NCBI RefSeq assembly: GCF_002929555.1
Contig: NZ_PJJP01000028.1
Coordinates: 1 to 64,000 of the forward strand
DNA: 64,000 nucleotides
Source of the DNA: Cryobacterium sp. N22
Lineage (GTDB): Bacteria; Actinomycetota; Actinomycetes; Actinomycetales; Microbacteriaceae
Reading direction: 5' to 3'
Shown here: positions 1 to 64,000 of the stretch, one piece after another
How positions within the stretch are numbered: the first letter of the stretch is position 1
Layout: every line of letters begins with the position of its first letter
Made by a program: the position numbers and the translations under genes
Notes under the pieces: generated by a model
What the model saw: the letters and a program-made list of their open reading frames with translations, nothing else
The model's database searches: none
Told to the model about the DNA's origin: nothing

Positions 1-2028
1 CATCCCGCCGAAGCCCCCGCCACCGCCACCGAACCCGCCGCCGCCGCCGAGGATCTGGCCGATCAGGATGCCGCCGAGCACGGCACCCATCGACCCGTTG
101 CTGCCGCCGCGCCGGCTGGCCCCGCCGCCGCCGAAGAAGTCGCCGAAGTCGTCGTCGTTGTTCGAGAAACTGTCCACGTCGCGCCGGGCCATGGCCGTCG
201 CCTCCGCGGCCAGCGAGCCGGCCCGCTGGGACACGGCCAGTGCGGCGGCCGGGTCGCTGGCCACCAGGGAGTCGGCCTGCGCGGTCAACCGGCCGGCCTC
301 GGCCAGCCGGGTGCGCGCCTCGGCGCCGACGGCACCGCGCCGGGCGGTGATGAAGTCCTCCGCCGCCGACACCTGGCTGCGCGCGGACTGCAGGCTCTGG
401 GCCAGCGCCGCCTGCAGACGCTGCGCCTGCAGCTGGGCGTTCCGCACGCCCTGCAGCGCGGCATCCATGGCGGAATTCGTGGCCTCGAGGGTGTTCAGCA
501 GTTCGATCGGGTTGATCGGCGGCGCGGCCAGGCCGGCGCGCACCTCGGCCAGGGTCTGCTCGGTTCGGGCGATCACCCCGGGCACCGCGGCCGACGCGTC
601 ACCCGCCGCGGGCAGCGCGCGGGCGGTGACCAGGTCGGTGTCGAGGTCGGCGAGCACCGCCGGGATGCCGGACTCCGCCTGCTGGAGGTCGGCGGCCAGC
701 CTGTCGACGGCGTCGACCAGCAGTTTCGCCTGGTCGATGGCCTCCTCCGCAGCGCGGATGTCCACGGCCGCGGCGCTCGGTTCGCCGGCGGCGAGCCGGG
801 TGCGGGCTTCGGCCAGCGCGTTGGCGGCGAAGGTGAGCCGTTCGGCGGCCTGCTCGGGGTTGTCGGCGACGGTGTCGATCGCCGCGGGGGCGTACCGGGT
901 GGCGAGTTCGGCGACCCGGGCCTCGGCCTGGTCGAGTCGGGCGTCGATGGCCGCCAGCTCGGTGTCGAGTTCCGCCGCGGCGGCCGGGGCGTTGGCCTCC
1001 AGCTGGCGCAACTCATCGAACGCGGCGGCCTGCTCGTCGAGGGCACGGTTGGCCTCGGCGCACAGGTCGATGATCTGGCGGTACCAGGCCCGCACCTGCT
1101 CCTCGGTGTCGGGTTCGGCGTCGTCGAGGCGCTGTTGCAGGGTGAACGCCTGGCTGAGCTTGCCGGCCGCGCCGCTCACGGCGGCCTGGAAGGGTTCGGC
1201 GGCGGCAGCGCCGTACGAGGCGAGGGCGAAGCCCACCTCCTGGCCGCTGGTCTTGATGGCGTCATCTGTCTCGATCAGCGCGCTTGATGCCTCCCGTTTC
1301 AGCTCGACCGTCGGCACCTCGGTAGCGGGCGTCCCCTGGCCGGTGACCGGCGCCGTGCCCCGCCGCCGCAGCACCACGATCACGATCGCGACGATGCCGC
1401 CGACCACGGCGAGCACCAGCAGCACGGCGATCCAGAGCGGAAAGCCGCCACCGGAGCCGCCGGAGCCCGGGTTGGCCTCACCGGGCGTGATGACGGGGGC
1501 TGTGAGTGGCTCGCCGGCCGCGCTCTGCTCCATGGCCGTGGCCCCGTTGATGGCGGCGCCGGCCCAATCGTTCTCCCGCAACGACGGTTCGATGGCGGTG
1601 TTCTGCACCTCGGCGAGCTGGGCCTCGTCGAGCACGAAGTCGGTGGCGACCGACAACTGATACTGCCGGTCATCCGTGGCCACGGCCAGCAGCACGTCGT
1701 TGTTGCCCAACCCGTTCGCCACCGCGGTCTGGTCGGCCCAGGTCGACGTGTCGTCGACCCCGTCGAAGCTCGACACGTAGGCCACGTACACGTCGATCTG
1801 GGTGCCGGCGAAGAGCTCGTCGAGGGCAGCGACCACCTCGGGCTCCCGGTCGCCGAGCGCGCCGACAGTGTCGACGATGTGGCTCTCCTCGAACGTCACC
1901 GGATCATCCGCCCGGGCGGGCGACGGCGCGCCCAGCCCCGCCCCGAGCACGGCGATAACGGCCGCGAGCAACACACCCGCGCCCATCCGGGTCAGAACCG
2001 GTCGTCTGCGCGTGCGGCTGGGCTGCAT
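1..2028 (-). CDS. TPM-domain secreted/membrane protein (3' end beyond window)
   Basis: The reading frame is open from an ATG at 2028 down to base 1, so the C-terminus lies outside the window. An N-terminal signal segment (VLLAAVIAVLGAGLGA) is followed by a domain resembling TPM/YgcG proteins (about residues 40-165; 'ELFAGTQIDVYVAYV' and 'NDVLLAVATDDRQYQLSV'). A single membrane helix (LWIAVLLVLAVVGGIVAIVIV) comes next, then a long Ala/Glu-rich helical region that is probably coiled coil, then 'DFGDFFGGGG' and a Gly-rich tail. This is the usual TPM layout in actinobacteria. A GAGGGAG ribosome site precedes the start. Function is poorly known in the family (proposed phosphatase or photosystem-repair-like fold); the role here is unknown. 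Confidence 0.85.
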   Translation of the reverse strand, partial: MQPSRTRRRPVLTRMGAGVLLAAVIAVLGAGLGAPSPARADDPVTFEESHIVDTVGALGDREPEVVAALDELFAGTQIDVYVAYVSSFDGVDDTSTWADQTAVANGLGNNDVLLAVATDDRQYQLSVATDFVLDEAQLAEVQNTAIEPSLRENDWAGAAINGATAMEQSAAGEPLTAPVITPGEANPGSGGSGGGFPLWIAVLLVLAVVGGIVAIVIVVLRRRGTAPVTGQGTPATEVPTVELKREASSALIETDDAIKTSGQEVGFALASYGAAAAEPFQAAVSGAAGKLSQAFTLQQRLDDAEPDTEEQVRAWYRQIIDLCAEANRALDEQAAAFDELRQLEANAPAAAAELDTELAAIDARLDQAEARVAELATRYAPAAIDTVADNPEQAAERLTFAANALAEARTRLAAGEPSAAAVDIRAAEEAIDQAKLLVDAVDRLAADLQQAESGIPAVLADLDTDLVTARALPAAGDASAAVPGVIARTEQTLAEVRAGLAAPPINPIELLNTLEATNSAMDAALQGVRNAQLQAQRLQAALAQSLQSARSQVSAAEDFITARRGAVGAEARTRLAEAGRLTAQADSLVASDPAAALAVSQRAGSLAAEATAMARRDVDSFSNNDDDFGDFFGGGGASRRGGSNGSMGAVLGGILIGQILGGGGGFGGGGGGFGGM

Positions 2029-2185
2029 GGGTGAACTCCCTCGGATGCGGTGACGTGTCGAGCATAGAACCCCCCGGCTCTGTTGCGCCCTGTTACCGCG
2101 AGCCGGATGCCGATGGTGCGGCTCGGGCACACTGGAACCCGCACCATCCGCACCCCACCACCCGATCCCGTCACGGAGGCGAGTC

Positions 2186-2989
2186 ATGACCACCACACAG
2201 CTCGCCACCATGACCGCCCTGCCGCTGCCCGCGCCGTCGCTGCCCGTGCGGCCGACCCTCGCGGTCATCGAGGTCACCCGCAGCCGGCCCGATCGCCCGG
2301 ACTACCACGCCAAGGTGCAGACCCTCAACGCCACCGTCGTCGACGCCGGAACCGACGGCGGCTGGACCGTCGTGCGCCTGGCCGCCGCCGACCTCGACGC
2401 CGCCGCGCTGCTCGACCTCACCGACTCGGCCGACGCCGTCGTGATCGTCGGCGGCGAAGACATCGACCCGCGCTTCTACGGCGCGCAGGCCGGTTACGTG
2501 GGCGAGACGCCGCACTTCGTCGACGCTGACGAGGGCCAGATCGCGCTCGTGCAGCGCGCCGCCGACCGGGGAACCCCGGTGCTCGGCATCTGCCGCGGAC
2601 TGCAGATCATCAACGTCGCGCTCGGTGGCGACCTCGTGCAGCACATCGATGACGGCATCCACCGCAACATCGGCGTCCCCATCGACGAGATCCTCTCCAC
2701 CCACGGTGTTGTGCTCCGCTCCACCAGCACCCTCGCCGCGGCCCTGGGCGACACCCGCATCTCGGTGCAGAGCGCCCACCACCAGAGCGTCGGCCGGCTC
2801 GGCGCGGGCCTCACGCCCGTGGCCACCGCCCCCGACGGCCTGGTCGAGGCCGTCGAGCACCGCTCCCTCCCGATCACCGGTGTGCAGTGGCACCCGGAGG
2901 CCCCGGATGCGCCCGCCGACCAGCTGCCCCTGCTCCTGGCCTCGCTCTACCGGGCGGTCGCCACCGCCGAGGTCGCCCAGGCGGCCTAA
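2186..2989 (+). CDS. Gamma-glutamyl-GABA hydrolase-like class I glutamine amidotransferase (peptidase C26)
   Basis: A 267-residue cytoplasmic enzyme of the C26/PuuD family, which hydrolyses gamma-glutamyl amide bonds such as that of gamma-glutamyl-GABA. The class I amidotransferase triad is visible: the nucleophile Cys in 'GICRGLQIINVALGG' and the His/Glu pair in 'GVQWHPEA'. 'VIVGGEDIDPRFYG' is the oxyanion-side loop typical of the family. The length matches single-domain PuuD homologues. The start is chosen because GGAGG lies 6 bases upstream of the ATG. It stands alone, with no putrescine-pathway genes beside it, so the exact substrate is not settled. Confidence 0.88.
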   Translation: MTTTQLATMTALPLPAPSLPVRPTLAVIEVTRSRPDRPDYHAKVQTLNATVVDAGTDGGWTVVRLAAADLDAAALLDLTDSADAVVIVGGEDIDPRFYGAQAGYVGETPHFVDADEGQIALVQRAADRGTPVLGICRGLQIINVALGGDLVQHIDDGIHRNIGVPIDEILSTHGVVLRSTSTLAAALGDTRISVQSAHHQSVGRLGAGLTPVATAPDGLVEAVEHRSLPITGVQWHPEAPDAPADQLPLLLASLYRAVATAEVAQAA

Positions 2990-3041
2990 CCCCCTTTCGC
3001 GAGCTGTGACTTAAGCCCCGAAAAACTCGAGTTCGTGGTGC

Positions 3042-3575
3042 TTAGCTCACGGTTCGCGGAGTGAGGCGGGCCAGGAACGCGGGGATGTCCAGCTCGTGTT
3101 CGAAGGGTTCGCCGATCGTCGTGGCGTCGTAGTACAGCCCGTCGGCCAGGAGCATCGTGGCCCGGGCGAGGTCGGGGTCGCGCAGATCGTCGTTGAGGAT
3201 GCCGAAGTAGCGCCGGCGCATGTCCACGATCACGGCATGGGCGCGCGGGTTGCGGCGGGCCAGCGACCCGCCGGCCAGGGTCGCCCGGTCCAGCGGGCTG
3301 TTGACGTACTCCGCCATCGCCACGTAGTACGCGGCGGCGCCGGTCGGGGCGGCGCGCATCCGCTCGTACTCGGAGTCGGCCAGCGTTTCGAGCCGGTCGA
3401 TGAGCGCCGTCTCCAGGCCGTCCCGCGAGCCGAAGTGGTAGAGCAGCCCGCCCTTGGTGACACCGGCCGCGCGGGCGACGGCGTCCAGCGACGCGCCGGA
3501 ACCGCTGGTGTCGATGAGCAGTTCCTGGAACGCGGTGAGGATGCTCTCGCGGGCGCTGTCGCGGTGTTGGGCCAT
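3042..3575 (-). CDS. TetR-family transcriptional repressor
   Basis: A 177-residue protein. Residues 8-55 form a TetR helix-turn-helix ('SLDAVARAAGVTKGGLLYHF'), followed by an all-helical ligand domain. The start is ATG 3575; a longer open frame upstream runs into the divergent transporter gene and is not coding. It faces an MFS exporter gene across 105 bp that hold two copies of an 18-bp inverted repeat, so it most likely represses both genes and is released by a substrate of the pump. This local-repressor arrangement is standard for TetR/MFS pairs; the ligand cannot be inferred. Confidence 0.9.
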   Translation of the reverse strand: MAQHRDSARESILTAFQELLIDTSGSGASLDAVARAAGVTKGGLLYHFGSRDGLETALIDRLETLADSEYERMRAAPTGAAAYYVAMAEYVNSPLDRATLAGGSLARRNPRAHAVIVDMRRRYFGILNDDLRDPDLARATMLLADGLYYDATTIGEPFEHELDIPAFLARLTPRTVS

Positions 3576-3588
3576 GACCGCCACTTTA

Positions 3589-3606
3589 CTGTACTTGGTG
3601 GTATAG
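3589..3606. promoter_or_regulatory. TetR operator copy 1
   Basis: The inverted repeat CTGTAC-N6-GTATAG has one mismatch between arms. It lies 14 bases in front of the tetR start codon. A second copy starts 28 bp further on. Two copies in the gap between repressor and pump are the main reason to call it an operator. Confidence 0.65.
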
Positions 3607-3616
3607 TCTAAATCTG

Positions 3617-3634
3617 CTGTACCCAATGGTGCAG
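3617..3634. promoter_or_regulatory. TetR operator copy 2
   Basis: CTGTAC-N6-GTGCAG uses the same left arm as copy 1, with one arm mismatch. It lies 47 bp before the exporter ATG. The 28-bp centre-to-centre spacing is a little under three helical turns, so two dimers could sit near one another. Confidence 0.65.
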
Positions 3635-3680
3635 TAAAACTCGCCGTTCTCCGGAACCCCGATTCTTCAGCCAGGTAGAC

Positions 3681-5225
3681 ATGAGCACCACAGACGACAT
3701 CCGCACCCCTGACCTCTCCGCAGCCGTACCGCGCGCCGGCCGCCGCGAATGGGCGGGCCTGGTGCTGCTGATGCTGCCCGTGCTGTTGATCTCGGTGGAC
3801 AACACCGTGCTCAGCTTCGCCCTGCCGGCGATCAGCCTCGACCTGCGCCCGAGCAGCACAACGCTGCTCTGGATCGTCGACATCTACCCCCTGGTGCTCG
3901 CCGGGCTGCTCGTGGCCATGGGCACCCTCGGCGACAGGGTCGGCCGTCGCAAGCTCCTGCTGATCGGCGCCACCGGCTTCGGCCTGGTCTCGGTCCTGGC
4001 CGCGTTCGCGCCCACCGCCGAGCTGCTCATCGCGGCCCGTGCGGTGATGGGCTTCTTCGGCGCCATGATCATGCCCTCTACGCTGTCGCTGCTGCGCAGC
4101 CTGTTCCTGGATGCCCGTCAGCGCACCCTGGCCATCGCGGTATGGGCCGGCGCCTTCGCGGCCGGCTCCAGCCTCGGCCCCATCGTCGGCGGTGTCGTGC
4201 TCCAGCACTTCCACTGGGGCGCGGTGTTCCTCATCGCGGTGCCGTTCCTGCTACCCCTCGTCGCCCTTGCCGGGGTGCTCATCCCCGAGTCGAAGGACCC
4301 GGCACCGCTCCGCATCGACGGGATCAGCGTGGCCCTGTCGCTGCTCACTCTCGCCCCGCTGGTCTTCGCGATCAAGACCCTCACCCACGACGGTGTCGGC
4401 GTGCTCGGTGTCGGCGCGCTGCTGCTGGGCCTGGTCGCCGGGGCGCTGTTCCTGCGCCGCCAGCTGCGGATCGACAACCCGCTGCTCGACCTCACCCTGT
4501 TCCAGCACGCCCCGTTCGCCGGGTCGGTGCTGGCCAACTTCCTCGCCGTGTTCAGCCTGGTCGGCTTCCTGTTCTTCGTGTCGCAGCACCTGCAGCTCGT
4601 GCTCGGCCTCGACCCGCTCGCCGCCGGACTGCTGCTGTTGCCCGGGGCCGTGCTGTCGGTCGTGGCCGGCCTGGCCTCGGCCTACGTGGTGCGGCGGGTG
4701 CCGCCGCGCGTGGTGATCGTGGGCGGCATCCTGCTCTCCGCGGTGGGCTTCGGCCTGATCGTGCTGCTGCGGGAGAACCTCACCGCCGGTGTCGTCGTCC
4801 TGGCCTTCGGCATCCTCTCGGTGGGCGTCGGCGCCGCGGAGACGATCTCCAATGACACCATCCTCAGCTCGGTGCCGCCGGACAAGGCCGGTGCTGCGGC
4901 GGGGGTCTCCGAGACCGCCTACGAACTCGGTGCCGTGCTCGGCACGGCCGTGCTCGGCGCGATCCTCGCGGCGTCCTACCGGGCCAGCGTGGTGCTGCCC
5001 GACGGCCTCGGCCGCGGCGCGGCCGCCCAGGCCGGCGAGACCCTCGGTGGTGCGCTCGGCGTGGCCGGCGAGTTGCCCGCCGTGGACGCTCACGCGCTCA
5101 CCGAATCGGCCAAGGCCGCGTTCGACAGCGGGGTGGGTGTCACCTCGATCATCGCCGTGGTGCTGATGCTGGTCGCTGCGGTGGTGGTGCAGCTGACCAT
5201 GCGCACCCGCCGGCCCCGCGGCTAG
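3681..5225 (+). CDS. MFS multidrug exporter, DHA2-type
   Basis: A 514-residue inner-membrane drug/proton antiporter with about 14 hydrophobic segments, the usual size for the DHA2 (QacA/EmrB/LfrA-like) group. 'GTLGDRVGRRKLLL' is MFS motif A after TM2, and 'VDNTVLSFALPAI' is the TM1 motif of DHA2 pumps. The product probably expels cationic drugs or dyes; the substrate is not predictable. The start ATG at 3681 leaves the operator region free. The gene is divergent from tetR at 3042-3575, which probably controls it. Confidence 0.9.
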   Translation: MSTTDDIRTPDLSAAVPRAGRREWAGLVLLMLPVLLISVDNTVLSFALPAISLDLRPSSTTLLWIVDIYPLVLAGLLVAMGTLGDRVGRRKLLLIGATGFGLVSVLAAFAPTAELLIAARAVMGFFGAMIMPSTLSLLRSLFLDARQRTLAIAVWAGAFAAGSSLGPIVGGVVLQHFHWGAVFLIAVPFLLPLVALAGVLIPESKDPAPLRIDGISVALSLLTLAPLVFAIKTLTHDGVGVLGVGALLLGLVAGALFLRRQLRIDNPLLDLTLFQHAPFAGSVLANFLAVFSLVGFLFFVSQHLQLVLGLDPLAAGLLLLPGAVLSVVAGLASAYVVRRVPPRVVIVGGILLSAVGFGLIVLLRENLTAGVVVLAFGILSVGVGAAETISNDTILSSVPPDKAGAAAGVSETAYELGAVLGTAVLGAILAASYRASVVLPDGLGRGAAAQAGETLGGALGVAGELPAVDAHALTESAKAAFDSGVGVTSIIAVVLMLVAAVVVQLTMRTRRPRG

Positions 5226-5253
5226 GGCTGCCGCGGGCGACGAGGTGTGACCC

Positions 5254-5385
5254 GCGAGTGGACAGTTGCGGCCCGTGAGACGACCTAATGTGGGCCCCAA
5301 CTGACCGCTCGCCATGTCCCAATTCGGCGAACGGGCAGAAGGGGCCCGTTCGGGGCAAATTGGTGGGCCGCAAGTGTCCTCTCGG
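5254..5385. repeat. Intergenic repeat element with three copies of a 21-bp motif
   Basis: Three related 21-mers lie in the gap after the exporter: GCGAGTGGACAGTTGCGGCC(C) at 5254-5274 on +, and related copies on - at 5292-5312 and 5365-5385. Each differs from the first at about three positions. Between the last two, a 9-bp perfect stem CGAACGGGC/GCCCGTTCG (5328-5336 and 5344-5352) can form a hairpin. The layout resembles a REP/MITE-like intergenic repeat and may also end transcription of the exporter. Confidence 0.5.
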
Positions 5386-5468
5386 CCGGGGGAGTGAGCG
5401 CGCACCCTCCCACGTGCGCCGCGCACCGACCCCTCGCGCTCAACAGGCCGCCGGGTGATACTCGGGGC

Positions 5469-5936
5469 ATGACGGCAACCGGCACCCACCGCATCCAGGC
5501 ACCCACTCGAAACCCACCCCTCACCCGCTCCGGATCAGAGAGAACCTTGATCGCGCTCGAAGCCGTCACCGGCGCGACCGCGCTGGCCGGCGGGGCGCTG
5601 CTGATGCTGGCCCCTGACGGTTCGCTCCTGATGGCCGATTCCGCGGTCCTCGACGGCACCGCGTTCGAGAACTGGCTGCTGCCCGGCGCCGCCCTGGCGC
5701 TGTTCGTTGGGCTCGGTTTCGCGGTCACCGCCGTCTGGCAGTGGCGCCGCGGCCCCTACGCCCGCCTTCTCTCGCTGGCCGCCGGCGTGGGCCTGGTGCT
5801 CTTCGAGATCGTGCAGTTCTCGCTGATCGGCTTCCACCCTCTGCAGCTCGTGTTCGGCATCGTCGGTCTGGTCACGGCCGTGCTGGCCTGGCGGCTGCCG
5901 GCCGCCCGGCACGGCACGGCCGGCGGAGCGCGCTAG
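5469..5936 (+). CDS. Small four-helix membrane protein of unknown function
   Basis: 155 residues. About four hydrophobic segments are visible ('[20 protein letters not shown]', '[20 protein letters not shown]', '[18 protein letters not shown]', '[15 protein letters not shown]'). No catalytic motif is seen. The ATG at 5469 is preferred to an upstream in-frame start because the 25 residues before it look non-coding. The 3' end overlaps the copA 3' end by 4 bases, so the two genes converge. The hydropathy is like that of small DoxX-like or integral membrane proteins, but no family is recognised. Confidence 0.7.
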
Positions 5937-8215
5937 CTCGACGCACGGAACCCGCGCAGGCGCAGGCTGTTGGTGACCACGAACACCGACGACAAGGCCA
6001 TCGCCGCGCCCGCGATCAGCGGGTTGAGCAGGCCGAGCGCGGCAAGCGGGATCGCGGCCACGTTGTAGGCGAACGCCCAGAACAGGTTGGCCTTGATGGT
6101 GCCCAGGGTGCGCCGGGATAGCCGGATGGCGTCGACCACGGCGAGCAGATCGGCCCGCACGAGGGTGATGTCGCTGGCCTCGATGGCCACATCGGTGCCG
6201 GTGCCCATCGCGATGCCGAGGTCGGCGGCGGCCAGGGCCGCGGCGTCGTTGACCCCGTCACCCACCATCGCCACGACGTGGCCGGCGGCCTGCAGCGCGC
6301 GCACCCGCTCCACCTTCTCCGCCGGCAGCACTCCCGCGAAGACCTCGCTGATTCCCACCTGGTCGGCCACGGAGCGCGCCACGGTGGGGTTGTCACCGGT
6401 GAGCAGCACCGGCCTGAGGCCGAGGGTCACCAGCTGCGCGATGGCCGCGGCGCTGGAGGGCTTGACCTCGTCGGCGACGGCGAGGATGCCCCGGGCCGCG
6501 CCGTCCCAGGCCACCGCCACGGCCGTCTGGCCGGCGCCCTCGACGGCGTCGAGCACGGCAGACAGGTCGTTCGGCAGGTCGATCCGCCACTCGTCGGCGA
6601 GCCAGCGCGGCCGCCCCACGAGCACCAGGTGCCCGTCGACGACGGCCTGCACACCGAAGCCCTGCGCCGAGGCGAAGTCGGTGGCCGCCGGCAGTACACC
6701 GGCCCTGGCGGCCGCTCCGGTCACAATGGCAGCGCCGATCGGATGCTCGGAGCCGGCCTCGGCAGCGCCCGCGAACCGCAACAGCTCGGTCTCTGCGCCA
6801 GCCACACCATCGACAGTCTCCTCATTGGCTGAGACGCCGGCGTCGGCGGCAACCGCCGCCGCGACGTGCACGCCGAGCAGCGCCATCCGCCCGGTCGTGA
6901 CGGTGCCGGTCTTGTCGAGCACGATGGTGTCCACCTGGCGGGTGGACTCCAGGATCTGCGGTCCGCGGATGAGGATGCCCAACTGGGCGCCGCGCCCGGT
7001 GCCCACCAGCAACGCCGTGGGGGTGGCCAGGCCCAACGCGCACGGGCAGGCGATGATCAGGGTGGCCACGGCGGCCGTGAAGGCCTGCTCGGCGCTGGCG
7101 CCGAGCGCCAGCCAGGTGACCAGGGTACCCAGGGCGATGACGAAGACGATGGGCACGAAAACGGCGGAGACCCTGTCGGCCAGCCGCTGCACCGGCGCCT
7201 TGCCGGTCTGGGCCTGCTCCACCAGGCGGCCGATGCGGGCCAGTTCGGTGTCGGCGCCCACCCGGGTGGCGCGCACGGTGAGGCGGCCGCCGGCGTTGAC
7301 GGTGGCGCCCACCACGGTGTCGCCCTGGCCCACCTCCACCGGCACGGTCTCGCCGGTGAGCAGGCTGGTGTCGATGGCCGAGGCGCCATCGACGACGACC
7401 CCGTCGGTGGCGACCTTCTCGCCCGGGCGCACCACAAAAACGTCACCGACGACGAGCTCGTTGATTGGGATGCGCTGTTCCAGCGTCCCGCGGAGCACCG
7501 CGACATCCTTGGCGCCCAGGTTCACCAACGCCGTCAGTGCAGCGCCGGAGCGGGTCTTGGCGCGGGCCTCGACGTAGCGCCCGGTGAGGATGAACACCGT
7601 CACGGCGGAGGCGACCTCGAGATAGATCTCACCGGACCCGGCCGCCGTCATGCTCAGGTCCATCTGCATGGTCATGCCGGCCGTTCCGGCATCACCGAGG
7701 AAGAGGGCATAGAGCGACCAACCGAACGCGGCGAGTACGCCGACGCTGATCAGGGTGTCCATGCTGGCGGCGCCATGCCGGGCGTTCACCGCCGCGGCGC
7801 GGTGGAACGGCCAGGCGCCCCAGACGGCCACCGGCGCGGCGAGGGTGAGCGCGAGCCATTGCCAGTTGGTGAACTGCAGGGCCGGCACCATCGAGAGCAG
7901 GGTCACCGGGATCGCCAGGATCGTCGAGACCAGCAGGCGCTGGCGGAGGGCCAGGGTGTCGGCATCCAGGTCGGCCGGTTCGGCGGCCGTGGCGGCGGCG
8001 GGCGGTGCGGGCAGCCGCGCCGTGTAGCCGGTGGCCACGATCGTGGCGATGGCGTCGTCGATGCTGGTGCCCTCCGGCAGGCGCACGGTGGCCTTGTCGG
8101 TGGCGTAGTTCACGGTGGCTTCCACGCCGGGCAGCCGGTTGAGCTTCTTCTCGATGCGGGCGGCGCAGGACGCGCAGGTCATGCCGCCGACCACGAGGTC
8201 GACGGGCTCGCTCAT
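5933..8215 (-). CDS. copA: Copper-exporting P1B-type ATPase
   Basis: A 760-residue membrane pump that uses ATP to export Cu(I). An N-terminal heavy-metal domain carries GMTCASC (Cys14, Cys17). The transmembrane metal site is CPC at residues 390-392 in '[16 protein letters not shown]', diagnostic of Cu/Ag pumps. The phosphorylated Asp is D434 in 'DKTGTVTTG', and the hinge is '[20 protein letters not shown]'. An HP-type dipeptide is visible in '[11 protein letters not shown]'. It is translationally coupled to the copper chaperone gene upstream (ATGA overlap at 8212-8215). Expression is probably controlled by the divergent CsoR through the palindromes at 8507-8556. Confidence 0.95.
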
Positions 8216-8463
8216 GCTGCTGAGCCCTGGGCGCCGGCACCCTGCAATTCGTAGCCGGCTTCGTCGATGGCGGCACGGATCTCCGAATGAGCGGGTGCGG
8301 CGGCGCTCGTGACGTGTACCGTGCTGGCGGCGCCGACGACGAGGTCCACGGTCACCGCGCTGACCCCCGGCACCAGGGACACCTCTTCGATGACGCTGGC
8401 GACGCAGTGGCCGCAGGTCATGCCGGTGACGAGGAAGTCGGTGACGGATTCAGTCTGAGCCAT
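8212..8463 (-). CDS. copZ: Copper chaperone (heavy-metal-associated domain protein)
   Basis: 83 residues, almost entirely one HMA ferredoxin-like fold, with 'TGMTCGHC' giving the metal-binding pair Cys17/Cys20. CopZ-type proteins bind Cu(I) in the cytosol and hand it to CopA. The size is usual for CopZ with a slightly longer tail. It is the first gene of a two-gene operon, overlapping copA by four bases. The divergent csoR-like gene and the palindromes in the shared promoter region support copper induction. Confidence 0.9.
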
Positions 8464-8506
8464 GATGTGAGCCTTCTCCTGCGATACGGATGTTGCGATG
8501 CGGGGA

Positions 8507-8521
8507 TACCCCCTCCGGGTA
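8507..8521. promoter_or_regulatory. Probable CsoR operator 1 (copZA side)
   Basis: TACCCCCTCCGGGTA is an inverted repeat with arms TACCC/GGGTA. CsoR operators are GC-rich with TA-flanked G/C runs of this kind. It lies 44 bp upstream of copZ, between copZ and csoR. Confidence 0.6.
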
Positions 8522-8539
8522 CTCTAGCGCATGATTGTG

Positions 8540-8556
8540 ATACCGTGAGGGGGTAT
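8540..8556. promoter_or_regulatory. Probable CsoR operator 2 (csoR side)
   Basis: ATACCGTGAGGGGGTAT has ATACC/GGTAT arms and a G run, similar to operator 1. It is 29 bp in front of the csoR start, which suggests autoregulation. Confidence 0.6.
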
Positions 8557-8584
8557 AGGGTCAGCCGACAGCCAGGAGCGCACC

Positions 8585-8920
8585 ATGACGACCGCAGACC
8601 ACACCGCAGACACGACCGCAGACCACACCCACGACGGCCCGCACGGCTACATCTCGAACAAGGACGACTACCTCAAGCGCCTGCGCCGCATCGAGGGCCA
8701 GGCCCGCGGCCTGCAGGGCATGGTCACCGACGACAAGTACTGCATCGACATCCTCACCCAGGTCTCGGCCATGACCAGCGCACTGCAGTCGGTGGCCCTG
8801 GGCCTGCTCAACGACCACCTCAGCCACTGCGTCGTCGACGCCGTCGCCGTCGGCGGCGACGAGGCCCAGGCCAAGCTCAAGGAAGCCGGCGACGCCATCG
8901 CCCGACTGGTGCGTTCCTAG
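8585..8920 (+). CDS. csoR: CsoR-type copper-sensing repressor
   Basis: A 111-residue, all-helical DUF156 regulator. The Cu(I) ligands Cys53, His78 and Cys82 have the same 25- and 4-residue spacing as Cys36/His61/Cys65 of Mycobacterium CsoR. 'KRLRRIEGQARGLQGM' is the family DNA-contact helix. The N-terminal 20 residues contain four His (ADHTADTTADHTHDGPHG) and could bind extra metal, but this tail is variable in the family. The gene faces copZ-copA; apo-CsoR should repress both directions and release on Cu(I) binding. A GGAG lies 6 bases before the ATG. Confidence 0.92.
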   Translation: MTTADHTADTTADHTHDGPHGYISNKDDYLKRLRRIEGQARGLQGMVTDDKYCIDILTQVSAMTSALQSVALGLLNDHLSHCVVDAVAVGGDEAQAKLKEAGDAIARLVRS

Positions 8921-8944
8921 CCGAACTGTCCCTAGGCTGTCCGC

Positions 8945-10165
8945 ATGACGGATGCGGGCGACTTCAGACTCCACAGGCGCATGAGCGCCCGCGACACCGG
9001 TGAGGCGCACCGGGTGGCCAGCCCGCTCGAACTGCTCTTCGACCTCACCTTCGTGGTGGCGGTGGCCCAGCTGGTCGTGCAGTTGGCGCACGGCATCGAG
9101 GGCGGCCATGGCTTCGAGGAGGTCGGCCCGTTCCTGATGGTGTTCTTCGCCATCTGGTGGGCCTGGATGAACTTCACCTGGTTCGCGTCGGCCTACGACA
9201 CCGACGATGTGCCCTACCGGCTGCTCACCATGCTGCAGATGGGCGGGGTGCTCGTGCTCGCCGCGGGAGTGCCGGCAGCGTTCGCCGAGCAGGATTTTCG
9301 GGCGATCACGCTGGGCTACCTCATCATGCGCATCGGCCTGGTGGCGCAATGGCTGCGAGCCGGCTTCGAGCATCCGGAGGGCCGAGTGACGGCCTGGCGG
9401 TACGCGGTGGGGGTGAGCCTCGTGCAGCTGGGCTGGCTGGTCAGGCTGGCCCTGCCGGAGGAGGTCGGCGTGCTCTCGTTCGTCGTGCTCGTGGCCCTCG
9501 ACCTGTCCGTGCCGTTCTGGGCGGAACGCTCGGGCAAGACCTTCTGGCACCCGCACCACATTGCCGAACGGTACGGCCTGTTCGTCATCATCGTGCTCGG
9601 CGAGAGCGTGCTGGCGGCCACCTTCGGTGTGCAGGAGGCACTGAGCGAGGGCGGCGTGAGCGGCGACCTGGTGCTCGTGTCGGCCGCGGCGCTGGTGACC
9701 CTGTTCGCGATCTGGTGGCTGTACTTCCTCGAGCCGGCGGGGGAGGGGCTCTCCGTCAAACGCAGCCGCTCCTTCCTGTGGGGGTACGGCCACTACGGCG
9801 TCTTCGCCGCGCTGGCCGCGCTCGGTGCCGGACTCGAGGTGGCGGTGGCCGAGGCCGGTCATCACCTGGAGGTGTCGTCGGTGGCGCTGGGCTATGCGGT
9901 GGCCCTGCCGGTGAGCATCTTCCTTGTGCTGCTCTGGGCCGTGCACGCGGTTCTGGTGTCCAGGTCGCAGATCCGGCCCGTGGTGATCCTGCCGGCGGCG
10001 GCTCTGGTGCTGCTGGTGCCGCTCGTCGCCGGGGCCACGGGGGTCACCGTGGTGGTGGTGCTGGTCGCCACCGTCTGCGTGCTCGTCGTGGCCATCACCC
10101 TGGCCGATCAGGCGCGTCGGTCCAGGTCGGCCGTCGAGGCCGGTCAGCCCTTCGGCACCCAGTAG
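8945..10165 (+). CDS. Low-temperature-requirement A (LtrA) family membrane protein
   Basis: 406 residues with about 11 hydrophobic helices. The family signature near the N-terminus ('SPLELLFDLTFVVAVAQL') and the central 'IAERYGLFVIIVLGESVLA' are both present. LtrA was found in Listeria as needed for growth in the cold; the biochemical role is unknown. It starts 24 bp after csoR and may be read with it, although no copper link is known for the family. The last 22 bases overlap the 3' end of the convergent gene at 10144-10731. Confidence 0.88.
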   Translation: MTDAGDFRLHRRMSARDTGEAHRVASPLELLFDLTFVVAVAQLVVQLAHGIEGGHGFEEVGPFLMVFFAIWWAWMNFTWFASAYDTDDVPYRLLTMLQMGGVLVLAAGVPAAFAEQDFRAITLGYLIMRIGLVAQWLRAGFEHPEGRVTAWRYAVGVSLVQLGWLVRLALPEEVGVLSFVVLVALDLSVPFWAERSGKTFWHPHHIAERYGLFVIIVLGESVLAATFGVQEALSEGGVSGDLVLVSAAALVTLFAIWWLYFLEPAGEGLSVKRSRSFLWGYGHYGVFAALAALGAGLEVAVAEAGHHLEVSSVALGYAVALPVSIFLVLLWAVHAVLVSRSQIRPVVILPAAALVLLVPLVAGATGVTVVVVLVATVCVLVVAITLADQARRSRSAVEAGQPFGTQ

Positions 10166-10731
10166 CCCACCGCGCCCAGCAGCCGGGTCTCCCGGTCGGC
10201 GTCTTCGGGCACGGTCACCGCGGGCGGGAACACTCCCATCGCTCGGAATCCGTCGATCTGTGGGCCGATGATCTCCTCCAGGCTCTGCACCAACGGGGCC
10301 GGCAACGTGTAGTCCCAGCCGAGGTGGCGGGCGATGGACCAGGCCTGGAATGCCCGGTAGATGCTGATGTGCTCCAGGTACTCACGGATCGGAAAGTCGC
10401 CGTAGCTCAGGTGCACGACCTTCTCCGGGTTCAGGTCCTCCTGCACGGCGGCGGTGGCCACGTCGTTGAGCCGGTCGTAGGCCACGACAGGGTCGTCGCC
10501 GAGCAGGTCGCCGTCGTAGGTGCCGCCGGCGTCCTCGATGGTGCGGCCCAGCAGCACGTCGGGCACCCAGGCCTCATCGCGGGCGTGCGCGGCCAGAACG
10601 TCGCGTACGGTGGGGTTGGGCGTCACCGTCCAGTCGGTCGGGGCGGGGAGGTCCAGCTGGTCGGGGGTGATCCGGTCGATGACGGAGCGCAACGCGGCAT
10701 CCGCCTGGAGGAAGAGCTCTTTCTGCTTCAT
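10144..10731 (-). CDS. DinB/maleylpyruvate-isomerase-like four-helix protein
   Basis: 195 residues, predicted helical. The pattern 'LDLPAPTDWTVTPNPTVRDVLAAHARDE' resembles the N-terminal part of DinB / mycothiol-dependent maleylpyruvate isomerase-type proteins, where a histidine in the 'VLAH' turn binds metal. Later histidines occur in 'EYLEHISIYRAFQAWSIARHLG'. Such proteins often act as mycothiol- or bacillithiol-dependent transferases, but the particular reaction cannot be read here. It is convergent with the ltrA-like gene. Confidence 0.6.
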   Translation of the reverse strand: MKQKELFLQADAALRSVIDRITPDQLDLPAPTDWTVTPNPTVRDVLAAHARDEAWVPDVLLGRTIEDAGGTYDGDLLGDDPVVAYDRLNDVATAAVQEDLNPEKVVHLSYGDFPIREYLEHISIYRAFQAWSIARHLGWDYTLPAPLVQSLEEIIGPQIDGFRAMGVFPPAVTVPEDADRETRLLGAVGYWVPKG

Positions 10732-10815
10732 GCCGGAACGCTAACACCTGCCGGCGACGCCGAAGCAGACCCGCCCGAATTGTCGACGGCGGCCGCGCTG
10801 AAATAAGGTCTGGAT

Positions 10816-11802
10816 GTGCCCGTGTCCTTTATGCCCACCGAAGTCACCGATGCGATGGTGTCGTTTCTCGACCCGGTCGCCCGCAAGAACCTCGGCATTG
10901 CCGTCGCGCTCGCAGGCACGGTCTTCCTGGCCCTCGGCGCGCAGCTGCAGCATCGAGGCGTGGGCAAGACCTCCCTGTTGCGCCCCGGCGACCAGCAGAA
11001 GATGAGTATCGGCCAGCTGCTGGCCCTGCTGCGACGACCGTCCTGGCTGCTCGGCACGCTGCTGCTCGGCTTTGCCATCGTGCTGCAGCTGACCAGCCTC
11101 GGCCTGGCTCCGCTGCTCGTGGTGCAGCCGCTCGGCGTGGCCGCCCTGGTGCTCTCCACGGTGGTGGACTCCCGCCTCGCGCACACCAGGCTCGACGGCA
11201 CCGTGCTGCGCTCGGTGGCCCTGTCGGTGGGCGGCATCGTGATCTTCGTCTCCATCGCCGCCGTGTACGCCACCGACCGGCCCATCCAGCCGCCCCAGGT
11301 GACGATCATCCTGATCCTGCTCGGCGTCGTACTGATCGCCTGCGGGCTGATCTTCACCCTGCTCCGCGCCCGCCTCACCGCCGTGGCCTACGTGCTCGGT
11401 GCCGGGGTGCTCTACGCCTTCGTCGCCACCTTGGCCAAACTCACCATCACGCAGCTGGTGGCCGGCGACCTGTCGTTGCTCACCCTGCTGTGCGTGGGCG
11501 GCATTCTCACGGCGGCGATCGTTGGCGGCGTGTTCGTGCAGGTCGCGTACTCCACGGGTCCGCCGAACCTGGTGATCGCCGGCCTCACGGTGGTGGATCC
11601 CCTCGTGGCCGTCGGCATCGGCATCGTCGTGCTCGGGGAGGCGTCAGAGGCCCCGCCATACGCCCTGATCGCGTTCGTCATCGCCGGCGCGATCGCGGCC
11701 TACGGTGTCGTCGGGCTCTCCAGGCACCGGCCGCAGTCCACGCTGGCAATCGTCTCCGAAAGCGGGCCCGAAACACGGAGGCCGCCCAGACAACGTCGGT
11801 AG
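10816..11802 (+). CDS. DMT-superfamily multi-helix membrane protein (NIPA-like)
   Basis: 328 residues with about nine to ten membrane helices. It begins 'NLGIAVALAGTVFLALGAQLQHRG', followed by 'VLQLTSLGLAPLLVVQPLGVAALV' and a second half with 'VFVQVAYSTGPPNLVIAGLTVVDPLVAVGIG'. This is the pattern of actinobacterial DMT/NIPA-type proteins, whose eukaryotic relatives carry magnesium. The GTG at 10816 is used; an ATG at 10831 is also possible. A lipoprotein gene follows 4 bases after the stop, so the two probably share a transcript. Confidence 0.75.
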   Translation: MPVSFMPTEVTDAMVSFLDPVARKNLGIAVALAGTVFLALGAQLQHRGVGKTSLLRPGDQQKMSIGQLLALLRRPSWLLGTLLLGFAIVLQLTSLGLAPLLVVQPLGVAALVLSTVVDSRLAHTRLDGTVLRSVALSVGGIVIFVSIAAVYATDRPIQPPQVTIILILLGVVLIACGLIFTLLRARLTAVAYVLGAGVLYAFVATLAKLTITQLVAGDLSLLTLLCVGGILTAAIVGGVFVQVAYSTGPPNLVIAGLTVVDPLVAVGIGIVVLGEASEAPPYALIAFVIAGAIAAYGVVGLSRHRPQSTLAIVSESGPETRRPPRQRR

Positions 11803-11806
11803 CATC

Positions 11807-12598
11807 ATGCTGATGTCAACCGTTCACTCGAAAACCAAGATCGCTGGCCGGGTTCTCGTCACCGCCGGTTTCCTGGCCCTCACTCTGACCGGGTGTGCGG
11901 CATCCGGGGTGGCGCAGACCGGTGCCGTGTCACCGTCCGAGTCCGGCGACTCCGCGGATGCGGCGCCAGACTCATCGGCCGACCCCGCCGTCGATGAGCC
12001 GACGGGCTGCCCGGTCACGGCCGAGTCGATGCCGGCCGGCGCGGTCAGCGCTGAGATCGCCGACATCGACGGTGACGGCGAGAACGACACCGAGTGGTAC
12101 GACGAGTCGACCTCGCCGTTCACCTTCGGCATCACCATGGCGTCCGGCGCCACGGTCTCCCTCGCCGACGACCTGGCCGGTCCCGGCCGGCACAGCGGTT
12201 GGACGGCAGCGCTGCACAACGGTGTGGTGGTGACGGTGCTGGACGACAGCCGCAGCGCCACCCTGCACGCGATCGTGGACTGCGAGTTCGTCACCCCGAT
12301 CGGTGTGGACGCCCGGCCGTACACCTTCGACATGCAGAACAGCAACGACACCGGTACCGGGGTGGGCTGCCTGGAAGTTGATGGCGGCCTCGAACTGAAC
12401 GGCCTCCAGGTCACCCAGAACCGCGACGACAGCTACTCCCTGATGGCCACCGGAATCACGGTGTCGGCAGACGGGCTCACCGCCATCAACGGCTACACCG
12501 CCGTATCGGCCGCCCTGCCTCAGGACGACCCGCGGGTCGCCGAGGCGCAGACCTCCTCCTGCGACAATGCCCCGGTGGTCAGCACCAGCGGACGCTAA
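11807..12598 (+). CDS. Lipoprotein of unknown function
   Basis: 263 residues. The signal peptide ends in the lipobox 'LTLTGC', giving a lipidated Cys about 30 residues in. Ser/Asp/Ala-rich linker sequence follows, then a domain that includes an Asp-rich 'DIDGDGENDTEWYDE' stretch resembling a calcium-binding EF-hand/FG-GAP-like loop, and several cysteines. It likely sits on the outer face of the membrane. The upstream membrane protein gene ends 4 bases before the start. No family is recognised. Confidence 0.75.
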   Translation: MLMSTVHSKTKIAGRVLVTAGFLALTLTGCAASGVAQTGAVSPSESGDSADAAPDSSADPAVDEPTGCPVTAESMPAGAVSAEIADIDGDGENDTEWYDESTSPFTFGITMASGATVSLADDLAGPGRHSGWTAALHNGVVVTVLDDSRSATLHAIVDCEFVTPIGVDARPYTFDMQNSNDTGTGVGCLEVDGGLELNGLQVTQNRDDSYSLMATGITVSADGLTAINGYTAVSAALPQDDPRVAEAQTSSCDNAPVVSTSGR

Positions 12599-12691
12599 GA
12601 CCCCTGCCGCGAATTGCGCCGACCGCCGACACCTGAAATCGTAGGGACCGGGGAATGTGAGAGACGTCAGCACGCTGGGGGGAGCGCGATC

Positions 12692-13120
12692 ATGCATCGT
12701 GAGAAGAGGGTCGGCCGGTCGATCGACGACTGCGTCGGCGAGTCCACGTCGGCGGCGGCGGTGCTCGTGCGCCTCCTGCCCGACTACGCCGGCACGGTGC
12801 TCTGGTGCCCGCACCCCGTGGCATACGCCGCCACTGAGCTCGACGCCGCCCTGGTCGCCGATCTGATCCGCTGGGAGATCGGCTACTACGACGCGTTGAC
12901 CGAGGACTTCTCCTGGCGCACCCCCGAGCTGGCCGGCGAGTTCACCGCCACCGGCATCCGCCTGGCGATGCGGCTGGCTGTGCAGCTGGGGTCGGGTTTC
13001 GACATCGAGTTCGCGTCCTATGAGGCCGGCACGGCAACCCGGCGGTTCCGCAGCGAGTGCCCGGCCGACAACCCGCGGGCCACCGCGGCGTTCACCGCGC
13101 TGGCCCGGAGCGCCGCGTGA
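12692..13120 (+). CDS. Hypothetical cytoplasmic protein
   Basis: 142 residues from an ATG with a GGGGGGAG ribosome site about 6 bases upstream. No signal peptide or membrane segment. The sequence is mixed alpha/beta ('AVLVRLLPDYAGTVLWCPHP', 'ALVADLIRWEIGYYDALTED', 'GIRLAMRLAVQLGSGFDIEF'). Codon choice is strongly G/C at third positions, which supports real coding. No family is recognised and the neighbours give no hint of function. Confidence 0.65.
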   Translation: MHREKRVGRSIDDCVGESTSAAAVLVRLLPDYAGTVLWCPHPVAYAATELDAALVADLIRWEIGYYDALTEDFSWRTPELAGEFTATGIRLAMRLAVQLGSGFDIEFASYEAGTATRRFRSECPADNPRATAAFTALARSAA

Positions 13121-13134
13121 TCCTGCGGCTGCCG

Positions 13135-13158
13135 GTGCACCTGCACCTGCACCTGCAC
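13135..13158. repeat. Four tandem copies of a TGCAC hexamer
   Basis: (G/C)TGCAC is repeated four times without gaps, ending at the base before the stop region of the ABC-F gene. It lies between two convergent genes. A short array like this can slip, but no function is evident. Confidence 0.8.
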
Positions 13159-13159
13159 C

Positions 13160-14779
13160 TCACTCCTCGTGCGCTGACGGCGCCCCCTCGGCCAGCCGCC
13201 CGGCCGCGTCGAGGCTGAGCCAATCGGTGATGCCCAGCCTGGCCAGGAACGCGTCGTCGTGGCTGACCACCAGCAGGCCACCCCGGTAGGCGCCGAGCGC
13301 GCCGACCAGTTGGTCGACACTTCCACGGTCGAGGTTGTTCGTCGGTTCGTCCAGCACGATCAGCTGCGCAGGCGGGTCGGCCAGCAGCAGCCGCGCCAGC
13401 GACACCCGGAACCGTTCCCCGCCGGACAGGCTGCGCACCGGCCTGCTCACGGCGTCCCCGCGCAGCAGGAACCGCGCCAGCCGATTGCGCAGCTCCCCGT
13501 CGGGGACGGCCGGGGCTGCCGCGGCCAGATTCTCCAGCGCACTGGCGTCGTCGTCGAGCCCGTCCAGCCGCTGGCTGAGATAGCCGATCCGGCTGGTGTG
13601 CGCGATCGCGGTGGCGCGCCCGGCACGGGCGGTCTCCGGGTGCACAAGCGACTCGAGCAGGCTGGTCTTGCCCACACCGTTGGGGCCGGTCAGCGCCACT
13701 CGGGCCGGGCCGTGCAGCTGAAATCCGCGATCGCTGCCGTGCAGTTCGGCCAGGCGCTTGCCGCTCGGCACCTGCGGGTCGGGCAGGTCCACGTGGATGC
13801 TGTCGTCGGAGCGCACCAGGGCGGCGGCGTCGGCGGCCGCCGCGCGGGCATCCTGCACCTTGCCGTCGAACTCGGTGCGGAGTTTGCCCGCTGATACCTG
13901 GGCAGCCGACTTACGCAGCCCCATGACGATCTTGGGTACCCGTTTGTTCTCGAACTCGGTGCGCGCGAACCTGCCGCGGTGGGCGAGCTTGGTTTCGGCC
14001 TCGATGCGTTGCTGCTTCTCCTTCTTCACGACCTGGTCGGCGGAACGTTGGGCCTGCTGCGCGGCGGCCTGTTGCCGGTCGAGGTGTTCGAGAAAAGCGC
14101 CGTACGGTCCGCCGAACACGGTGAGGGCACCGGCGTGCAATTCAGCGGTGTTGTCCATGAGGTCCAGCAGGGCGCTGTCGTGGCTCACGACGATCAGCGC
14201 GCCCGGCCACGACCGCACCATGACGGCCAGCCGCCGTCGGGCGGCGCCGTCGAGGTTGTTGGTGGGTTCGTCGAGCACCGTGATCGGGGTGGCGGAAAGA
14301 CGCAGTCCCGCGATGGCGACCAGGATCGCCTCGCCGCCGGACATCTGCCCGACCGGCCGGTCGAGGTCGCTCTCGGTCAGTCCGGCCGAACGCAGCGCCT
14401 CGCCGGCACGGGTGGTGATGTCCCAGTCGTCGCCGAGCACGTCGAAGTGCCGTTCGTGCACGTCGCCGGCCTCGATGGCCCGCAACGCGTCGAGTTTCGG
14501 GCGAACCCCGAGCAGGTCGGCCGCGGTGACGGAGACGCCGAGCGTGAGGGTCTGCGGCAGGTAGCCGACCTCGCCGGAGCGCGCCACGGTGCCCGCGGAG
14601 GGCGCCAGCTCACCGGTGATCAGCCGCAACAGCGTGGATTTGCCCGAGCCGTTGGCGCCGACCAGTCCGGTGCGGCCGCGGCCGAAGGCGGCGGTGATGC
14701 CGGTGAACGCGATGGATCCGTCTGGCCAGATGAGGCCGATATCCGTCAGCAGGATGGGTGAAATGTGGGCCGTAGCCAT
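13160..14779 (-). CDS. ABC-F family ATPase (ribosome-associated type)
   Basis: 539 residues with two ABC ATPase domains and no membrane segment. The first has Walker A 'GANGSGKST', signature 'MSGGEA' and Walker B 'ITVLDEPTNNLD'. The second has 'GPNGVGKTS', 'LSGGER' and 'LIVLDEPTNNLD'. They are joined by a charged helical linker ('QQAQRSADQVVKKEKQQRIE'). This is the ABC-F layout, whose members act on the ribosome as translation factors or antibiotic-protection proteins. The start is ATG 14779 (MATAHISPILL); a longer open frame upstream is not used. No antibiotic genes adjoin, so resistance versus housekeeping is open. Confidence 0.9.
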   Translation of the reverse strand: MATAHISPILLTDIGLIWPDGSIAFTGITAAFGRGRTGLVGANGSGKSTLLRLITGELAPSAGTVARSGEVGYLPQTLTLGVSVTAADLLGVRPKLDALRAIEAGDVHERHFDVLGDDWDITTRAGEALRSAGLTESDLDRPVGQMSGGEAILVAIAGLRLSATPITVLDEPTNNLDGAARRRLAVMVRSWPGALIVVSHDSALLDLMDNTAELHAGALTVFGGPYGAFLEHLDRQQAAAQQAQRSADQVVKKEKQQRIEAETKLAHRGRFARTEFENKRVPKIVMGLRKSAAQVSAGKLRTEFDGKVQDARAAAADAAALVRSDDSIHVDLPDPQVPSGKRLAELHGSDRGFQLHGPARVALTGPNGVGKTSLLESLVHPETARAGRATAIAHTSRIGYLSQRLDGLDDDASALENLAAAAPAVPDGELRNRLARFLLRGDAVSRPVRSLSGGERFRVSLARLLLADPPAQLIVLDEPTNNLDRGSVDQLVGALGAYRGGLLVVSHDDAFLARLGITDWLSLDAAGRLAEGAPSAHEE

Positions 14780-14972
14780 GGGACTCCCCGTCGTCAGTGT
14801 GGGCACTGACTCCGGAAGCCGCGGGCGCGGCAGATCGACGGGTGTCAGCGCGTGAGCGCGAAACCGACGATGATCTTCACTGGTTGAACCTGACTCTGGG
14901 GGATGGGACAGTTCCAGTGTGGCACGAGCGCGGTAGCCTGAGCGCCAACAGCGAGAGATTGCGGGGCACGGG

Positions 14973-16970
14973 TTGTTGGAATCGTTCTGGACGTGGATCG
15001 TCATCATCCTGGTCGCCCTCGTTTTCTCCGTCGCCATCGGATTCGCCACCCGCTCGCTGCTCGGCACCACGGTGGGCTGGCTGCGCACCTTCCTGGTGGG
15101 ACTGCTGGTCTTCGTGGGGTGCTGGCCGTTCGCCTACTTCGTCTCGACCCAGGCCAAGGTGATCGACGACGACGGCACGCCCAAAGTGCCGATCATTGTC
15201 GTGGTGCTCTTCGTGGCGCTCGCGTTCGGCTGGGTCTTCGCGTTCGGCATGGCCGTGCTGGTGGGCACCGAAGCGCTCTGGCCCACCACGGCCGCCAACC
15301 CTGTCGACGCGTTCCGGGCGGCCCTGCACCGGCGCCGGCGCACCAAGCGTTACCTGCAGATCCTTACCCTGCTCTCCAAGCACGGCATCGGCTGGATCCT
15401 GAGCGAGCGGCCCGGCGCGGCGCCCCGCGAAGTCAAGAAGGTCGGGCGCACCCCGGATGCCCTCGTCTCGGCGATCAACGAGGCCGGTGTCACCTTCGTG
15501 AAACTCGGCCAACTGCTCTCCACCCGGCGTGACCTGTTGCCGGCCAGCTACACCCAGGCGCTCTCCTCACTGCAGTCCGGCGCTACGACGCTGCCGTGGC
15601 CCGCCGTCCGCCAGGTGATCGAGACCGAGATCGGCGGCCCGCTCGAGAGCGTGTTCAGCCAGGTCGACGCAGAGCCGCTCGCGGCGGCATCCGTCGCCCA
15701 GGTGCACGCCGGGACCCTGCTCGACGGCACCAGGGTGGTGCTCAAGGTGCAACGGCCGGCCGCGGCGGCTCAGGTCGCCGCGGACATCGACATCATCGTT
15801 CGGCTCGCGCAGCGCATCGAGAACCAGACGAGCTGGGGGCGCGACTTCGGGGTAGTGTCGTTGGCCGAGGGCTTCGGCCGGTCCCTGCGGGACGAGCTGG
15901 ACTACCGCATCGAGTTCAACAGCACCCGGCAGATCGGCAGCGTGGTCGCGTCGTCGGCGGCCCAGGAGGTGCTCGTGGTGCCCCGGGTGTACCCGGAGGC
16001 CAGCTCCCGCCGGCTGCTCACCATGGACCTCATCGACGGTGTGCCGTTGAACGCGGCGGGGGAGCGGCTGTCCAGGATGGACCCGGAGGACCGCGGCGCG
16101 CTCGCCGGGGCCCTGCTGGATGCGGTTCTCGAACAGGTGATCGTGACCGGCATCTTCCACGCCGACCTGCACCCCGGCAACCTGATGCTGCGCGCCGACG
16201 GCATGCTGGGCATGATCGACTTCGGCAACGTGGGGGTGCTGGAGCGCAGCATGCGGGAGGGCCTGGTGACGCTGCTGATGGCGGCGGCCAATGACGACGA
16301 CATCGCCACGACGGATGCGCTGCTGCTGGTTGTCGAGGCGCCACAGGATGCCGACATCCTCGCGCTGCAACGCGACCTGGGCCGCGTGCTCACGGTGAAC
16401 CGGCACAGCGCGGACGGCTCGATCTTCGCCGCGATGGTCGACACGATCCGCGACCACCACCTGGCCGTGCCGACCTCGCTGGGCCAGGCCTTGCGTTCGC
16501 TGATCACCCTGGAGCGGTGCCTGGACATCCTCGACCCCGACTTCGACATGGTGGAGACGGCGCTCGCCAGGGTGCCGCATTTCCTGCGGCGCCTGATCAC
16601 GCCCCGGTCTCTGCTGGGTTCGCTGCAGTCGCAGGCGGCCGTGTTGCAGGCCACGGCCCGTCGGCTGCCGCGCCGGCTGGAGACCATCAGCTCCTCCCTG
16701 GCCAAGGGCACCTTCAGCCTGCGGATCCGCGCTTTCGCCGAGCCGGACGACAGGTGGTGGATCGGCGCGGTCGTCACCGAGGTCGTGGGTGTCCTGATCG
16801 GCATCACCGCCGTCAGCCTGGGCATCGTGCTGGTGGTCTCCGACGCCGGTCCCGACCTCGTTGAGGGCGTGCGGCTGTTCGCGTTCCTCGGCGCCTCGAT
16901 CGGGTTGGTCGGCTTCATCCTGCTCATCCGCGCTCTGCGCCAGCTGTTCCTGCGCCGGCCGCACCCGTGA
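14973..16970 (+). CDS. ABC1/UbiB-family atypical kinase
   Basis: 665 residues. About four N-terminal membrane helices ('WIVIILVALVFSVAIGF' and following) are followed by an ABC1 kinase-like domain: 'FVKLGQLLSTRRDLLP' (the KxGQ motif), 'AASVAQVHAG', 'VVLKVQRP', 'HADLHPGNLMLRADG' and 'MIDFGNVG' with the metal-binding Asp. Two C-terminal helices complete the UbiB/ADCK topology. Family members support quinone and other isoprenoid-lipid metabolism at the membrane. The four-helix N-terminal extension is longer than in E. coli UbiB. The TTG start at 14973 is the first plausible codon. Confidence 0.85.
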   Translation: MLESFWTWIVIILVALVFSVAIGFATRSLLGTTVGWLRTFLVGLLVFVGCWPFAYFVSTQAKVIDDDGTPKVPIIVVVLFVALAFGWVFAFGMAVLVGTEALWPTTAANPVDAFRAALHRRRRTKRYLQILTLLSKHGIGWILSERPGAAPREVKKVGRTPDALVSAINEAGVTFVKLGQLLSTRRDLLPASYTQALSSLQSGATTLPWPAVRQVIETEIGGPLESVFSQVDAEPLAAASVAQVHAGTLLDGTRVVLKVQRPAAAAQVAADIDIIVRLAQRIENQTSWGRDFGVVSLAEGFGRSLRDELDYRIEFNSTRQIGSVVASSAAQEVLVVPRVYPEASSRRLLTMDLIDGVPLNAAGERLSRMDPEDRGALAGALLDAVLEQVIVTGIFHADLHPGNLMLRADGMLGMIDFGNVGVLERSMREGLVTLLMAAANDDDIATTDALLLVVEAPQDADILALQRDLGRVLTVNRHSADGSIFAAMVDTIRDHHLAVPTSLGQALRSLITLERCLDILDPDFDMVETALARVPHFLRRLITPRSLLGSLQSQAAVLQATARRLPRRLETISSSLAKGTFSLRIRAFAEPDDRWWIGAVVTEVVGVLIGITAVSLGIVLVVSDAGPDLVEGVRLFAFLGASIGLVGFILLIRALRQLFLRRPHP

Positions 16971-16977
16971 GCTCGAC

Positions 16978-17526
16978 CTAGACCGCGGCGCGCTGCCGGA
17001 ACGCGATCGTATTCATCCGGTTGCCGCAGCGGATGCTGCAGAACCGCTTCGAGCCGTTGCGGGAGAGGTCAACCAGCACGCCCGCGCAGTCCGGGGCCGC
17101 GCAGGCGCGCAGCCGGCCGGACTCGTTGGTGCGGATCACATCGACCAGGGCCAGGGCAACCTCCACCTGGATGCGTTCGGCCAACGGCGCCGCCGGGTCG
17201 GTGGCGTGCAGGTGCCAGTCGAGGCCGTCGTGGCGCATCAGCCGGGGCAAGGCCCTGGCGCTCTGCAGCATGGTATTCAGTTCCACGGCCGCGTCGTCGC
17301 GGCCGAGCAGCCAGATGTGCCGCAACCGCTGGCGGGTGTCACGCACCTCGGCCAGTTCGGTCTCGGTCGCATCGAGGCGGCCGGAGAACCGGTGGGCCAC
17401 AAAAAAGGCCGTCAGCTGGGCGGGCGTGGCGAGCTCGTCGAGCCCGCTCTTCGTGGCGCCCGCGACGGTGTTGGCGAGGGCGACGGTGAACGCCAGACTC
17501 GCCTCGGTGTCAGGGGCAAAATGCAA
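16978..17526 (-). CDS. ABATE-domain/CGNR zinc-finger regulator
   Basis: 182 residues. The N-terminal ABATE domain is followed by a C-terminal CGNR zinc ribbon (about residues 140-172) with cysteines in 'LRACAAPDCAGVLVD' and 'KRFCSIRCGNRMNT'. Such proteins are presumed DNA-binding regulators in actinobacteria. The start is TTG at 17526, supported by AAGGAG five bases upstream. The gene faces an EamA-type exporter over 81 bp that contains a perfect 7+7 inverted repeat (17539-17563), which may be its operator. Confidence 0.85.
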   Translation of the reverse strand: MHFAPDTEASLAFTVALANTVAGATKSGLDELATPAQLTAFFVAHRFSGRLDATETELAEVRDTRQRLRHIWLLGRDDAAVELNTMLQSARALPRLMRHDGLDWHLHATDPAAPLAERIQVEVALALVDVIRTNESGRLRACAAPDCAGVLVDLSRNGSKRFCSIRCGNRMNTIAFRQRAAV

Positions 17527-17538
17527 ATTGACTCCTTA

Positions 17539-17563
17539 CTCATGACCACACTATCTTCATGAG
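17539..17563. promoter_or_regulatory. Inverted repeat in the CGNR/EamA promoter gap
   Basis: CTCATGA-N11-TCATGAG has perfect 7-bp arms. It overlaps a plausible rightward promoter: TTGACT at 17528-17533, 17 bp, then CTATCT at 17551-17556. A repressor bound here would block the exporter and probably its own gene. Confidence 0.5.
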
Positions 17564-17607
17564 CAACACCCCGCGATTCCGTCGACTGCCCATACGCCTG
17601 GAGCCCC

Positions 17608-18564
17608 ATGACTCGCTCGTCCACCTCGCTCGGCCTGGTCATCGCCCTCGTTGCCGCGGCCACCTTCGGCCTGTCCGGAGCCCTCGCCAAGCCGCTGCTC
17701 GAGAGCGGCTGGAGTCCGGCCGGGGCCGTGACCGTGCGGGTGCTCATCGGCGGCATCGTGCTCGCTCCCGTGGCCGTCATCGCGCTGCACGGCCGATGGG
17801 CGACACTCTGGCGTGCTCGCTGGCGGGTGCTCGCGATGGCGGTCATCGGCGTCGCCGGCACTCAACTCGCCTATTTCGGCGCGATCGAGCGCATCCCGGT
17901 GGGCACCGCGGTGCTCATCGAGTACATGGCCCCGCTGTTGCTCGTCGGCTGGGCCTGGGCGCGCGGCCGGCGGATGCCCAAACGGGTCGTGCTCGTCGGC
18001 TCGGTGGTGGCGCTGGCCGGCCTGATCCTCGTGGTGAACCCGGGTGGGTCGGCACGGCTGGACGTTCTCGGCCTCACCCTGGCGTTGACCGCCATGGTGG
18101 GCTGCGCCATCTACTACCTCGTGGCGGCGCAGCCCAGCGAGGGGCTGCCGGCCGTGGCGCTGGCCGGCTTCGGTCTGCTGCTCGGCGGTGTGCTGCTGGG
18201 GGCGGTGGGGCTGAGCGGCCTGGTGCCCTTCACCACCTCCACCACGGACGTGGAGATGTTCGGCGGCACGGTGCCCTGGTGGCTGCCGCTCGTCATCATC
18301 GGCGTGGTGGCCACGGCCATCGCCTACTCCACGAGCATCGCCGCCAGCGAGCTGCTCGGCTCCAGGCTCGCCTCGTTCGTGGGCCTGCTCGAGGTCGTGG
18401 CCGCCACCTTCTACGCCTGGCTGTTGTTGGGCGAACAACTCACCGTCCCGCAGCTGATCGGCGGTCTCCTGATCCTGATCGGCATCGCCTTCGTGCGCTC
18501 TGAGAAGACGGATGCCGCCCTCGAGCCGGCGTCCATGGCTGACCTGGACGCCGGCCGGAGCTAG
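17608..18564 (+). CDS. EamA/DMT-family transporter
   Basis: 318 residues with ten hydrophobic helices in two EamA repeats ('LVIALVAAATFGLSGALAKP' opens the first and 'LTLALTAMVGCAIYYLVAAQ' the second). DMT proteins export amino acids, nucleosides or drugs; the substrate is unknown. It starts 'ATGACTCGCTCG' at 17608 and overlaps the convergent MFS gene by four bases at the 3' end. The divergent CGNR gene is the most likely regulator. Confidence 0.88.
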   Translation: MTRSSTSLGLVIALVAAATFGLSGALAKPLLESGWSPAGAVTVRVLIGGIVLAPVAVIALHGRWATLWRARWRVLAMAVIGVAGTQLAYFGAIERIPVGTAVLIEYMAPLLLVGWAWARGRRMPKRVVLVGSVVALAGLILVVNPGGSARLDVLGLTLALTAMVGCAIYYLVAAQPSEGLPAVALAGFGLLLGGVLLGAVGLSGLVPFTTSTTDVEMFGGTVPWWLPLVIIGVVATAIAYSTSIAASELLGSRLASFVGLLEVVAATFYAWLLLGEQLTVPQLIGGLLILIGIAFVRSEKTDAALEPASMADLDAGRS

Positions 18565-20075
18565 TGGGCGACGACCGGCTCGGCGTCGGCGGCGAGGTGG
18601 GCGTTCGACAGGGACAGGCCGTGGCCCATCCTGCGGAAGAGCAGCGCCGCGATGATGCCGCCGACGGCGAAGAAGCCGGCACCCCACCAGTACGCGGTGG
18701 CGTAGCTGGTCACCGCGGCCTGCGCGGCCACCTCGGCCGTCGCGGGCAGGTGTGACGCCACGTAGTCGGCCGCAGCGGTGGCGGCCAGGGTGTTCAGCAG
18801 GGCCGTGCCGATCGAGCCGCCGACCTGCTGGCTGGTGTTCACCATCGCCGACGCGACGCCGGCGAACTGGCGGTCGACGCCGAGGGTGGCGGTCTGCATC
18901 GAGGCGGGCATGATCGACCCCATTGCGAAGCCGAGGATCATCAGCGGCGGCAGGACGTTGGCCGCGTAGGTGCTGTCCAGGTCGAGATTGGTGAGCAGGA
19001 CCATGCCGAGCGCGCCCAGGGCCATGCCGAACGGCACCATGACCTTGGGGCCGAACCGCGGCACGAAGATGTTCGTCGACAGCTGCGCGGCGAGCACGAG
19101 CATCGCAATCATCGGCAGGAACGAGAAACCGGTCTGCATGGGCGTGAACCCGAGCGACGTCTGCAGGTAGTAGGTGACGAACAGGAAGATGCCGAACATT
19201 CCCGCACCGGCGATCATCACCGAGAGATAGGCGGCGCCACGGTTGCGGTCGAGCACGATCGGCAGCGGTAGCAGCGGATGCGCCGCCTTCCGCTGCCAGA
19301 GCACGAACGCGACGAGCAACACCACGGCGCCCGCGAGCATGCCCCAGGTGAGCGGCGAGTCCCAGCCATCCGTCTCGGCGTTGGAGAAGCCGAAGACCAG
19401 GCCGAACAGCGCGGCCGACACCAGGATCGTGCCGGGAATATCGAGCTTCGGGCGCGGACCGGTGCGCTGCAGGTGGTCGACGAAGATCGCGGCGCCGATC
19501 ACCCCGACAATGGCGATGACCACGTTGATGTAGAGGTTCCAGCGCCAGTCGAAGTACTCGGTGAGGAAGCCGCCGAGCAGCAGGCCAACGGCGCCGCCGG
19601 CACCGGCGATCGCGCCGAAGACGCCGAAGGCCCTGGCCCGTTCCTTGGGGATGGTGAAGGTCGTGGTGAGCACGGCCAGGGCCGTCGGGGCCAACAGCGC
19701 GCCGAACGCGCCCTGCAGGGCCCGGGCGGCGACCAGCCAGCCGAAGGTGCCGGCCGCGCCGCCGAGCGCGGAGGCGACGGCGAACCCGATCAGGCCGATG
19801 ATGAAGGTGCGCTTGCGCCCGAGCAGGTCGGAGAGTCGCCCGCCGAGCAGAAGCAGGCTGGCGAAGGCGAGGGAATAGGCGGTGACGATCCACTGGCGGT
19901 CGCCGTTGGAGAAGCCGAGGTCGGCCTGGGCGGAGGGGAGAGCGATGTTCACGACCGTGGAGTCGAGCACGACCATGAGCTGGGCAAGGGCGACCACACT
20001 GAGGGTCCACCACCGGCGGGAATGGGGCACGGAGGAACTCGTCGTGGATGACGAAGCTGGGATCGTTTCAGGCAT
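18561..20075 (-). CDS. MFS multidrug exporter, DHA2-type (EmrB-like)
   Basis: 504 residues, about 14 membrane helices. 'VALAQLMVVLDSTVVNIALP' is the TM1 motif D1, and 'GGRLSDLLGRKRTFIIGL' is motif A. 'RALQGAFGALLAPTALAVL' is the TM4 motif B, containing the conserved Arg used in proton coupling. It probably pumps hydrophobic drugs out of the cell. It is divergent from a TetR gene at 20195-20875 with a 26-bp imperfect palindrome in the gap. Confidence 0.92.
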   Translation of the reverse strand: MPETIPASSSTTSSSVPHSRRWWTLSVVALAQLMVVLDSTVVNIALPSAQADLGFSNGDRQWIVTAYSLAFASLLLLGGRLSDLLGRKRTFIIGLIGFAVASALGGAAGTFGWLVAARALQGAFGALLAPTALAVLTTTFTIPKERARAFGVFGAIAGAGGAVGLLLGGFLTEYFDWRWNLYINVVIAIVGVIGAAIFVDHLQRTGPRPKLDIPGTILVSAALFGLVFGFSNAETDGWDSPLTWGMLAGAVVLLVAFVLWQRKAAHPLLPLPIVLDRNRGAAYLSVMIAGAGMFGIFLFVTYYLQTSLGFTPMQTGFSFLPMIAMLVLAAQLSTNIFVPRFGPKVMVPFGMALGALGMVLLTNLDLDSTYAANVLPPLMILGFAMGSIMPASMQTATLGVDRQFAGVASAMVNTSQQVGGSIGTALLNTLAATAAADYVASHLPATAEVAAQAAVTSYATAYWWGAGFFAVGGIIAALLFRRMGHGLSLSNAHLAADAEPVVAH

Positions 20076-20094
20076 AAACGCGACTCTATACGAT

Positions 20095-20120
20095 ACTGTG
20101 GAGTTCCGGATCTTAACAGT
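20095..20120. promoter_or_regulatory. Palindromic operator candidate between MFS and TetR genes
   Basis: This is an imperfect 26-bp palindrome: ACTGT/ACAGT outer arms and a TCCGGA centre, with 20 of 26 positions symmetric. It lies 20 bp before the MFS start and 75 bp before the tetR start. This is the position expected for a TetR site controlling the pump. Confidence 0.55.
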
Positions 20121-20194
20121 TCCTGAATTTACGCCCCGGTAACATGTGGAGGCATACAGGATTGATCCGCAACGCGGAAATGGAGGTCAACGTC

Positions 20195-20875
20195 GTGGCG
20201 CAGCTCGAACCCGTCGCGGTGGCCGGCAACCCCGCGGCCGAGACCAAACTGGGCCGCAAGCGTGACCACACCCGTGACCCGGAGATCCTGGCCGCGGCGC
20301 TCGCGGTGCTCGCCGAGACCGGCTTCGACGGCATGACCATCGACATGGTCGCCACCCGGGCCAAGGCCGGCAAGGCCACGCTCTACCGGCGCTGGCCGTC
20401 GAAGAACGAACTCGTCATCGACGCCGTCGCCTGCATGAAGCAGGGCGACCTGGATCCGGACCGTCTGCCCGACACCGGAACCCTGCGCGGAGACCTCGTG
20501 GCGATGATCAAGCCACGCTCCATCGAAGACGCCGAGAAGAAGATGCAGATCATGGCCGGGCTGATGTCGATGCTCTCGGCCACGCCCGAGATGGCCGACG
20601 CGGCCAACAACGCGATCGTCAAGCCGCGGGCCGCGGCCAACCGGTTCCTCATGCAGCGGGCCGTCGACCGCGGCGAGATCTCACCCACCTGCGACATCGA
20701 CACCCTCTGCCTGGTGACCCCGTCGATGGCCGCCTACCGCACGCTCATCGAACGTAAGCCCGTTGACCGGGACTTCCTCATCACGCTCATCGACGGTGTG
20801 CTGCTGCCGGCGCTCGGCCTGCGCGGCGATACTGACCCGGCGCGGCGCGGTAAGGTTGCGCCACCGGCCTCGTAG
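20195..20875 (+). CDS. TetR-family transcriptional regulator
   Basis: 226 residues. The HTH ('MTIDMVATRAKAGKATLYRRW') is at about residues 45-66 and the rest is helical ligand-binding domain. GTG 20195 is chosen because GGAGG lies eight bases upstream; an ATG at 20144 or 20180 in the same frame would give a longer tail. It is divergent from the MFS exporter and presumably represses it. It has no sequence likeness to the TetR at 3042 beyond the HTH. Confidence 0.88.
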   Translation: MAQLEPVAVAGNPAAETKLGRKRDHTRDPEILAAALAVLAETGFDGMTIDMVATRAKAGKATLYRRWPSKNELVIDAVACMKQGDLDPDRLPDTGTLRGDLVAMIKPRSIEDAEKKMQIMAGLMSMLSATPEMADAANNAIVKPRAAANRFLMQRAVDRGEISPTCDIDTLCLVTPSMAAYRTLIERKPVDRDFLITLIDGVLLPALGLRGDTDPARRGKVAPPAS

Positions 20876-20910
20876 CCGGCGGAGTTCCATCTCGACGAAG
20901 AGAGCGTGTC

Positions 20911-21096
20911 ATGTCCGGCAAGTATGAATTGACTGCAGACCGATCCGGTGGCTATGTCTTCAAGCTCAAGACCCACAGCGGTGAAGTGCTGATGACCTCC
21001 GAGAGCTACCAGACCAAGGCAGCCGCGCTCAAGGGCATCGAAGTCGTCAAGGCAGATGCCAAGGGCCGCGTCGTCGATCTCACCGAACCCAAGTAG
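20911..21096 (+). CDS. YegP-family (DUF1508) small protein
   Basis: 61 residues forming one DUF1508 unit: 'KYELTADRSGGYVFKLKTHSGEV' (split: KYELTADRSGG, YVFKLKTHSGEV) followed by 'SESYQTKAAALKGIEVVK'. Members are small alpha/beta proteins of unknown role; most have one or two such units and this has one. An AGAGAG site precedes the ATG. Confidence 0.85.
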   Translation: MSGKYELTADRSGGYVFKLKTHSGEVLMTSESYQTKAAALKGIEVVKADAKGRVVDLTEPK

Positions 21097-21101
21097 CAGC
21101 C

Positions 21102-21986
21102 TTACAGGTCTGCGTCGGCCGCGGCGAACGTGTCGCAGGCCTCCGCCCCGTTCGTGTAGCCCGTCTGGAACCACCTCTGGCGCATCTCGCTGGAGCCGTG
21201 GGTCCAGGACTCCGGGTTCACCTGGCCCTGGGTCTTCTCCTGAATGCGGTCGTCGCCGATGGCGGACGCCGCGTTGAGCGCATCCGCGATCTGGGCGTCG
21301 GTGATCGGGTCCAGCAGGGGCGTGCCGTCGGCATCCGTGGTCTCGGCCGCTGAGCCGAGCCAGGCGCCCGCGAAGCAGTCGGCCTGCACCTCGACGCGTA
21401 CGGCGTCGGAGGTGGGACCGGTCTGCGAGGTGTCTGCGGTGGCGAACGTGCCGGCCAGGTTCTGGATGTGGTGGCCCCACTCGTGTCCCACCACGTATAG
21501 CTGGGAAAGCGGGCCTGCCGTGGCGTCGAACTGGGTGCGCAGCGTGTCGTAGAACGCGGTGTCCAGGTAGATCAGCTGGTCGGCCGGGCAGTAGAACGGT
21601 CCCACCGCGCTGGTGGCCGCGCCGCAGCCGGTGTCGACCCCATCGACGAACAGTTGGATGTTGGGTGTGACATAGGGGATGCCCAGGGCCGGCGCCTGCT
21701 CGACCCAGTAGTCCTCCAGCGAGTCGCGGGTGAGGCCCACCCGGCACTCCACGTCGTCGTCGGCGTCCGCACCGGTGTAGCAGCCGGTGAGGGCGGTGGT
21801 TTCGCCCTCGCCAGTGCCCCCGGCCGTGCCGCCGCCGAGTAGGCCGGACAGGTCGACGCCGAGCAGCTGGGAGAGCAGCACGATGGCCACGAGGCCCAGG
21901 CCTCCGCCACCGACGGCGAGGCCGGTGCGGCGGCCGGATTTGCGCACTCCTTTGCCGGAGTACTTGGCGTCGTCGTTGAAAGTCAT
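21102..21986 (-). CDS. Neutral zinc metallopeptidase (YpfJ-like)
   Basis: 294 residues. One membrane helix near the N-terminus ('GLAVGGGGLGLVAIVLLSQL') is followed by a Gly/Thr-rich linker and a zinc peptidase-like domain with 'VGHEWGHHIQ'. His168, Glu169 and His172 form the HExxH zincin motif. Downstream 'EVQADCFAGAWLG' supplies the likely third ligand Glu, as in this family. It is probably anchored with its catalytic domain outside the cell. The substrate is unknown. Confidence 0.88.
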   Translation of the reverse strand: MTFNDDAKYSGKGVRKSGRRTGLAVGGGGLGLVAIVLLSQLLGVDLSGLLGGGTAGGTGEGETTALTGCYTGADADDDVECRVGLTRDSLEDYWVEQAPALGIPYVTPNIQLFVDGVDTGCGAATSAVGPFYCPADQLIYLDTAFYDTLRTQFDATAGPLSQLYVVGHEWGHHIQNLAGTFATADTSQTGPTSDAVRVEVQADCFAGAWLGSAAETTDADGTPLLDPITDAQIADALNAASAIGDDRIQEKTQGQVNPESWTHGSSEMRQRWFQTGYTNGAEACDTFAAADADL

Positions 21987-22042
21987 TCCTCGACAATAAA
22001 TGATTGCCGGCGGCCGCCGCGCCCGCCTGCCACACTACGGTC

Positions 22043-22702
22043 ATGAGAATCTCAGGGCTCCTCGTGCTGGCCGGCGTCACAGCCAGCATCCTCGCCCTCG
22101 GCGGATGCGCCGGCAGTGACGCACCGGGAGCCGGCCCCGCGGCTTCCCCTGGACAGTTTCCCCGCCCCGCCGCCGCCGGCGAGGTGCTCGCGCAGGCCAC
22201 GGTGTTGCAGAGGGACGGTGAGGAGCCCCAGCTCTGCTTGGGCGCGGTCGCCCAGTCGCTCCCGCCCCAGTGCGGCGGTCCGCCCATCCTCGGCTGGGAC
22301 TGGGCGACGGTTGACCAGTCCGAGACGCAATCCGGCGTCACCTGGGGCAGCTACGCCATAACCGGGACCTGGGACGCCGCCGCGTTCACCGTTACCCAGC
22401 CGCCCATCCCGCTGTCGCTCTACGACCCACTCGCCCAGATCGACCCCCGGCTCGACGAGGCCAACCCGGGCCCGAGCACCGAGAGCACCCTGCTGCGTCT
22501 ACAGGACGAGCTGAACGCCGCCGAATACAGCCCGGCCACAGCCTCGGACTGGTCCGCGATGCCGATCCTCTCCAATTGGACCCAAAACGGTTATCTCTGG
22601 GTCTCGGTCATCTACGACGACGGTTCGATCCAGCGGTTCTTCGACGACCAGTGGGGTGCGGGCGTGATCGCCGTACAGTCCGCCCTGAAAGACGCCGATT
22701 GA
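22043..22702 (+). CDS. Lipoprotein of unknown function
   Basis: 219 residues. The N-terminal signal sequence ends at 'LALGGC', a lipobox, so the mature protein is tethered outside the membrane. The body contains 'LCLGAVAQSLPPQCGGPPILGWDW' (LCLGAVAQ..CGGPPILGWDW), a cysteine-containing pattern found in many actinobacterial lipoproteins of unknown role. ATG 22043 is preferred over the 22004 frame start because the signal peptide begins there. The next gene starts 27 bases after the stop. Confidence 0.75.
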   Translation: MRISGLLVLAGVTASILALGGCAGSDAPGAGPAASPGQFPRPAAAGEVLAQATVLQRDGEEPQLCLGAVAQSLPPQCGGPPILGWDWATVDQSETQSGVTWGSYAITGTWDAAAFTVTQPPIPLSLYDPLAQIDPRLDEANPGPSTESTLLRLQDELNAAEYSPATASDWSAMPILSNWTQNGYLWVSVIYDDGSIQRFFDDQWGAGVIAVQSALKDAD

Positions 22703-22729
22703 TCATCCGGCCGCCGTAGGATCGGTGTC

Positions 22730-23395
22730 ATGGCCCTCCTCCACAAAGCTGACATCACTCCGTCGAAGATCGACTTGCTCAGCAGCTGGGCGCCCGCCCA
22801 GCCCTGGTTCGTCGGCGAGGCCGGCGTGAGCGTGACGAACCTCGCCGCCTACAGGTTCGACGACCCGGAGGGACAGGTCGGCATCGAGACCATCCTCATC
22901 ACGGCCGGCGACGGTCCGGTGTTGCAGGTGCCCGTCACCTACCGGGATGCCCCGCTCGCCGGCGCTGAGACCTCACTCATCACCACCATGCAGCACTCGG
23001 TGTTGGGGGAGCGGTGGGTCTACGACGCCACCGGCGACCCGGCCTACCTCGCGGCCGTCGCGAACGCCGCGCTCACCGGAGGCCACCAGGCCGAGCTGAA
23101 CATCGAGGTCGACGGGCAGCTGGTGGTGCGTGAGCCCACCGCCATGGTCGCCGGCAGCGGCACGCCCGGCGGTACCGTCGTGACACCGCCCACGGTCGCC
23201 GAGATCAACATCCGCCAGGAACCGGGCGCAACCGTCGTGACAGCGGGATCGCTGCGGATCGTCGTGGCGCGAGTGCTCGGCGACGACGACGTGCTGGCGA
23301 ACCAGGCACCGGACTCGGCCCACGAGGTGCTCGCCGGAACCTGGTCCGACCAGCCCACCCTGCGCGCCCTGGTCCTCGTCGCGATCTCGGCGTAA
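22730..23395 (+). CDS. CG0192-type / maltokinase N-cap-like protein
   Basis: 221 residues, soluble. 'PSKIDLLSSWAPAQPWF' and 'VPVTYRDAPLAGAE' match the Mak N-terminal cap domain that precedes the kinase lobe of actinobacterial maltokinases. 'RWVYDATGDPAYLAAVANA' is likewise typical of the stand-alone CG0192-like proteins. Here no kinase domain follows in frame. It probably binds a partner or small ligand; function unproven. A different phosphotransferase gene (24292) lies 0.9 kb downstream. Confidence 0.7.
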   Translation: MALLHKADITPSKIDLLSSWAPAQPWFVGEAGVSVTNLAAYRFDDPEGQVGIETILITAGDGPVLQVPVTYRDAPLAGAETSLITTMQHSVLGERWVYDATGDPAYLAAVANAALTGGHQAELNIEVDGQLVVREPTAMVAGSGTPGGTVVTPPTVAEINIRQEPGATVVTAGSLRIVVARVLGDDDVLANQAPDSAHEVLAGTWSDQPTLRALVLVAISA

Positions 23396-23435
23396 CACGG
23401 CGGCGCCCCGCCCAGCGCGGCGGTAGCGTGCAGGT

Positions 23436-24125
23436 ATGCCGCCGGATACCGCACCCCGCCTGGTCGCCGTCCCCGCGGGCAGCGTGACCATGACGGATGC
23501 GCGAACCCGCCGCAGCCGGAGCGCCGATGTCGCTGCGTTCGAGATCGCGGCGTATCCGCTGACCCAGGAGGAGTACGCCCAGGTCACCGGTCTCTGGCCT
23601 GCCTCGACCCCGGGCGCACGGCTGCCCGTCGAGGGCGTGTCGTGGTGGGACGCGATCCGCTTCTGCAACGCCATCTCGGAGCGGGCCGGCCTCACCCCGG
23701 TGTATCGGCTGGGCGCCGACGAAACCATCGCCTGGGACGTCTCAGCGGCGGGCTACCGGCTGCCGACCGAAGCCGAATGGGAGCACGCGTGCCGCGCCGG
23801 AACGACCGGGCCCCGCTATGGGGACCTCGACGACATTGCCTGGTACCGCGGCAACTCGGCTGAACGCCCGCACGATGTCGCCGGTAAACAGCCGAACTCC
23901 TGGGGCCTGTACGACTCGTTGGGCAGTGTCTGGGAGTGGTGCTGGGACTTCGCGGACCCCGAGCGCTACGGCACCTATCGCGTGCTGCGGGGCGGGGGAT
24001 GGTTCGACCAGCACTGGAGCTGCCGTGCGTCCGTGCGGCGGGGCAGCTACCCCGGCCTGCGGATCGACGACGTCGGCTTCCGCGTTGCGCGAAACTTCCT
24101 CCCACAGCACGGCACACTGGAGTGA
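23436..24125 (+). CDS. Formylglycine-generating-enzyme-like (SUMF1/FGE) domain protein
   Basis: 229 residues, an FGE-sulfatase C-type-lectin-like fold. Typical pieces are 'YPLTQEEYAQVTG', 'PVEGVSWWDAIRFCNAIS', 'YRLPTEAEWEHACRAGT', 'GLYDSLGSVWEWCWDF' and 'GGGWFDQHWSCRASVR'. True FGE oxidises a Cys in sulfatases and needs two catalytic cysteines near the C-terminus. Only 'SWSCRAS'-like and 'EWCWD' cysteines are seen here, so it may be a non-canonical member. No sulfatase gene is nearby. The stop overlaps the start of a zinc-ribbon gene (TGATG). Confidence 0.8.
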   Translation: MPPDTAPRLVAVPAGSVTMTDARTRRSRSADVAAFEIAAYPLTQEEYAQVTGLWPASTPGARLPVEGVSWWDAIRFCNAISERAGLTPVYRLGADETIAWDVSAAGYRLPTEAEWEHACRAGTTGPRYGDLDDIAWYRGNSAERPHDVAGKQPNSWGLYDSLGSVWEWCWDFADPERYGTYRVLRGGGWFDQHWSCRASVRRGSYPGLRIDDVGFRVARNFLPQHGTLE

Positions 24126-24295
24126 TGGACGAGGAATTCGATTTCAGCGAGCCCGGCCCGCTCTGCCCGGCCTGCGGCACCGAAATGACCCAGGATGGTG
24201 TGGACACCGCCGAAGGCCTGGAGTCCTGCCACCGCTGCCCGCGGTGCAAGCTCGTGATCGTGGTGCCCGGGCTGTGGACCGACGAGGCGAAATGA
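24125..24295 (+). CDS. Small zinc-ribbon protein
   Basis: 56 residues with two Cys pairs, 'LCPACGTE' and 'CHRCPRCK', that form a zinc ribbon or rubredoxin-like knuckle. The N-terminus is acidic. The start overlaps the stop of the FGE-like gene by one base and the stop overlaps the start of the kinase gene by four. Translational coupling therefore supports a real gene despite its small size. The function is unknown. Confidence 0.75.
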   Translation: MDEEFDFSEPGPLCPACGTEMTQDGVDTAEGLESCHRCPRCKLVIVVPGLWTDEAK

Positions 24296-25032
24296 GCGAC
24301 GTGACGACGGATGGTCTTCTGCCCGGTGGCAACATGAACGCCGTGGAAAGAGACGGTGCCACGGTGCTCCGCGTGGCCGGCCCGTGGACGCCGACAGTGC
24401 ACCGGTACCTGGACTACCTGGCCATGGCCGGGGTGAGCTGGGCGCCGCAGCCCGTGGCCGTGGAGGGGGAGCGTGAACGGCTCTCGTTCATCGAGGGCGA
24501 TGTGCCGCTGTACCCATTGCCGGATTGGGTGTGGCGGGACAGCGTGCTCAGAGACGGGGCCAGACGGCTTCGGCAGCTCCACGACGCCAGCATCGGCTTC
24601 GCGCTCGATGATGCGGTGTGGCAATCCCGCACGAAGGTGCCCAGCGAAGTCATCTGCCACAACGACTTCGCACCGCACAACCTGGCCTTCGTCGACGGTG
24701 CGATGGTCGGGGCCATCGACTTCGACATGTGTTCGCCTGGCCCGCGCCTGTGGGACATCGCCTACTTCGCCACGCGCGCCGTTCCCCTCACGGCGGACAC
24801 TCCTGCCAACGCCCCGGGCATGGACCAGGCTCGCCGTCGGGTGGCTCTGCTCCTAGCCGCATACGGGTCGGAGGCTACCTTCAGCGACGTCATCCGGCTC
24901 GCGGTCATCCGTTTGTACGACCTCGCCGAGATATCCCGTCAGAAGGCGCAGGAACTCGCCAAGCCGCACCTGAACGACGAGGCCGACATGTACGAGCGGG
25001 ACGCGCGGTTCCTCACCGGCTTGCGAGACTGA
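24292..25032 (+). CDS. Aminoglycoside-phosphotransferase-like kinase
   Basis: 246 residues, APH fold. 'VICHNDFAPHNLAFVDG' carries the catalytic Asp/Asn, and 'GAIDFDMCSPGPRLWDIAYFA' carries the metal-binding Asp. A short N-lobe precedes them. The APH family phosphorylates aminoglycosides, choline, homoserine and other small alcohols, so the substrate is open. It is the third gene of a coupled trio with an FGE-like protein and a zinc ribbon (ATGA overlap). Confidence 0.85.
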   Translation: MSDVTTDGLLPGGNMNAVERDGATVLRVAGPWTPTVHRYLDYLAMAGVSWAPQPVAVEGERERLSFIEGDVPLYPLPDWVWRDSVLRDGARRLRQLHDASIGFALDDAVWQSRTKVPSEVICHNDFAPHNLAFVDGAMVGAIDFDMCSPGPRLWDIAYFATRAVPLTADTPANAPGMDQARRRVALLLAAYGSEATFSDVIRLAVIRLYDLAEISRQKAQELAKPHLNDEADMYERDARFLTGLRD

Positions 25033-25106
25033 CCACCGGCTGTGCGGTTCACCAGCGCTTGTGCAGGAAGTCGCCCGCCGTTCAACCGCAGGGACGACAA
25101 TCAGCC

Positions 25107-25310
25107 ATGCGCGTTCGCACGTCTGACCTCGACCCGCACCCACTACTGCGGCAGGTGGCCTTCGCGTGTGTCGTGACGGCGATGCTGGTATTCGGGGCGG
25201 CACTGGTTGTTTTCGCCACTGGCCTGGAGGTCGCGGTAATCCCCATGATGGCAGCCTTCGGCCTGTTCACTTTCGGCATAGGTGCACTCGCCGCCGCGAA
25301 CAGGCGGTGA
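25107..25310 (+). CDS. Small two-helix membrane protein
   Basis: 67 residues. Two hydrophobic helices ('VAFACVVTAMLVFGAALVVF' and 'VAVIPMMAAFGLFTFGIGAL') follow a charged start 'MRVRTSDLDPHPLLR'. No strong ribosome site is seen, but the hydropathy and codon use support a gene. Function unknown. Confidence 0.55.
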   Translation: MRVRTSDLDPHPLLRQVAFACVVTAMLVFGAALVVFATGLEVAVIPMMAAFGLFTFGIGALAAANRR

Positions 25311-25417
25311 CTCCGGCCCGGTCCGGACCACGCCGTGACGTGCCCTGACAGGGCATCCCACAATCATCCGCACCGCCGTAGCGTCGAAGTGGACACCGAT
25401 GCTGAGGAGCACACACA

Positions 25418-25816
25418 ATGGAAATCCAGCCCAAGCAGAACACCGTCAAGGCACCCGCCGAGTGGTTCACCGGTGACGTGTATTTCGACGTCATCGCCGG
25501 CGCGCGCCCCGAGCCGAGCCGGATGCGGGTCAACACCGTCAGGTTCACACCCGGTGCCCGCACCGCCTGGCACACGCATGCCGTGGGCCAGACCCTGCAC
25601 GTGACCGAGGGCCTGGGCCTGATCCAGTCCCGTGGCGGCGAGATCGTCGAAATCCACCCCGGCCAGACCATCTACACCCCGCCGGGCGAATGGCACTGGC
25701 ACGGCGCCACGCCCACCGACTTCATGGAACACCTCGCCATGTGGGAGGCCATCGCGGACGGCCCCGAAACCACCTGGGGCGAGCACGTCACCGACGAGGA
25801 ATACACCCGCCGCTAA
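25418..25816 (+). CDS. Single-domain cupin protein
   Basis: 132 residues, one cupin barrel. Metal-ligand histidines are seen in 'AWHTHAVGQTLHVTEG' and 'YTPPGEWHWHGAT'. The sequence style ('MRVNTVRFTPGARTAWHTHA') is that of the YhhW/carboxymuconolactone-associated cupins often annotated as (R)-mandelonitrile lyase-like. The gene is preceded by GAGGAG and ends 22 bp before the convergent thioredoxin stop. A 6+6-bp hairpin (25807-25823) lies over the stop codon. The reaction is unknown. Confidence 0.8.
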   Translation: MEIQPKQNTVKAPAEWFTGDVYFDVIAGARPEPSRMRVNTVRFTPGARTAWHTHAVGQTLHVTEGLGLIQSRGGEIVEIHPGQTIYTPPGEWHWHGATPTDFMEHLAMWEAIADGPETTWGEHVTDEEYTRR

Positions 25817-25838
25817 CCGGCGGTGACGACGGCTCCGG

Positions 25839-26225
25839 TCAGGCCTCGGAGCCCTGCACAGCGGCCGCCTTCTGCTCTGCCACCTGGCGGTGCACATCGG
25901 CCATGTCCAGGGCCTTCACCGCGGTGACGACCTGCTCGAGGGCCGCCGGCGGCAGCGCCCCGGGCTGGGAGAACACCAGCACGCCCTCACGGAAGGCCAT
26001 CAGCGTGGGGATCGACTGGATGCCGGCGGCCGCGGAGAGCTGCTGCTCGGCTTCGGTGTCGACCTTGGCGAACACCACATCCGGGTGCTTCTCCGATGCC
26101 GCCGCATAGGTCGGCGCGAACTGCTTGCACGGGCCGCACCAGTCGGCCCAGAAGTCCACCAGAACAACGTCGTTGGCCGCCAGGGTGTCGGCGAAAGTGG
26201 TGTCGGTCACGTCGATGGTGCTCAT
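25839..26225 (-). CDS. trxA: Thioredoxin
   Basis: 128 residues. 'VDFWADWCGPCKQFAPTY' holds the redox pair Cys30/Cys33 in the canonical WCGPC motif, and the cis-Pro is in 'QSIPTLMAF'. Length is slightly over E. coli thioredoxin because of a C-terminal tail ('MADVHRQVAEQKAAAVQG'). It reduces disulfides in the cytosol using thioredoxin reductase, which is not in this window. The start MSTIDVTD at 26225 has AAGGAGACC in front. Confidence 0.92.
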   Translation of the reverse strand: MSTIDVTDTTFADTLAANDVVLVDFWADWCGPCKQFAPTYAAASEKHPDVVFAKVDTEAEQQLSAAAGIQSIPTLMAFREGVLVFSQPGALPPAALEQVVTAVKALDMADVHRQVAEQKAAAVQGSEA

Positions 26226-26342
26226 AGGGTCTCCTTGCCGAAGCTGTCGAGGATCTGGGCGCGCCGGTTTCGGCGCTTCCGGTAACAACTGTCGTCAGGT
26301 CCCGGGTATTCCACGGGCGACCGGCGCCGGCGGGTACAACAA

Positions 26343-26370
26343 AGGTGGGCAGAGAAATCTCTGCCCACCT
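26343..26370 (-). terminator. Intrinsic terminator of the PTS gene
   Basis: A perfect 13-bp stem (AGGTGGGCAGAGA pairing with its complement, loop of two bases) lies 17 bases past the PTS stop codon. On the minus strand it is followed by TTTGTTG, a short T run, as in a Rho-independent terminator. Confidence 0.8.
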
Positions 26371-26386
26371 GTGTTCGTGCGGGGTG

Positions 26387-28435
26387 TTACTTGGCGGTCA
26401 CCGTCAGAAGCGGGCTTCCGACGCTCACCTGGCCGGAAGCGGCCTGGTCGATCGAGCCGAACTTCTTCGGGTTGGTCACCAGAACCGGGGTCACCAGCGA
26501 GTAGCCGGCTTCCTCGATCACGGCGCGGTCGAAGGTCACCAGCGGGGTACCCGCCTCAACCCTGTCGCCGGCCTTGACCTTGACGTCGAAGCCCTTGCCG
26601 GCGAGGTTGACGGTGTCGATGCCCACGTGAATGAGCATTTCGATGCCGCCGTCCAGCATCAGTCCGAAGGCGTGTCCGGTCGGCTGAGCGACCAGGACCT
26701 TGCCGGCGGCGGGTGCGTAGACCGTGTCCTCGGTCGGGTCGACGCCAACGCCGAGTCCGACGATTCCCTTGCTGAAGACCGGGTCGGGCACATCCGCGAG
26801 CGGAACGACGATGCCGGCGACCGGCGAGCCGATCGTGGCCAGGACAGTGGCGACCATGGTCGCCGTGCCCCCGGCGGCAGGAGCCGTAGCGGCAGCCGTG
26901 CTGGCGGCGACCACCGGTGCCGCGACGGGCGCGACGGGGGCGTGCGTGGCCTCTTCGGCAGCCGTGTCGGCGGCGAGCTGAGCGGCCGCTTCGGCCTTCT
27001 GCTCTGGCGACAGGTAGCCGGAGAGGATCACGAGGATCATCGCGGTGAAGAACGACGCGGCAACGGCCAGTGCGTACAGCGGGATGTTGTTGAACGCGGG
27101 GATGGTCAGCAGCGAGGTGAACACGAACGCGTTGGTCGTGACGCCACCGCCGATGCCGATGATGACACCACCGACGAGGCAACCGACGAGCATGCGCGGG
27201 TAGATGCGCTTGAACCGCAGGTGGATGCCGTACAGCGACGGCTCGGAGATACCACCGAGCAGGCCGGCGGCGAGAGCACCCGTCGCGGTCTGCTTCATCT
27301 GGCTGTTCTTGGCACGGATGGCCAGGACCAGTACACCGGCGGTGGCACCGAAGCAGGCGAAGTTCCAGGCGCCCATCGGGCCCTGGATGAAGTCATAGCC
27401 GAGGGACTGGATGTTCAGCAGCATCACGGCGTTCAGCGGCCAGTGCAGACCCAGCGGAACCATGAACGGGTAGGCCAGCGGGATGACGATCGCGAAGATC
27501 AGCGGTGAGAAGTCGTTGATGGACTTGAGGAACTCGCCGATGGCCGCTCCGCCGAAGACACCGATCGGGCCGATGAGGAAGGCCGTTACGGGGATCATCA
27601 CGAGCATGCTCAGGAACGGCACGAAGATCAGCTGGACGCTGGCCGGGATGATCTTCTTCAGGCCCTTGGTGAGCAGGCCGAGCACGACCGCCATCAGCAG
27701 CGGCGGGAAGACCTGCGAGCTGTAGTCGGTGACGGTCAACGGCAGGCCGAAGATCGACACAATGGCGGCCTTGCCGTCGAAGACGGTCTGGGCCTTGTCG
27801 GAGGCGGCCAGGGCGGAGAAGCCCGGCAGCATGACGACGGCCATGATGCCGAAGCCGACCCACGGGTCGGCGCCGAGGCGCTTCGACGCGTTGTAGGCGA
27901 CCATCAGCGGCAGGAAGACGAACACGCCCTGCCACATCAGGTTGATGAAGGCCCAGCCGGGTTCGAGCTCGACGCCCGGTGCGTTCCACGCGGGGATGAC
28001 GCCGAGGGTGGCCATCAGCGCCATGAAGGTGATGAAGAGCGATGCACCCAGCAGTGCGCCCAGGATCGGGCGGAAGGAGTCGGACAGTACCTCGAAGAAG
28101 GTGTCGAGCCCGGCGAACTTGCCGCGGGGGCCCTTGGCGCGCTCGGCGGCCTTGATGTCGTCGGCGCTTTCGCCCGTGCCAACCTTCTTCATCTCGGGCA
28201 GCGCCAGGATCTCGTTGTACACGGTCTCGACCGCGCCGCCGATGACGACCTGGAAGCGATCTCCGGACTGGGGAACGGCACCCAGGACTGCGGGGATACC
28301 CTCCACAGCCGCCTGGTCGATTCCCGATGCGTCCTTCAGAGTGAAGCGCAGTCGGGTGGCACAGTGAGTGAGCGCGACGACGTTCGCGGCTCCTCCGATG
28401 CTCTCAATAATGTCTTTAGCGGGCGAGGTCGCCAC
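26387..28435 (-). CDS. PTS beta-glucoside/sucrose-type EIIBCA permease
   Basis: 682 residues that phosphorylate and import a sugar using phosphoenolpyruvate. EIIB is at the N-terminus: 'VVALTHCATRLRFTLKDA' with phosphocysteine Cys25. EIIC (about residues 110-460) has about ten membrane helices and 'GISEPSLYGIHLRF'. EIIA (about residues 530-680) has the phospho-His603 in 'HVGIDTVNLAGKGF'. This order is that of the Glc-family beta-glucoside/trehalose/sucrose group. The start is GTG 28435 with AAGGAG seven bases upstream. The 5' leader contains inverted repeats (28488-28542), but no BglG/LicT antiterminator gene is beside it. The exact sugar is not predictable. Confidence 0.9.
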   Translation of the reverse strand: MATSPAKDIIESIGGAANVVALTHCATRLRFTLKDASGIDQAAVEGIPAVLGAVPQSGDRFQVVIGGAVETVYNEILALPEMKKVGTGESADDIKAAERAKGPRGKFAGLDTFFEVLSDSFRPILGALLGASLFITFMALMATLGVIPAWNAPGVELEPGWAFINLMWQGVFVFLPLMVAYNASKRLGADPWVGFGIMAVVMLPGFSALAASDKAQTVFDGKAAIVSIFGLPLTVTDYSSQVFPPLLMAVVLGLLTKGLKKIIPASVQLIFVPFLSMLVMIPVTAFLIGPIGVFGGAAIGEFLKSINDFSPLIFAIVIPLAYPFMVPLGLHWPLNAVMLLNIQSLGYDFIQGPMGAWNFACFGATAGVLVLAIRAKNSQMKQTATGALAAGLLGGISEPSLYGIHLRFKRIYPRMLVGCLVGGVIIGIGGGVTTNAFVFTSLLTIPAFNNIPLYALAVAASFFTAMILVILSGYLSPEQKAEAAAQLAADTAAEEATHAPVAPVAAPVVAASTAAATAPAAGGTATMVATVLATIGSPVAGIVVPLADVPDPVFSKGIVGLGVGVDPTEDTVYAPAAGKVLVAQPTGHAFGLMLDGGIEMLIHVGIDTVNLAGKGFDVKVKAGDRVEAGTPLVTFDRAVIEEAGYSLVTPVLVTNPKKFGSIDQAASGQVSVGSPLLTVTAK

Positions 28436-28487
28436 CAGAATCTCCTTACGGTGTGGATGCCAAACGCGTGGTTCCCGCTTGGTACAG

Positions 28488-28542
28488 CTCAGTCGAACCG
28501 GGTTAGCCGACTGAGATTCTCCTGTTGAATTTCACACAACAG
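28488..28542 (-). promoter_or_regulatory. Paired inverted repeats in the PTS leader
   Basis: CTCAGTCG...CGACTGAG (28488-28495 and 28508-28515) forms an 8-bp stem, with a further AACC/GGTT pair in its loop. CTGTTG-N9-CAACAG (28522-28542) forms a second palindrome upstream. One may be a repressor site and the other an mRNA hairpin in the 5' leader. The binding factor is unknown. Confidence 0.45.
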
Positions 28543-28644
28543 TCGAATTTACACGGTCGGGGCGGCGCGCGCTGGGTCGTAGGTCCCGTGAGGTGGGGGT
28601 ATGGGCCCGAAGCGGGGCGCTCTCAGGCGGGGCGGTGCCGCGAC

Positions 28645-29673
28645 TCAGTCGCGGGTCTGTGCCTCCGGGCGCAACCGGATGAGCCGCTGCGAGCCATCCT
28701 CGGCCAGCTCGGCCAGGTCGCTGCGCGAGGAGAGGAAGTCAGTGAAGGAACGGTAGCCGAGCGGCTTCTCGTTGAAGGACGGGTCCATCCGGCGCATCTG
28801 GTTCTTGACCGTGCCGGTGTTCAGCCATTCGTCGGCGTCGCCCTTGGCGTGACCGATCTGCAGAGCGCGAACAAGAAGCTCCGTCGCGAGCGACTGCGGG
28901 TCGATGTCCTCGGCCGGCTCCGAGTCGTCGTACGGGGAGTCGTCAGTGTGTGAGAACATCGGGATCGTTGTGAGCTTGCGGGCCGCGCTGGCGGGCGGTG
29001 CGGGTTCGGCTTCCACTTCCACGGGCTCGGCGGCCCGGCGGCCGCCCTTGGGCTTGTCGGCACGGGCCGTGTCGGCGTCAGCGTTCGCGGTGACCTTCTC
29101 GATTCCGGGCAGCGAGTCGTAGTCTTCGAACTCGTCGCACGCGGCCGCGAGGGAGGTGCTGGTAGACCCGGCGACGCCGATGCCGACCACGAAACGGCCC
29201 AGACGCTTCGACTTCTGGGCGAGGGCGATGTAGTCGGAGTCGCCGGCGATGATGATGACGTGGGTGAGGTCGGGCAGCCGAAAGAGGTCCTCGACCACGT
29301 CGACGGCCAGACGGATGTCGGCGCCGTTCTTGGTTCCCCGGGTGGTGGTGGTGAACAGCTGGGTGAGGTCCACCGCGCGGGACATCAGCTGGCGCTGGTA
29401 GCTCGCGTTCACGGGCACCGACCAGTCGGCGTATGCGCGGTTGACGACCAGGGTGCCGAACGATGCGGCGAAGTCGATGATGGCGTTGAAGTCCACCGTC
29501 GCGGCGGCCAGCCGGGCGGCGACCTCGGGGTCGGCATCCCGGCTCGTCTTGTCGAAGTTACGGATGCCGTCGCGCTGGAAGGCATTGCGGCCGTGCAGCT
29601 GCTGATAGCGCGAGATGACGATGTTGTCGAAGTCGATGTACAGGCCAACGCGTGCGTCGTTCGGTTCGGTCAT
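28645..29673 (-). CDS. NYN-domain (PIN-like) putative ribonuclease with LOTUS-like tail
   Basis: 342 residues. The N-terminal NYN domain (residues 9-170) shows 'RVGLYIDFDNIVISRY' with metal-binding Asp pairs and 'DLTHVIIIAGDSDYIALAQK' with a further conserved Asp. This is the active-site set of the PIN-like NYN nucleases related to human LIMKAIN/MARF1. The C-terminal segment ('SFNEKPLGYRSFTDFLSSRS') resembles an OST-HTH/LOTUS RNA-binding domain. It should act on RNA in the cytosol. The start is ATG 29673 with AAGGAGCT in front; the frame continues upstream but is not coding. Confidence 0.82.
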   Translation of the reverse strand: MTEPNDARVGLYIDFDNIVISRYQQLHGRNAFQRDGIRNFDKTSRDADPEVAARLAAATVDFNAIIDFAASFGTLVVNRAYADWSVPVNASYQRQLMSRAVDLTQLFTTTTRGTKNGADIRLAVDVVEDLFRLPDLTHVIIIAGDSDYIALAQKSKRLGRFVVGIGVAGSTSTSLAAACDEFEDYDSLPGIEKVTANADADTARADKPKGGRRAAEPVEVEAEPAPPASAARKLTTIPMFSHTDDSPYDDSEPAEDIDPQSLATELLVRALQIGHAKGDADEWLNTGTVKNQMRRMDPSFNEKPLGYRSFTDFLSSRSDLAELAEDGSQRLIRLRPEAQTRD

Positions 29674-29774
29674 GGTGAGCTCCTTAGCCACAGGCGGAAA
29701 ACTCAATAGCGATCCGGTGGTTCCAGTCTGGTGCGCGTGGTGCGGCGAGGGCAACTCGGAACACCCTCGGCCGG

Positions 29775-30389
29775 TCAACTCAGTTGCACGGTCGTGACAC
29801 AGGTGGGATCGTCCGCACCGGTGCCGACCGGTACCTCGGCGGTGTTCTCGCCGTCATCGATGCGCATCGTGAGGTCGCGTCCGGCCGGGAGCCACACATC
29901 GAAGAAACCGTTCTCAAACGTCGTGACGGTCTCGTCGAGGAGCACCTCGTCGCTGGCGTCATCGGTGATCGTCACCTGCAGCTCCTCGTCGGCGAGTTCC
30001 CCGACGCAGGTCGTGAGCGAGTGGAAGTAGCAGTCGTGAGTGTCGTTCAGATACGGTGCGACGGACAGGTGGAAGTCGTCGGTGGGAATGGGGACACTCA
30101 CCTCGTCGTTCCCGCTGGAGAGCAGGAGCTCATCGACACGCACTGAGGCCATCAAGCCGGCCGGGCGCTCTGTCAGCGACTGCGACTGTAGCTGCTCAAT
30201 GAGGTCTTTCACGTTGGTGGGCGCCGCGATGTCGAACTCGGTGAGCATCGCCTCGGCATCCGCCCCCAGACCGATCGAGGGGTCCGCAGCAGCCGGTGTG
30301 GGGTTCGTCTCACCTCCGCCGGTGCAGGCGGTGAGGGAGATGAGGAGGATTATCGAGCCAAGGCTCGCTGCAGATCGAGTACGGAACAT
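29775..30389 (-). CDS. CueP-like copper-binding lipoprotein
   Basis: 204 residues. The signal peptide ends in the lipobox 'LISLTAC'. The body matches the CueP family: 'MLTEFDIAAPTNVKDLIEQL', 'ASVRVDELLLSSG', 'DCYFHSLTTCVGEL' and the tail 'GFFDVWLPAGRDLTMRI'. CueP in Salmonella is a periplasmic copper-binding protein that helps copper resistance. Here a lipidated form would lie on the outer face. It is 21 kb from copA-csoR, so it is not part of that operon. The predicted copper ligands are Cys residues in 'DCYFHSLTTC'. Confidence 0.8.
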   Translation of the reverse strand: MFRTRSAASLGSIILLISLTACTGGGETNPTPAAADPSIGLGADAEAMLTEFDIAAPTNVKDLIEQLQSQSLTERPAGLMASVRVDELLLSSGNDEVSVPIPTDDFHLSVAPYLNDTHDCYFHSLTTCVGELADEELQVTITDDASDEVLLDETVTTFENGFFDVWLPAGRDLTMRIDDGENTAEVPVGTGADDPTCVTTVQLS

Positions 30390-30452
30390 TCCACCAGCCT
30401 GATCCCGCCCGCTTATCGGTCCCAGTGACCAAAGTCCTGGGCGTGCGGATAC

Positions 30453-31430
30453 TCAGCTTTCTCCCGGGCGGTAGATCTCGATTGCCGCGGGCAGTATGCG
30501 CACTGTCACCGTGCGATCGCCGCCAGGGGTAAACGGTGGCGCGCTCTGAACTTCCCCGTCGTGCGCGTAGACCTGGGCGCTGCCGCTGGTCGATCTCAGG
30601 GTGACTTCCGGCCGCACGAACCCGATGGTGTGTCCTGAAAAGCGAAACATCGGCTCTGGACCGTGGTGGGTCCGGCTGTGAGTCCGGCTGGACAACAGGG
30701 AGAGAAACCCACGTCCCCGTGATCGAGCAGTGGAGCGCAGGATTCTGACATCGAGGAGCCCGTCGTCGATTCCTTGCCGTTTCAGTGGCGCGCCTCGGGG
30801 TGGGGCGTAACGGTCGACTCCGATGAACATCGACCAAATGCGAATGTCCTGGCCGTCAAGCGTGCCGCCGAGAGGTGCAGCGGTGAACGCGGCACGAAGA
30901 GCGGCGGCAAGGGTTGCCAACGGCCGGCCCACCGCGGGCTCCATGCGGTTGCGGAGTTGCACGAACCGGGGGTACACGCCCACACTGAGCGTGTTGAGCG
31001 CGAGGACCCGGCCGCGATCGCCGAAGTCGATCTCTGCCAGGTCAACCGCGGAGCCGGTTCCTGCTTGTGCGGCGGCAATGCCCGTTGCCAGATCGGGAAT
31101 CCCGGCCGCGAGCGCGAAGTGGTTGAGAGTTCCACCCGGTAGCGCGAGCAGGGGCAGGTGGGACTCGAACGCGACCTCCGCCGTGGCGGCCACGGAACCA
31201 TCACCGCCGTACACGCCCAGCATGGTGGGCGGGGTGGCCGAGGCCAAGGCAGCGCGGAGCACATCCGAGATGCGCTCGCCCGGAGCGAGAACATGCACAA
31301 CGGCGTCGTGCAATTCTCTGTCCAGAGTCGGTTTGGGGTCTGGTCGTCGCTTGGTGTGGCCGGAGTGTGGATTGATCACGAGGAACAGGCCGGCGCCAGT
31401 GGGCGTGGGCCGGAGCCCCTGGCCGGTCAT
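30453..31430 (-). CDS. Diacylglycerol kinase-family lipid kinase
   Basis: 325 residues. 'LVINPHSG' at the N-terminus and 'GVYGGDGSVAATAEVAFE' with 'ALPGGTLNHFALAAGIP' are the nucleotide-binding motifs of the DAGK catalytic domain. The C-terminal beta-sandwich follows ('VTLRSTSGSAQVYAHDGEVQ'). It should phosphorylate diacylglycerol or a related lipid alcohol. It overlaps the PAP2 gene by four bases (ATGA), so kinase and phosphatase are made together. DAGK and PAP2 domains also occur fused in other actinobacteria. Confidence 0.9.
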   Translation of the reverse strand: MTGQGLRPTPTGAGLFLVINPHSGHTKRRPDPKPTLDRELHDAVVHVLAPGERISDVLRAALASATPPTMLGVYGGDGSVAATAEVAFESHLPLLALPGGTLNHFALAAGIPDLATGIAAAQAGTGSAVDLAEIDFGDRGRVLALNTLSVGVYPRFVQLRNRMEPAVGRPLATLAAALRAAFTAAPLGGTLDGQDIRIWSMFIGVDRYAPPRGAPLKRQGIDDGLLDVRILRSTARSRGRGFLSLLSSRTHSRTHHGPEPMFRFSGHTIGFVRPEVTLRSTSGSAQVYAHDGEVQSAPPFTPGGDRTVTVRILPAAIEIYRPGES

Positions 31431-31987
31431 GACCCGGCCTGCCGTGCGTGAGCGCGGGCATGTTGACGCCGGTGGCGGACGGCGTCGGCTGCCGCGACGG
31501 TTGTCCCGAGCAGGGCTCCGCCGGCCACGTCGGAAAGCCAGTGTGAGCCGGTGTGCAGGCGGGAATAGGCTACGGCGACGGCCATCGGCAGCAACACCAC
31601 GGCGAGCCCGGGGTCATCAAGCGACGCCCCCACGGCGAAGGCGAAGGCGCTGGCGCTGTGGCCGGACGGGAACGTCGCCGAGGTGGGTGGCCGCGGAAGC
31701 CGGCGGCGGCGGGGAACCCCGCTGAGCTGTGGGCGCGATCCGCCGAAAAGCCGCTTGCCGATGAGGTTGGCGCTGAGGCTCGCGATGCTGAGCGAGGTCA
31801 AGCCGCGCGCAGCGGCGGACCGATGACCGGTGACCATGAGGACGGCGCCGGCGGCCGCCCAGAGTTTCGCGTGATCGGCCAGTGAAGACAGGCCGACCAT
31901 CGATCGATCGAACCGGGCCGACGAGGGCCGGCCCACGCGATCGAACACCGTGAGGTCGAGGGCCCGGATGGCGCGTGCCGCCGGCAT
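31427..31987 (-). CDS. PAP2-family lipid phosphatase
   Basis: 186 residues, several hydrophobic helices. Two of the three PAP2 motifs are clear: 'ATFPSGHSASAFAF' (motif C2) and 'YSRLHTGSHWLSDVAGG' (motif C3). C1 is likely 'GKRLFGGSRPQ'. The enzyme should remove phosphate from lipid phosphates such as phosphatidate or undecaprenyl pyrophosphate. It overlaps the upstream DHFR-like gene by one base and the lipid kinase by four. Confidence 0.85.
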   Translation of the reverse strand: MPAARAIRALDLTVFDRVGRPSSARFDRSMVGLSSLADHAKLWAAAGAVLMVTGHRSAAARGLTSLSIASLSANLIGKRLFGGSRPQLSGVPRRRRLPRPPTSATFPSGHSASAFAFAVGASLDDPGLAVVLLPMAVAVAYSRLHTGSHWLSDVAGGALLGTTVAAADAVRHRRQHARAHARQAGS

Positions 31988-32625
31988 CAGGTGGCTCGGT
32001 CCTCACGGGTCATATCGCCCGTCGCCGGCACCGAACCCGTCGAACCGTATCGAAGGAGGACCGCGCCCTTCTCCGAAACAGGCTCGGCGGCGAGCAGCTT
32101 CAGGGCGGTGGGTGGCCCGTCGTCGGGGAACAGGCGTTTTCCGCTGCCGACCACTATCGGGTACACCCACAGGTTCAGCTGGTCGAACAGGCCCCCGGCG
32201 ACGAGACTGCGGGCGAAGTTGATGCTGCCGATCACGTGAATCTCCCGGTGCCGCTCGCGAAGAGAATTCAGCTCGGCGGCGAGATCCCCGCCGAGCAGGT
32301 GCGAGTCCCGCCAGGGCAGTTCGGGTGCTCCCCGAGACGCAACGTACTTGGGGATCGCGTCGAACTTGCGGGCGATGCCGGCGGCGGGTCCGTCGAGCTG
32401 ATGCGGCCAATAGCCGGCGAAGATGTCGTAGGTGCGTCTCCCCAGGAGCAGCGCGTCCATGGCCTGGATCCCGGCGTCGACCTGGATCCCGACGGTGTCG
32501 TCGAACAGGGGCGCCTGCCACCCGCCGAATGCGAATCCGCCATCCGTGTCTTCGTTGGGACCGCCGGGAGCCTGGGCGACTCCGTCGAGGGTGGTGAAGT
32601 GGTCGATGTGAATCCGACCGGACAT
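31987..32625 (-). CDS. Dihydrofolate reductase-family (RibD-like) protein
   Basis: 212 residues. 'DHFTTLDGVAQAPGG' is the N-terminal motif of the DHFR/RibD-C family. 'GRRTYDIFAGYWP' and 'GSINFARSLVAGGLFDQLNL' follow, as in stand-alone RibD-like reductases, and 'YPIVVGSGKRLFPDDG' closes the fold. The true folate DHFR is usually a different gene, so this is likely an NADPH reductase of unknown substrate. It is the first gene of a coupled three-gene operon with PAP2 and lipid kinase (TGATG overlap). Confidence 0.85.
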   Translation of the reverse strand: MSGRIHIDHFTTLDGVAQAPGGPNEDTDGGFAFGGWQAPLFDDTVGIQVDAGIQAMDALLLGRRTYDIFAGYWPHQLDGPAAGIARKFDAIPKYVASRGAPELPWRDSHLLGGDLAAELNSLRERHREIHVIGSINFARSLVAGGLFDQLNLWVYPIVVGSGKRLFPDDGPPTALKLLAAEPVSEKGAVLLRYGSTGSVPATGDMTREDRAT

Positions 32626-32683
32626 GGTGATCTCCCTTCTCGCGATGCAGCCACTGTAGGCCTCTGTAGGGATCTGCCGGTCG

Positions 32684-33340
32684 TCAGACGGGTTCGACGT
32701 CAACCCACTCGTGGCCAAGGGTCTTCAGGGATGCGCTTCCGGCCGTTACGTGGGCGACGACCGCGGCGAGCCGCTCGGCGTCGTCGTCGGCGATGTGCAG
32801 CACGGCGTCCTGCCCATAGTCCGTGCCCAGGACGAGCACACCGCGCTGGCGCAGCTCGGCTTCGATGCGGCCGGCATCCGCATGGGGGAGGGTGAGCGTG
32901 AACAACTCACGGCGTTCGCGTTCTACGAGCATCCCGAGGGACTGGGCGCGATCGATCGTGATGAGCACAGCCTCCGAGTAGGCGCGCACAAGACCGCCGG
33001 CACCGAGGAGCGTGCCACCGAAGTAGCGAGTGACGACAGCCACGCAGTCGACCAATCCGCGTCCGGACAGTGCCTCCAGCATGGGACGCCCCGCGGTTCC
33101 GGATGGCTCCCCGTCGTCATTCGAGCGGCGCACCTGATCGGGAGTGCCCCGCGGCCCGATCACGAAAGCCGAACAGTGGTGACGGGCGCCCCAGTGCTCC
33201 TTGCTCGCCTCGTCGATCGCCGCGCGCGCGGCATCCTCGGTGTCGATTCTGACCAGACGGCAGAGGAACCTGGAGCGTTTGACGTCGATCTCGGCCTCAA
33301 CGTGGCTGCCGAGGCCGCCGCGCAGAGTGAGATCAGACAT
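32684..33340 (-). CDS. YigZ/IMPACT-family protein
   Basis: 218 residues. The N-terminal UPF0029 (Impact) domain has 'KEHWGARHHCSAFVIG', 'NDDGEPSGTAGRPMLEAL' and 'VVTRYFGGTLLGAGGLVRAY', all canonical. A C-terminal DUF1949 domain follows. YigZ proteins bind nucleic acid and are linked to translation control in some bacteria. The start ATG at 33340 fits the full-length family. It is 58 bp from the next gene and is not coupled. Confidence 0.9.
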   Translation of the reverse strand: MSDLTLRGGLGSHVEAEIDVKRSRFLCRLVRIDTEDAARAAIDEASKEHWGARHHCSAFVIGPRGTPDQVRRSNDDGEPSGTAGRPMLEALSGRGLVDCVAVVTRYFGGTLLGAGGLVRAYSEAVLITIDRAQSLGMLVERERRELFTLTLPHADAGRIEAELRQRGVLVLGTDYGQDAVLHIADDDAERLAAVVAHVTAGSASLKTLGHEWVDVEPV

Positions 33341-33363
33341 GTGCCCAGTCTCCCGTAGTTGGA

Positions 33364-34077
33364 TCAGAGGCTGAGCTCGCGGGTGACGAGTCGCTGGGCG
33401 ACCAGGCTCAGAGACGTTTGGTGCGAACGGGCGTGGCGGCGAATAAGGTCGAAGGCCGCCTCAATCGACACATTGGCGGTTTCCGCGACGACGCCCTTGG
33501 CCTGCTCGATGATGATCCGGCTCGACAGGGCCCTTTGCAGCTGGTCGCGAAGCGTTGAGGCGTCACGGATGGTCCGTTCATGCAGGATGCCGATGGTCGC
33601 CACGTCGGCGAGGGCCTGTGCGGCCCGAATGTCGTGCTGGTTCAGCTCTCCACGCTCGTTCCGCATGAGATTCAGCGTGCCGATTGTGGTGTCTCGCAGT
33701 CGCAGGGGGATGGCGTAGACCGAGTGGATGCCCTGGGCGCGTGCGGTGTCGCAGAAGGCCGGCCAGCGGGAGGAACCGATGTCGATGTCCGGCAGCGAGA
33801 CCACGGAGCGGGTGCGGAAGCACTCCAGGCAGGGCCCCGCGTCAGCGTCGATTTGCATCACTTCCACGAGGGTGTTCGCCTCACTGGTGGATGCGACGAC
33901 CTCCAACTTGTCGGCGGCATTGGCCAAGAGAATCCCTGCAGAGTCGACATCGAGGAGATCGTGGCAGGTCTCCACCAGGGTTTGTAAGAGGTCGAGGACG
34001 TCGTAGCCGGCCACGAGGGTGTCCGCGAAAGTGGCGAACGCATCAAAAAGCAGTTCGAGGCGGGTGGTCTCATTCAT
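33364..34077 (-). CDS. GAF-ANTAR regulator
   Basis: 237 residues. A GAF domain (residues 20-165, 'LLDVDSAGILLANAADKLEV') senses a ligand or signal. A C-terminal ANTAR domain (residues 175-232, 'LSSRIIIEQAKGVVAETANV' and 'AAFDLIRRHARSHQTSLS') binds RNA hairpins and stops transcription termination. The ANTAR half has the usual conserved pattern. It overlaps the upstream GAF-ANTAR gene by eight bases, so the two form a pair. Mycobacterial homologues control nutrient responses. Confidence 0.9.
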   Translation of the reverse strand: MNETTRLELLFDAFATFADTLVAGYDVLDLLQTLVETCHDLLDVDSAGILLANAADKLEVVASTSEANTLVEVMQIDADAGPCLECFRTRSVVSLPDIDIGSSRWPAFCDTARAQGIHSVYAIPLRLRDTTIGTLNLMRNERGELNQHDIRAAQALADVATIGILHERTIRDASTLRDQLQRALSSRIIIEQAKGVVAETANVSIEAAFDLIRRHARSHQTSLSLVAQRLVTRELSL

Positions 34078-34774
34078 GGGACGGCCCCGGCTCGGTCAGC
34101 GCGGTGAAGCGGATCCGCCGTTCGATGACGTCCTGGGCGATCTGGCGCATCGGGCGATTCTCGGCGAAGGCCCGCGCCTGGATGATCAGGTGGGCGTCCT
34201 CGGCGCTCGTTCCGAGTTGGGCGAGGACCATGCCCGTCGCCTGGTGGATGAGTCGCCGTGAGAAAGTCGTCGTCTCGTCGGGGTGGATGTCAGTGCTGAT
34301 GGCGTGGCGCAGGATGATCCGGCTGACCATGGCTGAGAGAGCGAGGGTCTGCCCCTGTTGTTCGGGGGTGAGCGAGACCGGCGCGATGGAGTAGAGGTCC
34401 ACCGCGCCGATCTCGAGCGGGCCGAAGAGAAGCGGAAAGGCGAAGATCGCCCCGATCTGCTCCTCGCGGATGGCCGCCAGGAAGGCCGGCCAAGAGACAC
34501 TGCTCCGCGAGGCCAGGTCGGGTTCGAGGACAGGCTGCCGGTTGACCAACGCGTCCCAGCACGGGCCTTCACCGAGGTCGAACTGCAGCTCATCCACTCG
34601 CCCGGCCCTGGCATCCGTGGCCGAGATTGTCTCGGCGCCGAGAAACGATCCGAAGGTCGAGATCGAGGCGCCGGAGACCGGCAAAAACCGCAGGAATGGG
34701 CGAGCAAGCTCGGAGATCCGGGCTCCACTATCGGACAGGGCATCCGATGCCATCAGGAACGGATCATTCGCCAT
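34070..34774 (-). CDS. GAF-ANTAR regulator (second of pair)
   Basis: 234 residues with the same GAF plus ANTAR layout as its neighbour but little identical sequence in the GAF part. The ANTAR piece is 'RRLIHQATGMVLAQLGTSAE' and 'AHLIIQARAFAENRPMRQIA'. The start is ATG 34774 with AGGAGG eleven bases upstream; a GTG at 34777 has better spacing (eight) and is also possible. Overlap of eight bases with the next gene suggests coupled translation and possibly a mixed dimer. Confidence 0.85.
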   Translation of the reverse strand: MANDPFLMASDALSDSGARISELARPFLRFLPVSGASISTFGSFLGAETISATDARAGRVDELQFDLGEGPCWDALVNRQPVLEPDLASRSSVSWPAFLAAIREEQIGAIFAFPLLFGPLEIGAVDLYSIAPVSLTPEQQGQTLALSAMVSRIILRHAISTDIHPDETTTFSRRLIHQATGMVLAQLGTSAEDAHLIIQARAFAENRPMRQIAQDVIERRIRFTALTEPGPSHE

Positions 34775-34859
34775 CACCGTTGATTCCTCCTCTTTTTTGC
34801 CAGCGTACGCGGCACAGATCCGCGAGCCAACCCATTGCATTCGGGCGCGTTCGCGCTAC

Positions 34860-37800
34860 CTACCAGACGATGACGAGCGACGTCCGTGACGTCGACGGCT
34901 TCAGGGTGTCACTGCCTCCATAGACGCTGACGATCACGTGTATGCCTGGTCTCAAGCCCGGAAAGCTCACGCGCATCTTGCCCTTGTCGCCGGCCTTGAG
35001 GGTCGCCCGGACTATCGGCTTGCCGTTGTCGAAGACGGTGATATCTCCGACGGCCGCCGCGGGATTGACCGCAGCCGAGTAGCTCACCGACGATCCAGCT
35101 CGCACCAGGAGTGCGCTGGCGGACCCGGAGATCGACGAGGCGGACCGCTCGGCCGTGACGGTTGCCGTGGCCTGGCCAATGGAATGCGACTTCTGTCCCG
35201 TGGCCGTGATCGTGTGGGTGCCGATTGTGGTGGTCGGGTCAACCGTGACCGTCGTGGTGAATGTTCCCTTCTTGGTTGTGGTGACAGTCCCGAGTAGCCG
35301 CCCCGAGTCCAGGGTCAGCCTGACCTTTTCCGTGGCTGCGAAGCCAGACCCGGAGATCTTTGTCGACTCTCCTGCGGGAACGGTGCCGGGGTTGATGGCG
35401 ACCGTTGCGGTGGCTGTCGGGGCGGTCACCGTGACCGATACCGCCTGGTTGGCCTCGACATTCCCGGCAGAATCGGTCGAGCGGTAGGTGATGACCGTGG
35501 AGCCGACCCGAGAAATGTCGAGTCCTTCCGGCGGGGCCGCCGTCCACTCGCCGGCACCCAGCTGGTATTGGGTGGACGCCACCCCCGAACCGGAATCGGT
35601 GGCCGTGAACGAGACGTGGACCGAATGATCGGGTGTTCCTGCCCCGCTGGCGGGATCGAGTGTGGCGGTGGTGACGGGAGCCTGGGAGTCGATTCTGAAC
35701 GCGACCGATCCGAGCGAGCTCCCGACGGTCTCTCCATTGTCGGCGACCCTGTATTCGATCTGGTGATCGCCCTCACCACCGGTGCTGAAGGGCGTCGAAT
35801 AGTCCACCCAATCCCCGCCATCCGTTCGGTGCTCAAGCGCACCAGCCCCCTGGGTCAGGCTCAGGGTTGTGGTTACGGCAGATCGGAACCAACCATCCGG
35901 CGAGACGGGGGCGGACGACGACAGCTCAGCGGACACTGCGGGGTCGTACATTGCGCCGGTCAGGGGAGTGACGGTGAGGCTTTCCAATCGGGCGGTGCCG
36001 CCCTCCGCGACGAGAGCGATGCCGGTGCTGGCGCCATCCGGGAAGATCTGCTCGGTCAGCGTCCGTTTGCCTCCCTGAGCGAGCACCTCCACCGATGACC
36101 GGTCCAGGTAGATCTCGAGGTGCAGCGTGCCGTCTTCCAGCGTGACGGGAGCGGAATCAACCGAGGCGAAGTTGCCGGCAAAGCCCGTGTCTCCGGACGT
36201 GGTGCGATCAACCGACAGCGCCCCACTGGCCGTGTCGTAGAGAATCGGCGTTGATTGGGTGCCATCGGCGGAGCGGCGCACCTCGAGACCGAACCGATCG
36301 GCGTCACCAGGAGAGAACACGGCGTCAATCTTCAGGACCTCACCGTTGGCTGCATCAGGCAGGGCCGTGACACCGGCAACGTCCTGGGCCTTGGCAGAAT
36401 ACGCCGCGTCGGTCTGCTCGAGGTCGGCGACGTGTTCCGTCACCTGCTGGACGAGCTGGGGTCGACCGTCGATGGTCTGCAGTGAGAGCTCGCGGGGGAG
36501 CGCCATGGCGCTCCGCCACTGGCCGGTGGGGATCTGGTTTGCGTAGTCCCAGTTGTTCATCCACGCCACCATGATTCGCTTGCCTTCCGGTGCGTTGTCG
36601 TAGGTGACGCCGGCGTAGAAGTCACGACCCCAGTCGAGCCAGTCATAGCTACGGATTCTCTGCTCTGCCGCGGTGTCGGAGAACATGAACTGGTCGGCGA
36701 GCACATGTCCCCAGCCGCCCCGATTGTTGTCGACAATGCTGATGTGTGCCTTCTCGCCCACGAACTCGGAAACCTCCCAGGACGTCCAGTCGAGGGTCTC
36801 GCTGTTGCCGCCGGTGGCCGTTCGGGCAATTTCGCCGTCGACAACGAGGTTGACGGATGTTTCTGCGCTGCGCTTGTGCGCGGGGGAGTCGGAGAGCACG
36901 GCATGGTCGAAGGTGAGATGCCCCCAGCCTCCGGTCGCCTGGTCCGTGATGCGAATCTGGGCGTCGGAGCCCACGAATTCAGCAACGTCCCAGTTGCGCC
37001 AGTTGAGCGCCCCGTCATTCGAGCCCGATGCGGTGCGCACGGCCTGACCATCGACGAGCAGCTCCGCCTGCAGAATCTGACCGCTGGCTGCCTCGCGCAT
37101 GCCGCCGCCGATGAGGAAGCCGAGGTTTGTCTTGGTGATCGCGAATGGTGCTGAGGTCATCGAGCCGATGTTGTCGTCGCCCTTCGGGCCGGCCTCGTAG
37201 GTGTTGATGCGTTTGGCACCGATGGCGTAGTCGCCGCCTGCCGTGGCGAGGCTTCTGTCGGCCGTGAAGTCTCCGCCCAGAGTCCAACCGTGGTCGACGA
37301 TCGATTCGGTGCCGGGATACTCGAATCCCTCGAAGAGCAGGTCCGAACCGGCGGGCGGGTCGTTCTGCAGTTGAGTGCCCGCTTCGTGGGGGTGATTGCC
37401 GCCGCCGACGAGGAAGTTGACGTAGTTCTCGTCAATGGTGAACTCGGGTGACTGCATGGAGCCCAATGGCCAGTCCCCGTCGTTGAAGCCGTTGATGAAT
37501 CCGGTCCCGGTGAAACCGCTGGGCATTTGCTGGCCGTCGATGGGCCCGGTGGCCGGGGCGGAGCCGAAGGGGCCGTTCTTCCAGTTGCCCGGCTCGTTGT
37601 TGACGGTCCAACCTTGGTAGTCCGAGCCGTCGAACGCAGCGTAGGTCGATCCGGCCGGCATCGTGTCCGACCCGACCGTGCTTTCGGAGGTGAAGGTTGT
37701 TCCGTCGAAGTCGCCGACGAAGTATTGCCCGCCTGATCCTCCGCTGACCGCTCCCGGATTGAGGTTCACGACCATGACCCATTTGGTCTTCGCCGGGTCT

Positions 37801-38558
37801 CCGTCGACAGCCAGCGGGAACAGGTCGGGGCATTCCCAGATGCCGGAGGTGGCGTTTGCGGGCCCGAAGGTTGAGAGGTAGTCCCAGGTCTTCAGGTCGG
37901 CCGACTTGTACATCAGGACCTGGTGGTCTGTGGCCTCCACTGTGACGACGACCCAGTAGGAGTTCTCTGGTGAGCCTCCGTCGTACCAGAACATGTGCGG
38001 GTCGCGGAAGTTGTTCGAGTTCCGGTCGAGCACCGGGTTGCCGGCGTACTTGGTCCAGCTCTGCCCGGCGTCGGTGCTGTAGGCCAGCGACTGCGCCTGT
38101 TTGCCCGAGTGGTAGGCGCTCGTGTACATCGCCACGAGCGGAGGGTTGTCGGCCGTGCCGAAGCCGGACGTGTTGTTCGTATCCACGACAATCGACCCGG
38201 AGAAGATGTCGGCATCGACGTCCTGAGCAATGGCGAGGGGTTGCTCTGTCCAATGCAGAAGGTCCGGACTCGTGGCGTGCCCCCAGCTCATGTTTCCCCA
38301 GGTGTTGCCGAACGGGTTGTACTGGTAGTAGAGGTGATAGGTGCCTTGGTAGTAGACGAGCCCGTTCGGGTCGTTCATCCAGTTCTTCTCAGGGCTGTAG
38401 TGGAGGTAGGGGCGGTATTGCTCGGCAGCCGGATTCGGAGCGACATCTGCTTCGGCCCATGCGTTGGTGACGTCGGCCACCCCGCCGGAGAATACAAGAC
38501 CCGCACACACCACGGTGGAGAGGAAAAGCTTTCGGACGGGAAATCGGTTCGTCAACAT
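34860..38558 (-). CDS. Secreted GH32 levanase/fructan hydrolase with inserted and C-terminal Ig-like domains
   Basis: 1232 residues, exported (signal peptide ending near 'TNAWA'). It hydrolyses beta-fructans or sucrose-type bonds outside the cell. Catalytic GH32 motifs are intact: 'NWMNDPNG' (nucleophile Asp63), 'FRDPHMF' (Asp186) and 'ECPDLF' (acid/base Glu242). Between residues about 305 and 632 the catalytic fold is interrupted by a large insert with two tandem similar units ('LLVDGQAVRTAS', 'LVVDGEIARTAT'; both end in 'GGWGH'). The barrel resumes at 'GRDFYAGVTYDNAP'. A GH32 C-terminal sandwich follows to about 860, then three Ig-like or OmpL47-like repeats. No sortase signal or lipobox is seen. 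A perfect operator palindrome lies just upstream. Confidence 0.88.
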   Translation of the reverse strand: MLTNRFPVRKLFLSTVVCAGLVFSGGVADVTNAWAEADVAPNPAAEQYRPYLHYSPEKNWMNDPNGLVYYQGTYHLYYQYNPFGNTWGNMSWGHATSPDLLHWTEQPLAIAQDVDADIFSGSIVVDTNNTSGFGTADNPPLVAMYTSAYHSGKQAQSLAYSTDAGQSWTKYAGNPVLDRNSNNFRDPHMFWYDGGSPENSYWVVVTVEATDHQVLMYKSADLKTWDYLSTFGPANATSGIWECPDLFPLAVDGDPAKTKWVMVVNLNPGAVSGGSGGQYFVGDFDGTTFTSESTVGSDTMPAGSTYAAFDGSDYQGWTVNNEPGNWKNGPFGSAPATGPIDGQQMPSGFTGTGFINGFNDGDWPLGSMQSPEFTIDENYVNFLVGGGNHPHEAGTQLQNDPPAGSDLLFEGFEYPGTESIVDHGWTLGGDFTADRSLATAGGDYAIGAKRINTYEAGPKGDDNIGSMTSAPFAITKTNLGFLIGGGMREAASGQILQAELLVDGQAVRTASGSNDGALNWRNWDVAEFVGSDAQIRITDQATGGWGHLTFDHAVLSDSPAHKRSAETSVNLVVDGEIARTATGGNSETLDWTSWEVSEFVGEKAHISIVDNNRGGWGHVLADQFMFSDTAAEQRIRSYDWLDWGRDFYAGVTYDNAPEGKRIMVAWMNNWDYANQIPTGQWRSAMALPRELSLQTIDGRPQLVQQVTEHVADLEQTDAAYSAKAQDVAGVTALPDAANGEVLKIDAVFSPGDADRFGLEVRRSADGTQSTPILYDTASGALSVDRTTSGDTGFAGNFASVDSAPVTLEDGTLHLEIYLDRSSVEVLAQGGKRTLTEQIFPDGASTGIALVAEGGTARLESLTVTPLTGAMYDPAVSAELSSSAPVSPDGWFRSAVTTTLSLTQGAGALEHRTDGGDWVDYSTPFSTGGEGDHQIEYRVADNGETVGSSLGSVAFRIDSQAPVTTATLDPASGAGTPDHSVHVSFTATDSGSGVASTQYQLGAGEWTAAPPEGLDISRVGSTVITYRSTDSAGNVEANQAVSVTVTAPTATATVAINPGTVPAGESTKISGSGFAATEKVRLTLDSGRLLGTVTTTKKGTFTTTVTVDPTTTIGTHTITATGQKSHSIGQATATVTAERSASSISGSASALLVRAGSSVSYSAAVNPAAAVGDITVFDNGKPIVRATLKAGDKGKMRVSFPGLRPGIHVIVSVYGGSDTLKPSTSRTSLVIVW

Positions 38559-38583
38559 TGACGCCTTCCGTGAGAGATCACCA

Positions 38584-38603
38584 AACTGACAACGTTGTCA
38601 GTT
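38584..38603. promoter_or_regulatory. LacI operator in front of the GH32 gene
   Basis: AACTGACAACGTTGTCAGTT is a perfect 20-bp palindrome with the central ACGT of many LacI-family sites. It sits 26 bp before the GH32 start and 57 bp after the LacI stop. A closely matching copy is at 39777-39792. Confidence 0.8.
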
Positions 38604-38659
38604 GTTGACGCATGCTACTCACTGTCTTGCGGACAATACAAGGGACGCGACTCGCGGCG

Positions 38660-39718
38660 TTAGGCGTCGTGCGGAATCTCTCCCGAGCCGCGGATGATGA
38701 GCCTGGTGGGGATCACATACGACCGTGCCGGAGTCGTGTCCCCGTCGAGTCGCGCGAAGAGGCGCTCGGCCGCGAGGGCTCCGATGCGTTGCGGGTCTTG
38801 GGCGATGACGGTGATCGCGGGATCCAGCAGTGCCGCAAGGGAGACGTCGTCGAAGCCGACCAGGGCGACTCGGTGATGGGCGCCGTTGTCGCGGAGGGCC
38901 CGGACTGCGCCCATGGTGATCAGGTTCTGAGCGCTGAAGATTGCCGTGGGGGGATTCGGGCCACGGAGGAGGGCTTCGGTCGCGCGGTGGGCGGCCACCT
39001 CATCGTAGAGACCGTCCACGACATTGGCGCCATCGATCGAGATCCCGGCTCGGCCGAGCTCCTCGATGAAACCGCGACGCCGTTCCCTGGCCGTCCAGAT
39101 TTCGGTGCGGTCTCCGAGGAAGGCGATGTTTCGGTGCCCGTGGCTGATCAGGTGTCGAACGGCCAGCGCCGCGCCGTCGGCGTTGTCGCAGACTATCGCG
39201 TCGGCCTCCACGCCGACGGGCTCACGGTCGACGAACACGATCGGGGTGCCGAGCTCGAGCTCCGGCTGCAGGTACGCCTGGCTCTTGCCGGCGGTTGTCA
39301 GGATCAACCCGTCCACTCGGCGCCGCAGGAAGGCGGATACGACTCCGCGTTCACGATCCGGATCGTCATCGAGGCTCGACGCGAAGACGGCAACGCCCTT
39401 GGCGGATGCTGCATCCTCGACCCCGCGATGAATGGCGCCGGAGAAGGGGTTGGCGACGCTGCCGACCAGCAGCCCCAGGGTCTGCGTTCTCCGGCCCGTG
39501 CGTCGCAGGTTGCCGGCGTGCATGTCCGGCTGGAAGTTCAGTTGCCGGACGGCCTCCAGCACCTTCAGCTGGGTCGCCTCGGAAACGTTCGGTTCGCCGT
39601 TCACGACCCTGGAGACCGTCTTGACGCCCACGCCTGCAAGTGACGCCACATGACGCATGGTCGCTCTAGGCCTTGACAGTGGAACCTCGGAGGGGGAGCC
39701 TGACATCGATGTCACCAT
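38660..39718 (-). CDS. LacI-family transcriptional repressor
   Basis: 352 residues. The N-terminal HTH with hinge ('MRHVASLAGVGVKTVSRVVN') is followed by a periplasmic-binding-protein-like core for sugar sensing ('LGLLVGSVANPFSGAIHRGV', 'GLILTTAGKSQ', 'FVDREPVGVEADAIVCDNAD'). It probably binds a fructose or fructan-derived effector. It lies between the GH32 gene it likely controls (operator at 38584) and the divergent ABC transporter genes (operator at 39777). The start at 39718 is followed by Pro/Ser-rich residues before the HTH; a later start at the 'MRHVAS' Met would also keep the HTH. Confidence 0.9.
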   Translation of the reverse strand: MVTSMSGSPSEVPLSRPRATMRHVASLAGVGVKTVSRVVNGEPNVSEATQLKVLEAVRQLNFQPDMHAGNLRRTGRRTQTLGLLVGSVANPFSGAIHRGVEDAASAKGVAVFASSLDDDPDRERGVVSAFLRRRVDGLILTTAGKSQAYLQPELELGTPIVFVDREPVGVEADAIVCDNADGAALAVRHLISHGHRNIAFLGDRTEIWTARERRRGFIEELGRAGISIDGANVVDGLYDEVAAHRATEALLRGPNPPTAIFSAQNLITMGAVRALRDNGAHHRVALVGFDDVSLAALLDPAITVIAQDPQRIGALAAERLFARLDGDTTPARSYVIPTRLIIRGSGEIPHDA

Positions 39719-39742
39719 TTGGTCTCCATTTCAAATAACGAG

Positions 39743-39771
39743 TTGACTCTATCGACATTCTGCTCTAAAAA
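39743..39771 (+). promoter_or_regulatory. Promoter of the fructose ABC operon
   Basis: TTGACT (-35, 39743-39748), 17 bp, then TAAAAA (-10, 39766-39771). The operator at 39777-39792 starts five bases later, near the transcription start. The match to sigma-A type promoters is moderate in the -10. Confidence 0.6.
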
Positions 39772-39776
39772 TAGCT

Positions 39777-39792
39777 CTGACACCGTTGTCGG
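39777..39792. promoter_or_regulatory. LacI operator in front of the fructose ABC operon
   Basis: CTGACACCGTTGTCGG matches the perfect site CTGACAACGTTGTCAG at all but two of 16 positions. Placement just after the -10 box fits repression by blocking RNA polymerase. Confidence 0.72.
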
Positions 39793-39850
39793 ACCGGGTA
39801 GATCGACTGTCACAGCGATCGATCAGGGCCCCCAAACAAGAGGAAATTCA

Positions 39851-40966
39851 ATGATGAATAGCAAGTCGAACCGCAGCCTCACCCGTCGGGTTGCTGCCGT
39901 CGGATCCCTCATCGCACTCGCAAGTTTCGGATTGACGGCCTGCTCCTCACCCAGCGAATCGTCGTCGTCATCGGATGCGGCCGGCGACGAGGTGGGTGTG
40001 ACTCTCATCGTCAAGACCACGACCAATCCGTTCTTCGTGGCCATGCAGGACGGCGCGAAGAAGGCCGCCGAAGCCAACGGCGTGAACCTCACGCTCGCCG
40101 CCGGCAAGGAAGACGGCGACGAGGACACCCAGATCCAGGCCATCGAGAACGCTATCTCCAAGGGCGACAAAGGCATCCTGATCACGCCCAACGGTCCGTC
40201 GGTGGTCGACGCGATCCAGAAGGCCCGTGACGCCGGACTCTATGTCATCGCGTTGGACACCCCGCCAGACCCGGCAGATGCCGTTGACATCACCTTCGCC
40301 ACCGACAACCGTGCGGCCGGCCTGGCCATCGGCGAATGGACGGCGGCCCAGCTCGACGGCGGGCAGGCGACCATCGCCCTTCTCGACCTGTTCGACGACA
40401 AGGTCGTCTCCGTGGACTACAACCGCGACCAGGGCTTCCTTGAAGGCATGGGCATCGAGCTCAACGAGCCGAACACCAACGGCGACGAGGAGCCCACCGG
40501 CACGTACACCGGCGGCAAGGGTGGCGAGTACACCATTGTCGGCAACGAGGCCACCCAGGGCGCAGAAGACGGCGGCCGTACGGCCATGGAGACTCTCCTC
40601 TCCAAGAACCCCGACATCAACGTCGTCTACACGATCAACGAGCCGGCGGCATACGGCGCGTACCAGGCCCTTCAGGCTGCAGGCAAGGAGAAGGACGTCC
40701 TGCTCGTCTCGATCGACGGCGGATGCGCCGGAGTCGCTGGTGTGGAGGACGGCACCATCGGAGCCACCAGCCAGCAGTACCCGGTGAAGATGGCCGAGCT
40801 CGGCGTTGAGGCCATTGCGCAGCTCGCGAAGGACGGAACCAAGCCCGAGACGAGCGAGGGGCTCGACTTCTACAACACCGGAGTCGCCCTCGTCACGGAC
40901 CAGCCCGTCGACGGTCTGGACAGCATCGACAGCACCGAGGCTGCGGACATCTGCTGGGGCGAGTAA
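39851..40966 (+). CDS. Fructose/ribose-type ABC substrate-binding lipoprotein
   Basis: 371 residues. The signal peptide ends in lipobox 'FGLTAC', followed by a Ser-rich linker. The binding-protein fold begins 'GVTLIVKTTTNPFFVAMQDG' and includes 'DKGILITPNGPSVVDAIQKA' and 'CAGVAGVEDGTIGATSQQYP'. These are patterns of the ribose/fructose cluster, closest in style to FrcB. It captures sugar outside the membrane for the permease encoded next. GAGGAA lies eight bases before ATG 39851. A strong hairpin after its stop probably protects the mRNA and raises its level over the permease. Confidence 0.85.
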   Translation: MMNSKSNRSLTRRVAAVGSLIALASFGLTACSSPSESSSSSDAAGDEVGVTLIVKTTTNPFFVAMQDGAKKAAEANGVNLTLAAGKEDGDEDTQIQAIENAISKGDKGILITPNGPSVVDAIQKARDAGLYVIALDTPPDPADAVDITFATDNRAAGLAIGEWTAAQLDGGQATIALLDLFDDKVVSVDYNRDQGFLEGMGIELNEPNTNGDEEPTGTYTGGKGGEYTIVGNEATQGAEDGGRTAMETLLSKNPDINVVYTINEPAAYGAYQALQAAGKEKDVLLVSIDGGCAGVAGVEDGTIGATSQQYPVKMAELGVEAIAQLAKDGTKPETSEGLDFYNTGVALVTDQPVDGLDSIDSTEAADICWGE

Positions 40967-40978
40967 CCGAGTAACCCC

Positions 40979-41008
40979 GTCGTGGGGCGCGGAAACGCGC
41001 CCCACGAC
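40979..41008 (+). promoter_or_regulatory. Intra-operon mRNA hairpin
   Basis: A perfect 13-bp stem with a GAAA tetraloop starts 13 bases after the binding-protein stop and ends 60 bases before the permease start. No U-run follows, so it likely stabilises the upstream message or gives partial attenuation rather than full termination. Confidence 0.7.
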
Positions 41009-41067
41009 CTGTTCGGGTCCCAGGGACCACACACAGTTCAGCACCGCTGTTATAAGAGGGAGTCACC

Positions 41068-42114
41068 GTGAGCAAGCCGACCACAGAACCAGATCCGCCC
41101 ACCAGCGCACTTCACCTGGCGTCCGAGTTCCTCGACCGCCGCACCACACTCGACAAAGTACGCAACGTCCTCCATAGATATCCAGCGCTCAGCCCGGCCG
41201 TTGTGCTCGCCGTTGCCATCATCGTGTTCGGTGTCCTCAACGATCGGTTTCTCGCCCCGTCCAACCTGTCGCTCATCACCCAGCAGGTGGCTGTCGTCGG
41301 AACGCTGGCAGTGGCACAGACGCTGATCATCCTCACCGCCGGAATCGACCTCTCGGTCGGGGCCGTGATGGTCATGTCGTCCATGGTCATGGCCCAAACG
41401 GCGACGGATAATGGCGTCCCAGGGTTCGTGGCACTGATTCTCGGCCTCATCGTCGGGCTCGCCGCCGGCGCCTTCAACGGGCTTCTGGTGACACGGCTGC
41501 GGCTTCCCCCGTTCATCGTGACACTGGGCACCCTGAATATTTTCCTTGCCCTGACCCTGCTGTACTCCAACGGTGCGACCGTGCGCGGCAGCGAAATGCC
41601 GCCGCTTCTGACCTGGACCGGATCGACATTCGATGTTCTGGGCGTACGAATCAGCGTCGGCGTGCTCATCATGCTGCTGCTCTACATCGTCGTCGCGTTC
41701 ATCCTGGGCAAGACGGCATGGGGACGCCACGTATACGCGGTCGGTGACGACAAGGAGTCCGCTCGGCTTGCCGGTATCAGCGTCAACCGAGTCCTCATGA
41801 GCGTCTACCTTGCTGCCGGTGCGGTTCTCGCCATCGGCGCGTGGATCCAGATCGGCCGGACCAACGCCGCAAGCCCGAACGCCGGAGCCGACCTCAACCT
41901 CGACTCCATCACCGCCGTCGTCATCGGCGGCACGAGCCTGTTCGGTGGCCGTGGAACGATCTGGGGCACCCTGCTCGGTGCACTCATCGTCGGTGTCTTC
42001 CGCAACGGTCTTTCCCTCGCCGGACTGGACGTGCTCTACCAAACCCTCGCCGTCGGTGTGCTCATCATCGTCGCGGTCTCCGTCGACCAGTGGATTCGAA
42101 AGGTACGCAAGTGA
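41068..42114 (+). CDS. Fructose-type ABC transporter permease
   Basis: 348 residues. About ten hydrophobic helices; 'LGTLNIFLALTLLYSNG' and 'GGTSLFGGRGTIWGTLLGAL' are typical of the ribose/FrcC permease family. The latter is the motif that docks with the ATPase. It forms the membrane channel. The 3' end overlaps the ATPase GTG start by four bases (GTGA). The stop of the binding-protein gene is 101 bp upstream. Confidence 0.88.
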   Translation: MSKPTTEPDPPTSALHLASEFLDRRTTLDKVRNVLHRYPALSPAVVLAVAIIVFGVLNDRFLAPSNLSLITQQVAVVGTLAVAQTLIILTAGIDLSVGAVMVMSSMVMAQTATDNGVPGFVALILGLIVGLAAGAFNGLLVTRLRLPPFIVTLGTLNIFLALTLLYSNGATVRGSEMPPLLTWTGSTFDVLGVRISVGVLIMLLLYIVVAFILGKTAWGRHVYAVGDDKESARLAGISVNRVLMSVYLAAGAVLAIGAWIQIGRTNAASPNAGADLNLDSITAVVIGGTSLFGGRGTIWGTLLGALIVGVFRNGLSLAGLDVLYQTLAVGVLIIVAVSVDQWIRKVRK

Positions 42115-42911
42115 CCCTCACCAACGGCACACCCGCCGCCGCCCCCGAAAATACCCTCTCGCCCATTCTCGAGGCCAAACGCCTGGTCAAAACCTTCGGC
42201 CGGGTCGTCGGACTCGACGGGGTCAGCCTGGCGCTGTACCCCGGAGAAGTGCTCGCGATCATCGGCGACAACGGCGCCGGCAAATCGACGCTCATCAAGT
42301 GCCTCACCGGTGCCGAGATCCCCGACGAGGGCGAGATCTTCCTCGACGGCAAGCCCGTGCACTTCAAACGCCCCCAGGATGCCCGGGCGGCCGGTATCGA
42401 GACGGTGTACCAGAACCTGGCCGTCTCGCCCGCCCTCGATGTGGCCGCCAACCTGTATCTGGGGCGGGAAATCCGCAAGGCCGGCATCCTGGGCTCGGTG
42501 TTCCGCGTCCTGGACACCAAGGGCATGCGCCAGTCGGCACGCCAGGGACTCAACGATCTCGGCATCTCGACCCTCCAGGACGTCACGTCGCCGGTTGAGA
42601 ACCTCTCGGGCGGCCAGCGGCAAGCCGTCGCGGTGGCCCGGGCGGCGGCATTCGGCTCCAAGGTGGTCGTGCTCGACGAGCCCACGGCTGCGCTCGGAGT
42701 GCGGGAATCCAACCAGGTGCTGCAGCTGGTCAGGAACCTCCGGGACAAGGGCATCCCCGTCATCCTGATCAGCCACAACATGCCGCACGTCTTCGACGTT
42801 GCCGATCGCATTCACATCCAGCGTCTCGGTAAGAAGGCCGCGACGATCACCCCGCAGTCGCACTCCATGACGGATGCGGTCGCCATTATGACGGGAGCGG
42901 CGACGGCATGA
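42111..42911 (+). CDS. Fructose-type ABC transporter ATPase
   Basis: 266 residues, one ABC domain. Walker A is 'GDNGAGKST', the signature is 'LSGGQRQAV', and Walker B is 'VVVLDEPTAALG' with 'ILISHNMPH' as the H-loop. Ribose ATPases usually have two tandem domains (about 500 residues); the single domain matches FrcA. The GTG start overlaps the permease stop. It energises the permease and is stably linked to it by operon. Confidence 0.88.
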   Translation: MTLTNGTPAAAPENTLSPILEAKRLVKTFGRVVGLDGVSLALYPGEVLAIIGDNGAGKSTLIKCLTGAEIPDEGEIFLDGKPVHFKRPQDARAAGIETVYQNLAVSPALDVAANLYLGREIRKAGILGSVFRVLDTKGMRQSARQGLNDLGISTLQDVTSPVENLSGGQRQAVAVARAAAFGSKVVVLDEPTAALGVRESNQVLQLVRNLRDKGIPVILISHNMPHVFDVADRIHIQRLGKKAATITPQSHSMTDAVAIMTGAATA

Positions 42912-43201
42912 CCAAACGAGTCCTCTACGCCGAGTTCACCGCCATCGCCGGGCAGGAGCAGGCCGTGGCCGACCTCCTTCGCGCCTATGGCGAGCGGGTG
43001 CGGCTGGAGCCGGGGAACATCACGTTTGCGGCCTTCTCGAAGGAAGCCGACGGCAGGCAGGTTTTCGTCTTTGAGGAGTACGCCGACGAGGAAGCGTTCC
43101 AGGCGCACCTCGCGGCACCCTACGGGCAAACCTTCAACGAGGCCCTGGCGCCCCTGGTCGATGGCGGCGGATCAACACTCACCTTCCTGAGACCGCAGTA
43201 G
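42908..43201 (+). CDS. Antibiotic-biosynthesis-monooxygenase-fold protein (quinol monooxygenase-like)
   Basis: 97 residues. The dimeric alpha/beta ABM fold is suggested by 'RVLYAEFTAIAGQEQAVADL', 'GNITFAAFSKEADGRQVFVF' and 'EEYADEEAFQAHLAAPYG'. YgiN-type relatives oxidise quinols. It overlaps the ABC ATPase by four bases, so it belongs to the fructose operon, although its link to sugar uptake is unclear. The pairing is common beside sugar ABC genes. Confidence 0.75.
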   Translation: MTKRVLYAEFTAIAGQEQAVADLLRAYGERVRLEPGNITFAAFSKEADGRQVFVFEEYADEEAFQAHLAAPYGQTFNEALAPLVDGGGSTLTFLRPQ

Positions 43202-43311
43202 GCCGGGTGCGTTCCGATGGTGCCGGCACCGCAATAGGCTTGTGAACGGTCCGCCTCGCTGTGCTGCGGGAGACGCGGGCAATCATCAGCTCTCGGCATC
43301 CAGGAGAACCC

Positions 43312-45039
43312 ATGACCGCATCTGCCCCCGTTGATCCCACGTCGACCGCCGCTTGGAAGCAGCTCGCCAGCATCGCTGAGCGCTTTACGCCTGATCTTCG
43401 CGGTTGGTTCGCCGGCGACGCTGGACGAGCCGATCGATACACCTTTCAGGCCGCCGACCTCACGATCGACCTGTCGAAGAACCTCCTGACCGACGAGGTC
43501 CTTGCCCTGCTCCTGCAGCTCGCGGGGGATATCGACGTCACGGGCCGGTTCCAAGCCATGATCGCCGGCGAACACATCAACGTCACCGAAGACCGTGCGG
43601 TCCTCCACACCGCTCTGCGCCGACCGAAGGACGGAACCGGCCTCGTGCCGCCGAAGGGCTTCGTGGTTGACGGGCAGGACGTCGACGCTGATGTTCACGC
43701 CACTCTCGACAAGGTTTACGCGTTCGCCGACAAGGTTCGGTCCGGCCAGTGGACCGGCGTGACCGGCAAGCGAATTCAGACTGTCGTCAACATCGGGATC
43801 GGCGGGTCCGACCTCGGCCCCGTCATGGTTTACGAAGCGCTGAAGCCGTACGTGCAGGCCGGCCTCGAGGTGCGCTTCGTCTCGAACATCGACCCCACCG
43901 ACGTCTACGAGAAGACGGCGGGGCTGGACCCTGAGACCACTCTTTTCATCGTCGCCTCAAAGACCTTCGGCACCCTCGAGACACTCACCAATGCCCGCCT
44001 GGCACGCGAGTGGCTGTGGAACCAGCTCGTCGGCACCGGCGCGATCAACGACACGGACGCCGCTCGTTCCGATGCCGTGGCCAAGCACTTCGTGGCTGTT
44101 TCGACCGCTCTCGACAAGGTCGCGGCCTTCGGTATCGACCCCGAGAACGCCTTCGGATTCTGGGACTGGGTTGGCGGTCGATTCTCGATCGATTCCGCCA
44201 TCGGCACCTCCGTGGTCATCGCCATCGGCGCCGACAACTGGCGCGAGGTCCTCGGCGGCTTCCACGCCATCGACGAGCACATGCGAACCGCACCTCTCGA
44301 GCAGAACGTGCCTGTGCTGATGGGCCTCCTGAACGTCTGGTACTCCAACTTCCTCAAGGCGCAGAGCCACGCCGTGCTCCCGTACGCCCAGTATCTCCAC
44401 CGCTTTCCGGCCTACCTGCAGCAGCTCACGATGGAATCGAACGGGAAGGGCGTGCGGTGGGATGGCTCACCGGCGACGACCGACACCGGTGAGGTCTTCT
44501 GGGGTGAACCGGGCACCAACGGTCAGCACGCTTTCTACCAGCTTCTTCACCAGGGCACGCGGATGGTTCCGGCAGACTTCATCGCCGTTGCGAATCCTGC
44601 TCACGCACTGAAGGACGAGGCGGGCGACGGCGCTGCCGTCGAGCCGGGTCAGGATGTCCACGCGCTGTTCATGGCGAACTTCTTCGCCCAGACCAAGGCG
44701 CTCGCGTTCGGGAAAACGGCCGACGAGGTGCGCGCTGAAGGCACGGATGAGTCCGTCGTTCCGGCACGCACGTTCCCCGGCAACCGGCCGACAACGTCGA
44801 TCCTCGCGCCGGCCCTCACGCCGAGCGTTGTCGGTCAGCTCATCGCACTGTACGAGCACATCGTGTTCACCCAAGGCACCATCTGGGGCATTGACTCATT
44901 CGACCAGTGGGGCGTCGAGCTCGGAAAGCAGCTCGCGCTCCAGATCACTCCAGCGGTTCAGGGTGACGCTGACGCTTTGCAGTCCCAGGACTCGTCGACC
45001 AAGGCGCTGATCGCAAGGTACCTCGACCTGCGTAACTGA
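43312..45039 (+). CDS. pgi: Glucose-6-phosphate isomerase
   Basis: 575 residues, cytosolic. It interconverts glucose-6-phosphate and fructose-6-phosphate. The family signatures are present: '[14 protein letters not shown]' (phosphate site), '[13 protein letters not shown]' and '[20 protein letters not shown]' near the base-catalyst His. Length is normal for the bacterial and eukaryotic type. The start is ATG 43312 with AGGAG six bases upstream. It lies 110 bp after the fructose ABC genes; if co-transcribed it would pass the imported fructose (after phosphorylation) to glucose-6-phosphate. The sugar kinase is not in this window. Confidence 0.95.
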
Positions 45040-45062
45040 CCGTTCGCAAACGGATCATCGTG

Positions 45063-46469
45063 CTATTGAACGGGCTTTGATCGCCGGCTCTCCAGACGCA
45101 GTTCCATTTCGCTCATGACCATCGCGGCGAGGTCGCCGAGGGTGGCGAGTTCCGCTTCCGACGCCAGGCGCGGTTCGAAGTCGAGCACGCACAGCGTGCC
45201 GAGGTTGTGTCCGTCGCGCGTGCGCAACGGCACCCCGGCGTAGAACTGCAGGCCGAAATCCCCGGCGACGAGGGGGTTGGCCAGCGTCCGTGGGTCGAAC
45301 CGGGCATCCTCGACGACCCAGGGCACGTCATCCAGGATTGCCGAAGCGCAGAGCCCGGGGTGCCTGTCAATGTGGTCGATCTCGAGACCGTGGTGGGACG
45401 TGAACCAGATCCGATCGTGATCGACGATCGTGACGAGCGCGACCGGAACGGAGAACACTCGGGCTGCAATAGCCGTGACTCGGTCGAAGGCCCCGTCGAC
45501 CGGTGTCTCCGGCAGCCGGTAGCGCGCGACCGCGCGCAACCGGGATTCCTCGGTGGACGGCTCGGGAAGGGCCATAACATCCCGGTGCCGGCCGGTCTCG
45601 GCAGCAACCATCTGGCGAAGCGCCACGACCAGATCGTCGATTGAGGGACGGTCCTTCGGGTCGCGAGCGGTCATGGCCGCCAGCAGCGTCCTCCATTCCG
45701 GGGCGATACCCGGCGGAATGTACGGATCGCTTCGGAGCCGGGCCAGTGCCGACGGGATCGGGTCGCCCGGAAATGCGAGGGTTTGGGTGAAGCACTCGAG
45801 GAGAACGAGCCCCAGCGAGTAGATGTCGCTGGCCGACCCCAGCGTCTGTCCCCGCGTCTGTTCGGGGCTGAGGTAGGCGGCCGTGCCCGTCGTCACGTTG
45901 TCCGTGTCGCGGCGCTCGATGGCACCAACCAGGGCGATGCCAAAATCGGTCAGCTTCGCCCGGTGCCGTGCGCCGCCGTGGCTGTAACGGACAAGCAGGA
46001 TGTTGGCCGGCTTGACGTCGCGATGCACAACACCCCGATGGTGAATGTACTGCAGGCCTTCGGCCAGGTCGAAGCCGATGTGCGCTATCTGACGAGCGGT
46101 GAGGGAGCCTTCCTCGAGCTGGACCTTGAGGTCGGCGCCCGTGACGAGCTCCATGACGAAGTAGACACGCGGCCGGGCCGCATCCGTGCGGTCGACGCCC
46201 GCATCAAGCAGGGTTACGAGGCTGTGGTGGCTCAGGCCTGCCAGGAGGTTCACCTCGTCTTCCTGACGACGGATGTCCTTCTCGTTTGTCGCGGACGCCT
46301 CGAAGACCTTCACCGCGACGTCGCGACCCAGTGTTTCGTCGCGAGCGCGGTAGACAGAACCCGCGCCGCCTCGACCGATCAGTTCCTGCAACCGGTAGCG
46401 TCCGCGCAGGCGCGGTGCCCCGGCATCTGCGGTTTCTGGAGATTGCCCGGCCAGTGTGATGACGTCCAT
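45063..46469 (-). CDS. Ser/Thr protein kinase with C-terminal GAF domain
   Basis: 468 residues. The kinase (about residues 25-285) has 'LIGRGGAGSVYRARD' (glycine loop), 'AVKVFEA' (Lys), 'VVHRDVKPANILL' (catalytic Asp) and 'KLTDFGIA'. A linker is followed by a GAF domain ('PVALVTIVDHDRIWFTSHHG' and 'LCASAILDDVPWVVEDARFD'), the same sub-type found in bacterial signal sensors. No membrane segment, unlike PknB-type kinases, so the signal is probably cytosolic. It faces away from pgi and is not in an operon with it. Regulated substrates are unknown. Confidence 0.88.
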   Translation of the reverse strand: MDVITLAGQSPETADAGAPRLRGRYRLQELIGRGGAGSVYRARDETLGRDVAVKVFEASATNEKDIRRQEDEVNLLAGLSHHSLVTLLDAGVDRTDAARPRVYFVMELVTGADLKVQLEEGSLTARQIAHIGFDLAEGLQYIHHRGVVHRDVKPANILLVRYSHGGARHRAKLTDFGIALVGAIERRDTDNVTTGTAAYLSPEQTRGQTLGSASDIYSLGLVLLECFTQTLAFPGDPIPSALARLRSDPYIPPGIAPEWRTLLAAMTARDPKDRPSIDDLVVALRQMVAAETGRHRDVMALPEPSTEESRLRAVARYRLPETPVDGAFDRVTAIAARVFSVPVALVTIVDHDRIWFTSHHGLEIDHIDRHPGLCASAILDDVPWVVEDARFDPRTLANPLVAGDFGLQFYAGVPLRTRDGHNLGTLCVLDFEPRLASEAELATLGDLAAMVMSEMELRLESRRSKPVQ

Positions 46470-46573
46470 AGTGAACCTTTGTTTCGTGGCGCCTCCACCA
46501 CAGATGGTCCGGCGTATCCACTCTTAGACGCAACTCGAGGCGAATGTGTCACGCCCGACACCAGAATTGACCT

Positions 46574-49500
46574 TCAATCGCGGCATGCCGGCGCGTAGGG
46601 CCGAGCGCCCAGGAGCTCCCCCCACTCCTGCTCGGTCAGTACCCGTCCCGCGACCTGACACGCGCGTTGCTCCCATGCCGCCGGGTCGGCGATGATCACC
46701 TGCGTACTCCCGTCGGATCGTTCAAGAGCCAGGGTGCGTTCACTGCTTTCCGCGCCGACCCCACCCCGCACGACGAACTTGTCGGTGCGAAAGCCCGCCG
46801 ACCAGTCGCCGAGGTCCCATGTGATGATCGCGCCGTCCTCCCCGGCCGCGACCAGCTCACCGGTCGGCCGGAACTCGACCGCGGTGACCGCGCCGTCGTG
46901 ATTGCGAAGCGACTCCGCGACGTCGCCGGTCTCGGTGTTGAACACCACGACGCCGGTGCCGGCGGCGACTGCGAGGCGGCTGCCGTCAGGGCTGAAATCG
47001 GCCACCGATGGAAAGTCAGTCAGGGGGATGGTGACGGGCGCTGCGACCCCGGAGGAGTCGACGATGCGCGCCGCGAGTAAGCCATCCCGGACCGCGATCC
47101 GACGGCCGTCCGGGCTGACGGCCAGAATCCCGGCGCCGGCGATCTGATCGAGCACGGCACCCGATGCCGTCTCGAACACCACGGTCGGTCCGAATCGGCT
47201 GGCGTACAGCCGCGAACCGTCCGGCGAGAACTTCACCGCGCCGAACTGGCCGACCCACCCGATTGGGGCGGCGAGCTCTGAACCGCTCGCATCCACACTC
47301 AGGATTGTCGGGCCGGACGGGTTCTCCGCCCCGCCTCGCCACAGGGCGACACTCCCGGACGGCTCGAACGGGCGTGCCGCAGCGAGCGCCGCGAACAGGG
47401 ATCCGTCGGCGGAGTACTCGACATCCGCCGCCGTCCCATCCAGACCCGCGTAGGTCGTCACGCCCGAGCGTCCTGCATCCGCCAGATCCAGCGTTCCCGT
47501 TCGCCCACTCGGGCAGGGGAGGCCGCTACACGGGTACGAAGTCGCGCTGTACGCGACGGCGCCCGATGCGGGGTCGACGGCCGATGTCACCAGATTCCCT
47601 CCGAACGGGCCGTACTCGCCGAGCTGCGAGCCGTTGTCGAGATCGAATAGGCGCACATCGTCGTCGCTGTCGATCACCGATGCTCGAGTCCCGTTCTCCG
47701 CGATCGACATGCTCTCGGCAGCCACTCCGTCTTCCTGGATACGAATGATGCTCGTCAAGCGGGGAGCGCGCGCGAAGACCCGCACGAGATTGACACGTGT
47801 TTCAGAACTGTCCCAGAGCTGGATGGCCTCGACCGCGAGCAGCAGCGCGCGATCGAAGTGCGGGTCCTCGAGCGCCGACGCGGCGACGCGCCGTGCCTCC
47901 GCAACCGTCGCACGCTCGCCCGCGAGGTTCGTCTGGAAGCCCGCGATGAGGCCCGCCGTGATAGCGAGGATCGCGAGACCCGCCGCGCCGGCCGACACCC
48001 AGGAGAGACGGCGCACCATCCGGCGCTCCTTCCGGAGCTGTCTTTGAGCGGCCGCGAGTCCCGCGGTCTCCTGCGCTGCCGAAGCGTCGAGGAAGTCTCG
48101 CTCGACGGCCGTGAGTGCGGGATCGCCCGCATCCCGCCAGTGCTGGGCCGCCGTCAGCCGGCCGCCTCGATAGAGCTCGCTTTCGGGTCGTCCCATCGCA
48201 TCCCAGGCGGCGGCCGCGGAGCCAAGGTGTCGCATGATCCGCTGGCCCTCGACATCATCCGCGAGCCATTCCCTCAACCGCGGCCACTCCCGTGCCAGCG
48301 CCTCGTGGGAGAGCTGCACCGACTCCTCATCGGTCGTGAGTAGGCGCGCATCGACCAACCGATCGACGATCCTCGCATGGGCGTCGTCGATCGAAATCCG
48401 TGAGCGTTCGATCCGACGGGCTACGACCGAACCGTCAGCGGATGCTTCGACGAGACGGAGAAGGATGTCGCGCAGCAACCGCGTGTCCTCGGCAGGGAGC
48501 GCAGTGATGACCTCTTCAGCTGTCTTCGCGACGGCGCCCTTGATCTCACCGGACGCCCGATACCCGTCGACGGTCAGGACGCGGCCCTCACGCCTGGACC
48601 ACACCTGGCGCAGGGCGTGAGACAGCAGCGGGAGGTTTCGACCGTCGGCGTCGCGTACGAGGACCTCCACGAGGCCCGGCTCCAGGATGAGCCCGGCCCG
48701 CTCCGCGGGCTTCTCGATCACGGTTCGAAGTCCGTCGGGGCCGAGTGCGGTGAGCATGAGCATGTGCGACTGGATGATCTCGGCAAAGCCGTCGTGATCC
48801 GCCAGGTCGCCGAGACGGTCGGCGCGGATTGCAATGACAAGCAGGCCGCGGAAAACCATCCGCGACAGGGCGCCGAAGAACTCCCGAATCTCGGCGGGGT
48901 CGTCCGCGGCGAAGGCGTGTTCGCATTGATCAACGATGAGCAGCGAGTTTCCGGGCGTGAGGCCGATATCGCGCAGAGCATCGATCGGATGCTCGCCTGG
49001 CGTCACGATGGCGACTTCTCTGCCGCGGGCGATCAGCTCCGCGCCGATCCCGGCCCTGACGAATGAGGACTTGCCGACGCCCGACGAGCCGGTGACGAGC
49101 AGCACGCCGTGCTCCTCGAGCGCTCGCAGCGCCCCGGACAGCTCCCGCTCGCGACCGAAGTATCGCTCGGCGTCCCCAACGCCGGCGGGAGGCAGACCGA
49201 AGTACGGACACTCGGTACTTCCGGGCCGGAACACCCGGTCGGACAGGAGCGACGGATCTTGCCGGAGGATCGCTTGTTCCAGCTCAGCGAGCTCCGTGCA
49301 CGGATCCAGGCCCAGCTCGGAAGCGAGCAGCCCCCGCGCCCTGCGCACGGTGGCGATGGCCTCCGCCTGCCGACCCTGGCGATATTGCGCCACGCTCAGC
49401 ACAACCCATCGCCGCTCCCGCAGCGGAGCTTCGGCGACGCGGGCGCGCGCCAACGCGGCGACCTCCTGAACCTCGCCGGCCTGAAGTCGTGCGTCGAGGA

Positions 49501-49972
49501 GGAGCTCCTCGACCCCCAAACGCATCTCCTCGAGGCGACCGGACTCGATTTGAGCCGGCCCCCAGTCGATGAGCTCGACGAAGGGCTCACCCCGCCACAG
49601 CGCGAGCGCTTCGGAAAACGTATGCGCGGCACGCTCGGGCTCACCGAGCTCCAGTTGCTGGGTGCCCCGCGCAACGAGACGCTCGAACTGTTCGGCGTCG
49701 ACCGTGAGGTGCTCCGCAGTCAGCCGGTACCCGAGCGCGGTGGTCTCGATCCGCGCCGGCGCGATCAGCCGGCGCAAGCGCATGATGCATCCCGGAATGA
49801 CGTGCGACCACGAGGCGGGCAGGGTGTCGCCCCAGAGCGCGGCCGCGAGGGACTCGACCGACAGGGATTCACCGAGACGGACCGTGAGCGCACCCAGCAC
49901 CGCACGATCACGCGGAGCGAGCGGAATCCGGCCCTCGTCGAGAGTCAGGGATCCAAGGACTCGTATCTCCAT
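46574..49972 (-). CDS. BTAD-domain regulator fused to STAND ATPase and WD40-like propeller
   Basis: 1132 residues. The N-terminus resembles SARP winged-helix regulators ('EIRVLGSLTLDEGRIPLAPR'). A BTAD helical domain follows (about 95-240, 'RAAHTFSEALALWRGEPFVE'). The nSTAND/AAA ATPase has 'VTGSSGVGKSSFV' (Walker A Lys301) and 'NSLLIVDQCEHAF' (Walker B-like). A single helix ('GLAILAITAGLIAGFQTNL') near residue 680 is followed by a WD40-like beta-propeller of about 400 residues ('SPDGSRLYA', 'RPTGELVAAGEDG'). This is the AfsR-like and STAND architecture. It likely binds DNA at the repeats at 50013-50062. The divergent lipoprotein gene is its nearest target. Confidence 0.85.
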   Translation of the reverse strand: MEIRVLGSLTLDEGRIPLAPRDRAVLGALTVRLGESLSVESLAAALWGDTLPASWSHVIPGCIMRLRRLIAPARIETTALGYRLTAEHLTVDAEQFERLVARGTQQLELGEPERAAHTFSEALALWRGEPFVELIDWGPAQIESGRLEEMRLGVEELLLDARLQAGEVQEVAALARARVAEAPLRERRWVVLSVAQYRQGRQAEAIATVRRARGLLASELGLDPCTELAELEQAILRQDPSLLSDRVFRPGSTECPYFGLPPAGVGDAERYFGRERELSGALRALEEHGVLLVTGSSGVGKSSFVRAGIGAELIARGREVAIVTPGEHPIDALRDIGLTPGNSLLIVDQCEHAFAADDPAEIREFFGALSRMVFRGLLVIAIRADRLGDLADHDGFAEIIQSHMLMLTALGPDGLRTVIEKPAERAGLILEPGLVEVLVRDADGRNLPLLSHALRQVWSRREGRVLTVDGYRASGEIKGAVAKTAEEVITALPAEDTRLLRDILLRLVEASADGSVVARRIERSRISIDDAHARIVDRLVDARLLTTDEESVQLSHEALAREWPRLREWLADDVEGQRIMRHLGSAAAAWDAMGRPESELYRGGRLTAAQHWRDAGDPALTAVERDFLDASAAQETAGLAAAQRQLRKERRMVRRLSWVSAGAAGLAILAITAGLIAGFQTNLAGERATVAEARRVAASALEDPHFDRALLLAVEAIQLWDSSETRVNLVRVFARAPRLTSIIRIQEDGVAAESMSIAENGTRASVIDSDDDVRLFDLDNGSQLGEYGPFGGNLVTSAVDPASGAVAYSATSYPCSGLPCPSGRTGTLDLADAGRSGVTTYAGLDGTAADVEYSADGSLFAALAAARPFEPSGSVALWRGGAENPSGPTILSVDASGSELAAPIGWVGQFGAVKFSPDGSRLYASRFGPTVVFETASGAVLDQIAGAGILAVSPDGRRIAVRDGLLAARIVDSSGVAAPVTIPLTDFPSVADFSPDGSRLAVAAGTGVVVFNTETGDVAESLRNHDGAVTAVEFRPTGELVAAGEDGAIITWDLGDWSAGFRTDKFVVRGGVGAESSERTLALERSDGSTQVIIADPAAWEQRACQVAGRVLTEQEWGELLGARPYAPACRD

Positions 49973-50012
49973 GACGCCACTGTGCGCTCGCCTCCGACAT
50001 CAGTCAAGACGG

Positions 50013-50062
50013 CCGATATCGGGCCGATATTGAGCGGATGGGCTCCGGTATCCGACTGATAT
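50013..50062. promoter_or_regulatory. Heptamer direct repeats, SARP-type operator candidate
   Basis: CCGATAT occurs at 50013-50019 and again at 50024-50030, an exact 7-bp repeat with an 11-bp period. CTGATAT is at 50056-50062. SARPs bind heptamer direct repeats with 11-bp spacing near the -35 region. The gap lies between the BTAD regulator and the lipoprotein gene. Confidence 0.55.
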
Positions 50063-50124
50063 CGGCTTGTCCTTTACTGGCTAAGAGGCCATCGCGCTGC
50101 ACGGTCGAACGAGAGGATCCCGAC

Positions 50125-50850
50125 ATGTTGGCATCATCCCGGCGCACCCGCGCCACCCGTCTGCCGCGCTCGCCGCTGGCGGGTCTCGTAATCGCGTTGC
50201 TGGCGTGCGTCGGCCTCTCGGCCTGCACGACGACCGACGAGTCGCCGCCCCCCGCACCGACCGCAGAGGCTGACACGGCCGCACCGCTGCCGGAGGGCGG
50301 CGACATCGGCGCGGGCACGTATCTCGTGACCGGCTTCACGGTGCCCTTTGAGGTGACTGTTCCAGAGGGCTGGCAATCGTTTGGCTGGGGTGTTCTCAAG
50401 GAGCAGGCGGGCGAGTGGGCGGTCTTCGTGAATTTCGGAAACCCCGGTTTTGTGCCGACGGACGCCTGCGCCTGGCAAGGCGCGCTCGTCGCGGTGGACC
50501 CGTCTCCTGAGGCCTATGTCGATGCGATGACCGCGCAGGCTTCAACGGAGACCACTCCTCCAGTGGAGGTCGTGATGGGCGACTATTCAGGCTTCGAGTT
50601 CGATTACCGGGTCGAGAGCGATCTCGACATTACCGAGTGCGACCAGGTGCACGTCTGCCTCTGGTCGGATCTGGCGGACGAGTGCGCACGCTGGTACTCA
50701 ATGACGAGTGAGCGCGAGACCGAGCGGGTGCTCGACCTGAATGGCGAGCTTGCACTGATCGCAGTGGGCGAGTTCGTATCGGTCGGTCCGGAGTTGACGA
50801 AAGAGGCGCGCGCCGTCTTCGATTCGATCGAGTTCGCACCCGAAGAGTGA
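50125..50850 (+). CDS. Lipoprotein of unknown function
   Basis: 241 residues. The signal peptide ends in 'GLSACT' (lipobox), with a Pro/Ala-rich linker. The outer domain has 'VPEGWQSFGWGVLKEQAGEW', a pattern like that of many actinobacterial secreted or lipidated proteins. Four cysteines ('DACAWQG', 'ECDQVHVCLWSDLADECARW') could form two disulfides. ATG 50125 has GAGAGGATC nine bases upstream. It is divergent from the BTAD-STAND gene and may be its target. Confidence 0.78.
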   Translation: MLASSRRTRATRLPRSPLAGLVIALLACVGLSACTTTDESPPPAPTAEADTAAPLPEGGDIGAGTYLVTGFTVPFEVTVPEGWQSFGWGVLKEQAGEWAVFVNFGNPGFVPTDACAWQGALVAVDPSPEAYVDAMTAQASTETTPPVEVVMGDYSGFEFDYRVESDLDITECDQVHVCLWSDLADECARWYSMTSERETERVLDLNGELALIAVGEFVSVGPELTKEARAVFDSIEFAPEE

Positions 50851-50883
50851 CCCGGTTCGGCTGGGTCAGGGCAGACTGGCGGC

Positions 50884-51957
50884 GTGAGCGGATTCCGGTG
50901 GGTACTGCACGTCGATCTCGACCAGTTCATTGCTGCGGTCGAGGTGCTCCGGCGACCGGAGCTTGCGGGCAGGCCGGTCATCGTCGGCGGTCGGGGCGAT
51001 CCCACGGAACGAGCTGTGGTGTCGACCGCCTCCTATGAAGCCAGGGCGTTCGGCGTGGGTTCCGGAATGCCCCTGCGCATTGCGGCCCGGAAGGTGCCCG
51101 ACGCTGTGATCCTGCCGGTTGATCAGGAGGCCTACCTTGCGGCGTCGGAAACGGTGATGGCTACTCTGCGTGCGCAACCCGGCGTCACCGTGCAGGTGCT
51201 GGGTTGGGATGAAGCCTTTATGGGTATTGAGACAGAGAATCCGGAAGCCATCGCCCGGCAGGTGCAGGCCGCTGTTCTGGAACGAACTCAGCTGCATTGC
51301 AGTGTGGGCATCGGCGACACCCTGGTTCGAGCCAAGGTCGCCACCGGTTTTGCCAAGCCGGCCGGCGTTTTCCGTCTCACGGCGGGGAACTGGAGCGACG
51401 TCATGGGCAGCCGGCCCACGAGGGACCTGTGGGGCGTGGGTACCAAAGTGTCGGGCCGGCTGGCGAAACTCGGCATCAACACCGTCGCCGAGCTCGCCGC
51501 GAGCGACCCCCAAGACCTGGTCCCAGAATTCGGGCCCAAGATGGGGCCGTGGTACGCGGAGCTCGGACGCGGGGACGGCGCCGGCGTTGTGGACGACACC
51601 CCGTGGGTTGCCCGCGGGCATAGCCGGGAGACCACCTTCCAGCGCGACCTGACCGACCCCGCCCAGGTGGACGACGCCGTGCGGGAGCTGACAGCGCGGG
51701 TCCTGGAGGATGTTCTGGCGGAGGGGCGGCCCGTCATCGGGCTGACCCTCAAGATCCGTTACGCGCCGTTCGTCACCACGACCCGCGCGAGAAAGATCCC
51801 CGTCACGTCCGACGGTAACGAAATCCTCGCGGGTGCCCTGGGCCTCGCGGCCGGAATCGAAGCGGGCCGACCGATCCGGCTCCTGGGCCTGCGGGCCGAA
51901 CTGGCGATGCCCGACGATGCCCGAAAAGGCCATACGCCGACGCGTGGCGGTTGGTGA
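50884..51957 (+). CDS. dinB: DNA polymerase IV (Y-family)
   Basis: 357 residues, translesion DNA synthesis. Catalytic residues are Asp11 in 'VLHVDLDQFIAAVE' and Asp109-Glu110 in 'GWDEAFMGI'. The HhH fingers follow ('RDLWGVGTKVSGRLAKLGIN') and the little-finger domain starts at about 240. The sequence is closer to the actinobacterial DinB branch with 'DQFIAAVE' in place of the more usual 'DAFFASVE'. No clear beta-clamp motif is seen at the C-terminus. The GTG start at 50884 leaves 33 bp after the lipoprotein stop. Confidence 0.92.
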   Translation: MSGFRWVLHVDLDQFIAAVEVLRRPELAGRPVIVGGRGDPTERAVVSTASYEARAFGVGSGMPLRIAARKVPDAVILPVDQEAYLAASETVMATLRAQPGVTVQVLGWDEAFMGIETENPEAIARQVQAAVLERTQLHCSVGIGDTLVRAKVATGFAKPAGVFRLTAGNWSDVMGSRPTRDLWGVGTKVSGRLAKLGINTVAELAASDPQDLVPEFGPKMGPWYAELGRGDGAGVVDDTPWVARGHSRETTFQRDLTDPAQVDDAVRELTARVLEDVLAEGRPVIGLTLKIRYAPFVTTTRARKIPVTSDGNEILAGALGLAAGIEAGRPIRLLGLRAELAMPDDARKGHTPTRGGW

Positions 51958-51980
51958 CGGCGCTCGCGAAGCCGATGCCG

Positions 51981-52385
51981 TCAGGCCGAGAGCCTCTGCA
52001 CGAGACGGATCAGGTAACCATCAGGGTCCTGAGCCAGATACTCGAGCTGCACCCACGGCCCGTCAGCGGTGTCGTAGCTACTCTCGGTTAGTTCACGGAA
52101 GGGTCTGACGCCCAAACCGGCGAGACGATCGCTTGCGGCGTGCACATCCAGGATTTCGATCTGCAAGTTGACCCCCGCCCCTCGCGACCCGTCGAGAGAC
52201 CCAGTGACCCACGCCTCCTGGTGATCCTCTTCGAGCATCAGCTGAGCCCCGTGGAGGTCCAAGTAGGCGAACGATGGATCGGAGCGTGTGTAGGCCACTG
52301 AGAAACCAACTCCCCGTACGTAGAAGTTGAGACTCGTTGCGAGGTCCCGAACAGATAATTCCGGGACAAGCGGGTTGTTTTTCAT
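51981..52385 (-). CDS. VOC-family (bleomycin-resistance-like) protein
   Basis: 134 residues, one glyoxalase/bleomycin-resistance domain with 'PELSVRDLATSLNFYVRGVG' and 'PWVQLEYLAQDPDGYLIRLV'. The tail matches bleomycin-resistance-type members. It may bind a drug or metal cofactor. ATG 52385 is chosen; a longer upstream frame exists but looks non-coding. It is convergent with dinB. Confidence 0.85.
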   Translation of the reverse strand: MKNNPLVPELSVRDLATSLNFYVRGVGFSVAYTRSDPSFAYLDLHGAQLMLEEDHQEAWVTGSLDGSRGAGVNLQIEILDVHAASDRLAGLGVRPFRELTESSYDTADGPWVQLEYLAQDPDGYLIRLVQRLSA

Positions 52386-52852
52386 ACGTTCATCTTCCCC
52401 GTGTCTGAGCGACCTGGTTGGCAGGCAATGTCTCGCGACCAGGGGTTGTGGGGCACGTCGGTTGAGGTACTGAGGTACGCGTTGACCGGTGTCGGCCATA
52501 TCGTGGCGACGTTTAGTGCTGCTATGTAATGGTGTCCATATGACCGTTCACCCACCGTTGGCCGACGCGGGCTGCAAGGCAGGCGCCGTAGCTGGCACGT
52601 TCTCAATGGGGATCGCGCTTGGCGCTGTTTCTGGAGCAACGTCGCCGGCGTAGATCAGTCCCACGCAGAACTGATCTACGCCATAGCGTCGCGTGTGGGA
52701 CCCGGCCCGCGAGGTAGGGGACAGGCTCAGGTTCGACAGTTCCTCTCGTTGGTTGCATCGAACACGCGTACATCATTGCGCATCCGAGCACCCCATTTCG
52801 CGACGATTTCCGGCGACCTCTGGGTCGCTAGATGCCGAGCAAGTGCGTGACT
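52386..52852. other. Intergenic gap with hairpin, no clear gene
   Basis: 467 bp with no convincing gene. Open frames here have no good starts. A 12-bp inverted repeat (52647-52658 and 52671-52682) with a 12-base loop may be a terminator or the relic of a mobile element. On the minus strand one frame has weak coding character near 52570-52750 but no start codon. I read the gap as decayed sequence. Confidence 0.4.
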
Positions 52853-53578
52853 TTAGCCGAGCTGTGCAAGGAGGCCGTCGTAGAAGACCTTCGGGTCATC
52901 CGCCAGGGAAGCCTTGACCATGGCACTCCAGTCGTCGACGATGACCTCGATCAAGCCCACGGCCAGGCCATCGAGAGTTGCCTTGGCTACCTGGCGCGGG
53001 TGAATCATCGCGCCTTCGTAGCCAGCCATGATGTCTGTATCGGCCGCGCCGAGGTGCACGCCCTGGACCAGCGTGTGCTGCTCGGCAAGTTCCATGCGCA
53101 CCGCGTTGGTCATGTTCCACTCCGCGGCTTTGGCGACGCCGTATGCGCCATTTCCGGGGGCCTGGAACCACGACAGGGCCGACAGCACATTACTGATGGA
53201 TCCGCCGCCGTTCGCGGCGAGCACCGGCGCGAACTCGCGAATTACGTCGAGTGTGCCCCAGAAGTGGGTGTCGATTTCGCGGTGGATTGCCGAGAGATCT
53301 CCGGTGACCAAGGTGGTGCCGGTGGATATTCCGGCGTTGTTGATCAACAGCGTGACATCGGTGGCCGCCCGAGCCGCAGCCACAACGGAGTTGTGGTCAG
53401 TGATGTCCAGCTGAAGCACCTCGACGCCCGGGATGTCGAGGGACTCCACACGCCTCGACGTTGCGTAGACCTTCTTGACGCCACGTTCCTTGAGCTCTTC
53501 GACGAACTGACGCCCGATGCCTCGATTGGCTCCGGTGACAAGTGCAACCTGGTCGGTGAAATTCACAGTGGTTCTCAT
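52853..53578 (-). CDS. Short-chain dehydrogenase/reductase
   Basis: 241 residues, classical SDR. The NAD(P) motif is 'VALVTGANRGIGRQFV' (TGxxxGIG). 'LLINNAGISTGT' is the NNAG motif. The catalytic Ser-Tyr-Lys is seen as 'ALSWFQAPGNGAYGVAKAA' with Tyr and Lys spaced as YxxxK. The substrate is unknown. The start ATG 53578 is one option; a GTG at 53596 lengthens the protein by six residues. It is divergent from a MerR gene with a MerR-type palindrome between, so it is probably induced by a small molecule sensed by MerR. Confidence 0.87.
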   Translation of the reverse strand: MRTTVNFTDQVALVTGANRGIGRQFVEELKERGVKKVYATSRRVESLDIPGVEVLQLDITDHNSVVAAARAATDVTLLINNAGISTGTTLVTGDLSAIHREIDTHFWGTLDVIREFAPVLAANGGGSISNVLSALSWFQAPGNGAYGVAKAAEWNMTNAVRMELAEQHTLVQGVHLGAADTDIMAGYEGAMIHPRQVAKATLDGLAVGLIEVIVDDWSAMVKASLADDPKVFYDGLLAQLG

Positions 53579-53628
53579 TCCCTTGGCGGTCAGCACGTTT
53601 GGCTGACCTGACTCGAGCTACACTAAGA

Positions 53629-53646
53629 CTTGACGTTGACGTGAAG
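53629..53646. promoter_or_regulatory. MerR-type operator
   Basis: CTTGACGTTGACGTGAAG is an 18-bp imperfect palindrome, with 14 symmetric positions. Such sites lie between the -35 and -10 boxes of MerR-controlled promoters. It is in the 78-bp gap between the SDR and MerR genes. Confidence 0.65.
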
Positions 53647-53656
53647 GGCAAGTCCC

Positions 53657-54100
53657 ATGACAAAAATAGTTGAAAGAGCACATCTGCGAATCGGCGATGT
53701 TGCTGGCGAAGCGGGGGTGAGTACCCGCGCATTGCGCTACTACGAAGAACAATTTCTTCTGACCCCTGAACGCACCTCAAGCGGGCAGCGTATTTACGGT
53801 GAGAACGCAGTGGACCGGGTCCGCCTGATTCAGCAGTTGTATGCCGCCGGCCTGTCCAGCCGTACGATTCGTGCGGTACTCCCGTGTGTCGACTCAGGAC
53901 ACGCCACCCCAGATATCCTCGATGTTCTCGTGGCCGAACGAGAACGGATGTCGGTCGGCATATCCGATCTAGAACAGGCGCGAGCGCAGCTGGACCGCAT
54001 CATCATGCTCACCCGGGGTGACGGGCCAGACGACTGTCAGGCCCTCAAAAAGGAACAGAGCGATGCCCCAGAAAAGGCCAGAGTCGTTGTCGACGCCTGA
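53657..54100 (+). CDS. MerR-family transcriptional regulator
   Basis: 147 residues. The winged HTH is 'LRIGDVAGEAGVSTRALRYY' and 'GQRIYGENAVDRVRLIQQLY'. A short coiled-coil dimer helix follows. The C-terminal part is short and has no clear metal or ligand motif, except for one Cys in 'LPCVDSG' and one in 'DDCQALK'. It probably senses an organic compound and activates the divergent SDR gene. GGGCAAG precedes ATG 53657. Confidence 0.88.
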   Translation: MTKIVERAHLRIGDVAGEAGVSTRALRYYEEQFLLTPERTSSGQRIYGENAVDRVRLIQQLYAAGLSSRTIRAVLPCVDSGHATPDILDVLVAERERMSVGISDLEQARAQLDRIIMLTRGDGPDDCQALKKEQSDAPEKARVVVDA

Positions 54101-54238
54101 TGGTCCCGCCTTTCCGGGCTGACGATGACCATGCGGGACTAAACGTCGCCGACCGTTAGTGAACTACTCGACCAAGCAGGGCACTGATGGCCGCCCGTTA
54201 TTTTGTCCAGTGTCAGGACCGCCTAGCGATCAGGTGAA

Positions 54239-54973
54239 TCACCTGGCCGGTGGCGGGGGTAGCGGCCGCCGCGGCAGGTGACTTTGGACGTCGTGGTCGG
54301 TTAGCTCTACAGGGAGCACGTCTGCGCCGCGCAGCCCTAAGTCCACAAGAAATGCGTGAACCTCATACGGCCCGGCATGCGCGTCATCCCACTGGCCAGC
54401 ATCGATAACAACCCGCACCCGCGCGTACTCGCCTGGGTCCAGCGGTAATGCAGGATACTGTCCGGCGACGTACCCGAAATAGACTCCCGGGGCAGGCCCG
54501 CCTGGTTGGCGAAGCGCCGCGAACACCATGAAGGAGTCTCCCTGAGGCAACCAGCGTTCCCCTCCAGCGTTGACGATATCGATCGCGAGCAGGTCCAGAT
54601 CGGGCGCCTCGCGGGTGACGGCCGGCCACCGCAAAGATAGCCCGCCGGCACGGTCTCTTATGCTGGGCCGGCGACGCTGCAAAGTGGGATGCAGCGCGAG
54701 AAGACGCGGCCCTGGCTCGCCCTGGCTCGGCCGAATCTGGCCAAGGCGCCACCACTGACCGTCGTCATCTGTTGGAGCGCCGATAGTCGCGACCTCACCG
54801 TTCACTGAGGTGAGCACACGCCATCCCAAACGAGGAGTGTCCGTCGGCATCGCCCCTCTGAGCTCCACATTGAGCTCAGTGAGCATCACATCAAGCTCGA
54901 TGCCATTCTGCGCCAGCACACTAGTTTCGACCGCGATCATTCCGATTTGTGGTCTCTCGTCCAACGGCTCCAT
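54239..54973 (-). CDS. Hypothetical protein
   Basis: 244 residues from ATG 54973 (a TTG 42 bases earlier is also in frame). No signal peptide or membrane helix. It is predicted beta-rich with a Pro/Arg-rich end 'LPRRPLPPPPAR'. No homologue is recognised. The region is less GC-rich than the genes before it. It marks the left edge of a stretch of unknown genes that runs to 61 kb. Confidence 0.5.
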   Translation of the reverse strand: MEPLDERPQIGMIAVETSVLAQNGIELDVMLTELNVELRGAMPTDTPRLGWRVLTSVNGEVATIGAPTDDDGQWWRLGQIRPSQGEPGPRLLALHPTLQRRRPSIRDRAGGLSLRWPAVTREAPDLDLLAIDIVNAGGERWLPQGDSFMVFAALRQPGGPAPGVYFGYVAGQYPALPLDPGEYARVRVVIDAGQWDDAHAGPYEVHAFLVDLGLRGADVLPVELTDHDVQSHLPRRPLPPPPAR

Positions 54974-55134
54974 ACCCTTATGGTCACACGCGGTTCGACA
55001 TGCATCGATAACCAATTCGGACTCGTCCCGCGTGAATGGGCAGTGGTCGACGGAGCTTTGACTAGGTAGTCAGCGCCGACGCCTCTTATCGAGCGGAACC
55101 ATGCCCCGAGGCTCGGCGTTCGACACGGCCGGCC

Positions 55135-55178
55135 GTCTCGTATCCCATGGGATATGAGCCACTTCGGTTTCGAGACAC
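55135..55178 (+). repeat. 44-bp recombination-like site, copy S1
   Basis: The site has a 12-bp left arm GTCTCGTATCCC, core AT and right arm GGGATATGAGCC, forming a 26-bp palindrome. A further half-site ending GGTTTCGAGACAC follows at fixed distance. Six related copies are found to 60.9 kb. S1 lies in the 339-bp gap before a lipoprotein gene; nothing else is seen in that gap. Confidence 0.8.
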
Positions 55179-55312
55179 ATTGCGTGCGGATCAAGCCAAC
55201 CTTCCCGACACACAGACAGTCAGGGGCGTGCCTACGCCCCGCGCAATCGGTAGAGTCGGGCGTGCACGGGGGTCGTGCGGGGCGCCGTGTCGGGCGCCGG
55301 ATATGGGGGATC

Positions 55313-56068
55313 ATGCGTCGTTCGAAATCAGCCCTGGTCAGATCAGTGGCCTGCCTGCTCGGGGTGGCCCTCGCGCTAACGGCGTGCACCGCCTCGCCGC
55401 CGGATGCCGGTGGGACCGAGAGCGCCGAGAGCGTGAACACGGCGGACTGGCCCGCCGTTGAGCTCAACGGCGTCGGTCCGGTCGAGAAAATGATCGACGT
55501 GCCAGACGGCGCAGCGTCGTTCCGGGTGAGCTTTGTCTGCGTGAGCGGCAATTTCAGCCTCTCTTTCAGCGGGGCCACGCAGAATGACCGCCGCGGCGGC
55601 TGCCAAGGCACCCGTACCTACCTGTTTCCGGCGCCCGAATCCACGCTGATGCAGCTGTACATCTCCGTGCCAGCCGACTCGCAGTTCGCGTTGACGGGCG
55701 AGTTCACCACTGACGTCTTCAGCCCCGATCCGCTCATCACCGACGCGTGCACGCAGCTGTCGGAGTACATGAGTGTCTATCTCAACGCCGACCAGGGCTA
55801 CCTACAGGGCGACGTGAGCGCAGAGGAGTGGCGCGTGCAGATGGACGAGGCCGCGGGCATCATCACAGAAATGCAGGACACGGCCACCGGGCTCATCGCC
55901 CTGCAGCTGCCCGCGCTGGTGGAGGGGATGTCCTCGCCCGTCGTCGTGCCCGGCTACTTCCACGAGCAGCACTCACCGACCGAGATGGATGCGGCGGGCA
56001 CGATCGTCGGGGACGTCTGCGGCGATAACGGCTCCGGGATTGTGATCATGGCCGCCTACGGCGGCTGA
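55313..56068 (+). CDS. Lipoprotein of unknown function
   Basis: 251 residues from ATG 55313, with a GGGGGA site just upstream. The signal peptide ends in lipobox 'LALTAC'. The mature part contains 'FRVSFVCVSGNFSLSFSGAT', which has a Cys, and a later helical stretch 'EYMSVYLNADQGYLQGDVSA'. The frame continues upstream through S1 but that part is unlikely to be translated. It is followed 26 bp later by a second lipoprotein gene. No family is recognised. Confidence 0.7.
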   Translation: MRRSKSALVRSVACLLGVALALTACTASPPDAGGTESAESVNTADWPAVELNGVGPVEKMIDVPDGAASFRVSFVCVSGNFSLSFSGATQNDRRGGCQGTRTYLFPAPESTLMQLYISVPADSQFALTGEFTTDVFSPDPLITDACTQLSEYMSVYLNADQGYLQGDVSAEEWRVQMDEAAGIITEMQDTATGLIALQLPALVEGMSSPVVVPGYFHEQHSPTEMDAAGTIVGDVCGDNGSGIVIMAAYGG

Positions 56069-56094
56069 CCCACCTACGCACGCAGAAAGCCAAT

Positions 56095-56553
56095 ATGTAC
56101 CGGAGTCTCTTATTCACCGCGTTGGTGATCGCGTCCCTGTCTAGCTGCGCGGCAGCGCCACCTGTCTCGTCCCCAGAGACAACCGAGTTCGCGGAAACGT
56201 CAAGCCCTCTGCCCGCTGCGGACCCCGCGGAAACAGCATGCGTTTCGCTCAGCGAGCCGGCATCTCTGGGCTACAACGCCTGGAACGACTTTCATAAGGG
56301 AACAATCGACCTCCAAACGAGCATCGAGCATTTGAACCGCGCCACTGAGCTTTTCAGAGCGATTGAGGCTCCGCCGGGAAGCATCGCTATCGCTGTATCG
56401 AATGTGATGACATATATCGATGCTGCTGTCCCGGGACCCGAAGGACAGCCATACGACACCGGCACAAGTGAGTACTTCAACCTCACCTCCGCAATGGCAG
56501 CAGCCTGCTCCGCCACGGGACACGAACTGATCGTGAGAGCACACGGCGGTTAG
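56095..56553 (+). CDS. Lipoprotein of unknown function
   Basis: 152 residues. Short signal peptide ending in 'SLSSC', with a Pro/Ser/Thr-rich linker. The mature domain is helical ('IDLQTSIEHLNRATELFRAI') with two Cys ('ACVSLSEP', 'AACSATGHE'). It may form one operon with the lipoprotein 26 bp upstream. No family is recognised. Confidence 0.65.
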   Translation: MYRSLLFTALVIASLSSCAAAPPVSSPETTEFAETSSPLPAADPAETACVSLSEPASLGYNAWNDFHKGTIDLQTSIEHLNRATELFRAIEAPPGSIAIAVSNVMTYIDAAVPGPEGQPYDTGTSEYFNLTSAMAAACSATGHELIVRAHGG

Positions 56554-56768
56554 TAACCGGTGCCCGGGGTCCGAGCAGAAGAGGCAAGGGACCGCGCAAA
56601 TCGTGAAGGCGACGAGATCAAGCATTTCGAGTCCAGAAAGCGATAGTTTCGTCGCATTGAGTGCTTCTCGATGAGAGAACACCATGGGCGTCACCAGTAT
56701 GTTGGCATCGCGCCGTTCTGAGGATGCTTACAAAATGAGGGGTTCGATGCTTCGACGAGGATCCAGGC

Positions 56769-57140
56769 GTGACTGACTGCGAAATCAAGAAGCGCAGGCG
56801 ACTCCTTGACGGACCCGATGGTGTGCGGGCGGGCGCAGCGCTTACAGGAGGGGGCTTCGTCGCAGTTGCCCTCTGGCCGTACATCTTGACATTTCCGAGT
56901 TCTGAAGATGTCTACTCGCAGTGCATTGGGCTCACAGCCGGTCACCTCACACACATCAACCGGTCGACCTTCCCCACACAGATCTTCTGCGAGACCGAGG
57001 ACAACCTATTCGCAGGCGCTCTCTACCCTTTTTGGGCATCTGTGGGAATGAGCTCCGTGCTCGCACTCCTGGTCTTCGCCGGGTTCTACGGCGTGTGGAT
57101 GATGGCGCGCCGCGATGGACGCTTAGACGACAGGACGTGA
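56769..57140 (+). CDS. Small two-helix membrane protein
   Basis: 123 residues from GTG 56769. Two hydrophobic segments ('AALTGGGFVAVALWPYILTF' and 'WASVGMSSVLALLVFAGFYG') enclose a loop with two Cys ('SQCIGLT', 'FCETEDN'), which would lie outside the membrane and may pair. The tail is basic. No family is recognised. Confidence 0.55.
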   Translation: MTDCEIKKRRRLLDGPDGVRAGAALTGGGFVAVALWPYILTFPSSEDVYSQCIGLTAGHLTHINRSTFPTQIFCETEDNLFAGALYPFWASVGMSSVLALLVFAGFYGVWMMARRDGRLDDRT

Positions 57141-57206
57141 GACGGCCGATCGCGAGGCAGTCGAAAGCGTGAGCGTCGAGGCGCACAATCGCGACCATCG
57201 AAAACT

Positions 57207-57250
57207 GTCTCGAAACCCTACCGATACGAGACAGATGAGGATGCGAGACA
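57207..57250 (+). repeat. 44-bp site, diverged copy S7
   Basis: It has GTCTCG and CGAGAC arms 26 bp apart and a further GCGAGACA half-site at the usual distance (one base longer). The central sequence differs (AAACCCTACCGATA), so the copy is degenerate. It is 84 bp before S2. Confidence 0.5.
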
Positions 57251-57290
57251 AATCAGGTAGCCGCTCGTCCTGTGACAGGTGATCCCTTAG

Positions 57291-57334
57291 GTCTCATATC
57301 CCATGGGTTTCGACACGCTGAGGTTACGAGACAC
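57291..57334 (+). repeat. 44-bp site, copy S2
   Basis: GTCTCATATCCC, core AT, GGGTTTCGACAC, followed by GAGGTTACGAGACAC. It has the same length and spacing as S1. It is 26 bp before the start of the small gene at 57360. Confidence 0.8.
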
Positions 57335-57359
57335 GCCCGACTGACAGGGGCGCTTCGCT

Positions 57360-57656
57360 ATGCGACAAGATATGGGAATGGATCGCGCGTCAAACCACCT
57401 AATCGCAGCGCTTGAGGAGCCATCGGGCACGCGCACTCGACTCCTACTTCGTCGGGCGTGGGCGATGGTTCGCGCAGCACTGGGTGACGTCGAGGTCGAT
57501 GCCGACCTTGTCATCCGCCGGCGCGCGGGCGGGGCCGAGGTTCTACGCACTGCCGCTGACGTCGGCGACCCCCACGTCCTCTTGGACACCGTGCGCCGCG
57601 ACCTCGAAACCAAGACCGTTGAGGAGTTCGTACGCGAATGGCGCGTTCTCGACTGA
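57360..57656 (+). CDS. Hypothetical small protein
   Basis: 98 residues, charged and mainly helical ('NHLIAALEEPSGTRTRLLLR', 'LLDTVRRDLETKTVEEFVRE'). No membrane segment. ATG 57360 is the first start; two more in-frame Met codons lie within the first seven residues. It is the only gene between sites S2 and S3. No family is recognised. Confidence 0.5.
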   Translation: MRQDMGMDRASNHLIAALEEPSGTRTRLLLRRAWAMVRAALGDVEVDADLVIRRRAGGAEVLRTAADVGDPHVLLDTVRRDLETKTVEEFVREWRVLD

Positions 57657-57753
57657 GGCTCCGCACGCTGGGCGTCGGGCCACACCTCACGTGGTAGCTC
57701 TCCGGATCGGCCGCATCAGTGCAGCTTCTGCGATTTTTAAGATCGATCTCACT

Positions 57754-57797
57754 GTCTTGTATCCCATGGGTTTCGAGGCAGTTCGGTCATGGGACAA
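57754..57797 (+). repeat. 44-bp site, copy S3
   Basis: GTCTTGTATCCC, core AT, GGGTTTCGAGGC, then a weaker second half-site (CGGTCATGGGACAA). It is in the same orientation as S1 and S2. It lies 52 bp past the 3' end of a minus-strand lipoprotein gene. Confidence 0.75.
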
Positions 57798-57849
57798 CAG
57801 CGCGCTGCAAGAAATCTCGCTTTGTAACCGATTGGCAAGCGCCGGCGCG

Positions 57850-58347
57850 CTACTCAGGGGTGTCGAAGTCTTCTACATTTACCAGCACAAGGAATGTCGG
57901 CGCATTCGAGTCGCACTCATCGAAACCCGTTAACCGCGCAGGATCTGGGAACTCGTCGATTACCTCGCGATCAATGAGGTACCCCCTACTCTCAGTCAGT
58001 TTTTCGCCGAGAGCGACGGTCCCATGCACGCTACTGACAGAAGCTTCGTCGGGCAGATACTGGTAACCGAGCGGCCAAATTATCGGGTAAACCGCACCGT
58101 CTGACAGCTCCAGGGCTACGCAGCCATCTACCGCCGCGACCGTGCCAGCAACATCCTTGTACTCGTACTCTCCAGGAACGCTGCCAGTAATGATGCGCGC
58201 ATCACTGACCGTTGTGGGGCTAGCGTCCGTGACGGTGGCCGAATCGCTATCCGTTGACTCCACGCATCCCGAAAGCAGAATCGTGGTCGCCAGCAACATC
58301 CCGGCTCCCCAACGCTCAGACACCCTCATCCCGTCACGGTTGAACAC
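57850..58347 (-). CDS. Lipoprotein of unknown function
   Basis: 165 residues. GTG 58347 is chosen because GGAGG lies eight bases upstream; ATG 58329 is a later option. The lipobox is 'ILLSGC'. The mature part has 'EYEYKDVAGTVAAVDGCVAL' and 'YPIIWPLGYQYLPDEASVSS', which suggest a small beta domain. It lies between sites S3 (same strand as +) and S4 (reverse), with S4 just 20 bp upstream of its start. No family is recognised. Confidence 0.65.
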   Translation of the reverse strand: MFNRDGMRVSERWGAGMLLATTILLSGCVESTDSDSATVTDASPTTVSDARIITGSVPGEYEYKDVAGTVAAVDGCVALELSDGAVYPIIWPLGYQYLPDEASVSSVHGTVALGEKLTESRGYLIDREVIDEFPDPARLTGFDECDSNAPTFLVLVNVEDFDTPE

Positions 58348-58366
58348 TGAGCCACCTCCGCTGCGC

Positions 58367-58410
58367 ATGGTCCTGAACCTAACAGGCTCGCAACCCATGG
58401 GATATGAGGC
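58367..58410 (-). repeat. 44-bp site, copy S4 (inverted)
   Basis: On the minus strand it reads GCCTCATATCCC, core AT, GGGTTGCGAGCC, then TAGGTTCAGGACCAT. It has the same length as the other copies but opposite orientation. With S3 it forms an inverted pair around one lipoprotein gene. Confidence 0.75.
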
Positions 58411-58478
58411 GTAAGAGAACAACAACACAGTCGTCACCAGTGAACTGGTGACCGGCGCAGGGATGCTGCCCGGTTCAC

Positions 58479-58931
58479 TCAACGCTCTGCGCGTGACGGA
58501 GGTGAGACGATGATTATGATCCCGTTTCCGCAGGTCTTGGGGATCGGTATGGACACCGTCGCGCCTTCCACGGGACTCCCTCCGCCGAGGGAGATCTCGT
58601 CGCCCATCCGATACTCCTCGCCTGCAAATGTGAGTGTCGTGCCGTCCCAAGTCGTGAGCTTGTCGGGAAATGCCGGAATGTCGCCATCGTCAAACCGGAC
58701 GCAGTTGTCGACGAATGCCAGTGTCCCGACTTTCAACCCGGCCATGCCCACCCAGTCCTCTGGAAGGGGGTACGTGACGAGCCCAGTCGGCTCTGGCGGC
58801 GTGGGCTCCGTCACGGTGCAGGCCGTAAGAAGCGGCGCGAGGACCAGGATCAGACCGACCAGCGCCCGGCGCTCACGCTTGCGTACCGACCGCAGCGTCG
58901 ATGCGGACTCAGGAACGACAATCAATGACAT
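58479..58931 (-). CDS. Lipoprotein of unknown function
   Basis: 150 residues from ATG 58931 with GGAGGTCGC in front. The signal peptide ends in 'PLLTAC', followed by a Pro/Thr linker. The mature part has 'GLVTYPLPEDWVGMAGLKVG' and 'WDGTTLTFAGEEYRMGDEIS', and the tail has one Cys ('KTCGNG'). It resembles its neighbour 57850-58347 in size and plan (a small beta domain after a lipobox) but with no clear sequence identity. It lies between S4 and S5. Confidence 0.65.
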   Translation of the reverse strand: MSLIVVPESASTLRSVRKRERRALVGLILVLAPLLTACTVTEPTPPEPTGLVTYPLPEDWVGMAGLKVGTLAFVDNCVRFDDGDIPAFPDKLTTWDGTTLTFAGEEYRMGDEISLGGGSPVEGATVSIPIPKTCGNGIIIIVSPPSRAER

Positions 58932-59105
58932 GCGACCTCCGTCAACGCTGAGAAGTGCGAGCACCGTCACCCTAGCTGGCATGCGCGCAACCGGTCAGCG
59001 TGTAGCACGCGCTGGCTCACGCCCGGCCGGTCGCGTTGGAGAGATAGATCTGCCGCACGGGCCATCTGGTAGGTCACCTACAGGTGGCCAAAGAGCCAAT
59101 CCCTG

Positions 59106-59149
59106 GTCTCATATCCCATGGGATATGAGCCACATAGGTTATGAAGCAC
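59106..59149 (+). repeat. 44-bp site, copy S5
   Basis: GTCTCATATCCC, core AT, GGGATATGAGCC, then ATAGGTTATGAAGCAC. The first 28 bp differ from S1 at only one position. It is 112 bp before a lipoprotein gene on the same strand. Confidence 0.8.
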
Positions 59150-59260
59150 TTGCGAATCTGTGCGACCGGCTCAGGTCAGCGGACCAGGTCTCCTGTTCCA
59201 GCGAGCAAGGGGGCCTCTCCGCGGTATCCCCGGGGCGGTTCGCCATGTCATTCTCAAGTT

Positions 59261-59689
59261 ATGCGATCTTCACGAGTTGTGCCCGCTACCCTTTCGATGC
59301 TGGTCGTTGCGTTCCTGATGACCGGGTGCACTGTGGGCCCATTCGAGGAGGAATCTAGCGCCGGCCTGAAGGTCACAGCGGAGCAGATAACTTACTTCGA
59401 CGGCTACTGCGGGGTTGGAGTGAAGATCGAGAACGGGAGTGACCGCACAGTAGAGTTCGTCGAAGACGACGTTGAGGTGTTCGAGGGATCAAGCTCGATC
59501 GAATGGAATCTCCCGTTCACCGATGTCAAGCCGGGGGAATCGGTTCGTGGGTATGTTGTCGAGGAGTTTTCGACCATGATCGTTCAGGGAGCCGTAGCAA
59601 CTCACGCCTTTGTCGTGAATTGCGACGACAATCCCTACACGATAACGGTTAACTCGGTCAACGCCGGCTCCGTGAGCTTCGATTTCTGA
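59261..59689 (+). CDS. Lipoprotein of unknown function
   Basis: 142 residues from ATG 59261. The lipobox is 'AFLMTGC'. The mature domain is beta-rich ('GVGVKIENGSDRTVEFVEDD', 'EWNLPFTDVKPGESVRGYVV'), like small FxLYD or DUF4352-type extracytoplasmic beta-sandwich domains. Two Cys ('GYCGVG', 'VNCDDN') may pair. The frame is open upstream to 59141 but the signal peptide fixes the start here. Confidence 0.65.
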   Translation: MRSSRVVPATLSMLVVAFLMTGCTVGPFEEESSAGLKVTAEQITYFDGYCGVGVKIENGSDRTVEFVEDDVEVFEGSSSIEWNLPFTDVKPGESVRGYVVEEFSTMIVQGAVATHAFVVNCDDNPYTITVNSVNAGSVSFDF

Positions 59690-60015
59690 CTTCCGTCCAG
59701 CGTGCGCTCGAAAGGAAAACCTCCCCAACCGTCTCGAATAAGAAGGTAGCGGAGAAGTTGGGCTGATCGATCTGAGCAACGGCGAAATGCCGGATGGTGA
59801 TCAGCGACCGCGGCACAACCGGGCCCGGGCCGACGTGCGGTTGTTGCACGCCGGCCAGGGGACAGGTATCAGACTCGAACCTGTGCGTTGTACCACTCGA
59901 ACGGGCAGCTGTTCATCGAGGTTTGGCTCGGTGTTGTGCTGCGCAGCGGCAGCGTATTGGTGGGGCGTCGGCCGGCGGCCAACCACAAGCGAGAACGACG
60001 AAAAGGGAACGACAC
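59690..60015. other. Intergenic gap, no clear feature
   Basis: 326 bp. It holds one GTCTCGAATA sequence (59731-59740) that matches a lone arm of the 44-bp sites, without a partner arm. No convincing gene, tRNA or terminator is seen. Confidence 0.4.
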
Positions 60016-60627
60016 ATGTCTGAGATTGAGGATCTGCTCGCCAACGTCCGCGAGCAACAACCCGTCAAGCTACGCCGTGGGAGTCGTGTGGCACTGCTGA
60101 TCGCCGCGGGAGGGCTGAGTGTGGCTTTTGCGGCCGCGGCAGTGTGGGGAGTCTCCGCCACGGCGAGCATCATCTCCGCATTCGGGCTCGACAATCCATC
60201 CCCAACGGCGTCGGCAGAAACGACTACAGCTGTGGCAGAAACCCCACTTACCAGCTCTGCTGCCCCCGGTCCCAGCCCGGTCGCGGCCGCCACGATCGCG
60301 GAACCGCCGATCTATGACGCATCCACTGACATTGCCACGATCCCACGCCCCCCGGCGGATTGGTCAGCGGACCAGCTCGCCAATGCCGAGATCTTGCTCA
60401 CCCAGTCGGCGATCATTGGGGATTGCATGCTGGAAAAAGGGTACGAGTACCACTTCACGCCGTCCTGGCTGGGCTCAACCCCTTGGAAGTTTGCCGACCT
60501 CGCTCCCAGCGAGGCGCTGGCCCTATGGGGGCCGACGGACCGGGGGCTCGGCGACGACTATGACTGGCGGGACGCTGGCTGTCAAGGGTATGCCGTGCAC
60601 GTAACCGGCATGGATGACGCACACTGA
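60016..60627 (+). CDS. Membrane-anchored protein of unknown function
   Basis: 203 residues. A short cytosolic start ('MSEIEDLLANVREQQPVKLR') is followed by a single membrane helix ('VALLIAAGGLSVAFAAAAVW'), a Ser/Ala/Pro/Thr-rich linker and an outer domain with two Cys in 'GDCMLEKGYEYHF' and 'DAGCQGY'. Such a plan is common in actinobacterial anti-sigma-like or envelope proteins, but no anti-sigma zinc motif is present. GGGAAC precedes ATG 60016. Confidence 0.65.
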   Translation: MSEIEDLLANVREQQPVKLRRGSRVALLIAAGGLSVAFAAAAVWGVSATASIISAFGLDNPSPTASAETTTAVAETPLTSSAAPGPSPVAAATIAEPPIYDASTDIATIPRPPADWSADQLANAEILLTQSAIIGDCMLEKGYEYHFTPSWLGSTPWKFADLAPSEALALWGPTDRGLGDDYDWRDAGCQGYAVHVTGMDDAH

Positions 60628-60683
60628 ACAACGCAAAAAAAAGAATGCTTGGTCGTCCCGACTAGTACAAGAGGAGGACCGCT

Positions 60684-61001
60684 GTGGAACACGAAAGAAC
60701 TGGATTTCTCCATCGGACCCCAATCCGTCGTTCATTCAACCGGTTGGCACTACCGAACTCATTCAAGAACAGAATCGCGAAGCCGATGGTGCAAGCAGAC
60801 GGCTTCGCCACCGAACAATCGCCGGGCCGTCGATTCCCGCAAGGTCCGCCCGATGAAGATGCCCGCGCGCTTGAATCGTACGCGACACGGTACGTGTCTC
60901 GTATCCCTAGGGATACAAGACGTCTCACGGCCGTGACCGGCACTTTCCCAAATCTCCGGCAATCTCACGAGCTAAGCGAGTCTCACAACTACGTCGCATA
61001 A
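60684..61001 (+). CDS. Possible small protein reading through site S6
   Basis: 105 residues from a GTG with a perfect GAGGAGG site seven bases upstream. The product is basic and low in hydrophobic residues, and the frame runs across the S6 palindrome, which argues against a conserved protein. The good ribosome site is the only real support. If not coding, this 429-bp gap before the recombinase gene holds S6 and further half-sites. Confidence 0.3.
   Translation: MEHERTGFLHRTPIRRSFNRLALPNSFKNRIAKPMVQADGFATEQSPGRRFPQGPPDEDARALESYATRYVSRIPRDTRRLTAVTGTFPNLRQSHELSESHNYVA
60896..60939 (+). repeat. 44-bp site, copy S6, upstream of recombinase
   Basis: GTCTCGTATCCC, core TA, GGGATACAAGAC: the most symmetric palindrome of the set, with a TA core where others have AT. 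The second half-site is poor, but additional GTCTCAC/GAGAC half-sites follow at 60922-60930, 60963-60971, 60980-60986 and 61033-61042. It resembles a multi-subsite res-like region before a recombinase gene. Confidence 0.75.
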
Positions 61002-61056
61002 CCTTTTGCTTGAAGTACAGTGCGCATCGTTAGTTATGAGACGACGAAGGAGCATC

Positions 61057-61686
61057 GTGATTAAGCTCATCGGCTATGCGCGGGTATCGAGTCGACAACT
61101 GCCCACCGACGGGCAGCGGGCCGAGATTTTGGCTGCTGGCGTCCGGCGCGACGACCTCTATGTCGATCAAGGGAGCTCCGGCGCTCGAGCGTCCCGGCCT
61201 CAGCTTGATCTCGCACTCACTGCGCTTGAGCCTGGCGACACGTTCGTGATCGCGTCTTTAGATCGGCTGGGCCAATCGACGCAGAACGTGCTCGCGTTCG
61301 CCGAGGACCTAAATGGCCGCGGTGTTGAGCTTCGCGTCCTCAATCTGGGCGGCGGAGATGTCGACACCGCGACACAGACGGGATCCATGCTGTTCACAGT
61401 TATGGCTGCTCTCGGGCAGATGGAACACGAAATCAAGCGCGAGCGCGTGCTCGACTCGATCGATAGACGCCGCAACGCCGGCAAGAACCTTGGTGGCCGA
61501 CCACGAAGAATCACCAACAGACAAATACGCAGCGCCAACCGACTCATCGAGGACGGAGAACCAACGGCAGAGGTCGTGCGCGACTTCGGGATGTCCCGCG
61601 CCACGTTCTACCGCCGGGCGCGCGCCCTGGGATTGATGCCAGATCAATCCAATGACGAGACCGCGAAAAGCGACGGTGCCAGCTGA
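61057..61686 (+). CDS. Small serine recombinase (resolvase/invertase family)
   Basis: 209 residues. The catalytic domain begins 'IKLIGYARVSSRQ', with Ser11 at the nucleophile position and Arg9 matching Arg8 of gamma-delta resolvase. 'ASLDRLGQST' carries the first arginine (Arg70), but the second (Arg71 of gamma-delta) is Gln73. 'GQMEHEIKRERV' is the dimer helix. A C-terminal HTH ('PTAEVVRDFGMSRATFYRRA') binds DNA. GTG 61057 has AAGGAG four bases upstream; ATG 61036 is a longer option. S6 and further half-sites lie upstream, so it probably controls its own gene and acts at S1-S6. Confidence 0.88.
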   Translation: MIKLIGYARVSSRQLPTDGQRAEILAAGVRRDDLYVDQGSSGARASRPQLDLALTALEPGDTFVIASLDRLGQSTQNVLAFAEDLNGRGVELRVLNLGGGDVDTATQTGSMLFTVMAALGQMEHEIKRERVLDSIDRRRNAGKNLGGRPRRITNRQIRSANRLIEDGEPTAEVVRDFGMSRATFYRRARALGLMPDQSNDETAKSDGAS

Positions 61687-61705
61687 CGTGCACGGGTCAC
61701 GTGAA

Positions 61706-61711
61706 AATGTG
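61706..61711. repeat. Left copy of 6-bp flanking duplication
   Basis: AATGTG directly before the left end at 61712. The right copy is at 63486-63491. A longer match GTCACGTGA(C)AAATGTG (16/17 bp) around both places allows an att-type reading as well. Confidence 0.5.
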
Positions 61712-61736
61712 TGTCGCGTGACAGTCCAGTCCGGAC
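61712..61736 (+). repeat. Left inverted repeat of insertion cassette
   Basis: TGTCGCGTGACA followed by GTCCAGTCCGGAC. It aligns with the right end on the opposite strand at 21 of 25 bases. A partial second copy of the inner part (TTGCCA...TCGGACACG) is found at 61797-61820. Confidence 0.6.
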
Positions 61737-61916
61737 AAATTGCCAAGGTCGGACACGCGTAATTGCGCGGAAGTAGCTCCGTGCAAGGTCGATGGTTTTG
61801 CCACCGTACATCGGACACGCGATCCTGCCCCACCCCACAGTGAGCAGAAGCTCGCCGCCCCGCACGCCAGCTCGGGTGGTGGCGCGACTGAAAGAACGAC
61901 AGAGCACAGGCTCGGC

Positions 61917-63284
61917 TCACATCAGCTCGACGAGCCTCGCCAGCGCCGGTCGGGTGTGGATCGCAAGACGTTCGCGAGCGTCGTCCAACGCAGCGGAATG
62001 CGGGTATCCCGGCGGCACTCGCGCCGGGTTGAGCGCAACCCCGTCCGACCACGCCTTGAGGTCGGGCTGGGCAGTGAAGTTGATCGCGGCCCGGGTGCCG
62101 AGAACGGTCGCTTTCGCCCACTGGGACATCGAATTGCCGTAGTTCGAAGGCGGGCAGAGCCGGTTCTTTTCGGCATCGTCGGTGCGGGTGGCCTCGACGT
62201 ACCCGATCAGGGCGGCGCCGAAGCACGGGAAGCCCGTCCGGATCGGCTGAAGCGTGATGTCCTCCTGTCGCCACACTGGGACGAGGGGTGGGTACTTCAG
62301 GCCGTCCGCCGCGGCGTGCACGACGAGTGCATCATCCGCAATCTGCATGGCGCCGTCGGCGAAGGTGAGCTTGCCGCGATCCACAGACTTGATGTGCCCG
62401 CGGCGGACGACGTTTGAAATGGAGCGAAGCTGGTCGAGCTCCCACGACGCGAGAGTCGGTGTTTTGGCCATCGTCGGCATGACCGAGCGGTCGATGCGCA
62501 GAAGGATCCCGGCGTCCTCGAGCTGCAGGAACAGGCTGCTGAGCGAGGCCGCGCCCTCGGAGATCTGCATCACGTCGGCGGCCATTCTGAGGAAAATTGC
62601 GGGATCGGGTTGGATGAGCGCGCGGTTGAACATCCACGGGTCGCGAGGCCGGACCCAGCAGATCGCGTCGGGGTCCACGCCGCGCGCAAGCAACCAGATG
62701 CAGGCGTCGCTCGCGGTCTTGCCGGCGCCCACGACGACGTACCGGCTCGGCGCCTCCTCCAGCCGCGCGAGGTCGTTGATGGGCAGGACGCGAGCCGCGT
62801 CGGCGACATCGAACGGCGGTGCCGTCTCGGCCGGGATGCTGGGAGCGAGGTAGTGGGCGTTCACGATCCGGCACGACTCGGGTACCTCGAGCTGAACCCC
62901 TGCGATATGCGAGACGACGGTGTGGTCGCCGTCGAAGTGACTGTTGGGCAGAAAGTCGACCTTGCCCGTCTCCAGCATCCGGTCGAGCATCTGCCCGTAG
63001 TACGCGGTGATCTCGGCCTGGTTCGCCCGCTCCTGAAGCCCGGTCTCCGGTCCGCTCACCTGGAGCTTGCCGCCACCCAGCATTCTCGAGGCGACGCCGT
63101 AGAACGCCGAGGCCTGATGCAGCCTGATGAACGGGTACGCCTCCAGCCAGTGCCCGCCGACCCCGTGACGGCGGTCGACCATCGCGACGCGCACGTCGGC
63201 GTGGTCGATTAACGTGTCGGTGAATGCCATCCCCATGGCACCCGCGCCCACCACAAGGTAGTCGGCTTCAAGGGTTCGAGCCAT
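61917..63284 (-). CDS. FAD/NAD(P)-binding oxidoreductase (flavin monooxygenase-like)
   Basis: 455 residues. The FAD Rossmann motif is 'EADYLVVGAGAMGMAFTDTL' (GxGxxG), followed by 'VDRRHGVGGHWLEAYPFIRL' as in flavin-containing monooxygenase-like enzymes. A second dinucleotide motif is 'YVVVGAGKTASDACIWLLAR' (GxGxxA/S), expected for NADPH. The enzyme should hydroxylate or oxidise an unknown small molecule. The start is ATG 63284. It is the single gene of the putative cassette 61712-63485 and has no metabolic neighbours. GC content is closer to the chromosomal average than the flanking lipoprotein genes. Confidence 0.8.
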   Translation of the reverse strand: MARTLEADYLVVGAGAMGMAFTDTLIDHADVRVAMVDRRHGVGGHWLEAYPFIRLHQASAFYGVASRMLGGGKLQVSGPETGLQERANQAEITAYYGQMLDRMLETGKVDFLPNSHFDGDHTVVSHIAGVQLEVPESCRIVNAHYLAPSIPAETAPPFDVADAARVLPINDLARLEEAPSRYVVVGAGKTASDACIWLLARGVDPDAICWVRPRDPWMFNRALIQPDPAIFLRMAADVMQISEGAASLSSLFLQLEDAGILLRIDRSVMPTMAKTPTLASWELDQLRSISNVVRRGHIKSVDRGKLTFADGAMQIADDALVVHAAADGLKYPPLVPVWRQEDITLQPIRTGFPCFGAALIGYVEATRTDDAEKNRLCPPSNYGNSMSQWAKATVLGTRAAINFTAQPDLKAWSDGVALNPARVPPGYPHSAALDDARERLAIHTRPALARLVELM

Positions 63285-63460
63285 GTGTTAACGGTGGCAC
63301 TCGCTGGGGGCCGCGTCAACGGCACAGGAGTCGACGCAACGAGGAGCAATCCGCTCCTACCCGACGGGGAATGGAACGGAGTCGTCGCAACAGTTTCATG
63401 GACTGCCGCGGGATGAACTCCCGGAATTGGCATGCCGTTTGTCCGAACTAGGTGGCAGAA

Positions 63461-63485
63461 GTCCGAACTGGCGTGTCACGTGACA
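63461..63485 (-). repeat. Right inverted repeat of insertion cassette
   Basis: On the minus strand it reads TGTCACGTGACA then CGCCAGTTCGGAC. The outer end is four bases from the tRNA-Arg 3' end. Confidence 0.6.
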
Positions 63486-63491
63486 AATGTG
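63486..63491. repeat. Right copy of 6-bp flanking duplication
   Basis: AATGTG directly after the right end. Its last bases overlap the 3' end of tRNA-Arg. Confidence 0.5.
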
Positions 63492-63561
63492 CCCCCAGGC
63501 AGATTCGAACTGCCGCCCCTGCCTCCGGAGGGCAGTGCTCTATCCCCTGAGCTATGGGGGC
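63490..63561 (-). tRNA. tRNA-Arg (anticodon CCG)
   Basis: A complete 72-nt cloverleaf. The acceptor stem is GCCCCCA pairing with TGGGGGC. The anticodon loop is CTCCGGA with a 5-bp stem (CTGCC/GGCAG), giving anticodon CCG. The T arm is GGCAG-TTCGAAT-CTGCC. CCA is not encoded. It reads CGG codons. The insertion cassette ends at its 3' side. Confidence 0.95.
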
Positions 63562-63637
63562 CCAGGAACCTCTAGGTTAGCATCCCTGGGCGGACGTCTT
63601 TGCGCCGAATGATGACCCCCGGTGTCGAACCGGTCGG

Positions 63638-64000
63638 TTAGAACGGGGGAGGGTCGTCTGCGCCTAGTCGAGGCGCGGATTCCGAAGGGCTGACCGGATC
63701 CGGTGCCGGAGCCGGTGTCGGGGGTGCTGGCGTGGCCGTCGGGTCGATGGGGCGGCCGGTTGGTTGGCTGTTGTAGCTGGCGGGGTCGGTGTTGGCGGGG
63801 GCGGAGCGGTATTTCTTGCCGGCGGGGGTGGTCCAGGTGAGGGCGCCGCCCGGGCCCTGGCTGGTGCTGAAGCTGGATTGGTGTTTCAGCCGGTGGCAGC
63901 CTTTGCAGAGGTGCACGAGGTTGTCGGCGTCGGTGCGGCCGCCGGTGTTCCAGGCCTGGGTGTGGTCGATTTCGCTGAGGGTGGCCCGCCGGTTGCAGCC
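63638..64000 (-). CDS. HNH endonuclease-type protein (DUF222/13E12-like), C-terminal part
   Basis: Only the last 120 residues are in the window; the gene continues past base 64000. The HNH motif is intact: 'SEIDHTQAWNTGGRTDADNL' and 'CKGCHRLKH', with 'GCNRRATLSEIDH' at the edge. A Pro/Thr-rich tail ('ATPAPPTPAPAPDPVSPSES') follows. Actinobacterial genomes carry many such DUF222-HNH (REP13E12-like) genes, often as mobile or repeated families. The role of this copy is unknown. Confidence 0.85.
   Translation of the reverse strand, partial: GCNRRATLSEIDHTQAWNTGGRTDADNLVHLCKGCHRLKHQSSFSTSQGPGGALTWTTPAGKKYRSAPANTDPASYNSQPTGRPIDPTATPAPPTPAPAPDPVSPSESAPRLGADDPPPF

Follow-up and report, generated by a model that had tools for sequence, protein, structure and literature searches.

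A Putative Chromosomal Cassette Array Associated With a Small Serine Recombinase in Cryobacterium

Repeated Sites and the Question They Raise

In a 64,000-nucleotide stretch of the Cryobacterium sp. N22 genome (the window), seven copies of a composite site lie between small genes. Are they the borders of cassettes moved by a serine recombinase, as a sequence-only reading had supposed, or operators of a regulon, its main alternative? Our analysis indicates that the locus is very probably a sedentary cassette array in the chromosome, operated by a small serine recombinase of the resolvase/invertase type, with two exchange lanes distinguished by the site centre.

Five sites form an AT-centred class.

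55134..55177, + strand: S1, AT-class with third half-site; in this window, the array site farthest from the recombinase (2 mismatches in the core, none in the third half-site)
57290..57333, + strand: S2, AT-class; left flank 82-83% common to genome G007 (L095:3939 and L096:4710), right flank 21-28%
57753..57796, + strand: S3, AT-class; right flank 95% common to G039, left flank 31%
58368..58411, - strand: S4, AT-class, inverted, with a weak third half-site; right flank 94% common to G007, left flank 23%
59105..59148, + strand: S5, AT-class (core 1 mismatch, third half-site 2)

Each AT-class site is a 26-bp palindrome in which the half-site GTCTCGTATCCC is inverted around the centre AT, with a third half-site 16 bp further on. 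The repeat is genuine, as had been proposed: TATCCCATGGG has seven strand matches at five window positions, compared with 0.43 expected and a maximum of two in 100 shuffles. The proposed 26-bp core of 12 + 2 + 12 bp also holds for S1-S5, and this crossover-site layout, inverted 12-bp half-sites around 2 bp, is found in both the sequence and the junctions described below. The further half-site, said to stand at fixed spacing in all five, lies 32 bp from the core start in S1, S2, S3, and S5 (0-2 mismatches per 12); S4 has only a poor match (5 of 12, reverse strand). The wider search started from 270 candidate sites, many of which had other centres that represent register-shifted readings; the centre AC occurs in seven candidates, some of them register shifts. 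After overlaps and weak cores were dropped, 130 AT sites from 41 stretches were kept for flank comparison.

Exchange of Flanks at AT Centres

Among the 130 AT sites, homology is limited to the left flank in 46 pairs and to the right flank in 13, and one pair has both flanks in common, while random anchor points gave no one-flank pair in 10 trials. The switch of identity falls inside CCCATGGG: in the 14 left and 13 right pairs that reach at least 80%, identity declines to the background level inside the central 8 bp. BLAST matches also tend to stop at the sites. A match end lies no more than 15 bp from an AT centre in 46 of 451 cases, against 6.3 expected and at most 13 in 200 randomisations; for ends near a TA centre only, the count is 12 of 451 (2.5 expected, randomisation maximum 7). 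In G007, sequence matching the left of S2 (112/133 aligned columns) is joined directly to sequence matching the right of S3 (485/501), and the 463-bp cassette between them is absent; the controls for this junction gave 226/439 and 75/145 columns. On this comparative evidence, the 26-bp palindromes are cassette borders, and the predicted cassettes start and stop at the site centre.

The position of the switch also disfavours ordinary homologous recombination. In this rival, dispersed repeats are shuffled by that process or by replication slippage, without a site-specific enzyme; at 26-45 bp, the repeats could serve homologous recombination as short substrates. However, the switches are confined to the central 8 bp instead of being spread over the repeat, the site geometry is resolvase-like, and the sites accompany one recombinase group, making this explanation improbable. 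A repeat-caused assembly artefact can be dismissed almost entirely. Some array contigs of draft genomes are short or break off inside the array (e.g., contig C35 of G053 and C9 of G055), but arrays are also present in the single-contig assemblies G007, G023, G024, and G031 and in the three-contig assembly G004.

Cassettes in the Window

The site centres divide the window array into the following segments.

55148..57303, + strand: S1-S2 segment with two lipoprotein-like ORFs (55313-56068 and 56095-56553) and a membrane-protein-like ORF (56769-57140)
57304..57766, + strand: 463-bp cassette S2-S3 with an ORF at 57360-57656; 92.7% over 463/463 bp in G024
57767..58397, - strand: 631-bp cassette S3-S4 with a lipoprotein-like ORF at 57850-58329 (-)
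58398..59118, - strand: 721-bp cassette with a lipoprotein-like ORF at 58479-58982 (-); 93.6% over 25-721 in G023 and 88% over 2-691 in G004
59119..60908, + strand: recombinase-proximal segment with ORFs at 59255-59689 (lipoprotein-like) and 60016-60627

The 631-bp cassette matches over its positions 1-631 in both G007 (96.4%) and G039 (94.3%), and both it and the 463-bp cassette have different neighbours in relatives. Of the S1-S2 segment, only 56753-57219 matches the Cryobacterium plasmid pLW097 (90%), where it has other neighbours. The recombinase-proximal segment has only two weak matches elsewhere, about 150 bp each; the left flank of S6, used as a DNA query, yielded just three matches in other genomes, all of them short and weak. 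Gene order between sites, whose comparison had been suggested as a check, is not fixed, and neighbours differ between species.

A Pfam scan covered 40 of 217 segment ORFs, nine window ORFs, and the recombinase. Lipoprotein-like ORFs do surround the sites, as first noticed, although the cargo of the scanned cassettes is broader and includes acetyltransferases, transporters, an arginase, a tRNA synthetase, an LD-carboxypeptidase, and many unknown genes. Among 93 AT-to-AT segments shorter than 6 kb, 91 have an ORF, and the longest ORF runs against the site in 53 and with it in 38.

TA-Centred Sites and the Connector

S6 and S7 had been regarded as variants of the same site. Both are real, but they belong to a separate class with the centre TA.

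57206..57250, + strand: S7, T site, with centre TA at 57219/57220 and a third half-site at 57239-57250
57220..57303, + strand: 84-bp connector joining the TA centre to the AT centre of S2, with a variable part that shows 91-93% identity to three G007 connectors
60895..60922, + strand: S6, R site, with a TA-centred core; homology among recombinase loci stops here
60979..61042, + strand: accessory half-sites of the res-like region (60979-61003 and 61029-61042), conserved upstream of homologues

S7 precedes S2 by 84 bp, and the TA-to-AT spacing is 73-93 bp in 25 of 27 TA sites that have an AT site within 200 bp. The three matching G007 connectors come after unrelated sequence. In the TA-class set of 82 sites (60 T and 22 R), the left flank alone is common to five R/T and two T/T pairs, and the connector alone to 19 T pairs. 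Because the shared left flank of the five R/T pairs reaches as far as the centre, R and T appear to exchange; one of these pairs has a T with the centre CA instead of TA, and another a degenerate R core (G053 L112). At the T site L110:11821, the left-flank match to L109 stops about 15 bp before the core. Taken with the AT data, the comparison shows AT-centred sites apparently swapping flanks with AT-centred sites, and TA-class sites (T and R) with each other.

T and its R have the same orientation in 49/49 cases (nine stretches tabulated; G047, G053, and G055 left out). Only the T and R orientations of this table are used; those of the AT sites were discarded because their core is palindromic and the first strand found had been kept.

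S6 does precede the recombinase gene, as had been stated, ending 134 bp before its start, and by its layout it resembles a res site preceding that gene. Twenty positions were available, of which three had been chosen for an R-like site with no recombinase start established, leaving 17 starts. An R core with conserved clusters of accessory half-sites, the resolvase/res arrangement of crossover and accessory sites before the gene, was found by sequence at 14 of these. The other three comprise a degenerate core (G053 C17), an accessory part without a core (G031), and a core without a conserved accessory part (G014). G007 also has an R site at 767.9 kb without an adjoining recombinase match.

These data bear on the regulon, in which the palindromes would be operators of one DNA-binding protein before small genes. 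The sites are intergenic, and because S6 is located upstream of the recombinase gene, autoregulation is likely there. However, a regulon leaves unexplained the breaks in homology at the sites, with flanks switching at the centre, as well as the exact-length cassettes, the T/connector/AT layout, and the longest ORFs running both ways. Attachment of a site to the same gene across relatives was not found. We rejected the regulon because flanks switch at the site centre, and consider it very improbable.

Recombinase and Its Relatives

61057..61686, + strand: small serine recombinase, 209 aa, Resolvase + HTH_7

The protein has a resolvase catalytic domain (PF00239, 1.1e-30) and a C-terminal HTH (PF02796, 4.1e-7). 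Its nearest solved chains, 4m6f and 3uj3, carry the name DNA-invertase and are presumably Gin. The active-site Ser and first two Arg are kept, and the third Arg is replaced by Q, K, or M in 10/10 array enzymes, which could mean altered or lost activity; it is retained (LDRLGR) in the eight LGR-type relatives of the alignment. These arginines correspond to R8, R68, and R71 of Tn3 resolvase. In PMC4499144, the R71 contact has the status "proposed".

The replaced Arg underlies the strongest rival, in which the sites are real, the adjoining recombinase is inactive or only a regulator, and plasmid-type resolvases with the third Arg carry out the exchange in trans. An LGR-type enzyme is also encoded by G053 and G039, and pLW097 has, besides an LGR enzyme, sites of the R, T, and AT types. 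Yet G023 and G024 have arrays with one match each (E<=1e-20), an array-type enzyme. The reading frame is open in nine of the ten array recombinases (the G023 match crosses a TAG near the C-terminus), and their median dN/dS is 0.168 (45 pairs). We therefore regard exchange in trans as unlikely, though less so than the other rivals.

Plasmid enzymes 68-75% identical to the array recombinase, among the 15 best records listed, come from Arthrobacter-type, Clavibacter, Kocuria, Sinomonas, Frondihabitans, and Cryobacterium plasmids. The Pseudarthrobacter and Clavibacter plasmid resolvases inspected have an upstream R-like site, with centres TT and AT, and one core per 8.6-kb stretch. Such single-site plasmid resolvases appear to represent the ancestral state. 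Viral carriage was considered and rejected: the exact T and AT patterns occur 0 times in viral_contigs, and none of the 256 phage records that contain a related enzyme reaches 60% identity.

Distribution and Chromosomal Locus

Of the 57 genus genomes, the ten richest in AT-pattern matches coincide with the ten whose recombinase is at least 82% identical, the window's own genome included. They have 9-57 matches on both strands; the next genome has seven. The T motif occurs in eight of the 57, all within these ten. A search of related genomes, which the sequence-only reading had advised, thus placed the motif near close homologues of the recombinase. A second, smaller array with the motif lies on contig C33 of the window's genome, at about 550-552 kb. 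The genomes with arrays are closely related, with argS 95-98% identical to that of the window, so the co-occurrence does not represent ten independent events. Two other genomes of this group fit the pattern imperfectly. G002 has AT, T-like, and R sites, no recombinase match beyond 1.1e-21, and a contig that ends just past R; G011 has neither an AT-pattern match nor a recombinase match.

The first locus anchor gene, presumably of DUF222/HNH type, was multi-copy, and argS was used instead. The array precedes argS-lysA in 8/8 genomes with that flank covered (own included), and orf213, argS, and lysA follow it in 7/7 other array genomes covering that flank. Upstream, dinB is found in two other array genomes and partially in a third; it is absent from the upstream stretches examined in G004, G024, and G031. 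At the argS locus of nine genomes without an array there, no recombinase of at least 82% identity occurs in the stretch. Relatives of 31-34% identity are found at such loci in G038, G016, and G005, the last with an additional 67% fragment. The comparison shows that the array keeps to one place in the chromosome while its content varies between species. Exchangeable cassettes beside a recombinase gene at a fixed place, as in an integron, were found.

Proposed Mechanism

The cassette array first proposed is supported by borders at the core centre, changing neighbours, and co-occurrence with the recombinase. The recombinase would bind the 12-bp half-sites, cut the centre with a 2-bp stagger, and rejoin only ends whose central dinucleotides match. 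One enzyme would thereby serve two separate exchange lanes. Between AT sites, single cassettes could be excised, inserted, swapped, or inverted; between TA sites, T-bearing circles could be inserted at R beside the recombinase gene, an attI-like growth point. Orientation may be set by the third half-site, together with the additional half-sites upstream of the gene. Resolvases follow the rule that only directly repeated sites in one molecule recombine, and the inverted S4 suggests otherwise here.

The system probably descends from a plasmid resolvase that had a single res site. We lean towards a broader reading, a second and independent invention of the integron, in which a plasmid resolvase became a chromosomal capture platform with two orthogonal lanes and the 84-bp connector as a movable adaptor. 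TA sites (R and T) would add cassettes by the recombinase gene in one orientation, and AT sites would swap, drop, or invert them. The TA-to-AT connector could be joined to a new gene end, offering a route for cassette making.

If true, a serine-recombinase platform working on palindromic duplex sites would imply that cassette capture evolved more than once, and that a plasmid resolvase can turn into a cassette-capture platform. The sites are simple, so how a plain gene becomes a cassette would be directly testable. A recombinase with two separate lanes would also be a useful tool.

Comparison With Known Systems

No serine-recombinase cassette array was found in titles and opening lines of abstracts from the open PubMed Central subset, which holds no preprints, and one may be reported elsewhere. 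Actinobacterial plasmid resolvases share with the array a closely similar enzyme and the R-like upstream site, but have one core only (two stretches inspected) and keep the third active-site Arg; we infer that these plasmid relatives resolve multimers. In Acinetobacter, pdif/dif modules are moved by XerC/XerD, which are tyrosine recombinases. PMC13141974 describes their asymmetric sites and alternating C and D modules; they are described as mainly plasmid-borne, and chromosomal sites have also been reported (PMC12907356). The Cryobacterium half-sites resemble the R site of the serine recombinase. DNA invertases (Gin/Hin, and Min of p15B with several sites) use dyad sites with a 2-bp centre. 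The array resembles them in its small serine recombinase and in such sites; invertases turn over a small number of fixed segments in a single element, whereas the array holds many unrelated cassettes that vary between species, one of them common to a plasmid.

Integrons are the textbook platform for capturing and storing genes as cassettes and, to our knowledge, use one tyrosine recombinase family. Chromosomal integrons consist of IntI, attI, and attC, the last folding as a single strand. A true integron was rejected here: the IntI family (TIGR02249) is over the cut-off in 0/10 array genomes, and sub-threshold matches also occur in all 14 control genomes. The array differs in its serine recombinase, its palindromic 26-bp sites with a 2-bp centre in place of folded single-stranded attC, its two centre classes, and its ORFs in both directions. 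Like chromosomal integrons, it holds small and mostly unknown genes in an array at a fixed chromosomal position, shares cassettes between species in another order, and has a recombinase gene at one end that reads away from the array, with a special site adjoining it. In these respects, the array looks like an independently evolved counterpart of integrons.

Putative recombination sites of the array

The window holds five AT-centred sites (S1–S5, classed by the central 2 bp of the core) and two TA-centred sites. S6 precedes the gene for a small serine recombinase, and S7 lies 84 bp before S2. An 11-base core expected 0.43 times was observed seven times with both strands counted, which bears out the repeated sites reported in the sequence-only reading. 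S6 and S7, regarded there as variants of S1–S5, are both present, but their centre is TA rather than AT. Two features are referred to by position:

58368–58411, S4, opposite in orientation to the other sites and with a poor third half-site; both sides of the S3–S4 cassette bear right-type ends
61057–61686, recombinase gene, 209 aa, with Resolvase and HTH_7 domains

In the core, a pair of inverted 12-bp half-sites (consensus GTCTCGTATCCC) flanks a 2-bp centre. AT sites carry an extra third half-site in direct orientation, GGTTWYGAGACA, starting 32 bp from the core start. In T sites (TA-class sites within an array, such as S7), the third half-site is shifted one base further, and an AT site comes next. 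An AT site was found within 200 bp in 27 of 53 TA rows, 25 of them at 73–93 bp. R sites (such as S6) lie upstream of the recombinase gene, with two further conserved half-site clusters between R and the start codon. The core and both clusters were seen at 14 of the 17 recombinase starts examined. With up to 3 mismatches allowed, 34 of the 57 genus genomes contain the longer cluster motif. Judged by sequence, the R core and accessory clusters are arranged as in a res region.

The recombinase and its distribution

The closest solved chains to the recombinase are named DNA-invertase (4m6f, E 1.9e-28; 3uj3), followed by gamma-delta resolvase. Most named loci found with it are from Cryobacterium (30/36). 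AT-pattern counts on both strands in the top ten of 57 genus genomes were 57, 32, 32, 29, 22, 15, 14, 13, 12, and 9, and the next was 7. These same ten genomes, the window's own included, are the ten that have a recombinase at least 82% identical, so the association of motif and enzyme that the sequence-only reading proposed to check was recovered. The T motif (≤3 mismatches) was found in eight of the 57, all among the ten. Because the ten array genomes are close kin (argS 95–98% identical), this co-occurrence does not represent ten independent events. In G002, of the same kin group, AT, T-like, and R sites continue to the end of a contig and no close recombinase match was found; its recombinase would lie in the gap that precedes the contig with argS. 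Short repeats follow R at this contig end (L229, contig C7). In G011, also of this group, neither AT-pattern sites nor a close recombinase were found.

The median dN/dS of the recombinase is 0.168 (45 pairs). Q, K, or M takes the place of the third active-site arginine (LDRLGR) in all ten array enzymes, whereas the arginine is retained in the eight aligned LGR-type relatives. This missing arginine is the main doubt about the array enzyme.

Cassette junctions and content

Junctions were compared at 130 AT sites, using 100 bp per side outside the site. Besides the window, 40 retrieved stretches supplied these sites, and the genomes covered were ten with an array and five others. A common flank was found on the left only in 46 site pairs, on the right only in 13, and on both sides in one. 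In the pairs at ≥80% (14 left, 13 right), one side shows high identity and the other drops to the level seen between random pairs of sites, with the switch within the central 8 bp. Ten repeats with randomly placed anchors in these stretches yielded no pairs with a one-sided common flank. BLAST matches ended within 15 bp of an AT centre in 46 of 451 cases against 6.3 expected, and at TA centres only in 12 against 2.5; the remaining ends fall elsewhere.

Several window cassettes recur in related genomes (G numbers).

Matches of window segments
S3–S4 cassette, 631 bp: G007 96.4%, G039 94.3%, both over exactly 1–631
S2–S3 cassette, 463 bp: G024 92.7% over 1–463
S4–S5 cassette, 721 bp: G023 93.6% (25–721); G004 88% (2–691)
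S1 to T centre, 2072 bp: only the end part 1606–2072, 90%, on plasmid pLW097
S5 to S6: only two weak matches of ~150 bp each

G007 joins the sequence left of S2 straight to that right of S3, so the 463-bp cassette of the window is absent there, a difference in gene content between sites of the kind that the earlier reading had suggested looking for.

Neighbouring AT sites enclose segments with a median length of 920 bp, and 85 of 93 neighbouring pairs share orientation. The longest ORF per segment (n = 91) faces with the site in 38 cases and against it in 53. A Pfam scan of nine window ORFs gave no match at the cut-off. Among 40 cassette ORFs scanned across genomes (E 0.001), 21 had no match and 19 had one, three of these under the curated cut-off. 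The matches include acetyltransferases, hydrolases, dehydrogenases, arginase, LD-carboxypeptidase, MFS and LysE transporters, a tRNA synthetase, a DUF1016/YhcG-type protein, and transposases. The class I tRNA synthetase (W/Y type) gene is a cassette in the G007 array (L095:11881–13095); as a guess, it is possibly a spare, inhibitor-tolerant copy. LD-carboxypeptidase (S66) genes occur as a cassette in G047 (L107:13226–14254) and adjoining an AT site on pLW097 (L178:26408–27436).

Proposed exchange at TA sites

The recombinase loci are homologous only as far as the outer edge of the R core. Among 82 TA-class sites compared, five R/T and two T/T pairs have a common left flank and diverge beyond. 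A further 19 T pairs, three including the window's T site, have in common the 84-bp connector (the TA-to-AT piece) and not the left flank. In the clearest R/T pair, R of this genome's second array and T of G004 are 98% identical over 144 bp to the core and then unrelated; the T centre of G004 is, exceptionally, CA. One of the five R sites in R/T pairs (G007, 767.9 kb) has no adjoining recombinase match. The orientation of T is that of its R in 49 of 49 cases (nine stretches from six genomes and one plasmid). In G039 contig C32, three R sites have seven, two, and no T sites assigned to them. Circles inserted at R through TA exchange would leave this pattern of T/R flanks and orientation. In G007, the same gene fragment occurs twice (L095:11708 and L095:19246), and one of the two copies is fused mid-core to a T half-site, where the left half-site is poor. 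This junction may represent a captured non-cassette end.

Chromosomal place and plasmid relatives

A second, smaller array with AT, T, and R sites lies in the same genome on contig C33 (L093, about 549–552 kb). Beside it is another recombinase gene of this type, which matches only residues 1–154 of the window's. The window array is followed downstream by orf213, argS, and lysA, and the three genes likewise lie downstream in each of the seven other array genomes whose flank was available (G004, G007, G023, G024, G031, G047, and G053). Upstream, dinB is present in the window's genome, in G023 and G047, and in part in G007; the upstream stretches examined from G004, G024, and G031 yielded no dinB. 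Nine genus genomes outside the kin group have argS and orf213, with no recombinase of ≥82% identity in the stretch. A gene near the recombinase (L179:2638–4134), putatively of DUF222/HNH type, recurs at another place in its own genome with 94% identity, and relatives contain many copies of it.

Plasmid enzymes in the best 15 records are 68–75% identical and come from Arthrobacter-type bacteria, Clavibacter, Kocuria, Sinomonas, and others. On the two plasmids inspected, from Pseudarthrobacter and Clavibacter, a single R-like core lies upstream, with centres TT and AT. On the Cryobacterium plasmid pLW097 (L176, 12.6–20.8 kb), R, T, and AT sites are present together with a portion of one window cassette segment. 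Just past the last site listed there is a gene annotated as aminoglycoside 6-adenylyltransferase (20923–21726). As an origin of the array enzyme, a plasmid resolvase turned cassette recombinase would fit these comparisons.

Comparison with known systems

No description of a serine-recombinase cassette array appeared among the papers listed from the open PubMed Central literature (preprints excluded). On sequence evidence, the array appears to work like a chromosomal integron, yet it is not an integron, because the enzyme family of integrons differs from that of the array's serine recombinase and IntI was over the cut-off in none of the ten array genomes. According to one account (PMC13141974), spacer identity matters in dif modules, and the array resembles them in the proposed importance of spacer identity; it differs from them in the class of its enzyme and in having a recombinase gene of its own.
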